A DNA stretch of 26,235 bases from a virus: IMG/VR virus record IMGVR_UViG_3300031658_000099, positions 1-26,235 of that record; one strand, written 5' to 3'. The notes beneath the pieces were generated by a model that saw only the letters and a program-made list of their open reading frames with translations, searched no databases and had not been told where the DNA came from. The translations under genes and the position numbers were made by a program. Below, one piece after another: positions 1-26,235 of the stretch. Every line of letters starts with the position of its first letter. Positions within the stretch are counted from its first letter, which is position 1.

Positions 1-214
1 GCGTTTGAAGATTCAGGAATTTCGAGAGTGTATTATCAAGCATGAAGAAGAACGGATCCCAATACTGGAGAGAATCAACAGCCACATCACACGCGGCAGC
101 GATTCCGACCGTGTGGCATTTGAACCTCAATCGATGGCAGACCTCAGAAGAAAACGCGATCCACTAAACATACCCGGATTAAATGAGCCTAAGCAAAGCA
201 AAGAAGAAACTTGA
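1..214 (+). CDS. 3' end of helicase-loader-like gene (duplicate view of 25566-26195)
   Basis: This open frame enters from the left edge and stops at 214. It encodes the same C-terminal residues (IQEFRECIIKHEEERIP...) as the complete gene at the right end of the window. It is therefore not a separate gene but the part of that gene lying past the circle join. Its last 32 bases overlap the start of the NinG-like gene in another frame. The single silent base difference at 127 leaves the protein unchanged. Confidence 0.9.
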   Translation, partial: RLKIQEFRECIIKHEEERIPILERINSHITRGSDSDRVAFEPQSMADLRRKRDPLNIPGLNEPKQSKEET

Positions 215-254
215 TACCGTCTTCTCTCAGTTCATACGTCTTCGCGGATGCAAT
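1..254. repeat. Terminal redundancy, left copy (genome wrap-around)
   Basis: Bases 1-254 are the same as 25982-26235 except for one position (T at 127, G at 26108). The difference is the third base of a proline codon and is silent. A protein-coding gene runs through the repeat at the right end and the next gene continues from the left end. The simplest reading is a circular or circularly permuted genome of 25,981 bp that was written out slightly past its starting point. Confidence 0.95.
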
Positions 255-581
255 GACGAAGGATGGGGAAACTGCTGGACTTGTGGTAGTTTGAGACGTT
301 GGCAAGATGTCGACTGCGGCCACTTCATAACACGGGCGAAGATGTCCACGCGATGGATGGAGACCAATTGCCAATTCCAATGTAAGCAATGCAACATGAA
401 CGGAGGGCAGCAATACGTATTTTCGAAGAAGCTCGACGAGTTTCACGGAGAAGGAACAGCGGAAGCAATCCTGATAGCAAGCAACCAGATACGCAAGTTC
501 TCCGTCCATGAGTTAGAAGAGATGTATCAATATTATAAAAAACGAGTCGATGAGATTAAAGAGTCGCGAGGCATGGGATGA
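183..581 (+). CDS. ninG: NinG/Rap-like recombination nuclease
   Basis: The 132-residue protein has a cysteine/histidine pattern typical of the lambda NinG (Rap) family: C31-x2-C34, then CGHF at 45-48, then C67-x2-C70-N. NinG proteins are HNH-like nucleases that act on branched DNA (Holliday junctions, D-loops) during phage recombination and replication. Lambda NinG is longer, so this is a compact version. The ATG at 183 lies inside the end of the helicase-loader-like gene, and the gene ends inside the sigma-like gene. That placement fits a replication/recombination operon. Family assignment rests on motif recognition; a generic HNH endonuclease is the main alternative. Confidence 0.75.
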   Translation: MSLSKAKKKLDTVFSQFIRLRGCNDEGWGNCWTCGSLRRWQDVDCGHFITRAKMSTRWMETNCQFQCKQCNMNGGQQYVFSKKLDEFHGEGTAEAILIASNQIRKFSVHELEEMYQYYKKRVDEIKESRGMG

Positions 582-1035
582 GTTCCTCACACGGAACTAT
601 TCGAAACTTCTTTTCACCGCCCGTAATTGGACGGCTGAACCTAGCGACCTTGTACATCACACGTATCTTCGATGTATAGACAAACGATTTCCCGACGAAG
701 AAGATGAGAACCCTTTGGGGTATTTTATCCGAGCTATGTACAACGAAGCCACACGAGGACAATTCAAACAGATTTATCAAATAACAGATGCCATTCCCGA
801 AGAGAAAGAAGTCGAAACAGATTGGACAAAAGCAATCCAACGAGAGCAGATGCAACTCATCGTCGACCGCCTCAGTTGGTTCGACAGGACAACCTTTGGA
901 CTATATCTGCAAGGGTGGAACATGGCTGACCTATCTCGACGGACTGGGATTGGAGAGTCAGTTCTTTATCGCTCAATACACGAATCTAAAAAAATCTTGA
1001 AAGATGTTTTTCGTAACCGGTCAAAAGAGGAATGA
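550..1035 (+). CDS. Sigma-70-like transcription factor
   Basis: The 161-residue protein looks like a small two-domain sigma factor. Residues about 10-70 resemble sigma region 2 (LLFTARNWTAEPSDLVHHTY, then a helical stretch ending in YFIRAMYNEA). Residues about 105-155 resemble the region 4 helix-turn-helix (FGLYLQGWNMADLSRRTGI... VLYRSIHESKKIL). Such proteins direct RNA polymerase to new promoters or mimic sigma region 4. The gene sits between replication and packaging genes, overlapping NinG upstream and the cysteine-rich gene downstream. It is a natural candidate for switching on late genes, which is inference. An ArpU/RinA-type late regulator is an alternative description. Confidence 0.65.
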   Translation: MRLKSREAWDEFLTRNYSKLLFTARNWTAEPSDLVHHTYLRCIDKRFPDEEDENPLGYFIRAMYNEATRGQFKQIYQITDAIPEEKEVETDWTKAIQREQMQLIVDRLSWFDRTTFGLYLQGWNMADLSRRTGIGESVLYRSIHESKKILKDVFRNRSKEE

Positions 1036-1390
1036 CCGCCTCGCCATATGTAAGAGCTGCGAACACTTTGTAAAATCAACGAAGTCTTGCGGGCCATTAT
1101 TGACGGAAGCCTTTACAGATTCAAAACTCTGTGGATGCCATATGCCGACAAAGACACGGCTCAAAGTAGCATCGTGCGAGCTTGGGAAATGGGAGGCCGA
1201 AATAACGTCCGAGGATATAAACGAGATCCAAACCTTTCTCAAGACAGAAAACCAATTCAGAACGAACGGCCAACTGGCGAAACTTTACGCCAAAGCCACA
1301 GGAACAAACCAACAGCCTTCAAGCTGTTCTTCATGTAATAGAAGGATGCTCGAAGAATTACAAAAACTAGTAAACAATGCCAATAGGTAA
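1004..1390 (+). CDS. Cysteine-rich putative zinc-binding protein
   Basis: The 128-residue protein has an N-terminal cysteine cluster: C16-x2-C19, C29, CGC at 43-45, C58 followed by GKW. The pattern C..C...CGC.MP.KT.L...C..GKW is one I associate with small zinc-binding proteins of Bacteroidota phages. A second cysteine group (SSCSSC) lies near residue 108. It starts at an ATG inside the end of the sigma-like gene, giving a 32-base overlap, and overlaps the next small gene by 14 bases. No catalytic motif is visible. A role in transcription or DNA handling is possible from the neighbours but not shown. Confidence 0.7.
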   Translation: MFFVTGQKRNDRLAICKSCEHFVKSTKSCGPLLTEAFTDSKLCGCHMPTKTRLKVASCELGKWEAEITSEDINEIQTFLKTENQFRTNGQLAKLYAKATGTNQQPSSCSSCNRRMLEELQKLVNNANR

Positions 1391-1535
1391 CCCCAACGGA
1401 AAAGAGAATCAGTATCAATTTATGAATCGCTGCATGACGAGCGTAGTAGGAAACAGAGACTATCCTAACGAAGACCAACGCTGCGCGGTATGTGCTAAGA
1501 TGTGGGCTGATTATATCATGACCAAAGAGCTATGA
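1377..1535 (+). CDS. Small phage protein with FMNRCM...YP...QRCAVC motif (52 aa)
   Basis: This 52-codon frame fills the gap between its neighbours. It begins with ATG at 1377 inside the previous gene and ends in an ATGA overlap with the next gene at 1532. The protein contains FMNRCMTSVV and then YPNEDQRCAVCAKMW. This matches a recurring phage signature (F..RCM ... YP...QR.AVC...W) that I know from very small phage proteins and from N-termini of some head proteins. Its function is unknown to me. Two paired cysteines could bind metal. The motif and the tight start/stop coupling support it as real. Confidence 0.75.
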   Translation: MPIGNPNGKENQYQFMNRCMTSVVGNRDYPNEDQRCAVCAKMWADYIMTKEL

Positions 1536-1741
1536 GCTACACCCAATCAGAACGGAAAGAGATAGCGGAGAACATCCGTGAGTTCTTAAAGCAAGAGAAG
1601 AAGGAAGAGTTTTTCTTCATGACAAGAGGCAGAGAAGAACACCTTGTAAAACGAGAAAACGACCTAACTTGGTACGATCGCGACAGGTTGGAGAATGTCG
1701 CACGAGATGTAGAAGGCCGGATAACACATTTTGAAGGATGA
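1532..1741 (+). CDS. Hypothetical small charged protein (69 aa)
   Basis: The gene is held between two ATGA overlaps (1532-1535 and 1738-1741), which argues for translation coupled to both neighbours. The product is very rich in Glu, Lys and Arg (ERKEIAENIREFLKQEKKEE) and is probably helical. It has no cysteine cluster, membrane segment or catalytic motif that I recognise. It sits directly before the DNA methyltransferase and could be an accessory to it or an unrelated early protein. Confidence 0.6.
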   Translation: MSYTQSERKEIAENIREFLKQEKKEEFFFMTRGREEHLVKRENDLTWYDRDRLENVARDVEGRITHFEG

Positions 1742-2361
1742 AGGTTCTTGAATTATTTGCCGGCAGCCGAAGCATTAGTAAAGCGGCTATTGCTCAAGGA
1801 CACGAAACTTTTAGTCTTGATTTGAATCCATTTGAAGGAATCGATTATGTATGTGATATCCTCATGCTTGATATTAATCAAATACCGTGGCAACCTGACA
1901 TGATTTGGGCATCGCCTCCATGTACTGGGTTTTCAGTCGCGGCAATTGGACACCATTGGACAGGAGGCAAAAGAGCTTACATTCCAAAAACAGACACAGC
2001 AAAATTAGGAATGCAACTTCTTAGAGAGACGCTTCACGTCATTGATTGGTTTGAGCCAAAGGTCTGGTTTATTGAGAACCCACGAGGGTTAATGAGAAAG
2101 ATGCCGGAACTTGAAGGATACAATCGACATACTGTTACATATTGCCAGTACGGTGATACCCGTATGAAGCCGACAGATATTTGGACAAACTCCAAAACAT
2201 GGAAACCGAGAGCAATGTGCAAGAACGGATCACCCTGCCATGAGGCAGCACCAAGGGGAAGTAGGACAGGAACGCAAGGACTCAAAGGAAACTTCGAAAG
2301 AAGTAAAATTCCGGAAGAGCTTTGTTCTGAGATTATAAACACCGCATCTTTATCAATATGA
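1738..2361 (+). CDS. Orphan DNA cytosine-5 methyltransferase-like protein
   Basis: The 207-residue protein carries the landmarks of C5 DNA methyltransferases. The AdoMet-binding motif I is LELFAGSRS at 4-11. The catalytic SPPC loop ends at Cys62. ENPRG at 113-117 takes the place of the usual ENV. QYGDTR near 137 corresponds to motif VIII. It is shorter than most C5 enzymes (about 300 residues or more), with little room for a separate target-recognition domain. No restriction endonuclease gene lies nearby, so self-protection of phage DNA is the likeliest role. The first third looks visibly more A+T-rich, with many T-ending codons, than the flanking genes, which hints at a different origin. It overlaps both neighbours by ATGA. 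Confidence 0.8.
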   Translation: MKVLELFAGSRSISKAAIAQGHETFSLDLNPFEGIDYVCDILMLDINQIPWQPDMIWASPPCTGFSVAAIGHHWTGGKRAYIPKTDTAKLGMQLLRETLHVIDWFEPKVWFIENPRGLMRKMPELEGYNRHTVTYCQYGDTRMKPTDIWTNSKTWKPRAMCKNGSPCHEAAPRGSRTGTQGLKGNFERSKIPEELCSEIINTASLSI

Positions 2362-2579
2362 GAGCAGCACGCAAAGCGCTATTACACGCAAAGAACTTCC
2401 TTCTAATAACTGACAACTCGCAGGTGTTGCGTCTCCATGCCGGAGATGATCCCGCGTCTCTTTTACTTACAATGGCCGTACATAATGACGAATTCCGATA
2501 CACCCTTGAAGCCGTCCTCAACCAAGCTAATGAAACTCTCGACGCTGAAAGCGAATCCGAAGAACCCCCGATTGATTAA
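2358..2579 (+). CDS. Hypothetical small protein (73 aa)
   Basis: It begins in an ATGA overlap with the methyltransferase and runs into the ParB-like gene in another frame. The middle of the protein (HAKNFLLITDN...LRLHAGDDPASLLLTMAVHNDEF) has the alternating hydrophobic pattern of a folded small alpha/beta protein, and the tail is acidic (DAESESEEPPID). I do not recognise a family. The acidic tail is read from the same bases as the start of the ParB-like gene. Coupling to the upstream gene and the lack of any other candidate for 2362-2484 support it. Confidence 0.6.
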   Translation: MRAARKALLHAKNFLLITDNSQVLRLHAGDDPASLLLTMAVHNDEFRYTLEAVLNQANETLDAESESEEPPID

Positions 2580-2934
2580 AGACGACCGATTCCATAAACT
2601 CGTAAAGAGCATTGAGGAGTTTCCGGAGATGCTCGAAGCACGTCCAATTGTAGTCAACCCAGAGATGATTGTCATCGGAGGGAATATGCGATTCAAAGCG
2701 TGTAAAGCGGCAGGTCTAAAAGAAGCACCCGTGTACATGGCAACATGGGGAGAGACTAAAGACCGAGAGTTCATTATCAAGGACAACGTAAGCTCAGGAG
2801 AGAACGACATGGATATCATAGCAAACGAATGGGACGCGGCAGAGGTAAATCATTGGGGGTTGAATGTATGGGATCCACAAGAAGAGCCAGAAGAGAAAGA
2901 AGAGAAAGCAAAATGCGATTTATGCGGTAAGTAA
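2485..2934 (+). CDS. ParB/Srx-like N-terminal domain protein
   Basis: From about residue 16 the protein reads MKLSTLKANPKNPRLIKDDRF..LVKSIEEFPEMLEARPIVVNPEM.VIGGNMR, the ParB/sulfiredoxin-type nucleotide-binding fold with the GGNMR signature. IIKDNVSSGEND and a W-rich stretch (HWGLNVWDP) follow. The tail is acidic and ends in CDLCGK. In phages such proteins usually sit next to terminase genes and may be CTPases, nucleases or DNA-modification accessories; the actual role is not established here. The start is uncertain: ATG at 2485 is chosen, ATG at 2530 is where homology seems to begin, and 2437 is unlikely. The stop overlaps the next start as TAATG. Confidence 0.75.
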   Translation: MTNSDTPLKPSSTKLMKLSTLKANPKNPRLIKDDRFHKLVKSIEEFPEMLEARPIVVNPEMIVIGGNMRFKACKAAGLKEAPVYMATWGETKDREFIIKDNVSSGENDMDIIANEWDAAEVNHWGLNVWDPQEEPEEKEEKAKCDLCGK

Positions 2935-3281
2935 TGGAAGCGATAAAAGTGAACAATCCGAACACCCCTAAAAAGGAAGCAATGCTCGAAGCTCTTGAGA
3001 AGTCTTTGGGTATTGTATCAACCGCGTGCAAGATGGTAGACGTAGGAAGAACGTCTCACTACGAATGGATGAAGGCAGACCCCGACTATAAGAAAGCGGT
3101 GGACTCTATCCAAGACAGCGTCCTCGACTTTGCAGAATCGCACCTCTATAAACTCGTGAAGGAAGGCAACCCCGCAGCGACCATCTTCTTCCTCAAGACC
3201 AAAGGAAAGAAGCGAGGGTATATAGAACGGCAAGAGATAGAGGTAACCGAGAAGAAGCCTCTTTCGTGGCTCGATGAGTAA
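2934..3281 (+). CDS. Small terminase subunit (TerS)
   Basis: The 115-residue protein has an N-terminal helix-turn-helix (LEALEKSLGIVSTACKMVDV then GRTSHYEWMKADPDYKKAV). After it comes the helix and the AATIFFLKTKGKKRGY segment that is typical of small terminase subunits. TerS binds phage DNA at the packaging start and recruits the large subunit. Position immediately before and overlapping the large subunit (ATGAGTAA at 3274) confirms the assignment. The start is the TAATG overlap with the ParB-like gene. Confidence 0.85.
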   Translation: MEAIKVNNPNTPKKEAMLEALEKSLGIVSTACKMVDVGRTSHYEWMKADPDYKKAVDSIQDSVLDFAESHLYKLVKEGNPAATIFFLKTKGKKRGYIERQEIEVTEKKPLSWLDE

Positions 3282-4428
3282 ACTCGCTGCAACATATTAT
3301 CACGTCAAGAAATCAAAGGCGAAGATCCAAGTCCATCAAGGGGGAAGTCGTAGCGGAAAGACATTCTCCATCCTTACGGCACTCATAGAGCTTTGCAATA
3401 AGAACACGGGGCTCGTGATTACCATATGCAGAAAGACCTTCCCTGCACTTCGAGCGACAGCGATGAGGGACTTCTTCGAGATACTCAACCGCGAAGGACT
3501 CTATAACCCCGACCACCACAACAAGAGCGAAGGAACGTACCGACTATGGGGTAACATGATAGAGTTCATTTCAGTCGATATGCCCGCCAAGGTCAGAGGT
3601 AGGAAGCGGGACATCCTCTTCATTAACGAAGCCAACGAGATAAACCTTGAAGACTGGCGACAGCTCCTCCTCAGAACAACGGGAAGAGTATTAATCGACT
3701 TCAACCCATCAGACGAATTTCATTGGATATATGAGCAAGTTATCCCAAGAGAAGATGCGGACTTCTTTCAAACAACGTACAAGGACAACCCGTTCCTTCC
3801 GCAAAGCGTGGTCATGGAGATCGAACGATTTAAAGACGTGGACGAGAACTTCTGGAGGGTCTACGGACTCGGAGAAAGAGGAATCGCCACATCGACCATC
3901 TTCACCCATTGGAAAGAAATAGACCAAATACCAAATGAATACAGACTCCTCAACATCGGGCTTGATTTCGGATATACGAACGACCCTACCGCAGTCGTCA
4001 GAATCTACACCGACGGGCACGGATTCGCCGTCGACGAAATCTGCTATGCGACGAGACTCACTAATTCAGATATCGCGAAAATGCTCCGAGATAATCAAGT
4101 CAATCGAACTGATGTTGTTATATGTGACTCCGCAGAACCCAAGAGCATCGACGAGATACATGCTCACGGATTCAATACTCACGGAGCAAGGAAAGGACGT
4201 GACTCAATTAGAAGCGGAATATCGTTCCTCCACTCTCGCCCGCTTGCGGTCACTTCTCGAAGCGTCAACCTCATCAGAGAGCTACGCAACTACAAGTGGA
4301 AAGAAGACAAGAACGGGAAGCAACTAAATGAACCCGTCGATTCTTTCAATCACGCGATAGATGCGATGAGGTACGGGATTACATGGAATCAAACGAACCC
4401 GAACTTTGGCTCCTATGCTATCGGATAA
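3274..4428 (+). CDS. terL: Large terminase subunit (TerL)
   Basis: The 384-residue packaging motor has an ATPase domain and a nuclease domain. Walker A is GGSRSGKT at 23-30. Walker B is DILFINEANE at 113-122, with the catalytic Glu. The nuclease begins with LDFGYTNDP near 230 and continues with CDSAEPKS near 285 and SFNHAIDAMRYG near 365, which supply the metal-binding acids of an RNase H-like fold. Length and motifs fit the PBSX/Terminase_3 family. It docks on the portal (gene at 18334) and cuts concatemeric DNA. It is the last gene of its operon; the next gene has its own promoter. Confidence 0.93.
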   Translation: MSKLAATYYHVKKSKAKIQVHQGGSRSGKTFSILTALIELCNKNTGLVITICRKTFPALRATAMRDFFEILNREGLYNPDHHNKSEGTYRLWGNMIEFISVDMPAKVRGRKRDILFINEANEINLEDWRQLLLRTTGRVLIDFNPSDEFHWIYEQVIPREDADFFQTTYKDNPFLPQSVVMEIERFKDVDENFWRVYGLGERGIATSTIFTHWKEIDQIPNEYRLLNIGLDFGYTNDPTAVVRIYTDGHGFAVDEICYATRLTNSDIAKMLRDNQVNRTDVVICDSAEPKSIDEIHAHGFNTHGARKGRDSIRSGISFLHSRPLAVTSRSVNLIRELRNYKWKEDKNGKQLNEPVDSFNHAIDAMRYGITWNQTNPNFGSYAIG

Positions 4429-4458
4429 GGAAAAAAGTAAAGTTTTTCGTAAATTACG

Positions 4459-4489
4459 TCGAGGGAAAGGAAAAAAAGCCTTACATTTG
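4459..4489 (+). promoter_or_regulatory. Bacteroidota-type promoter, cassette 1 (TACATTTG)
   Basis: TACATTTG at 4482-4489 fits the -7 element TAnnTTTG of the Bacteroidota primary sigma factor. The expected -33 TTG is poor here (TCG at 4459-4461, 20 bases upstream). The element and the following leader match the stronger promoter at 22568 almost base for base (about 40 of 46 positions through ATGAAC), which is the main support. Confidence 0.65.
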
Positions 4490-4521
4490 TGTCAACAACA
4501 ACGAAACAAACACACACAGCC

Positions 4522-4791
4522 ATGAACGACCAAGCAATCTATAACGAACTAGCAAAAGAGAACGGAGCCTTTGGAATCACTTTAGCTTGCGGTAATGTCG
4601 CTTTGGAGTTCAACAGCAAGACGCGAGAAATTACAGGCCGTCGAATAGACGCAGTAGCGGCAAAGACGAAGACCCTAGCCACTGACTTAATGTTACTGAA
4701 AAAGACCTTTGCTTTTCAAACAACATACGCAGAAGCCTTGGAGCAGATTATGTCTGAGTACAACGAAAACACTATTTCATTTTGCCGATAG
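4522..4791 (+). CDS. Hypothetical small protein, cargo of cassette 1 (89 aa)
   Basis: The ATG at 4522 is preferred over an in-frame GTG at 4489 because 4489 lies inside the promoter, and because ATGAAC after GCAGCC is identical at the second cassette. The protein (FGITLACGNVALEFNSKTREITGRRIDAV...LEQIMSEYNENTISFCR) looks like a beta-strand pair followed by helices. I do not recognise it, and it does not resemble the gene in the equivalent place of cassette 2. There is no Shine-Dalgarno sequence; the leader is rich in A and C. Its stop overlaps a GTG-started short peptide (TAGTG at 4789-4793). Confidence 0.65.
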   Translation: MNDQAIYNELAKENGAFGITLACGNVALEFNSKTREITGRRIDAVAAKTKTLATDLMLLKKTFAFQTTYAEALEQIMSEYNENTISFCR

Positions 4792-4862
4792 TGAATGAGC
4801 CTGAATGGTTTCAGCAGGTACTTGACCGCACCAACCAAACCGAATCCTTTCTTCTATCTTAA
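4791..4862 (+). CDS. NEPEW short peptide, copy 1 (23 aa, GTG start)
   Basis: GTG overlaps the stop of the previous gene (TAGTG), mirroring the TAATG/TGATG couplings elsewhere in this genome. The product contains NEPEWFQQVLDRTNQTE and is nearly identical to the start of the frame at 22910 (NEPEWVQQVLDRTEQTK). Between the copies AAT/AAC, GAG/GAA and CCT/CCC differ only at third positions, which indicates selection on the peptide. It ends two bases before a terminator hairpin. Function is unknown. No ATG is available, so weak or coupled translation is likely. Confidence 0.55.
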   Translation: MNEPEWFQQVLDRTNQTESFLLS

Positions 4863-4863
4863 C

Positions 4864-4887
4864 AGCCCCTCACGGGGCTTTTTTTTT
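4864..4887 (+). terminator. Rho-independent terminator after cassette 1
   Basis: A perfect six-base-pair stem AGCCCC/GGGGCT closes a TCAC loop and is followed directly by nine T residues. It separates cassette 1 from the late operon. Confidence 0.92.
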
Positions 4888-5043
4888 GTCCTAACTTTCC
4901 AGACACGCAAACCCGCAAAATCTCCGTGAATTATCCGCAAACACGCACGATTCACGCAAACACGCATTTCTCACGCATTTTTCACGCATTCCCGTATCGT
5001 ATGGGATTAGGTAAGGAAACCAATCAAATTAAGTTAGTATCAT
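4888..5043 (+). promoter_or_regulatory. Non-coding region before the late operon with phased CACGCA repeats
   Basis: CACGCA occurs six times, starting at 4904, 4942, 4953, 4961, 4972 and 4983. Several steps are 11 bases, about one DNA turn, and the related CCGCAA occurs at 4913 and 4935. An imperfect dyad CCCGTA-TCG-TATGGG lies at 4991-5005, and an A+T-rich stretch leads to the ATG at 5044. No TAnnTTTG promoter is visible. The region may hold the late promoter and its activator site, or an origin or packaging element; the sequence alone does not decide. Confidence 0.6.
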
Positions 5044-5697
5044 ATGGAACTCAAGCTCCCTCATAGATGGTCAGACCTTTCACTCGGTGAACTCCAGGTG
5101 ATGATGACCTCAGAGAATCCCCTCGAAAGAGTTTCTGCTTGCTCAGGTAAGTCTGTCGAACAACTGCGGAAGATGCCTCAGAAGCTCTTGGAAGCCGCAG
5201 GAGAGCACATCGACAACCTACTCACCCAAGAGACTGCCCGATTCGAGAAAGTCCTTACAATGGACGGTAAGCGATTGGGCTTTATCCCCGATTGGGACGC
5301 ATTTACTGCGGGCGAGTGGATAGACCTTGAAACCTACCTCGAAGACTTCTGGAAGAACGCTCACAAAGTGATGTCGATTCTATACCGTGAGGTGACTTAT
5401 GAGATTGGAGAGAGCTACGAGATACAGAAATACACAGCTAAAGAAGATGCATCGCTATTTGAGGAGATGCCTGCGGATTTGGTATCGGGTACGCTGCTTT
5501 TTTTTTGGACTACCAGAAACGAACTGCTGCATTCTATTCAGTCCTCTTTACTTCGGGTGGCGGAGGAAGCGACCCGGTTGGCGAAAAGTGGGGATGGTAT
5601 CACATACTCTACACCCTCGCAGGAGAAAACGTCCTCAAGATGGACTCGATTACGTCGCTACCTGTCCAAGTTGTTTTTCAGCACCTCGCATATTTAA
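5044..5697 (+). CDS. Tail assembly chaperone, gpG-like (zero frame)
   Basis: The 217-residue frame begins MELKLPHRWSDLSLGELQ, with SVEQLRKMPQKLLEAA, LGFIPDWDAFTAGEWIDLE and a later LVSGTLLFFW segment. This order matches a family I recall from Bacteroidota phages beside tail genes. Tail assembly chaperones bind the tape-measure protein during tail building. A run of nine T residues at 5498-5506 offers a -1 slip into a second frame with convincing coding character, as in lambda G/GT. Beyond the slip the zero frame continues for 63 codons, so this stretch would be read in two frames. A homopolymer sequencing error is the main alternative. The start is the first ATG after the non-coding region. 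Confidence 0.65.
   Translation: MELKLPHRWSDLSLGELQVMMTSENPLERVSACSGKSVEQLRKMPQKLLEAAGEHIDNLLTQETARFEKVLTMDGKRLGFIPDWDAFTAGEWIDLETYLEDFWKNAHKVMSILYREVTYEIGESYEIQKYTAKEDASLFEEMPADLVSGTLLFFWTTRNELLHSIQSSLLRVAEEATRLAKSGDGITYSTPSQEKTSSRWTRLRRYLSKLFFSTSHI
5498..5506 (+). other. Candidate -1 ribosomal frameshift site (T9 run)
   Basis: In the zero frame the codons are CTT-TTT-TTT-TGG. A T-TTT-TTT heptamer at 5499-5505 lets both phenylalanine tRNAs slip back one base and continue as TTG-GAC-TAC. The -1 frame is open from 5463 to the stop at 5727-5729 and has no ATG before its conserved-looking part. Nine T residues are also a classic place for sequencing indels. Confidence 0.6.
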
Positions 5698-5729
5698 AAG
5701 ACCGCGCCGCACATGATCACGTTCAATAA
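5505..5729 (+). CDS. Tail assembly chaperone, gpT-like frameshift extension
   Basis: Read in the -1 frame, these 74 codons give LDYQKRTAAFYSVLF, a glycine-rich turn, then EKWGWYHILYTLAGENVLKM and LPVQVVFQHLAYLKDR. This pattern (GWY..LY.LAG...K...I...V...L.Y.KD) resembles the second half of tail assembly chaperones. It has no ATG upstream of the conserved part, so it is best explained as an extension of the gene at 5044, made by a -1 slip, giving a fusion of about 228 residues. A TTG at 5505 is a formal alternative start. The frame overlaps the first 17 bases of the fibre gene. Confidence 0.6.
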   Translation: MDYQKRTAAFYSVLFTSGGGGSDPVGEKWGWYHILYTLAGENVLKMDSITSLPVQVVFQHLAYLKDRAAHDHVQ

Positions 5730-8700
5730 CATCGTCGAGAGATTCGAAATCTTCGCAGAGAATCACTTCTTCATCAAGAGCTTCTCCTTCGGCTCTCCCG
5801 ATGACGTAGACCTCTCTAAGTTCGAAGAGTTCCCGTTGATGCATCTCGTTTATACGGGGGCAACATATGACGCGGGAACAAAGACATACAACCTTGAAGT
5901 TTACATCCTCGACGTACCTAGCGACAAGAAAGGAAAGGTTATCCCACAAAAGGAAGCGATATCCGACGCGGAGCAATGCGCTGAAGATATCCTAGCCGAC
6001 ATTAGGATGGGCGGAAACATCTTCTTGTTCGCTCAAGATTACGAGGTTGTAAACGCTACCACGACACCGCTCGAAGAAGAGACGAAGAACGTACTCTCTG
6101 GAGTGCTTCTCGATTTGTCGGTGGCTATCCCTTACGAATGGGATGCTTGCAATGCTCCAATCGATGGAGTTGAACCGGGAGGGACGGAAGTCACCTATGC
6201 TCGACGCGGTATCCTTCGTATGCTCACCCTTGACGGCGCAACAGACGTTCAGTCCGTTCGCACTATCAAAGTCACCAATGGCACGTTAACCGATGACGGA
6301 GACGGCGTTGTTACATTGGACACGGGAGGCGTAGAGACGCTTGAAGAGTTGACCGATGTCACTATAACAAATGCGGCAAATGGTCAGGTGATTAAATACC
6401 TCAACGGGATTTGGATCAACGCTGCGGACGGAGGAGCTATCAGCCTGAACGATTTGACCGACGTTATTATTTCACAACCTGCATCGGGTGAGTTTTTCAG
6501 ATACGACGGCGACGAATGGGTAAACGATACAGCGCAAAAGTCTGACGTTGGACTCGCTAACGTAGACAATACGAGCGATGCGAATAAGCCAGTAAGCACG
6601 GCCACACAGACGGCGTTGGATTTGAAGGCCGATATAACGTCTGTCCCGACGGAGTTGGACGATTTAAATGACGTGCAAATTATCGGCACACCAACACTTG
6701 GTCAGGCTTTGGTATATGGTGCGGGTAAGTGGTTACCGGGTGCAGCGGGTGCAACGGAATTAGGCGACTTAGACGACGTAAATACAACGGGCGCTGCATT
6801 TGGTTCGCTACTCACTTACAACGGTGCTTCGTGGGATATAAGCGCGTCCGAATTACCGGCGGATAGCATTTACTTCCATCAGCGGTATGAAACGGAATCC
6901 GAGGCGTTAAGGACGGGAGCGACGGCAACGGTCGAACTTTACTTCACTTGCACCGCACAGGGTAACGGACTTGCGGAGAGCGCAAGCAGCGACACGCCAA
7001 CAGCGGGAAAGACTATCAACAGAAAGATTTACTATTCCGAGGCAGGTTTCGCCGATCCCGACACGGGTACTTGGGTTGAGTTCACACCTGCTCCTGCAGA
7101 TGATGCGTCATTTGCTACGGTCAAGGCGGCACTACTTGAATACCTCAAAGCGAGGACGGGCGGAACTGTACCGATTAGCTTGAAGCAGACATGGCAGGAG
7201 ATAGAACCTTCGACGTTCTTGCTTGACCAAGCGTATGCAAGCGGTGCGGCTGCTGCATATTCCACGCGTCAGCTACGTTTGGCACAGACCGACTGCATGA
7301 CCATCCGACGGGCAAGCGACAGCACGACGACCACGATAGGCTTTGACGGTTCAGGCAACATAAACGAGAGCGCAATCACGACTTTCTGCACGGGTACGAC
7401 TTGCGCGGTCAGTTCTTGGATTGACCAAAGCGGAAACGGGAACAATGCGACGCAAGCAATTTCATGGAAGCAGCCGACTATATACACGGGTGGAGCGTTG
7501 GTAAAGCAGGGCGGAAGATTTACTCTTGATTTTGATGGAAATGATTTTTTGAGAACGTCTAATGGAGTAGCGAATGACGAAAAACTGACGTTTTTTGGAG
7601 TACATAAACAAGACAGAACGAACGGGTACAACGTTACATTTTGCCTTCCTGCTAACGCCACAACACATGGATCACCTTATTTTAGGGTAAGTCAAGCAAT
7701 CGATAATAACCCAGCAGGGGACGTTGATTATTACATTAACGGCTCGCCCAAAGCCAGCGGATTCGCTTATCCAACAATTCAAAGCGCGTTTAGTTTTAAC
7801 ACCTTTGCAGGCACTTCCTATTTAAGCGGAACGCAAGCGCTGAACACAACAGGCGCGTTGGTTACATATCCCACAAGCGTGCCTCTTATCATTGGAGCGA
7901 ACGCAGGAGGCTCGGAACAGTTCAACGGTAATTTTCAGGAATTTATAACGTACTCGTCAGACAAATCCACAGACCGCACCGCCATCGAATCCAACATAGG
8001 CGACTACTTCACTCAAAACACGCCACTCCTCGACACGTATTCAGGTGCGGCGGCGGCGTACTCTTTGAGGCTTTTGGATTCGACGTATACGGGTTCAGCG
8101 ATCCGAGTCCGTAGGTCGTCAGACAACACCGAGCAAGACATCGGATTCAACGTATTCGGTGAGTTGGACACGGTTTCTTTGACTGCCTTCGCAGGTACGG
8201 GAGATGCCTTCGTAAAGACTTGGTACGATCAAAGCGGAAACAGCAACGACGCGACGGCGGCTTTTACCAATCTAGAACCTAAAATCGTTTCAAGCGGTGC
8301 GGTGATAGTGGAGAACGGGAAACCTGCTATTGAGTTTGCGTCCAGCAGCAAGTACGTTAATATAACCGCAAGCATGAGTAATTTGCATTCCGCCTTTGTT
8401 GTTGGCAAACATGCCGCCGGTCGCCGTCAAATATATGGCTTTGGTAACGGTACGGCATATCTGAATTATGAAATTAGCTTTCGGTCGAATGATGCCACTT
8501 TTTCGTTTGTTGGAAATGGCTCAAGTTATAATGGTTATGCTAGTCCTCAAGGTGCCAATACGGACGTGCATTTATTGAGTAACATCTACAACCAAATAAC
8601 TTATAAAACTTACGTTGACACAGTTGCGTCGGTAGATGTTTCAGAAACAAGCGCTTCTAGCGCGGCACTTAGTATAGGCGCAAGGGATTCTGGCACGATG

Positions 8701-8793
8701 TATCTCAGCGAATTTATTTTGTATGGTTCAGACGAATCCGCCAACCGCACGGGCATCGAAACCAACATCAACACCTTCTATAACACATTCTGA
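5713..8793 (+). CDS. Tail fibre / receptor-binding protein with two arabinofuranosidase-like domains
   Basis: The 1026-residue protein is modular. Residues 1-165 form an attachment domain (MITFNNIVERFEIFAENHFF ... PYEWDACNAPI) that I associate with a Bacteroidota phage tail protein. Short fibre repeats LxDLxDV...G..l.Y....W follow near residues 209, 243, 314 and 350, with the trimeric-fibre motif SDVGLANVDNTSDANKPVS near 277. Two related C-terminal domains follow, about 515-767 and 782-1026. Each has AYS.R.L, R.SD....IGF and a DQSGNxN box, as in the catalytic-domain fold of alpha-L-arabinofuranosidase B, and each ends in SD.S..RT.IE.NI. They probably bind or trim surface glycans. Base composition varies within each domain, suggesting mosaicism. 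Confidence 0.8.
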   Translation: MITFNNIVERFEIFAENHFFIKSFSFGSPDDVDLSKFEEFPLMHLVYTGATYDAGTKTYNLEVYILDVPSDKKGKVIPQKEAISDAEQCAEDILADIRMGGNIFLFAQDYEVVNATTTPLEEETKNVLSGVLLDLSVAIPYEWDACNAPIDGVEPGGTEVTYARRGILRMLTLDGATDVQSVRTIKVTNGTLTDDGDGVVTLDTGGVETLEELTDVTITNAANGQVIKYLNGIWINAADGGAISLNDLTDVIISQPASGEFFRYDGDEWVNDTAQKSDVGLANVDNTSDANKPVSTATQTALDLKADITSVPTELDDLNDVQIIGTPTLGQALVYGAGKWLPGAAGATELGDLDDVNTTGAAFGSLLTYNGASWDISASELPADSIYFHQRYETESEALRTGATATVELYFTCTAQGNGLAESASSDTPTAGKTINRKIYYSEAGFADPDTGTWVEFTPAPADDASFATVKAALLEYLKARTGGTVPISLKQTWQEIEPSTFLLDQAYASGAAAAYSTRQLRLAQTDCMTIRRASDSTTTTIGFDGSGNINESAITTFCTGTTCAVSSWIDQSGNGNNATQAISWKQPTIYTGGALVKQGGRFTLDFDGNDFLRTSNGVANDEKLTFFGVHKQDRTNGYNVTFCLPANATTHGSPYFRVSQAIDNNPAGDVDYYINGSPKASGFAYPTIQSAFSFNTFAGTSYLSGTQALNTTGALVTYPTSVPLIIGANAGGSEQFNGNFQEFITYSSDKSTDRTAIESNIGDYFTQNTPLLDTYSGAAAAYSLRLLDSTYTGSAIRVRRSSDNTEQDIGFNVFGELDTVSLTAFAGTGDAFVKTWYDQSGNSNDATAAFTNLEPKIVSSGAVIVENGKPAIEFASSSKYVNITASMSNLHSAFVVGKHAAGRRQIYGFGNGTAYLNYEISFRSNDATFSFVGNGSSYNGYASPQGANTDVHLLSNIYNQITYKTYVDTVASVDVSETSASSAALSIGARDSGTMYLSEFILYGSDESANRTGIETNINTFYNTF

Positions 8794-9191
8794 TGAACGG
8801 CTATATCATAGTACTACCTGAAGGCGTTTTGTTAAGCGAGCAACGCGCGGAACGAATCAGCCGCGAACTTTACTGCGTAACCGCACCACTTGCAACACAA
8901 GAACCCTATCAACACGACGGGAAGGTATTCGGCATGGTGGAGCATCCTGACGGGGTTCAGTTCGCTTTACAAGTGGATACCGAATACAACATACCCGTGA
9001 GTCCATTGGCGACGCTAGAACGGCTTATATCGCTTATGACGGAACTCACTGAAATCGAAGTACGGCAGTTGTCCTCCTACGTTCTCAACTCGCAGTCGTT
9101 TCCGTTTGGGGCAATCGTTCCGAGTACAACGACGGTAAGGACACATGAAGAAATGGTGGAGCTGGGTTGGTTTCCTGAAGATACCGAATAA
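8793..9191 (+). CDS. Hypothetical tail-associated protein (132 aa)
   Basis: It starts in a TGATG overlap with the fibre gene and ends in a TAATG overlap with the next. The product (MNGYIIVLPEGVLLSEQRAERISRELY...) is soluble-looking, with a helical middle (LATLERLISLMTELTEIEVRQLSSYV) and no transmembrane segment. I do not recognise the family. Lying directly after the fibre, it may be a fibre assembly chaperone or a minor tail component; this is inferred only from position. Confidence 0.6.
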   Translation: MNGYIIVLPEGVLLSEQRAERISRELYCVTAPLATQEPYQHDGKVFGMVEHPDGVQFALQVDTEYNIPVSPLATLERLISLMTELTEIEVRQLSSYVLNSQSFPFGAIVPSTTTVRTHEEMVELGWFPEDTE

Positions 9192-9751
9192 TGAGCGAAC
9201 TCAATAAAGTCCTTCTAGCGTTCTCCGATGATATCGTCAAGAGCGCAAAGCGTCATCTTGGTGGCCGGAAGATTGGAAAGAATAAGAACTACGGAGTCGC
9301 ATCGGGTCAGCTCAGGCGATCCCTTTCCTACAAGATTCGAGTGCGTGGGAATGATATTCGAGAGGTCACCTTCGGAGCTAAAGGGAAGGCATCGAAATAC
9401 GCTCCTTTCATCCATTTCGGAGTAAACGGAACTCAGAAGGATAGGAAGTCTCCCTTCACATACAGAAAGCAACCTCCGTCTTCTGTCTTTGTCAAGTGGA
9501 TAAAGCAGAAAGGAATCAAGCTCAGAGATGAGAAGGGACGCTTTAAGAAACAAAGCGAGAGCAACATCAAATCCGCAGCGTTTTTAATAGCTCGTTCGGT
9601 CAAGAAGCGCGGGATTGTAGGGCTTCGGTTCTATGAGAAAGCCTATGCCGCGGTGTCGAAGCGATACGAAGCCAAATTCGGAGCTGCCGTCGCTGAAGAT
9701 ATAGCGGGCAAATTGAAAGCAACACTCGGAAACATAACTATCAAGAACTAA
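9191..9751 (+). CDS. HK97 gp10-like tail completion / minor tail protein
   Basis: The 186-residue basic protein contains ASGQLRRSLSYKIRV, KYAPFIHFGVNGTQ and a C-terminal AAFLIARSVKKRGIVGLRFYEKA. The arrangement of a GxLRxSL segment, a YAPxxxFG segment and a closing amphipathic helix is typical of the HK97 gp10 family, whose members sit at the head-tail junction or finish the tail. It is coupled to both neighbours by TAATG overlaps. It lies in the tail block rather than beside the portal, so a minor tail role is as likely as a neck role. Confidence 0.65.
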   Translation: MSELNKVLLAFSDDIVKSAKRHLGGRKIGKNKNYGVASGQLRRSLSYKIRVRGNDIREVTFGAKGKASKYAPFIHFGVNGTQKDRKSPFTYRKQPPSSVFVKWIKQKGIKLRDEKGRFKKQSESNIKSAAFLIARSVKKRGIVGLRFYEKAYAAVSKRYEAKFGAAVAEDIAGKLKATLGNITIKN

Positions 9752-11007
9752 TGGCAACAATTGACGCAGGCCCAACGCCGGGATGGTTACCGTCCGGCCA
9801 AAAACTACTCTTTACACTCACCCCAGACGAGCCGGTTGATGATGCTTATCGGTATATCGTACAAGTAGAGGAGAATGGAACGATTATCTCCAAAATTTAC
9901 TTGACTCCAAACCCGGCGGACAACGCTTTTTTCGATTTATCGCAAGTACTCACGGGACGGCTTGAAGTGGATTCTTTGAAGTACAACACGACCGCAACGA
10001 TTCACTCTCTAAATAACCGAATGTTTACTCGTTCGAATGACAATATCAAGAGATATCGAGTAAAGGTTGGATTCTTTGACGGAAGCACGGAATCACTTGC
10101 TGAAGATACGTCCTCATATTATTATTTATTTGACGGATACGAGCAACTCTCGCAAGGGTTGTTCCCGTCCTTTGCGGATTATTATGGAACAGCATCCACA
10201 AAGAAAGTCTGGCTGAGTGATCGCGAACCCTCGAACAACGTAATCGAAGTAACTGCAGGGATTGAAGATGACGGAGTTGTCGCGTTTATTAATAGCGACG
10301 ACACCGGGTCACTTATTACGAGGCTTGTGATAAACACCTACGACACCGCAGGAAGCCTGGACGATACAATTATTTACACCGTAAACGGAACGAACGGAGG
10401 ACTTGTGCCAACTACCACATGGAGCGATTCAACCAACGATGCTAGTCTTTTGTATGCATATGTATATCCTGCGTCTTTGAGTGCAATTACAACGGCTCTA
10501 AATGCGGTCACAGGGGGGTGGGGTCATTATGACGTAATACCTGAAACGGCAACGGCACAAACGGGGAACATTCTGCGCATCCGTAACAAATGCAGGAACA
10601 CAAAAAACAATCCGGTGCAGTTGGGTTGGGCGAATACACGGGGCGGATGGGATTACCTTCGATTTGATGGTCGTAAGCTCAAGACAGTAACCCGCGAAGA
10701 GAAGACCTACCGAAAGATAGTCGGAGATTATAACGCATCTCAATTTGCCTTGGCTCCAAGCGCCCGACAAATCAAGCCGTATCAACTCGAAGCGAAAGAA
10801 AGCTTTCAATTCAATGGCATTTTAACTCTTGAGGAGGTGAACTTGATGCAATACTGCATGAGGTCCAAGAATGTCATGGCTCGCATTGATGGAACTTGGT
10901 CTCCCGTGACCATTCAAACGAACTCGATGGCAATCGAAGAGGACACCATTTCGAAGATATTCGTCGTCTCGTTTAATGTAGAACTCGCACAAATTATCCG
11001 ATGCTAA
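9751..11007 (+). CDS. Tail / baseplate structural protein (418 aa)
   Basis: A beta-rich protein begins with GWLPSGQKLLFTL, followed by YRYIVQVEENGTIISKIYLTPNPADNAFFDLSQVL. This looks like a fibronectin-like or distal-tail type beta domain. The second half has QLGWANTRGGWDYLRFDGRK, a signature I recall from baseplate or tail proteins of Bacteroidota phages. No enzyme motif is visible. Its end overlaps the next tail gene by 7 bases. By order (fibre, completion protein, this, then a 740-residue tail protein, then tape measure) it is probably part of the tail tip. Confidence 0.6.
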   Translation: MATIDAGPTPGWLPSGQKLLFTLTPDEPVDDAYRYIVQVEENGTIISKIYLTPNPADNAFFDLSQVLTGRLEVDSLKYNTTATIHSLNNRMFTRSNDNIKRYRVKVGFFDGSTESLAEDTSSYYYLFDGYEQLSQGLFPSFADYYGTASTKKVWLSDREPSNNVIEVTAGIEDDGVVAFINSDDTGSLITRLVINTYDTAGSLDDTIIYTVNGTNGGLVPTTTWSDSTNDASLLYAYVYPASLSAITTALNAVTGGWGHYDVIPETATAQTGNILRIRNKCRNTKNNPVQLGWANTRGGWDYLRFDGRKLKTVTREEKTYRKIVGDYNASQFALAPSARQIKPYQLEAKESFQFNGILTLEEVNLMQYCMRSKNVMARIDGTWSPVTIQTNSMAIEEDTISKIFVVSFNVELAQIIRC

Positions 11008-13223
11008 GACTCACGCTTGCAGGAAACGAGATTGAACTCTACGAGAACGAGCCGGTCAACCTGAGCTATCAATTCTCAGACCTTCAGGAGATAAACGCTT
11101 CCCGCTCTAATTTCTCGCAGACTTTCCGCGTTCCTCTTACCAAGAAAAACCAGGACTATTTTGGGGCAGTCAACGAGCTTGGAATCATTCCGACATGGAA
11201 TCCAAAAACCAAAGTCAAGGCAGAGCTTTCGTACAATACCATTCCAATCATGCGGGGCTTTGCCCAAGTGAAGAACGTATATATCCAGAAGGGGAAGTAT
11301 GCCGACGTTGAACTCGTGGTATTTGGAGAGACAGCAGACCTATCACGGGATGTCGGGAATGGTATGCTAACGGATGTCGATTTGAGTTCATTTAACCACA
11401 CTCTAAACGCGACAAATATCGCTTTGAGTTGGGCTAATGCTCTTTCGTCGGGGGCTATCCGTTACGGGATTGTCGATAAATGGAGGAACTGGACAAGCGA
11501 AACCATTTGGTCAACTACCAACTTACTCGAACACGGAGATTTCACCCCTTATTTTAGAGCGTCAAAACTCTTCGAAACGATTCTTACCGAAGCGGGGTAT
11601 ACCTACGACTCGACCTTCTTTGGTTCTAACCTTGACGGGTTATATCTGTTGATGAACCGGGGCAATCGTTCACCTATTCCCGTCGATGCAGACCAACCCG
11701 CAGCCAATGTCTTTGAGATTGGTTTATCTGCTAACGTAACCAAATCAAGCAACACATTTGAGAGCATAACGAACTTTGTTGAATCATCTCCTTTTTTCGA
11801 TGCGGGCGGCAATGTCGCATCGGGTGCTTTCGTGCCTCCTTATCGGGCTTACTATACGTTCGTAGTCTACGTCAAAGGGGTGATTTCAAACTTGAATGAA
11901 GGAATCACAATGCGTCTCGCTTCGGGAGCGTCTACTTTCCTTGCGACTATTATTGACAACGTTCAGGGGGGTGAGTTCAATTCTGAAACATACGCCATAA
12001 CAACCGAGCCGATTCTTTTGGATGCTTCGGATTCGGTTACCCTTCAGTATGCTTTGACCAACTCAGGACATACAGTCACTTTTACTGGGACGAATGCACT
12101 GGGATCAGGTGGAACGGGTTTTTCTGTTACGGAGATTACAGACCCTCTTTCAGGTCAGACAGTAGATGTCGCGGGCAATATGCCCGAAATGAAGAAGATT
12201 GACTTCATCTCTGGACTTCAAAAGATGTTCAACCTCGTATTCATTCCCGACCGCAACAACTCCAAGCATCTCTATATCGAACCGCTTGGGGATTACCTCG
12301 CATCCGGTGACAAGATAGATTGGACGAATAAGATTGACCTTTCCAAAGACATCCAAGTCGAGCCGACAACAGACCTTCAGGCAAGAACGTATGAATGGAC
12401 GCACTCAAACGGAAAAGACTTGGTGAATGACCTAGTGCAAAAGAACGCCTCACGGACGTACGGACGCTATAGGGTCAATGACCCAGAGAACGATTTCGCT
12501 GCAGGAGAAAAGAAGATACAAACGGCCTTTGCCCCTCATGTGGTTTCGTATATCCCCGGAACCGACTTTGCCATTCACCGAATGCTTGCGGATACAGTAA
12601 ACGCCGACAAGACCATCAAAGACCCGCTTCCGCGTTTGGCCTTTTGGAATGGCGGGGAGTCGGGTGTTGTCAATTACTATGACAACGCAAACACAGCGGG
12701 ACTTTCTACCACGCTTTATCCGATGCTTTCGCAGTTCTCTGCGTCTTATCCATCGGTAGGTGATGAAGACCTTTCGTTCGGAGTAGAGCGACCATTCCAC
12801 CGAGTACAAGCCAACCCCGTAAACACGCTGTATTACAAGTACTGGATGCCTTGGGTGAATGAGCTGTATTCTTCAGACGCTCGAATCGTGACGGCTCACT
12901 TTAGATTGACAGCTTCGGAGATTGCCACCTTCAAGTTCTCGGACAAAATTTTCATAAAAGACACGTATTTCCGAATCCTGAGCATATCCAACTACGATCC
13001 CACAACAGAGAACGTCGTGCAAGTTCGTCTGGTAAAGATTCTCGGAGCAATTCGGGATTGTTCTTTCATTCCGGTATCATCGGATAAGAATGGTCAAATT
13101 TCGTTCAGTACCGCAAGCGGTTCGATAATTACCTCCACAAGTCGCGTTTGCTGTGAGCGTTATGGATATGTATTTGATGAGTCAGGAGCTACGTCACGCT
13201 GTTTTCAAAACTTACCCCAATGA
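11001..13223 (+). CDS. Large tail tip / tail-associated structural protein (740 aa)
   Basis: The protein starts MLRLTLAGNEIELYENEPVNLSYQFSDLQEI, then SNFSQTFRVPLTKKNQDYFG and VELVVFGETADLSRDVG. These N-terminal motifs recall tail proteins of Bacteroidota phages that form the tail hub. The middle contains MPEMKKIDFISGLQKMFNLVFIPD, typical of a hub domain that interacts with the tail tip. No lytic enzyme motif is obvious. The C-terminus carries several cysteines (CSFIP, CCERYG, CFQN). It overlaps the next small gene by ATGA at 13220. A precise role (tail hub or tip attachment protein) is inferred from order and size. Confidence 0.6.
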   Translation: MLRLTLAGNEIELYENEPVNLSYQFSDLQEINASRSNFSQTFRVPLTKKNQDYFGAVNELGIIPTWNPKTKVKAELSYNTIPIMRGFAQVKNVYIQKGKYADVELVVFGETADLSRDVGNGMLTDVDLSSFNHTLNATNIALSWANALSSGAIRYGIVDKWRNWTSETIWSTTNLLEHGDFTPYFRASKLFETILTEAGYTYDSTFFGSNLDGLYLLMNRGNRSPIPVDADQPAANVFEIGLSANVTKSSNTFESITNFVESSPFFDAGGNVASGAFVPPYRAYYTFVVYVKGVISNLNEGITMRLASGASTFLATIIDNVQGGEFNSETYAITTEPILLDASDSVTLQYALTNSGHTVTFTGTNALGSGGTGFSVTEITDPLSGQTVDVAGNMPEMKKIDFISGLQKMFNLVFIPDRNNSKHLYIEPLGDYLASGDKIDWTNKIDLSKDIQVEPTTDLQARTYEWTHSNGKDLVNDLVQKNASRTYGRYRVNDPENDFAAGEKKIQTAFAPHVVSYIPGTDFAIHRMLADTVNADKTIKDPLPRLAFWNGGESGVVNYYDNANTAGLSTTLYPMLSQFSASYPSVGDEDLSFGVERPFHRVQANPVNTLYYKYWMPWVNELYSSDARIVTAHFRLTASEIATFKFSDKIFIKDTYFRILSISNYDPTTENVVQVRLVKILGAIRDCSFIPVSSDKNGQISFSTASGSIITSTSRVCCERYGYVFDESGATSRCFQNLPQ

Positions 13224-13402
13224 GGAATCTCGACAATCATCGTTATATAGGAGAAGCGATTCAATTGCTACAAGCCAAAGGAGATAGGGTTCAAGTCCCG
13301 CTTTGGTTCAAGGTTGTTGATTGGGCTGTCGCTATTCTCTTTGTTTCCGCTTATCTCTTTGCTGCATTTAAACTCATCCAATGGCTGCTACTCAAAATAT
13401 GA
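13220..13402 (+). CDS. Small membrane protein before tape measure (60 aa)
   Basis: The 60-residue protein has a soluble N-terminus and one hydrophobic segment at about residues 32-57 (VVDWAVAILFVSAYLFAAFKL), so it is probably a single-pass membrane protein. It begins in an ATGA overlap with the 740-residue tail gene and ends 22 bases inside the tape-measure gene, which supports real translation. Function is unknown. It is far from the lysis genes, so a holin role is not favoured. Confidence 0.6.
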   Translation: MRNLDNHRYIGEAIQLLQAKGDRVQVPLWFKVVDWAVAILFVSAYLFAAFKLIQWLLLKI

Positions 13403-15147
13403 TACTCAAGGTGTCAGCAGACACCACCGAAGTCACGAAGTCAATTGATAAAGTCGGGGACAGTGTAGACGGAACGTCCGGAGCGGTTAGCGGGTTAACC
13501 GGTCAGCTCGATAAAATGACGGGAGGAGCTGTGACGGGCTTCAGGAACTTTGCCAAAGGAGTAAAGACGGGCGTACTCGGTCTTAAAACTTTTAAAGTCG
13601 CTTTAGCAGCTACGGGGATAGGTCTCATTTTAGTCGCTTTTGGCGCTCTTGCTTCGTATTTCACAAGCACCAAGAAAGGAGCTGAACAACTCAAGGTAGC
13701 AACCGCTGCTCTTGGTGCGATTTTTGACGTTCTCCGAGATCGTGTTTCGAAGATGGGGGAGGTGTTGTTTGAAGCCATATCAAACCCTCAAGAGACTATC
13801 AAGAATATTGGGAAGCTAATCAAAGATAATTTGATTAATCGCTTTGAAGGAATGCTTGAACTCATTCCGGCGGTAGGTAAGGCGATAAGCCTCGCTTTAA
13901 AGGGTAAATTTTTGGAGGCCGGAAAGGTCGCAGCAGACGCGGCGGGAAAAATGGTTCTTGGTGTGGAGTCCGTTACGGACGTGGTAGAGAAAGCGGGTGA
14001 AGCCGTTTCAGGGTTAACGGAAGAAATAACAAAAGAAGCTCAAGCTGCTAAGGATTTACAAGCCGCGATGAACGCCCTAAAGGACGAAGAACGAGACTTC
14101 ATAAAAGTTCGAGCAGAGACAAACAAACAAATCGCTGAAGCGAGGCTATTAGCAGAAGATGAGACGCTCTCCGTTGAGAAACGTCTTGAGGCATTACAGA
14201 GAGCTGTTGACCTTGAGAAAGAAACGGTCGCGGAACAGCTCCGACTGGCTGAGGAACGCGCAAGGATTGCACGAGAACAAGTGGACCTTGGTGAAAGTTT
14301 AGAGGAAGATTTTCAAAGGGTCGCAGAAGCAGAAGCGGCTGTCATTGATTTACAAACGGCATCCCTTCGAACTCAGAAACGACTCGGAACAGAACTGAAC
14401 TCGCTCAAGTTGGAGTCGATAAACCTCCAGAGGGAGCAACTAAAAAACGAGCTTGACATTGCAAAAGCGACTGTAAAGTCCATGGAGGCTCGAAAGGATT
14501 CAGAAATTAAAACCCTTCAAGTCACTCAAGAGGTAGCGACGGCAACACTTCAAACAAGACAGCAGAGTTTCGCTGACCAAGTATTGGGAGCGGAGACAAC
14601 AGAAGAAGCAATTCGCAGACAACGACGCGAGACATTTGAGGACTTTAAAAACGGGGCGGAGTCCGCAGGACACCAAGCTTTGGAGTTTGCTTCAATGACT
14701 CTTAATATTATGAGCAGCCTTAACACCCTTTTCACCAAAGACGAAGAGAAGAGGGCAAAACGAAGTTTTGAGATTGGAAAGAAGCTCGCAATAGTTTCAA
14801 CTATTATGAACACCGCCGAAGCCGTGGGTTCTGCTCTTGCTAAAGACAGCACTTTCCCGGGATCTCGATTTATCGCAGCCGCTGCGGCAGGTATTGCGGG
14901 AGCTGCTCAAGTCGCCACCATTAAAAGACAGAAATTTGATTCGGGAGGCAGCACTCCCTCACCTCCCCCGCCCGGCACAAGTTTGACAGGAGGAGCCGCA
15001 CAGGGGCAAAGCCCACAACTCGACCTCGGATTCTTAGGAGGTGGAGCGGGACAGGATGGATTCAGAACGTACGTCATAGCTTCAGAGGTTTCAAACTCTC
15101 AGCAAGCCAATCAAAAAATAAACGACCAAGCAGCACTAGTAGGATGA
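13381..15147 (+). CDS. Tape measure protein
   Basis: The 588-residue protein shows the usual tape-measure layout. The N-terminus is Ser/Thr/Gly-rich (MILKVSADTTEVTKSIDKVG). Residues about 60-95 are hydrophobic (FKVALAATGIGLILVAFGAL). A long charged coiled-coil spans about residues 215-430 (EKRLEALQRAVDLEKETVAE and similar). A second Ala/Gly hydrophobic patch (FIAAAAAGIAGAAQVATI) precedes a Pro/Gly-rich tail. Tape measures set tail length at about 1.5 angstrom per residue, which suggests a tail near 88 nm and a siphovirus-type particle. The ATG at 13381 lies inside the preceding gene; the end overlaps the protease gene by ATGA. Confidence 0.85.
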   Translation: MAATQNMILKVSADTTEVTKSIDKVGDSVDGTSGAVSGLTGQLDKMTGGAVTGFRNFAKGVKTGVLGLKTFKVALAATGIGLILVAFGALASYFTSTKKGAEQLKVATAALGAIFDVLRDRVSKMGEVLFEAISNPQETIKNIGKLIKDNLINRFEGMLELIPAVGKAISLALKGKFLEAGKVAADAAGKMVLGVESVTDVVEKAGEAVSGLTEEITKEAQAAKDLQAAMNALKDEERDFIKVRAETNKQIAEARLLAEDETLSVEKRLEALQRAVDLEKETVAEQLRLAEERARIAREQVDLGESLEEDFQRVAEAEAAVIDLQTASLRTQKRLGTELNSLKLESINLQREQLKNELDIAKATVKSMEARKDSEIKTLQVTQEVATATLQTRQQSFADQVLGAETTEEAIRRQRRETFEDFKNGAESAGHQALEFASMTLNIMSSLNTLFTKDEEKRAKRSFEIGKKLAIVSTIMNTAEAVGSALAKDSTFPGSRFIAAAAAGIAGAAQVATIKRQKFDSGGSTPSPPPPGTSLTGGAAQGQSPQLDLGFLGGGAGQDGFRTYVIASEVSNSQQANQKINDQAALVG

Positions 15148-15758
15148 ACATAATAGAACTAATAATCGATGAAGAAGCGGAACTCTACGGAGTCGACGCT
15201 TTGTCATTAGTAGAACACCCCGCTATCGAGTCCGATTGGGTAGCGATGAAGTCCCAGGAGGTTACTTTCAAAACTCAGGACGAAGAGAAACGCATCGTAA
15301 TGGGTGCGGCTCTGATTCCCGATAAACCCATTTACCGCAAAAGCGAGGAGGAAGAGTACTATGTGTACTTCTCAAAGAAAACCGTCCGACGTGCTATGGA
15401 GTTATACTTCAAAAACGGGAAACAAGCGAACGCCACCCTTGAGCATGAACACGCGCTCAACGGTTTGCACCTTGTAGAGAGTTGGATCGTCGAAGGAGAG
15501 CAAGACAAAAGCCGGATATATGGACTCGATGTCCCTGTCGGAACTTGGATGGTTTCCATGAAGGTAGAAAACGATGCTATTTGGGAGAAGTTTGTGAAAG
15601 AGGGCAGCGTCAAAGGCTTCTCAATTGAGGGCTTCTTCACCAACAAGTTCGAGATGTCTCAACAGAAGCCAATTACAAGCGATTTGGAGCTACTTACGGA
15701 CATCGAGAAAGAATTAGCACTCGATTATATAAAAAACCACCTCACGAGTAAGGATTGA
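15144..15758 (+). CDS. XkdF-like prohead protease
   Basis: The 204-residue protein matches the XkdF-like serine protease family: EEKRIVMGAALIPDKPIYR, YYVYFSKKTVRRAMELYF, TLEHEH at 99-103, LVESWIVE, YGLDVPVGTWMVSMKV, and GSVKGFSIEGFF with Ser160. His101 or His103 and Ser160 are the likely catalytic pair. The enzyme would trim scaffold or capsid during head maturation. It lies directly before the scaffold-like and capsid genes, as expected. It overlaps the tape-measure gene by ATGA, so head genes follow tail genes with no break. Confidence 0.85.
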   Translation: MNIIELIIDEEAELYGVDALSLVEHPAIESDWVAMKSQEVTFKTQDEEKRIVMGAALIPDKPIYRKSEEEEYYVYFSKKTVRRAMELYFKNGKQANATLEHEHALNGLHLVESWIVEGEQDKSRIYGLDVPVGTWMVSMKVENDAIWEKFVKEGSVKGFSIEGFFTNKFEMSQQKPITSDLELLTDIEKELALDYIKNHLTSKD

Positions 15759-15793
15759 CCCTCTAAAATCGTTATTAATACAAATCCGAGAAG

Positions 15794-16360
15794 ATGAATC
15801 TAAAAGAACGCATCTCCGACCTCTTCGAAAAGTACAGCGTAGAACTCGCCGTCGAAGAAAAGGAGGAACAAGTATCGCTGATGGCAACCGCCATCCTAGA
15901 AAGCGGTCAGGAAATCATGACAGACGCAGACGCTTTTGCTGTCGGTGTCGCTGTTTTCGTACAAAATGACGAGAACGAACGAATCCCTCTTCCAGATGGA
16001 GAGTACCAACTCGAAGACGGCTCTTTGCTCGTTGTCGCTGAAGGTACTGTCTCTGAGATAAAAGACGCTGAAGCTCCCGCTGGAGAAGTGGTTGAAGAAG
16101 AAGTCGAAGAAGTCGAGGCATCCGTTGACATGATCACTCGTGAAGATGTCGCTTCTATGATTGCTGACGCAGTCTCTGAAGCAAAGAAGGAATTCTCTTC
16201 TCAGATTGAGGAACGTGATAACAAAATCACCGAACTCAGCAAACAAACCACCAAGACAATCTCTCGCGCTCCCAAAATGGAAGTTGCGAAGGCTGTCGAC
16301 CTTTCTAAGTTATCAATCAAGGAGCGCGTTGCCGCAATCCACAATCAATTCTCTCTATAA
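15794..16360 (+). CDS. Scaffold-like capsid assembly protein
   Basis: The 188-residue acidic protein contains MATAILESGQEIMTDADAFAVG, LPDGEYQLEDGSLLVVAEGT and EIKDAEAP. A long Glu-rich stretch and then a coiled-coil (VSEAKKEFSSQIEERDNKITEL) follow. Position between the protease and major capsid genes and the coiled-coil C-terminus fit a capsid scaffold or assembly factor. The LxDGxxI and DGEYxLEDG segments recur, as I recall, in scaffold proteins of Bacteroidota phages. A gap of 35 bases separates it from the protease gene; its stop overlaps the capsid start as TAATG. Confidence 0.7.
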   Translation: MNLKERISDLFEKYSVELAVEEKEEQVSLMATAILESGQEIMTDADAFAVGVAVFVQNDENERIPLPDGEYQLEDGSLLVVAEGTVSEIKDAEAPAGEVVEEEVEEVEASVDMITREDVASMIADAVSEAKKEFSSQIEERDNKITELSKQTTKTISRAPKMEVAKAVDLSKLSIKERVAAIHNQFSL

Positions 16361-17289
16361 TGGCTAACGCTACAGTTGGAGTCGGCACGTATGCCGGCGA
16401 AGCGGCACGTCCTTACGTCGCTGCTGCGGTTTTGTCTGCTGACACTATCGCAAATGGTTATATTTCTGTACTTGAAAACGTACATTCAAAAGCAGTTTTG
16501 CGCAAGTTCTCCGGAGCTGCAATTCAGTTGAATGCCGACTGCGCGTTCACGACTCCGAGTTCTGACCAATTAACTTTGGGCGAAGCGGTTCTCGATGCTG
16601 CTGCTTTGAAAGTCAACGAGCAAGTGTGCAACGCTGACCTTCGTGCAACTTGGGAATCTGCCCAAATGCGCGGACAGTCTTCAAACGCTCCTGCTGACTT
16701 TACAACTTTCGCTGCTCAATACGTAGCTGCTAAGGTTGCTGAGGGAATCGAAAATAACATCTGGCACGGAAAGTACGACCACACGGACGGAGCTACCGGA
16801 ACGGGAACTTATCAGTCTTTCTCAGGTTTGATGGCCGCTATCGTAGCAGCTACACCGGGCGAAGAAGATACTTTCTCGGGTGCAACTACAGCAACGAACA
16901 TCTTGGCCCGAATTACTGCTTTGGCTGTGCCAAACGTAATTGCAGGAGACCCTGAAACAAAGCTCTTCATGAGCCGCGCGATGAAGCAGTTGTATTACAC
17001 AGCTCTTGCAGGAACGGCAAACCTTCCCTTCCTCGCTGAAGGCATGGCTAACTTCTTCCAAGGTTATGACATCATCACTCCTGCGGGAATGCCCGATGAC
17101 ACGTTCTTGTTTGCTCAGAAGTCGAATTTGTACTTCGGTACTAATTTGTTGACAGACCATATCAATGCTTCTGTTTTGGACTTGCAAGGTGTAACGGGTG
17201 ACGATGTGACTCGGGTCATTATGCAGTTCTCTGGCGGTTGTCAAATCGTTGACGCTGCTGCTATCGCAGTTGGTCGCCGTTCAGCCTAA
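16360..17289 (+). CDS. Major capsid protein
   Basis: The 309-residue protein is rich in Ala, Gly, Thr and small residues. It has internal segments usual for HK97-fold capsids: LENVHSKAVLRKFSGA near the N-terminus, VAAKVAEGIENNIWHGKYD in the middle, and a C-terminal FAQKSNLYFGTNLLTDHINASVLDL. It follows the protease and scaffold-like genes and is followed by a hairpin that may trim or terminate its mRNA, consistent with a highly expressed gene. Cysteines at several positions (DCAF, QVCNAD, GGCQIV) are noteworthy but not diagnostic. Assignment rests on context and overall character. Confidence 0.85.
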   Translation: MANATVGVGTYAGEAARPYVAAAVLSADTIANGYISVLENVHSKAVLRKFSGAAIQLNADCAFTTPSSDQLTLGEAVLDAAALKVNEQVCNADLRATWESAQMRGQSSNAPADFTTFAAQYVAAKVAEGIENNIWHGKYDHTDGATGTGTYQSFSGLMAAIVAATPGEEDTFSGATTATNILARITALAVPNVIAGDPETKLFMSRAMKQLYYTALAGTANLPFLAEGMANFFQGYDIITPAGMPDDTFLFAQKSNLYFGTNLLTDHINASVLDLQGVTGDDVTRVIMQFSGGCQIVDAAAIAVGRRSA

Positions 17290-17297
17290 TTTAATTG

Positions 17298-17327
17298 GGG
17301 AGGGGCTTTAAATCCCTCCCTTTAATT
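17298..17327 (+). terminator. Hairpin after the major capsid gene (possible partial terminator)
   Basis: GGGAGGG at 17298-17304 pairs with CCCTCCC at 17314-17320 around a 9-base loop, followed by the weak T tract TTTAATT. It probably gives partial termination or 3'-end protection, since genes continue on the same strand. Confidence 0.7.
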
Positions 17328-17337
17328 CCTCTATCAC

Positions 17338-17859
17338 ATGGCTTGTACATTAACAATCAACGGCAGGGCGTTTCCCTGTAAGGATAAAATCGGAGGAATC
17401 AAGCGCGTTTGGATCAAAGCGTTTGACTCAACGGATTGGGGGACTATTACGGCGGGCGTAGTTGCTGCGGCAGGTGCTATCACGGTGTTTGGTTTCGAAC
17501 TCACAAAGAACTCAGGTTCATTCCAGCAAGCGGTGAACGCTTCAATGGAGAACGGAGTTGTTTTCTACTCTCAAGTTCTTGAGATGACAATGCCCAACTT
17601 ACTTGCGACAGACAACGTAGAAGTTGCCGACTTGCTTAAGGGGCGTTTGACTATCATCGTTCAAGATGTCAACGACAATTATTTCGCGATGGGTCACACT
17701 CAAGGAGCTGAGGCTTCAGGAGGTACTATCGGAACGGGAACAGCAAAAGGAGACCTCAACGGGTATCAATTGCAGTTTACCGCAGAAGAAGTTATTCCGG
17801 CTCCATTTGTTGCCGCTGACGATTCCCATATCACGTTCACGGCAGGGGTTACTCCTTGA
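17338..17859 (+). CDS. Major tail (tube) protein-like
   Basis: The 173-residue protein begins MACTLTINGRAFPCKDKIGGIKRVWI, with later FELTKNSGSFQQAVNASMEN, VFYSQVLEM and LLKGRLTIIVQDVNDNYFAMG, then a GDLNGYQLQFTAEEVIPAPF stretch. This order matches a tail-tube-like family recalled from Bacteroidota phages (GR..PCKD.IGGIK ... ENG..F..QVL ... GR..IIV.D.N.N....G). It is flanked by two hairpins, as is common for very abundant structural proteins. It is unusual that it sits between capsid and portal genes rather than beside the chaperone or tape measure. Confidence 0.65.
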   Translation: MACTLTINGRAFPCKDKIGGIKRVWIKAFDSTDWGTITAGVVAAAGAITVFGFELTKNSGSFQQAVNASMENGVVFYSQVLEMTMPNLLATDNVEVADLLKGRLTIIVQDVNDNYFAMGHTQGAEASGGTIGTGTAKGDLNGYQLQFTAEEVIPAPFVAADDSHITFTAGVTP

Positions 17860-17889
17860 TTCTGTTTTTTTGGTTAGGTTTAAAAGAGG

Positions 17890-17919
17890 GGGAGGGCATT
17901 ACGTCCTCTCCCTTTTAGT
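17890..17919 (+). terminator. Hairpin after the tail-tube-like gene
   Basis: GGGAGGG at 17890-17896 pairs with CTCTCCC at 17906-17912, with one G-U pair, followed by TTTTAGTT. The T tract is imperfect, so partial termination is likely. It resembles the hairpins at 17298 and 24952. Confidence 0.65.
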
Positions 17920-17929
17920 TTAAAATGAA

Positions 17930-18334
17930 ATGATACATCTCAATCCCAACTCAGCCACCGAGCAGACTGTCTATCTGACTCTTCAGGAGATGAAGAAAGA
18001 CTTCAATACGTTCGCGAATTATCTCGTACATTTCCAGAGCATGGCAAGCCGCGAAGATTACTATTTCATTGGAGATGTCGCAACAGACAATCCGAGATAT
18101 ACCGCGCTCTCTATTTTTACCAATGTAGACGATCCTAGGAACGGGAATATCCTACTAGAGGAAACGGGTCAATATTTCTATAAAGTCTACGGACAGAACT
18201 CAGCGACTAACTTAGACCCAACCGACGCAGCTGTTGTCGCACTCATCGAAGAAGGGACTCTCGATGTAACGGGAGCAGTTGGTTACAACATCCCAACCAT
18301 CGACGTTCCCGATAACGTTATTTACTATCAGTAA
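17930..18334 (+). CDS. Hypothetical structural protein (134 aa)
   Basis: The protein starts MIHLNPNSATEQTVYLTLQEM and contains YYFIGDVATDNPRYTALSIFTNV, ILLEETGQYFYKVYGQNSATNLDP and VVALIEEGTLDV. The layout (short N-terminal beta strand, a G-Y-F-Y-x-V-Y-x-Q segment, NLDP) resembles a small structural protein that sits beside tail-tube-like genes in other Bacteroidota phages. Its precise role is unknown to me; a tail or neck component is likely. It follows a hairpin and its stop overlaps the portal start (TAATG). Confidence 0.6.
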   Translation: MIHLNPNSATEQTVYLTLQEMKKDFNTFANYLVHFQSMASREDYYFIGDVATDNPRYTALSIFTNVDDPRNGNILLEETGQYFYKVYGQNSATNLDPTDAAVVALIEEGTLDVTGAVGYNIPTIDVPDNVIYYQ

Positions 18335-20136
18335 TGGACATTTTAAAACTCAGCCAATATCAAGAGAGGAGTTACGCGGAAAGCGCAAACTCTAAAGGCT
18401 TCGTGAACTACGGAGACGACAACCTCTTCCCGCAATACCTCATTGACCTCTTTCACTCGTCGTCTACTCATAACGCTTTGACGACTACCATTGCCACAAT
18501 GGTCTTCGGAGAGGGTTTTGATGCTACAACCTTGGACGGTCGTTTGGCATTCGACCAATGGAATCTCAACGACGAGCTTCGCAAGGCTTGTGTAGACTTT
18601 CAGATTCAAGGCGGGTTTGCTCTCGAAGTGAACTGGTCACTCGATAGAACCACCATCGCTAACGTCTCGCATTTGCCGTTTGAGAATATCAGATCGGGCT
18701 TTGTAAATGAAGACGAAAAGGTCGATTACTACTACTATTCCAAAGACTGGAGCAAGAAGACGGAGGAGGTGGACGAGATATGCACCTTCGACCCTGAAAG
18801 GAATATCGACCACCCTACGCAGATATTTTATGTAAAGCCGTTTTCACCCGGCTCTTTCTACTATCCAAAACCTTGCTACACGGGTTCAATTGACTATATT
18901 GAGCTTGATAAGGAGATAGGTAAGTATCACATTTCCAACATGTTAAACGGAATGAGCCCCTCTTTTAGCATCCACTTCAAAAATGGTATACCGCCACAAG
19001 AGGAGAGAAACCGCATCCGAATGGATATCGAGCGCCAAATGTCGGGAGCGAGTAACGCGGGGAAGTTCATCGTGACGTATTCAGACGATCCCGAAAGGAA
19101 GCCAGACTTTGAACCGTTCCAATTGTCCGACGCTCACAATCAATACCAATTCCTTTCGGAAGAATGCACCGCCAAGATTATGGTCGGGCATAGGGTAACG
19201 AACCCGCAAATGTTTGGGGTTGCTGTACCGGGTAAGCTTGGAGGCGGTGGAGAGCTTGCAGAATCTGCGGCTTTATTTGAACAGAATGTAATTGCACCAA
19301 ATACCGAAGTAGTTGCTTCAACGATACAAACGCTTATGAGGGCTTCAAATATCGACACGACTATTATCCCGCTTGGAGCTATGGTTGAAGAGGCAAACGT
19401 TACGCAGTCGTATACGGGTATTCAAATATCTGCTGCGTTGGATGTGATTTCCAAAGTAGGAACGGGAGAGCTTACCAAAGCACAGGCAACACAGTTGCTT
19501 GTTTCAATGCTTGGGTTTGGAATCGACCAAGCGACTGCACTCTTTAAATCTGAACTAAATCTCTCAAGTGATGAAGTAAACCTTGACGGAGCTTGGGAAC
19601 ACCTCGACGCATTAGGAGAGGATATAAGCGACGATTGGGAGTTAATAGACGAAAGCCCTGTTGATTACGAGACGGAAGCCGTTAAGGATGCTCTATGGGC
19701 GTTTGCAAGCGTTCCTTCATCCAATCCTAACGGCAAGAGCGAGCAGGACACCGAAATTATCAAGGTGCGTTATGTGTATTCTCCTAAATCGGTACAAGAT
19801 GACTCGCGGTCTTTCTGCAAAAAGATGGTCGCAGCGAGTAAAGTCTACCGAAAGGAAGACATAGAAGCGGCATCCCTTCGAGCAGTAAATCCGGGGCTAG
19901 GTCGCTCAGGCTCAGACACTTACGATTTATTTTTGTGGAAAGGAGGCGCACGATGCCACCATTTTTGGTCTCGTCAAACGTACCTCAAGAAGACAAACAA
20001 GAAGATATCAGTTAACCAAGCGAAGAAACTGATACGAGAAGCGGGGGTTGATGCTAAAAGATTGCCCACAAACTCGCCCAAAGTCGCACAACGTCCCATC
20101 GATATGCCGAATGAAGGCTTCGTAAACCCACAATAA
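18334..20136 (+). CDS. Portal protein with C-terminal Cys/His extension
   Basis: The first 400 residues look like a phage portal: NYGDDNLFPQYLIDLFHSSSTHNALTTTI, GEGFD, an IQGGFALEVNW segment, and MFGVAVPGKLGGGGELAESAALFEQN. Portals form the dodecameric DNA channel at one head vertex. After an acidic linker the C-terminal part (about 470-600) has RYVYSPKSVQDDSRSFCKKM, KVYRKEDIEAAS and WKGGARCHHFWSRQTYL, a separate domain with Cys and His residues that could bind metal. I recall this domain attached to portals in Bacteroidota phages, but its function is not known to me. The portal follows the capsid here instead of the terminase. Confidence 0.85.
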   Translation: MDILKLSQYQERSYAESANSKGFVNYGDDNLFPQYLIDLFHSSSTHNALTTTIATMVFGEGFDATTLDGRLAFDQWNLNDELRKACVDFQIQGGFALEVNWSLDRTTIANVSHLPFENIRSGFVNEDEKVDYYYYSKDWSKKTEEVDEICTFDPERNIDHPTQIFYVKPFSPGSFYYPKPCYTGSIDYIELDKEIGKYHISNMLNGMSPSFSIHFKNGIPPQEERNRIRMDIERQMSGASNAGKFIVTYSDDPERKPDFEPFQLSDAHNQYQFLSEECTAKIMVGHRVTNPQMFGVAVPGKLGGGGELAESAALFEQNVIAPNTEVVASTIQTLMRASNIDTTIIPLGAMVEEANVTQSYTGIQISAALDVISKVGTGELTKAQATQLLVSMLGFGIDQATALFKSELNLSSDEVNLDGAWEHLDALGEDISDDWELIDESPVDYETEAVKDALWAFASVPSSNPNGKSEQDTEIIKVRYVYSPKSVQDDSRSFCKKMVAASKVYRKEDIEAASLRAVNPGLGRSGSDTYDLFLWKGGARCHHFWSRQTYLKKTNKKISVNQAKKLIREAGVDAKRLPTNSPKVAQRPIDMPNEGFVNPQ

Positions 20137-20702
20137 TGGCACTAACAGCAGAAGTACTCTTCGTGAATCCCGATTATATTAAGCGGATCACCAATATAAA
20201 CGCAAGTGTAGAAGACTCTTACCTCGTTCCGTCCGTTATTTTGGCTCAAGACAAGTACATTCAACTCTATTTAGGCACGGATTTACTCGAAAAGCTAAAG
20301 ACTGAGGTCACTCAGGTAGGAGGGCCGACAGGAAACTACGCCACCCTTCTCGATAACTACGTCCGAAAAGCAACGCTTTGGTGGACGATGGTTGACCTTA
20401 TGCCTTCGCTCTATGTTAAGATTGACAACGGCGGGCTTGCTATCCGAGTATCTGAGGATACAACGGGAATCTCTCCCGATGATTTACACCGAGAAACAGA
20501 ACGCGCACGAACCAACGCACAGTTCTACACGTTTCGGCTATACAAATACCTCTGTAGCAACTCCTCGCTCTTTCCAGAGTACTCATCGAATACTGGAGCG
20601 GATATGCTTCCGCAACCTGCGGACTATTATCAAAGCGGCTTGAGTATCTCACGAGGTGGAGGCGGTACGGAGTCCGTTGATTTACGTTATCTCTTCAAAT
20701 GA
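20136..20702 (+). CDS. Head-tail connector / neck protein
   Basis: The 188-residue helical protein begins LFVNPDYIKRITNINASVEDSYLVPSV and contains ILAQDKYIQLYLGTDLLEKL, a W-rich helix (RKATLWWTMVDLMPSL) and LHRETERARTNAQFYTFRLYKYL. This fits the connector (gp6/gp15-like) proteins that follow the portal and that in Bacteroidota phages often carry a helical core like this one. Its TAATG start overlaps the portal stop. Only 45 bases separate it from the first lysis-region gene. Confidence 0.65.
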   Translation: MALTAEVLFVNPDYIKRITNINASVEDSYLVPSVILAQDKYIQLYLGTDLLEKLKTEVTQVGGPTGNYATLLDNYVRKATLWWTMVDLMPSLYVKIDNGGLAIRVSEDTTGISPDDLHRETERARTNAQFYTFRLYKYLCSNSSLFPEYSSNTGADMLPQPADYYQSGLSISRGGGGTESVDLRYLFK

Positions 20703-20747
20703 GAAACAGTAGGAAAAAAAATATAACCCTTTTGAAAAAGTTTCTTG

Positions 20748-20948
20748 ATGATTTCAATCGAAACAATACTAACAATACTCCCAAGCCTTCTGGCGATCAT
20801 AGCGGTATGGGTAAATCTCAACCGCGACCTTGAAAAGTTGAAGGGTCGCGTTATCCGGGTGGAGAACGACAAAGACGAACTGAAACAGATGATGAAAGAA
20901 GTCATTGAATCAGTTCACAAAATTGAACTCTTACTCGCAAAGCGATGA
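20748..20948 (+). CDS. Small membrane/coiled-coil protein (66 aa), possible lysis accessory
   Basis: ATG at 20748 is chosen over a TTG three bases earlier. The product has an N-terminal hydrophobic helix (ISIETILTILPSLLAIIAVWV, residues about 2-22). A charged coiled-coil follows (DLEKLKGRVIRVENDKDELK). This shape resembles XhlA-like haemolysin/lysis accessory proteins, though in those the membrane segment is usually at the C-terminus. It sits directly before the endolysin (ATGA overlap) with the holin nearby, so a role in lysis is plausible but unproven. Confidence 0.6.
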   Translation: MISIETILTILPSLLAIIAVWVNLNRDLEKLKGRVIRVENDKDELKQMMKEVIESVHKIELLLAKR

Positions 20949-21313
20949 GGTACTTTAAGCTAGAAGAATTTGAGTCACCTGACGAGCCGGGAACGGGGTG
21001 CATGATGTGTCCCGATTTCTTAGAGCTACTCGATGAGAGCAGAGATTACGCGGGGATTCCGTATGTGATAACGAGCGGTTTTAGAACTGTTGAATACAAT
21101 CGCGAGCTCATAGAGCAGGGATACAGCGCATCGAGGAACAGCACACACCTCATCGGATTGGCTGCCGATATACGCATTCGAAACTCCTCCGAGCGTTGGA
21201 TTATCCTTGACGCTCTTCTTGAAGTCGGCATAACGAGGATAGGAATCGGAGACGGCTTCATTCATTGTGATGCTGATCCAATGAAAGAGAACCATATCAT
21301 TTGGACATATTAA
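20945..21313 (+). CDS. M15-family endolysin (peptidoglycan peptidase)
   Basis: The 122-residue protein matches the M15 zinc peptidase family. It has ITSGFRT at 42-48, STHLIGLAADI with likely zinc ligands His68 and Asp75, and GFIHCDAD with His107 and catalytic Asp109. Such enzymes cut peptide crosslinks of peptidoglycan (L-Ala-D-Glu or D-Ala-D-Ala type), here to release phage from the periplasm. There is no signal peptide, so it depends on the holin encoded 0.7 kb downstream. It starts in an ATGA overlap with the preceding small gene. Confidence 0.85.
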   Translation: MRYFKLEEFESPDEPGTGCMMCPDFLELLDESRDYAGIPYVITSGFRTVEYNRELIEQGYSASRNSTHLIGLAADIRIRNSSERWIILDALLEVGITRIGIGDGFIHCDADPMKENHIIWTY

Positions 21314-21325
21314 ACCCCTGAAAAG

Positions 21326-22036
21326 ATGTCGCAGTTTCGCCCCCGTTTAAGTCAGCAACAATACAAAGCTCTCGAAAACCTACGGGCAAATGAGCGGAGA
21401 CTGCTTGTCATAGGGGATTTGCATCTCCCATTTTCTTTACAAGGTTATTTGGAGCATTGCTTGGACACCTACGAGCGTTTTAACTGCAATCAGGTTATAT
21501 TCATTGGTGATATTCTTGACAATCATTATAGCAGCTATCACGAGACCGACCCCAACGGGATGGGAGGAGGCTACGAACTCAAGCAAGCCATCAAGCACGT
21601 TCAAAAATGGGCTGAGGCTTTTCCTGTGGCTGATGTGATCATCGGCAACCATGACCGGTTAATCATGCGCAAGGCGTTCAGCTCCTCCGTGCCGAAGGAA
21701 TGGATAAAGGACTACAACGATGTACTGGGTACTTCATGGAATTGGGTAGAGCGCATTGAATACGACGGGGTGCAATACTGCCACGGCGAAGGAGGAACAG
21801 CCCGCACGAAGGCAAAGAACGATATGCAGTCCACCGTCCAAGGTCATATACATACACAAGCTTATGTGGAGTGGATGGTTGGAAACAACTCAAAGATTTT
21901 TGGCATGCAAGTCGGCGCAGGATTATGCCGGGACGCTTACAGTAGCGCATATGCTAAGAACTTCAAACGGCAGGCGATTGGGTGCGGGGTTGTAATTGGA
22001 GGCCACACGGCAATAAATATTTTAATGGATTTATAA
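21326..22036 (+). CDS. Calcineurin-like metallophosphoesterase
   Basis: All canonical motifs are present in order: GDLH (Asp31, His33), GDILD (Asp62), GNHD (Asn108, His109), His153 in YCHGEGG, and GHIH (His174, His176). The family hydrolyses phosphomono- or diesters using two metal ions. The substrate cannot be read from sequence; DNA ends, cyclic nucleotides or nucleotide second messengers are possible. Placement between endolysin and holin inside the late operon is unusual, since such enzymes are more often in early regions. It is 12 bases after the endolysin stop. Confidence 0.85.
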   Translation: MSQFRPRLSQQQYKALENLRANERRLLVIGDLHLPFSLQGYLEHCLDTYERFNCNQVIFIGDILDNHYSSYHETDPNGMGGGYELKQAIKHVQKWAEAFPVADVIIGNHDRLIMRKAFSSSVPKEWIKDYNDVLGTSWNWVERIEYDGVQYCHGEGGTARTKAKNDMQSTVQGHIHTQAYVEWMVGNNSKIFGMQVGAGLCRDAYSSAYAKNFKRQAIGCGVVIGGHTAINILMDL

Positions 22037-22037
22037 G

Positions 22038-22466
22038 ATGGAAAGGAAAGCACTCAAAGACACCAAGCTCGGAGCATGGTTTAGGAACAAAGCTCCACAG
22101 GTATTCGAAGCAATTGGAGAGGTCATTCCCGACGGGGGCGCACTTCAAGCGATAGGAGCGTTAATAGATGCCTCGACAGAAAGCGAAGAGGACAAGAAAC
22201 AAGCGCGGATGCTTCTCATTGAATTGGAGAACGAAGACCGAGCAAGCGCACGACAAAGAGAGGTTGATGTAACCAAGGTTACCGGAAAGCGCGACTGGAT
22301 GCAAGCCATCGTCGGTATCGCTGCAATGACTATCGGGGTTGTCATGGTCATTTGGGCGATGACGGGAATACAAGACAAGGAGGTCTTCTTCCATATACTC
22401 GGATTCGCTGAGGGTACTCTTGTGGGTCAAGTGGTGAATTATTATTTTGGATCTGCAAAAAGCTGA
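22038..22466 (+). CDS. Holin (3TM-type holin superfamily-like)
   Basis: The 142-residue protein has a charged soluble N-terminus with DRASARQREVDVTKVTGKRDWMQ. A hydrophobic segment follows (AIVGIAAMTIGVVMVIWAMTG, about 90-110), and then a second weaker one ending in VVNYYFGSAKS. The arrangement (A.QRE ... KRD ... TM ... G.VV.YYFGS) is that of the holin family found in many Gram-negative phages, which makes lesions in the inner membrane for endolysin release. It is the last gene before a strong terminator. Confidence 0.75.
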   Translation: MERKALKDTKLGAWFRNKAPQVFEAIGEVIPDGGALQAIGALIDASTESEEDKKQARMLLIELENEDRASARQREVDVTKVTGKRDWMQAIVGIAAMTIGVVMVIWAMTGIQDKEVFFHILGFAEGTLVGQVVNYYFGSAKS

Positions 22467-22516
22467 AGTATCTTTCGGAATGCTTTTTCGTTGGGCATAC
22501 CTGTTTTGTTTGGGGA

Positions 22517-22547
22517 GGGGGATTCGCAAGAGTCTCCCTTCTTTTTT
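22517..22547 (+). terminator. Rho-independent terminator of the late operon (GCAA tetraloop)
   Basis: GGGGGATTC at 22517-22525 pairs with GAGTCTCCC at 22530-22538 (nine pairs, two of them G-U), closed by a GCAA tetraloop of the stable GNRA class and followed by TTCTTTTTT. It marks the end of the structural and lysis genes. Confidence 0.9.
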
Positions 22548-22567
22548 CTCTGTTTTCTGTAAAATAG

Positions 22568-22598
22568 TTTGGTTATTAGAAAATAACATCTATATTTG
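22568..22598 (+). promoter_or_regulatory. Consensus Bacteroidota promoter (TTTG-N19-TATATTTG)
   Basis: TTTG at 22568-22571 is followed after exactly 19 bases by TATATTTG at 22591-22598, matching the -33/-7 consensus (TTG-N19-TAnnTTTG) of the Bacteroidota primary sigma factor. It lies just after the late terminator and just before an A/C-rich leader that lacks a Shine-Dalgarno sequence. It probably drives the early small-gene operon. Confidence 0.88.
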
Positions 22599-22629
22599 TG
22601 ACAGCAAAACGAAACAAACACACGCAGCC

Positions 22630-22896
22630 ATGAACAACGTAACCACAACAAAAGAGCTTAAAGGTCAATACTCAATTGAAGTGACTACTCCAAAAGGAGC
22701 AACGTACACATTTACTTTGCGTAATGAGTCAGGAATGGAAGACGTATGCAAAACAGATTTTTGGAATTTAACGACTATGGATGACTTGAACATGGACTGC
22801 TTGTCTTGGTGGCCATCTAAAAAGATTTGTCTACGCTATGTCATGCAAACGATTGATTTTGATTTCGCGGCTGCGAAATATAATCGTGAAGACTAA
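22630..22896 (+). CDS. Hypothetical small protein, cargo of cassette 2 (88 aa)
   Basis: ATG at 22630 is used because the in-frame extension upstream runs through the promoter and terminator. The protein (ELKGQYSIEVTTPKGATYTFTLR...DFWNLTTMDDLNMDCLSWWPSKKICLRYVMQTIDFDF) looks beta-rich at first and then mixed. I do not recognise it, and it does not resemble the protein in cassette 1, although promoter, leader and first codons (ATGAAC) are shared. As the first gene after a consensus early promoter, a host-takeover role is conceivable. Confidence 0.65.
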   Translation: MNNVTTTKELKGQYSIEVTTPKGATYTFTLRNESGMEDVCKTDFWNLTTMDDLNMDCLSWWPSKKICLRYVMQTIDFDFAAAKYNRED

Positions 22897-22909
22897 AAAA
22901 CTACGTTAC

Positions 22910-23119
22910 ATGAACAACGAACCCGAATGGGTTCAGCAGGTACTTGACCGCACCGAGCAAACCAAAAGCAATCTAACAAAACAAACAGATTATGGAACAC
23001 TACACAATCGAACTAGAAGACAATACTTCACTCGAAATAGAGTACGAAGTCGACGCAGGAGTCGAGGGGTCTTATCACGAAGCTCCTTCGAATGGCTTCC
23101 TCAGCATCCAATCTTGTAA
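22910..23119 (+). CDS. NEPEW short peptide, copy 2 (ATG start; 69 codons open)
   Basis: ATG at 22910 begins MNNEPEWVQQVLDRTEQTK, nearly identical to the peptide at 4791. After about residue 27 the frame runs 128 bases into the next gene out of phase, and the translation becomes Arg-rich without visible conservation. The functional part is therefore probably the first 20-30 residues, as in copy 1, which stops after 23. Silent differences between the copies support coding. Function is unknown. Confidence 0.55.
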   Translation: MNNEPEWVQQVLDRTEQTKSNLTKQTDYGTLHNRTRRQYFTRNRVRSRRRSRGVLSRSSFEWLPQHPIL

Positions 23120-23240
23120 GCTTTGCCAGTATAACGGCAAGAACGAAGTGAAGATTGAATTGTACGGGATAGATGACACGCTCTTCCCTGTTGACTTCGA
23201 CATGATTGAGCATATCATCTTAGAAGAGCTTCGAAAATGA
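22992..23240 (+). CDS. Hypothetical protein (82 aa)
   Basis: The protein MEHYTIELEDNTSLEIEYEVDAGVEGSYHEAP... is acidic with alternating hydrophobic residues, then CKLCQYNGKNEVKIELYGIDD and a final helix (FDMIEHIILEELRK). It looks like a compact alpha/beta protein. I associate the layout with a small conserved protein of Bacteroidota phages but cannot give a function. It ends in an ATGA overlap with the next short gene, and its codon use looks normal for this genome. Confidence 0.7.
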   Translation: MEHYTIELEDNTSLEIEYEVDAGVEGSYHEAPSNGFLSIQSCKLCQYNGKNEVKIELYGIDDTLFPVDFDMIEHIILEELRK

Positions 23241-23389
23241 AGACAGTACAAAAATGGGAGATCACAGTTGAGGTCTTAGAACGAATGAAGCAAACCGAAG
23301 GACTCAACCCGGAGCTTCTTATTTGGATCGACTGCCTAACGAATAGCTTAAAAACTTGTATCGAACAGTTTTCCAATGAAGCAGCTTGA
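23237..23389 (+). CDS. Hypothetical small protein (50 aa)
   Basis: This 50-residue frame starts in an ATGA overlap at 23237 and ends inside the start of the next gene. The product (MKTVQKWEITVEVLERMKQT...LLIWIDCLTNSLKTCIEQF) is predicted mostly helical. No family is recognised. Evidence for it is the perfect chain of short overlaps from 22992 to 23689, which leaves no gap and no alternative frame. Confidence 0.6.
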   Translation: MKTVQKWEITVEVLERMKQTEGLNPELLIWIDCLTNSLKTCIEQFSNEAA

Positions 23390-23537
23390 ACCAACGACCT
23401 TGAAGTTCTATTCTCACGCGGTGGAGACTTACAACGATGACGAATTAAACAGATACTTCTTTGACCTTCAAACGGCATTTGATGCCATTGAGAACAGAAT
23501 CGGACAGCTTTACCTCAAACAACAATCAGAGCAATGA
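23376..23537 (+). CDS. Hypothetical small protein (53 aa)
   Basis: The 53-residue product (MKQLEPTTLKFYSHAVETYN...YFFDLQTAFDAIENRIGQLY) is helical, with a pattern suited to a two-helix hairpin. It starts 14 bases before the previous stop and ends in an ATGA overlap. No family is recognised. Confidence 0.6.
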   Translation: MKQLEPTTLKFYSHAVETYNDDELNRYFFDLQTAFDAIENRIGQLYLKQQSEQ

Positions 23538-23689
23538 AACGAAATAGCTATATCTGCGTTCAATCCTCGGTCAGCGAGAATGCCGCTTCGAATTACAACG
23601 AGTTCGCCAACAACTTGCGTGATCACAGAAACTTTGAGGATGCATGGGAAGACTTTAAGCGTCAAATCGTAAGAGCCAGAACGAAATGA
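23534..23689 (+). CDS. Hypothetical small protein (51 aa)
   Basis: The 51-residue product (MKRNSYICVQSSVSENAASNYNEFANNLRD...FEDAWEDFKRQIV) has polar residues first and a charged helix at the end. It begins and ends in ATGA overlaps (23534 and 23686), strong circumstantial support for translation. Function is unknown. Confidence 0.6.
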   Translation: MKRNSYICVQSSVSENAASNYNEFANNLRDHRNFEDAWEDFKRQIVRARTK

Positions 23690-24000
23690 GCAAGCTATCA
23701 ACCTGCTGCGGAGAAGAACGAAAGGGAGACGTTGAAATCTGTCCTTCTTGTAAGGAATGGGCAGACTTCGAAGAGGAAGATGTTGAGGGAATGCGTGAGT
23801 ACGCTTTGAAGCTTCTCAGCACCTCAAGCCTTCGGGATGATGATGACGGTTTAGAGGATGAGCTACTTGAAACAACACCAACGGAGGAGCGATGGAATGA
23901 GATATTCCTACGGCTGCGATCACACCAACTGCGACCGATAGACCTCCCGAATTTTAACCAGACAGAATTTAGCCAATCTTACAAGGAGAGCGGCATTTAA
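23686..24000 (+). CDS. Zinc-ribbon-like small protein (104 aa)
   Basis: The N-terminus has STCCGEE (Cys7, Cys8) and ICPSCKEWADFEEE (Cys19, Cys22), forming a compact zinc-ribbon-like knuckle. An acidic middle (RDDDDGLEDELLE) and a C-terminal part ending NFNQTEFSQSYKESGI follow. Similar short CCGxE...ICxxCKE proteins are, as I recall, frequent in Bacteroidota phages. It may bind nucleic acid or a host protein. It starts in an ATGA overlap and is followed by a 20-base gap. Confidence 0.65.
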   Translation: MSKLSTCCGEERKGDVEICPSCKEWADFEEEDVEGMREYALKLLSTSSLRDDDDGLEDELLETTPTEERWNEIFLRLRSHQLRPIDLPNFNQTEFSQSYKESGI

Positions 24001-24020
24001 CTCCATAAAAACCTAACACT

Positions 24021-24407
24021 ATGGAAACGAGTAAAATCAAGTCGATTGACAAAACCGACAACACTTGGATGGGACAATCCGGAACGATGTACGACTACAC
24101 GGTCTGCCTTGAAGACGGAACAGAAGGAACGGCAGCAAGCCCCAACGCCGAAAAACCACCTTACGACGTAGGGGATGAGGTCGAGTACAACAAGACCGTG
24201 AACAATTGGGGGACGAAGCTCAAGATAAAGAAGGCAGGAGGATTCTCACAAGGGGGTGGATTTAAAGACAACGCCGAAACTACCAAGCGCATCGGTGCGA
24301 GTTGGGCTATTGGTTTGGCTATTCAGCAGGAGAGCGATCCAGAGAAGATTATCGAAGCCGCGGAACACCTCATCAACTTGCGTGATGCTTTAATGTCGAA
24401 GCTATGA
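24021..24407 (+). CDS. Possible single-stranded DNA-binding / OB-fold-like protein (128 aa)
   Basis: The first 70 residues read as a small beta-barrel: SGTMYDYTVCLEDGTEGTA, then PPYDVGDEVEYNKTVNNWGTKLKIKKA. A Gly-rich linker (GGFSQGGGF) and a C-terminal helical segment (RIGASWAIGLAIQQES, then IIEAAEHLINLRDALM) follow. This arrangement resembles small SSB-like or replication accessory proteins of Bacteroidota phages, and the position shortly before the replication initiator fits. No decisive motif is present, so the call is tentative. The ATG is preceded by an A-rich stretch without a Shine-Dalgarno. Confidence 0.45.
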   Translation: METSKIKSIDKTDNTWMGQSGTMYDYTVCLEDGTEGTAASPNAEKPPYDVGDEVEYNKTVNNWGTKLKIKKAGGFSQGGGFKDNAETTKRIGASWAIGLAIQQESDPEKIIEAAEHLINLRDALMSKL

Positions 24408-24736
24408 GCAGATACAGATGGACGTTGAACGAAGAGAAGTTGCTTGCAGAGATGGTGAATATCACTTGCGAGAAACAAACGGGACGCATTGACTGGAAGC
24501 TCATGAGGCCAATCGGAAGCCATACGCTTGCTGCAATGCAGACGCGATGGAGTAAGAACTTGAAACCCGAATACACTTGGAACGGAAAGAAGTACATTCT
24601 AAGCGAGCAGACTACATCCAAGGTATCAACACCTAAGAAGAAGAGAGAACGTGCAAAGAAGACCCCTCAAATCAAGTCTGTGAAGATATCACGCTCTTTC
24701 CTTTGGGGGGCAATCAAATACGAACGCTATGAATAA
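24404..24736 (+). CDS. SANT/Myb-like DNA-binding protein (110 aa)
   Basis: Residues 4-55 (YRWTLNEEKLLAEMV...KIDWKLMRPIGSHTLAAMQTRWSK type) have the spaced tryptophans and three-helix pattern of SANT/Myb-like domains. Here they are W6, W31 and W48, with RIDWKLMRPI between. The C-terminal half is basic (TPKKKRERAKKTPQIK), consistent with DNA binding. Such domains are known in phage regulators and accessory proteins. It overlaps its neighbours by a few bases on each side. It could regulate the early operon or bind the CACGCA array, both untested. Confidence 0.55.
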   Translation: MSRYRWTLNEEKLLAEMVNITCEKQTGRIDWKLMRPIGSHTLAAMQTRWSKNLKPEYTWNGKKYILSEQTTSKVSTPKKKRERAKKTPQIKSVKISRSFLWGAIKYERYE

Positions 24737-24944
24737 CTTGAAAATCTTCCTTTTAAAGAACTACGGTTCTATTAAAAACGTAGGGGATGAGCTGCGATTG
24801 AACGAGGCAACCGTTCGGAGTTGGTATGACTACCGACCGCGCAATATGATGAAGTATCTTCCAGAGATATCGAAGCAATGTGATGCAACCTTCGCGGAAA
24901 TCATTAGAGAAGTCATGGAACGCGAGAGCAATTTGAACAACTGA
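24729..24944 (+). CDS. Small helix-turn-helix protein, possible regulator (71 aa)
   Basis: The 71-residue protein contains a helix-turn-helix pattern, GSIKNVGDELRLNEATVRSWYDYRP, followed by NMMKYLPEISKQCDATFAEIIREV, as in compact Cro/CI-like proteins. It is the last gene before a strong terminator and directly precedes the replication genes. It is the only repressor-like protein in the genome; without an integrase, a transcription switch of lytic growth is likelier than lysogeny control. Confidence 0.6.
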   Translation: MNNLKIFLLKNYGSIKNVGDELRLNEATVRSWYDYRPRNMMKYLPEISKQCDATFAEIIREVMERESNLNN

Positions 24945-24951
24945 GGAAATG

Positions 24952-24979
24952 GGGAGGGTGTTATTCCCTCCCTTTTTTT
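24952..24979 (+). terminator. Rho-independent terminator before the replication genes
   Basis: GGGAGGG at 24952-24958 and CCCTCCC at 24966-24972 form a perfect seven-pair stem with a 7-base loop, followed by seven T residues. It separates the early small-gene operon from the replication initiator. Confidence 0.93.
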
Positions 24980-24991
24980 ATCTTTCGCCAA

Positions 24992-25729
24992 ATGAAACAG
25001 AAAACCAACGGAATTTGGATCCCCGAAGAGATTTGGGAACTCGAAGACCTCAACCCAATGCAACGAATCTTCCTTTCTAAAGTCCATGCGCTATCTCAAA
25101 AGGACGGCTCGTGTTGGGCAGGCGATGACTTCCTTGCTGAAGCGTTGAGGGTATCCCCGCAGTACGTGAGGAAGATGCGTCAAGCACTTTGCGAGAGCGA
25201 GTATCTGGAATGTCAGGGATATGGACACCAAAGGAAGATGACAATCAACCTCGATTTGAAAGAAGCAACTACAGTTGCAAGTAGAAAAACCAAGAAGCAA
25301 CCACAGTTGCAAAAGAAGCAACCACAGTTGCAAGAGTTGCAACAGGAGGCGCAACTAAAAGCAACTACAGTTGCGCATAGTATAGACTATAGTAAAGAAC
25401 AGAATATAGAACATACTATAGAAGGGATTTTGCTTCCTTTTGATTCTCAAGATTTCAAAGATTCTTGGATCATGTGGAAACAAGAACGCAAAGAACAAAA
25501 AAAGAAACCGTATACCTTGCGAGGAGAACAAGCACAACTTCACAGATTACAAAAACTATCAGACAATGACCAACGAACAGCCATCGACATCATTACCTAT
25601 TCAATTGCCCAAGGATACCAGGGACTCTTCGCAGAGCGAGGAACTGCAAAGAAGGGAATACTTACAAGCCAAAGCGACAGAGATAAGCTTGAGGAGTATA
25701 TCCGCACCGGGTCTATTTCAAGCCAATAA
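24992..25729 (+). CDS. Replication initiator (lambda O / DnaD-like layout) with internal origin
   Basis: The 245-residue protein has an N-terminal winged-helix-type domain (MKQKTNGIWIPEEIWELEDL...FLAEALRVSPQYVRKMRQAL, residues 1-90). A Gln/Lys-rich linker (about 92-128) is encoded by the iterons. The C-terminal part ends DNDQRTAIDIITYSIAQGYQGLFA, typical of phage replication proteins with a DnaD-like tail. Initiators of this kind bind origin repeats inside their own gene and recruit the helicase loader. The next gene begins inside its last 164 bases in another frame. It follows a terminator, and I see no clear promoter in the 12 bases before its ATG. Confidence 0.75.
   Translation: MKQKTNGIWIPEEIWELEDLNPMQRIFLSKVHALSQKDGSCWAGDDFLAEALRVSPQYVRKMRQALCESEYLECQGYGHQRKMTINLDLKEATTVASRKTKKQPQLQKKQPQLQELQQEAQLKATTVAHSIDYSKEQNIEHTIEGILLPFDSQDFKDSWIMWKQERKEQKKKPYTLRGEQAQLHRLQKLSDNDQRTAIDIITYSIAQGYQGLFAERGTAKKGILTSQSDRDKLEEYIRTGSISSQ
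25265..25421 (+). other. Candidate replication origin: four palindromic iterons plus A+T-rich unwinding tract
   Basis: GCAACYACAGTTGC occurs at 25265, 25297, 25318 and 25361 (14 bases each, with dyad arms GCAAC/GTTGC). The start-to-start distances are 32, 21 and 43 bases, about 3, 2 and 4 helical turns, so the sites face the same side. Half-sites lie near 25336 and 25351. An A+T-rich stretch with TATAG at 25381, 25388, 25405 and 25417 follows. The layout mirrors the lambda origin inside gene O. Confidence 0.8.
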
Positions 25730-26195
25730 CGAGCAAGCCTGGAAGGAGGGAACGAATATCCGAACAGCTCTCAGAGTCCAACCCGAAGCAACACGCGGGG
25801 CGGTGATCTCAATGGTGAAAAGCGTCTGCGATTTTGTAGAAGCAAAGAAGACTCTCCAAACTCTTACAGATTACGCGCTTTGTGCAGAGACTATCTTCGA
25901 TATTTTCCCTACATTGAAGCTCGAAGAGTTCCGACTCATTTGCGACCGTATGAAAACGGGCTATTACGGCAAGTATTACGAGCGTTTGAAGATTCAGGAA
26001 TTTCGAGAGTGTATTATCAAGCATGAAGAAGAACGGATCCCAATACTGGAGAGAATCAACAGCCACATCACACGCGGCAGCGATTCCGACCGTGTGGCAT
26101 TTGAACCGCAATCGATGGCAGACCTCAGAAGAAAACGCGATCCACTAAACATACCCGGATTAAATGAGCCTAAGCAAAGCAAAGAAGAAACTTGA
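25566..26195 (+). CDS. Helicase-loader-like protein, overlapping the initiator and crossing the circle join
   Basis: ATG at 25566 gives 209 residues; an in-frame start at 25440 is possible but lies deeper in the initiator gene. The C-terminal part contains IFDIFPTLKLEEFRLICDRMKTGYYGKYYERLKIQEFRECI, a pattern (F..MK.G.YGK.Y.RL) that I recall from a helicase-loader-like/DUF6633-type family in Bacteroidota elements. A loader next to the initiator and origin is the expected order. The first 164 bases are read in a different frame from the initiator, and no Shine-Dalgarno is seen. The end overlaps the NinG gene. Confidence 0.6.
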   Translation: MTNEQPSTSLPIQLPKDTRDSSQSEELQRREYLQAKATEISLRSISAPGLFQANNEQAWKEGTNIRTALRVQPEATRGAVISMVKSVCDFVEAKKTLQTLTDYALCAETIFDIFPTLKLEEFRLICDRMKTGYYGKYYERLKIQEFRECIIKHEEERIPILERINSHITRGSDSDRVAFEPQSMADLRRKRDPLNIPGLNEPKQSKEET

Positions 26196-26235
26196 TACCG
26201 TCTTCTCTCAGTTCATACGTCTTCGCGGATGCAAT
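25982..26235. repeat. Terminal redundancy, right copy (genome wrap-around)
   Basis: This is the right-hand partner of bases 1-254, differing only at 26108 (G instead of T). It contains the last part of the helicase-loader-like gene and the first 72 bases of the NinG-like gene. The mismatch argues against a simple assembler k-mer overlap and for overlapping reads from a variable population, or for a sequencing error. Confidence 0.95.
26164..26235 (+). CDS. 5' part of the NinG-like gene (repeat of 183-254)
   Basis: These 72 bases are identical to the start of the NinG-like gene at 183 and are cut off by the end of the window. They are the wrap-around copy of one gene, not a second gene. Confidence 0.9.
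   Translation, partial: MSLSKAKKKLDTVFSQFIRLRGCN

Follow-up and report, generated by a model that had tools for sequence, protein, structure and literature searches.

A probable family of exchangeable small-gene expression cassettes in tailed phages of Bacteroidota

The promoter-early stem-loop (PeSL) elements of T4-type phages are said to have been introduced as mobile regulatory cassettes by Arbiol et al. in 2010 and Comeau et al. in 2014. As cited in PMC4503421 and PMC4177764, PeSLs are repeated units of a promoter and a stem-loop terminator beside orphan genes, and modular gene shuffling between related phages is reported. Morons (a term used, for example, in PMC3918226) bring their own promoter and terminator, lie between genes that are adjacent in relatives and are expressed whether or not the lytic programme runs, as from a prophage. 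Cluster K mycobacteriophages carry 13-bp start-associated sequences (SAS/ESAS), for which a role in translation was proposed (PMC3203893). Here, we describe two cassettes of a phage genome, each with a leader, a very small cargo gene and a short peptide frame. The first-pass annotation of this DNA offered no known system with such a layout, which was too strong a statement because morons and PeSL cassettes are of the same kind. It is very likely that both belong to one family of expression cassettes that tailed phages of Bacteroidota exchange, and we propose a mechanism for it below.

The window, the whole stretch analyzed, comprises the 26,235 nucleotides of IMG/VR record IMGVR_UViG_3300031658_000099, a complete-looking virus record of 26 kb with a near-identical terminal repeat of 254 bp (100% as rounded, not letter for letter). 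Its main genes all lie on the plus strand in the order early/replication, packaging, virion and lysis. Given the terminal repeat and the common strand, the two cassettes (Table 1) lie on either side of the virion/lysis block in a probably circular genome, in agreement with their claimed position at both edges of that block. The nearest relatives of the window terminase are from Phocaeicola and Bacteroides phages (about 43%), and a search of genomes with the large terminase subunit (TerL) returned distant relatives only (36-45%), one of them in Bacteroides salyersiae. The virus is a small tailed phage, and its host group is Bacteroidota. No integrase, transposase or homing family was found among the window proteins scanned (which included part of the virion proteins), and with no recognized integrase there is no sign of a standard lysogen.

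Table 1. Positions of the cassette parts and of neighbouring landmarks in the window.
Feature	Position	Strand	Basis or remark
NinG/Rap-type recombination endonuclease	183-581	+	
Large terminase subunit (TerL)	3274-4428	+	site 1 lies directly 3' of TerL
Site 1 (TerL dock), cassette 1: -7 element TACATTTG and A-rich leader	4482-4521	+	two-copy leader; in 36 other cassettes at the TerL dock
Cargo c1, 89 aa, orphan	4522-4791	+	ORF
NEPEW copy 1, 23 codons, GTG overlapping the cargo stop TAG, end FLLS-stop	4791-4862	+	
Intrinsic terminator AGCCCCTCACGGGGCT and T-run	4864-4887	+	RNA fold -11.3 kcal/mol, z -2.8
Terminator closing the virion/lysis operon	22505-22548	+	RNA fold -21.2 kcal/mol, z -3.6; kept in relatives
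Site 2: early promoter (TTTGG, about 19 nt, TATATTTG) and leader	22567-22629	+	
Cargo c2, 88 aa	22630-22896	+	homologues at the TerL dock elsewhere
NEPEW copy 2, conserved part	22910-22966	+	frame runs on to 23119, overlapping gene 22992
Leader-like stretch CTAACAAAACAAACAGATT before gene 22992, right insertion edge	22967-22991	+	comparison with L188, L206, L023
Replication initiation protein	24992-25729	+	early/replication genes

The promoter and leader copies, estimated at about 40 of 46 positions alike at first pass, agree at 41 of 46 aligned positions with one gap (4482-4527 against 22591-22635). A 26-nt core of the leader and a 21-nt core of the NEPEW frame have exactly two occurrences each in the window and none in shuffles. 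The two cargo proteins are without similarity to each other, and each gene is followed by a NEPEW frame, just as the annotation had it. The frame starts with GTG after c1 and with ATG after c2. NEPEW copy 2 lacks both the FLLS-stop end and a terminator, and its frame of 69 codons extends into gene 22992. Site 2, located 3' of a holin-like gene and its terminator, where the early genes begin, carries -33 and -7 elements (TTTGG, TATATTTG) that make a good Bacteroidota promoter. At site 1, the -7 element is present but a clear -33 TTTG is missing, the sole such case among 37 cassettes.

A TerL search of the viral collection returned about 600 relatives, of which 80 loci were fetched (L numbers); extra loci were added via the leader, NEPEW and the metallophosphoesterase gene, and all counts describe this sample. 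Among non-redundant loci with both neighbours visible, the interval from TerL to the homologue of gene 5044 was empty (29-162 bp) in 47 and held a cassette in 45, a ratio that the leader search biases toward filled sites; the cassettes thus lie between genes adjacent in relatives, as morons do. There were 37 distinct cassettes with 26 cargo families by blastp/phmmer, 17 of which were seen once, and a terminator was conserved at the 3' end of the 37 with about 91% mean identity. We compared the 40 pairs of closest background that carry unrelated cargo. Mean identity was 94.3% in TerL, 94.0% in the next gene, 93.5% in the terminator, 81% in the promoter and 69% in the leader, against 52.4% in the cargo, where shuffled sequences gave 50.5%. 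With flanks and terminator this alike and the cargo close to the shuffled level, what stays the same is the frame, and what changes is the cargo. The relatives thus strongly support the modular unit with an exchanged middle gene that had been suggested, and the middle genes, falling into at least 26 families without detectable sequence homology, show by sequence no sign of being one diverged family. As to the anatomy first proposed, leader and cargo stand, while the constant 3' part is the terminator (outside the early operon) and NEPEW is optional.

The same cargo also travels between insertion sites. Eleven families occur at more than one dock (c2, MNYSITQ, MNYSIQQ, MQLT, MELKL, MTYTQEQ, MNTATA/MTNLE, MTNDINF, MIYNLP, MTTAFG and MNAQQL). 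Cargo is shared among the dock downstream of TerL, that at the early promoter, that separating TerS from TerL and, in another capsid lineage, that separating the capsid and connector genes. The 97-99% identity of L057 (early dock) and L116 (TerL dock) begins at TATCTTTG and ends midway through NEPEW, and the flanks are unrelated. The block common to L150 (early dock) and L036 (TerL dock) reaches from the leader through the terminator. For L008 of the window lineage and L099 of a lineage with a protease-capsid fusion, the likeness covers the leader, the cargo (97%), NEPEW and the terminator, and it breaks off directly after the T-run. The borders of the exchanged unit therefore vary among the middle of NEPEW, its end and the terminator. 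The cassettes provide a clear comparative case of single-gene exchange between phages with unrelated capsid modules.

Such blocks bear on the alternative that survives best, albeit as a very unlikely one, namely that leader and terminator are a functional consensus, kept by selection or independently evolved, and that the cargo differences reflect gene gain and loss in hypervariable spots. In its favour, TANNTTTG is what the host itself has as consensus -7 element, and Bacteroidota generally have A-rich leaders (PMC6847099). However, 27 leader nucleotides are identical in 43 viral contigs, and the 97-99% blocks run from the leader through the cargo to NEPEW or the terminator across docks with unrelated flanks. 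Moreover, a 23-nt leader core is absent from 84,980 prokaryote genomes, so that the leader also gives no prophage or host link.

It is extremely unlikely that one promoter-gene-peptide unit was duplicated within the genome and its middle genes then diverged beyond recognition. The close likeness of the two leaders and of the two NEPEW copies in the window, together with the rarity of this leader subtype in other phages, would suit a duplication, but leader and NEPEW retain about 86-90% identity while the cargoes share nothing. Furthermore, c2 has homologues at the TerL dock of other phages (82% identity; L042, L043, L044 and L090) and one in L005, whereas c1 occurs nowhere else apart from its only relative, the 100% identical contig L003/L208, and 26 cargo families occupy the same frame among relatives. 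Given the c2 homologues and the unrelated cargoes in one frame, the duplication is largely refuted as far as sequence can tell. Least probable is a true mobile element moved by an integron-like site-specific recombinase or by a homing nuclease recognizing its ends: cassette-like units, 3' hairpins, tandem arrays in L106 and L101 and fixed docks would fit it, but no such enzyme family turned up in the scan, no end repeats or target duplications were seen by eye at the cassettes, and the boundaries vary, so that recombinase and end repeats were considered as movers without gaining support.

In L090, TerL and a cassette with a c2 homologue and NEPEW are joined straight to early genes, the virion block being skipped. 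Either two docks recombined within NEPEW and the part between them was deleted, or the junction is an assembly join, as individual joins could be among the relatives, many of whose contigs are fragments. L090 is accordingly not counted as proof that the docks recombine with each other.

Returning to exchangeable cassettes as the preferred reading, the docks other than that after TerL differ in how they hold the cassette. In L188, L206, L132 and L023, the early promoter leads directly into the homologue of gene 22992, leaving the early dock empty, and in L188, L206 and L023 an early leader ending ACAGAT-ATGGAACAC directly follows the promoter. In the window, c2 and NEPEW sit inside this early leader, and a leader-like stretch again precedes gene 22992. 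L128 has the same layout with another cargo and a hairpin, and L101 has two tandem cargoes with a hairpin after each. From the empty and filled early leaders, it follows that site 2 consists of the early promoter and a leader in which a cassette can dock. The earlier picture of a promoter-cargo-peptide unit thus needs correction at site 2, where the promoter is the ordinary early promoter of the phage, present likewise in relatives lacking a cassette. The TerS-TerL dock is filled in L051, L053, L057, L071 and L120, and in 58 other relatives TerS and TerL overlap by a few bases with no cassette between them. In the second phage lineage, which has a fused prohead protease-capsid protein (PF04586, PF05065), cassettes lie between the fusion gene and the head-tail connector (PF05135) in L099, L107, L113 and L106. 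L106 carries two complete cassettes in tandem, with a terminator and then a promoter between them, and L057 has cassettes at three docks. The leader occurs in one to three copies per genome.

How might such a cassette work? The sigma-A promoter consensus of Bacteroidota is -33 TTTG and -7 TANNTTTG, and in Flavobacterium adenines upstream of the start codon raise translation (PMC6847099). The -7 element with an upstream TTTG or TTGG is present in 36 of the 37 cassettes and fits the consensus of the primary sigma factor of Bacteroidota. By sequence, a cassette consists of a sigma-A type promoter with a near-constant -7 element and an A-rich leader, one or two very small cargo genes, optionally NEPEW, and a terminator at the virion and packaging docks. 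Host RNA polymerase would read the promoter at once on infection, giving early cargo, and the A-rich leader would allow good translation without a Shine-Dalgarno site. The terminator would insulate the cassette from the late operon. Its motif was found no more than 1 kb from the leader at 43 of 45 places at the TerL dock, at all nine at the capsid dock and at none of 36 at the early dock, although L150 has a variant terminator there, followed by a further promoter. The lack at the early dock is as expected if a strong terminator in that place would stop the early operon with its replication genes; there, the cassette lies within the leader and does without one. In order, the unit comprises leader, cargo and terminator at the virion-gene docks, and leader, cargo and either NEPEW or a hairpin, but no strong terminator, at the early dock. 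The constant ends may serve as homology arms, by which ordinary phage recombination would move cargo between docks, phages and capsid lineages; a NinG/Rap-type recombination endonuclease is among the proteins of the window.

In L051 (2035-2360), L053, L057 and L150, we also noticed a promoter of the form TATCTTTACACC-ATG with an in-frame start rich in Asn and Thr (MTNANNTTM..). These transcripts look nearly leaderless, and their first codons seem to resemble the A-rich leader.

Turning to the peptide, we found 26 copies of NEPEW, none of them outside a cassette: the leader lies 226-388 nt upstream in 25, and the 26th is on a truncated contig. At the leader places after TerL, NEPEW is present in 17 of 45 by a loose count. 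The linkage anticipated at first pass therefore holds in one direction, as the leader often occurs without the peptide and the peptide was not found without the leader. Across 16 DNA versions of an 11-codon core, pairwise differences at codon positions 1, 2 and 3 number 142, 0 and 319 with pN/pS of 0.10, so that NEPEW is evidently made as a peptide and is under selection as such. It begins on the cargo stop or a short distance downstream of it. At the TerL and capsid docks, it mostly ends with FLLS or FLLD before the terminator. Copies at the early dock continue into the following gene, those of L057 and L004 in frame and those of the window and L009 out of frame. Because NEPEW accompanies about ten cargo families and is missing from many cassettes, it is an optional 3' module. 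We regard as doubtful, though worth stating, the idea that it is a 24-aa micropeptide partner, translationally coupled to the cargo mRNA and acting with or on unrelated cargo, whose coding sequence doubles as a recombination joint. The shared role could be, for example, that of a stabilizing, targeting or regulatory peptide. If true, strong purifying selection would here act on a recombination joint that encodes protein, which would make it a module of a new kind.

The cargoes themselves are under selection, with dN/dS of 0.03-0.25 in 11 pairs (0.14 for c2 against L042), and are thus functional proteins. For 30 cargo proteins and two NEPEW versions, Pfam, PHROG and PADLOC gave hits at chance level only; c1 had no match in Pfam, PHROG or the phage database, and neither c1 nor c2 had one among annotated phage records. 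One of the few recognizable domains is a TrmB-type winged helix (PF01978, E 2e-6) in the 93-aa cargo of the first L106 cassette. The AlphaFold model of c1 (pLDDT 41) was not usable, and that of c2 (pLDDT 69) had no Foldseek match in the PDB with E <0.5, so that its fold gives no function. By eye, several cargoes have a common beta-sheet-plus-helix look. Position, turnover and promoter type make it plausible that the cargoes are early host-directed accessory proteins for takeover or counter-defence, and early, rapidly exchanged genes under selection are the expected place of such proteins. With the constant leader and terminator as bait, small accessory phage genes that are not in databases can be retrieved.

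With PeSLs, the likeness lies, by sequence only, in an early promoter and a stem-loop terminator beside variable genes, and in the shuffling of neighbouring genes, which we read from exchange-unit alignments and cargo turnover, that is, by comparison only. Our case differs in that the window is a 26 kb phage and not a T4-type myovirus, with promoters of host sigma-A type, that promoter and terminator bracket the cargo, that the docks are few and fixed whereas PeSLs occupy many sites, that an optional coupled peptide stands at the 3' end, and that exchange crosses lineages with different capsids. With morons, the cassettes share a promoter and terminator of their own, insertion between TerL and the next gene and the empty site in relatives; the first of these features was found by sequence at site 1 but not at site 2, which has the early promoter and no terminator. 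Unlike morons, they have a conserved, interchangeable frame with dozens of cargoes and multiple docks, including one in the early operon that has no terminator. SAS/ESAS are likewise short phage-specific repeats just 5' of the start codons of non-structural genes and essentially absent from the host. However, they are 13-mers of the GGGATAGGAGCCC type, 3-7 nt before the starts, numerous in each genome and linked to particular gene families, whereas our leader is of the AGACATCAAACGAAACAAA type with two copies in the window, in cassettes with a promoter, a 3' module and ever-changing genes. Interchangeable cargo, a 3' hairpin and occasional tandem arrays recall integrons, but no integrase was recognized among the window proteins scanned, nor any attC site, the boundaries are not fixed, and here the promoter travels with the cargo. 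Judged by sequence, the cassettes belong neither to the T4 PeSL family nor to the mycobacteriophage SAS. The cassette variant, its host group and the peptide appear to be undescribed so far; what is new is the host group, a small set of docks that two capsid lineages have in common, the absence of the terminator from the early dock, and an optional conserved micropeptide where the exchanged stretch ends.

Three further observations concern the surroundings of the cassettes. Between the cassette terminator and gene 5044, an array of short repeats (CACGCAAAC, CCCGCAAA and CCCGTAAA type; 4898-5010) is found in many relatives with or without a cassette (gaps 83-162 bp) and could be a regulator-binding or packaging-related array. 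The protein encoded at 550-1035 weakly matches phage sigma factors (phrog_1740, E 2e-4); as a candidate late-transcription factor, it might account for transcripts that get past the cassette terminator. Within the replication initiation gene, four near-identical 23-nt repeats with the palindromic core GCAACTACAGTTGC (25259-25377) look like an iteron-type replication origin.

Follow-up and report, generated by a model that had tools for sequence, protein, structure and literature searches.

Organization of the terL junction

The DNA analyzed here, to which we refer as the window, comprises 26,235 nucleotides of a virus record (IMGVR_UViG_3300031658_000099) with a 254-bp terminal repeat and therefore represents a genome of about 26 kb that is either circular or circularly permuted. 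The gene content is that of a tailed phage and includes terS, terL, portal, and endolysin genes as well as an O-like replication gene. The closest portal relatives are those of the Nonlabens phages P12024S/L (34% identity), and the window contains promoter elements that we take to be of the TAnnTTTG type (read by eye), which together point to a marine member of the Bacteroidota as host. A search of known plasmids and phages gave no DNA match. A DNA methyltransferase gene of the window (1738-2361) was present in only one of 18 compared records (G001). Inside the late operon, terminator-like hairpins at 17285-17345 and 17855-17935 (by eye) are separated by a few bases from the start codon that follows, which leaves little room for promoters, so that read-through or antitermination seems to be needed.

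The junction of interest is bordered by terL and a gene of the phrog_32199 family, termed the next gene in the following (Table 1). Between these borders lie an accessory gene (the cargo), a probable 23-codon micro-gene, a terminator, an array of short repeats with a dyad at its right end, and a short leader, in this order. The array is located after the terminator in a gap of 156 bases (4888-5043), the extent of which had been given correctly in the preliminary description.

Table 1. Features of the terL junction in the window
Feature	Position	Strand	Remarks
terL	3274..4428	+	Left border of the junction; stop context CGGATAAGGAAA
TAnnTTTG-type promoter element of the cargo gene	4482..4492	+	TTACATTTGTG; by eye
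Accessory (cargo) gene, moron-like	4489..4791	+	GTG-start ORF as listed, 100 aa
Probable micro-gene	4791..4862	+	GTG start, 23 aa, MNEPEWFQQVLDRTNQTESFLLS; precedes the terminator in several relatives
Intrinsic terminator of the cargo	4864..4887	+	AGCCCC-tcac-GGGGCT (stem 4864-4879) and T run, then conserved tail GYCCTAACTTTC
Phased array, ten hexamer units	4904..4996	+	CACGCA x6, CCCGCA, TCCGTG, TCCGCA, CCCGTA
Dyad CCCGTA-TCG-TATGGG at the right end of the array	4991..5005	.	In 3 of 33 main-clade array alleles
Next gene, phrog_32199 family	5044..5697	+	Right border of the junction

The cargo gene has no PHROG or Pfam match and is missing from the 18 other records compared; an in-frame ATG at 4522, which is 3' of a conserved leader, is a likelier start than the listed GTG. 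The leaders at 4500-4530 and 22608-22638 of two accessory genes are nearly identical (AACGAAACAAACACACRCAGCCATGAAC), as if cargo cassettes had a common front end. The conserved micro-gene, which in several relatives directly precedes the terminator of the cargo (motif MNxEPEWFQ[QE]VLDRT...), showed variable sites mostly at third codon positions (2/0/7 by codon position in 10 variants). A partial second copy is found at 22916-22966 in the accessory region of the window.

Units of the array and their spacing

All six CACGCA hexamers of the plus strand that had been described (4904, 4942, 4953, 4961, 4972, and 4983) are present and clustered. This number was nevertheless an undercount, as degenerate copies at 4912, 4923, 4934, and 4991 fill the register and result in ten units with steps of 8, 11, 11, 8, 11, 8, 11, 11, and 8 bp, i.e. 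in groups of 1, 3, 2, 3, and 1 units. Nine of the ten units fit the core MCGYA, and the unit at 4923 (TCCGTG) is the one poor, degenerate copy. The count of ten is based on a core in which the last position may be A or G; with the stricter MCGYA core, the chain of the window appears as 7 units, with 4923 failing.

The entire window contains 13 CACGCA on both strands, which is about the number expected by chance, and what stands out is therefore the clustering and not the number. When the whole window was shuffled 400 times with dinucleotides preserved, CACGCA reached at most 2 per 102 bp, compared to 6 observed, and 8/11 chains of [N][AC]CG[CT][AG] did not exceed 3 units, compared to 10 observed. 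With 5000 shuffles of positions 4890-5043, the respective maxima were again 2 and 3. The array of the window is also predicted to be strongly curved, with 0 of 200 shuffles as bent (computed with wedge values). As the curvature was weak in ten other arrays tested (fractions of shuffles as bent 0.045 to 0.41), we rejected it as a conserved property.

When steps of 5 to 14 bp were allowed, 44 distinct arrays (loci L138, L176-L185, L240, L262, and L264 left out) comprised 132 steps of 11 bp, 66 steps of 8 bp, and four others (5, 5, 5, and 6 bp), which are all at array edges; 198 of the 202 steps are thus 8 or 11 bp. One of these arrays is bacterial (L194/L195), and the remaining 43 phage arrays, some of which are cut by contig ends, show 14 distinct step patterns without a single 8-8 or 11-11-11 succession. 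None of 10,000 shuffles lacked both. Units are grouped by one to three at 11 bp, and the groups are joined by 8-bp steps, with a best common period of 9.9-10.0 bp. The 11-11-8 and 11-8 successions hence keep all units on one helical face.

In a scan of 2.9 million viral contigs, steps of 11, 11, 8, and 11 bp were found in 20 stretches, whereas the spacing control with steps of 10, 10, 9, and 10 bp gave none. This result, together with the strict 8/11 rule that three lineages of phages obey (see below), lends good support to the earlier proposal that the array consists of phased sites to which a protein would bind. Two of the 20 stretches (L262 and L264) are GACGCA repeats inside one gene family, in which the ACGCA core and triads joined by an 8-bp step recur within a DnaD-like initiator gene. 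A match of the L262 protein to a DnaD-like helicase loader suggests that the 11/8 grammar is used by initiator-type proteins, with the reservation that L262 and L264 represent one lineage, in which the repeats are also under coding constraint.

The array is an optional allele

We compared the junction in relatives using two protein-guided scans with 80 loci kept each. The 125 loci with both genes, which include the window and several loci from one contig, gave 79 distinct junction alleles, and 76 remained after three alleles with incomplete terL had been dropped. Arrays were scored at three or more units. The junction occurs in four states: empty (terL stop, 29-31 nt, next gene; 21 alleles), array only (20), cargo only (gene, terminator, and conserved tail GCCCTAACTTTC; 22), and cargo plus array (13). 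All four have the short leader GTAAGGAAACC...AAGTTA upstream of the next gene. The array is consequently present in 33 and missing in 43 of the 76 alleles. Array and cargo are independent of each other (Fisher p 0.36), and a single locus (L046) has the array before the cargo. The dyad of the preliminary description was indeed found in the window, but only three of the 33 array alleles, that of the window included, have it; it is therefore specific to the lineage of the window.

The array is polymorphic among phages whose terL is 90-96% identical. L003, the terL of which is 96% identical to that of the window, has an empty junction, and in the terL tree a distance of about 1.6% separates L104 with cargo from L120 with array. 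No array was found anywhere in five records of 25-27 kb with array-less junctions (G001, G006, G008, G009, and G010). The presence or absence in near-identical phages together with these array-less records indicates that the array is dispensable, and the gap thus need not hold a late promoter, an origin, or a packaging site. It had been thought that the gap must contain the late promoter, which is not supported, as terL and the next gene are separated by a mere 29-31 nt in 21 of 76 alleles. The 43 alleles without array, and the array-less records without an array elsewhere, likewise speak against a late promoter or late activator site and against an obligatory packaging site or origin; a pac site that is required in every genome is not compatible with the polymorphism. 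A dispensable accessory origin or regulatory site is possible.

On the terL tree of 76 rows, the array changed at least 16 times and the cargo at least 21 times; these counts may be inflated by recombination, and 22 of the 72 inner branches of this quick tree are open. Such a high turnover, the variation from 3 to 10 units per array, and the insertion point that is common to cargo and array would be expected if the array were a small tandem repeat without function that spreads by recombination at a hot spot of gene flux and varies by unit slippage. Slippage, however, would also allow steps of 9, 10, or 12 bp, which is not what the 198 of 202 steps of 8 or 11 bp show, and the core and grammar are kept across lineages with about 50% terL identity. 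We therefore regard a nonfunctional repeat as improbable.

The 33 main-clade arrays all point the same way, with the repeats on the sense strand. This would suit an RNA element, i.e. a C-rich, G-poor transcript that is read by Rho or an RNA-binding protein, and the transcript is indeed poorly structured: the region 4890-5046 has a z of -1.6, with 12 of 200 shuffles as stable, so that a structured RNA at this position is not convincing. An Rfam covariance-model search of 4400-5100 was negative up to E=1, RNA readers are not known to require phasing close to the helical repeat, and a relocated copy (G414, see below) is antisense to both neighboring operons, which makes it very unlikely that the array acts as RNA.

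Occurrence in other phages and in bacteria

A pattern scan of the viral collection with steps of 11, 8, and 11 bp yielded 49 stretches. By our reading, 42 of these belong to the junction of terL with the next gene and six to a different border (L134, L136, L137, L158, L166, and L167), and the remaining one is unrelated (L138). Some of the 42 come from a second clade, whose terL is 49-60% identical and which is also polymorphic, with the array in 7 and without it in 8 of 15 loci (L255 and L257 not counted as members). The pair G416 and G417, in which most core genes are 90-100% identical, differs by a clean insertion of the array between AGTGAA and TAAAATG. In G414 (locus L263), the module of the second clade has been relocated together with its flanks to a position away from terL of that record, between a small membrane-protein-like gene (3' of the lysis gene) and an early gene, and is inverted relative to both. 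The clean insertion and the relocated, reversed module indicate that the array is portable. For orientation independence, the single inverted copy is thin evidence, given the uniform orientation in the main clade.

In a third lineage, the array is located between the terminator at the lysis end and the early promoter. Its end in L134 and L166 is just upstream of the early-operon promoter TTG-N19-TATATTTG, directly after the late terminator, and cargo-bearing alleles of the terL junction similarly place the array after the cargo terminator. These positions would fit an operator or an upstream activator or roadblock, with a regulator that blocks read-through at a unit border or stimulates the next promoter. 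At the terL junction, however, no promoter is visible 3' of the array; the preliminary description was right that no TAnnTTTG element can be seen by eye in the gap, and a sigma-70 type scan of the gap found no promoter, although a phage-specific promoter type is possible. Moreover, the same genes must be expressed in the 43 of 76 alleles without array, the inverted array in G414 and the element of the early promoter are about 110 bp apart (by eye), and homologues of the sigma-like protein occur in array-less records. A role in transcription is thus possible but unlikely.

As the array could have come from the host, we also scanned bacterial genomes. The strict 11,8 CACGCA pattern was found in none of 395 Bacteroidota genomes, and a CACTCA array was found in none of 61. 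This near-absence from the Bacteroidota genomes scanned led us to reject a host origin. Ten hits were obtained from the species-genome collection, namely eight actinobacteria, one alphaproteobacterium, and one Saprospiraceae MAG, and the flanks of the actinobacterial and alphaproteobacterial hits look GC-rich and repetitive by eye. The MAG (L182, 7634-7680) has an intergenic CACGTA array with steps of 11, 8, 11, and 8 bp, which alone among the cellular hits is similar to the arrays of phages; among 31 genomes of its family, it was the only one with CACGYA arrays.

Candidates for a binding protein

Among the records compared, we found no gene that the array carriers have in common and that the array-less records lack; over all records, the strongest candidate occurred in 57% of 14 carriers and in 0% of 10 others. 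The three proteins that had been suggested as binders do not track the array, as homologues of the sigma-like protein and of TerS are found in all seven, and homologues of the SANT-like protein in four of the seven array-less main-clade records, some of these records being fragments. A ParB_N-like protein, the sole partition-like match among the scanned genes, is also encoded in array-less records. A 71-aa helix-turn-helix-like protein encoded ahead of the O gene (24729-24944) is a further candidate, as is the O-like protein. As no gene tracks the array, its binder, if there is one, would be either a host factor or a core protein of the phage.

TerS is encoded by a core gene, and its ring of helix-turn-helix domains could in principle wrap the array, which would then be a non-essential enhancer of pac. 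The array adjoins terL in two clades, and a period near 10 bp suits a wrapped path. Against this role in packaging stand the near-identical phages without array and the L134 clade and G414, where the array is not near terL; in addition, a review (PMC9611059) describes the binding of TerS to pac in vitro as weak and mostly non-specific. We consider an enhancer of packaging highly improbable.

With its tandem direct repeats at fixed spacing, the array has the form of iterons. The O-like gene of the window contains iterons of the type GCAACYACAGTTGC, and relatives have another type, CCGTAAA/TTTACGGG; these types do not follow the presence of the array. CMCGYA iterons are absent from the replication genes of these phages, and the replication genes of the second clade have no iterons. 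Since the O-gene iterons differ from the array units, the array does not match the phage's own initiator sites, and the own initiator is not supported as the binder. The GCAACYACAGTTGC iterons at 25259-25377 inside the O-like gene, for which relatives swap in the CCGTAAA/TTTACGGG type, are probably what had been described as a first array of the window. A 40-kb record (G004, loci L227/L228) has two O-like genes with different iterons, one set of which has a 22-bp period with NCGYA cores; this record may be a joined assembly of two phages.

Relation to known repeat systems

The binding sites of lambda CII and of late activators are direct repeats one turn apart. The array likewise presents direct repeats on one helical face, but it has far more units with steps of 11 and 8 bp, and no promoter follows it at the terL junction. 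Phage morons are optional DNA between genes that adjoin in relatives. The array is such an optional insert at a junction, and the cargo even has its own promoter and terminator, but the array itself is gene-free, without promoter and terminator of its own, and occurs with or without cargo (20 alleles have it without).

The iterons in phage initiator genes of the O/DnaD type (lambda O type) resemble the array as tandem direct short repeats with fixed spacing, and those of L262 and L264 share the ACGCA core and the 11-11-8 grammar. Unlike initiator-gene iterons, the array is non-coding, away from the initiator gene, dispensable, and mismatched to the phage's own iterons. Plasmid parC centromeres consist of direct repeats of 10-11 bp that are bound serially by ParR, with the DNA wrapped around the protein (PMC9426499). 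The serial direct repeats are similar, but the spacing of the array alternates between 11 and 8 bp and its carrier is a phage. The scanned genes include no parM or parR, and no partition genes lie beside the array or track it, which speaks against a parC-type centromere. The stoperators and intergenic repeats of mycobacteriophage clusters A and O are also short, protein-site-like repeats in intergenic DNA with gene flux at the repeats (PMC4351075). Stoperators are single sites that are scattered by the dozens over a genome, in contrast to the one compact array per genome seen here. Phased direct-repeat arrays as such are already known; our literature search found no description of an array with this step rule that behaves as a gene-free optional allele.

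A proposed portable, iteron-like docking site

We tentatively favor the view that the array is a portable, dispensable, iteron-like docking site at the level of DNA, with a core phage or host protein as the putative binder. The helical phasing, the one copy that has been moved and inverted, and the poor structure of the RNA argue for DNA as the level of action. Tandem direct copies of the degenerate core MCGYA would be held on one helical face, and one protein would bind them next to one another, giving rise to a complex that is wrapped or filamentous. The array might then work as iterons do, as an accessory initiator-type or nucleoprotein-organizing site that alters phage fitness without being essential. 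We infer protein binding, the class of the binder (as no gene tracks the array), and an iteron-like action rather than that of a late promoter. The lack of CMCGYA iterons in the replication genes of these phages and the single lineage behind L262 and L264 speak against an iteron-like role.

A gene-free mobile "non-coding moron" that spreads among Bacteroidota phages as an optional, iteron-like allele with a fixed 11/11/8 grammar, and which would be either a decoy or competition element or a transplanted accessory origin, appears unlikely to us. Its binder would not be encoded alongside the array and could be, for example, an initiator or a regulator that belongs to competing phages or to the host.

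The corrected view of the gap, which need not hold the late promoter, is of practical relevance, as the old view would have misdirected promoter mapping. For the docking site that we favor, the spacing rule predicts how the putative binder would be placed on the DNA. As an optional non-coding module in small tailed phages, the array offers a clean, testable case, and the natural near-identical pairs with and without array (G416/G417 and L120/L104) make its effect directly measurable.
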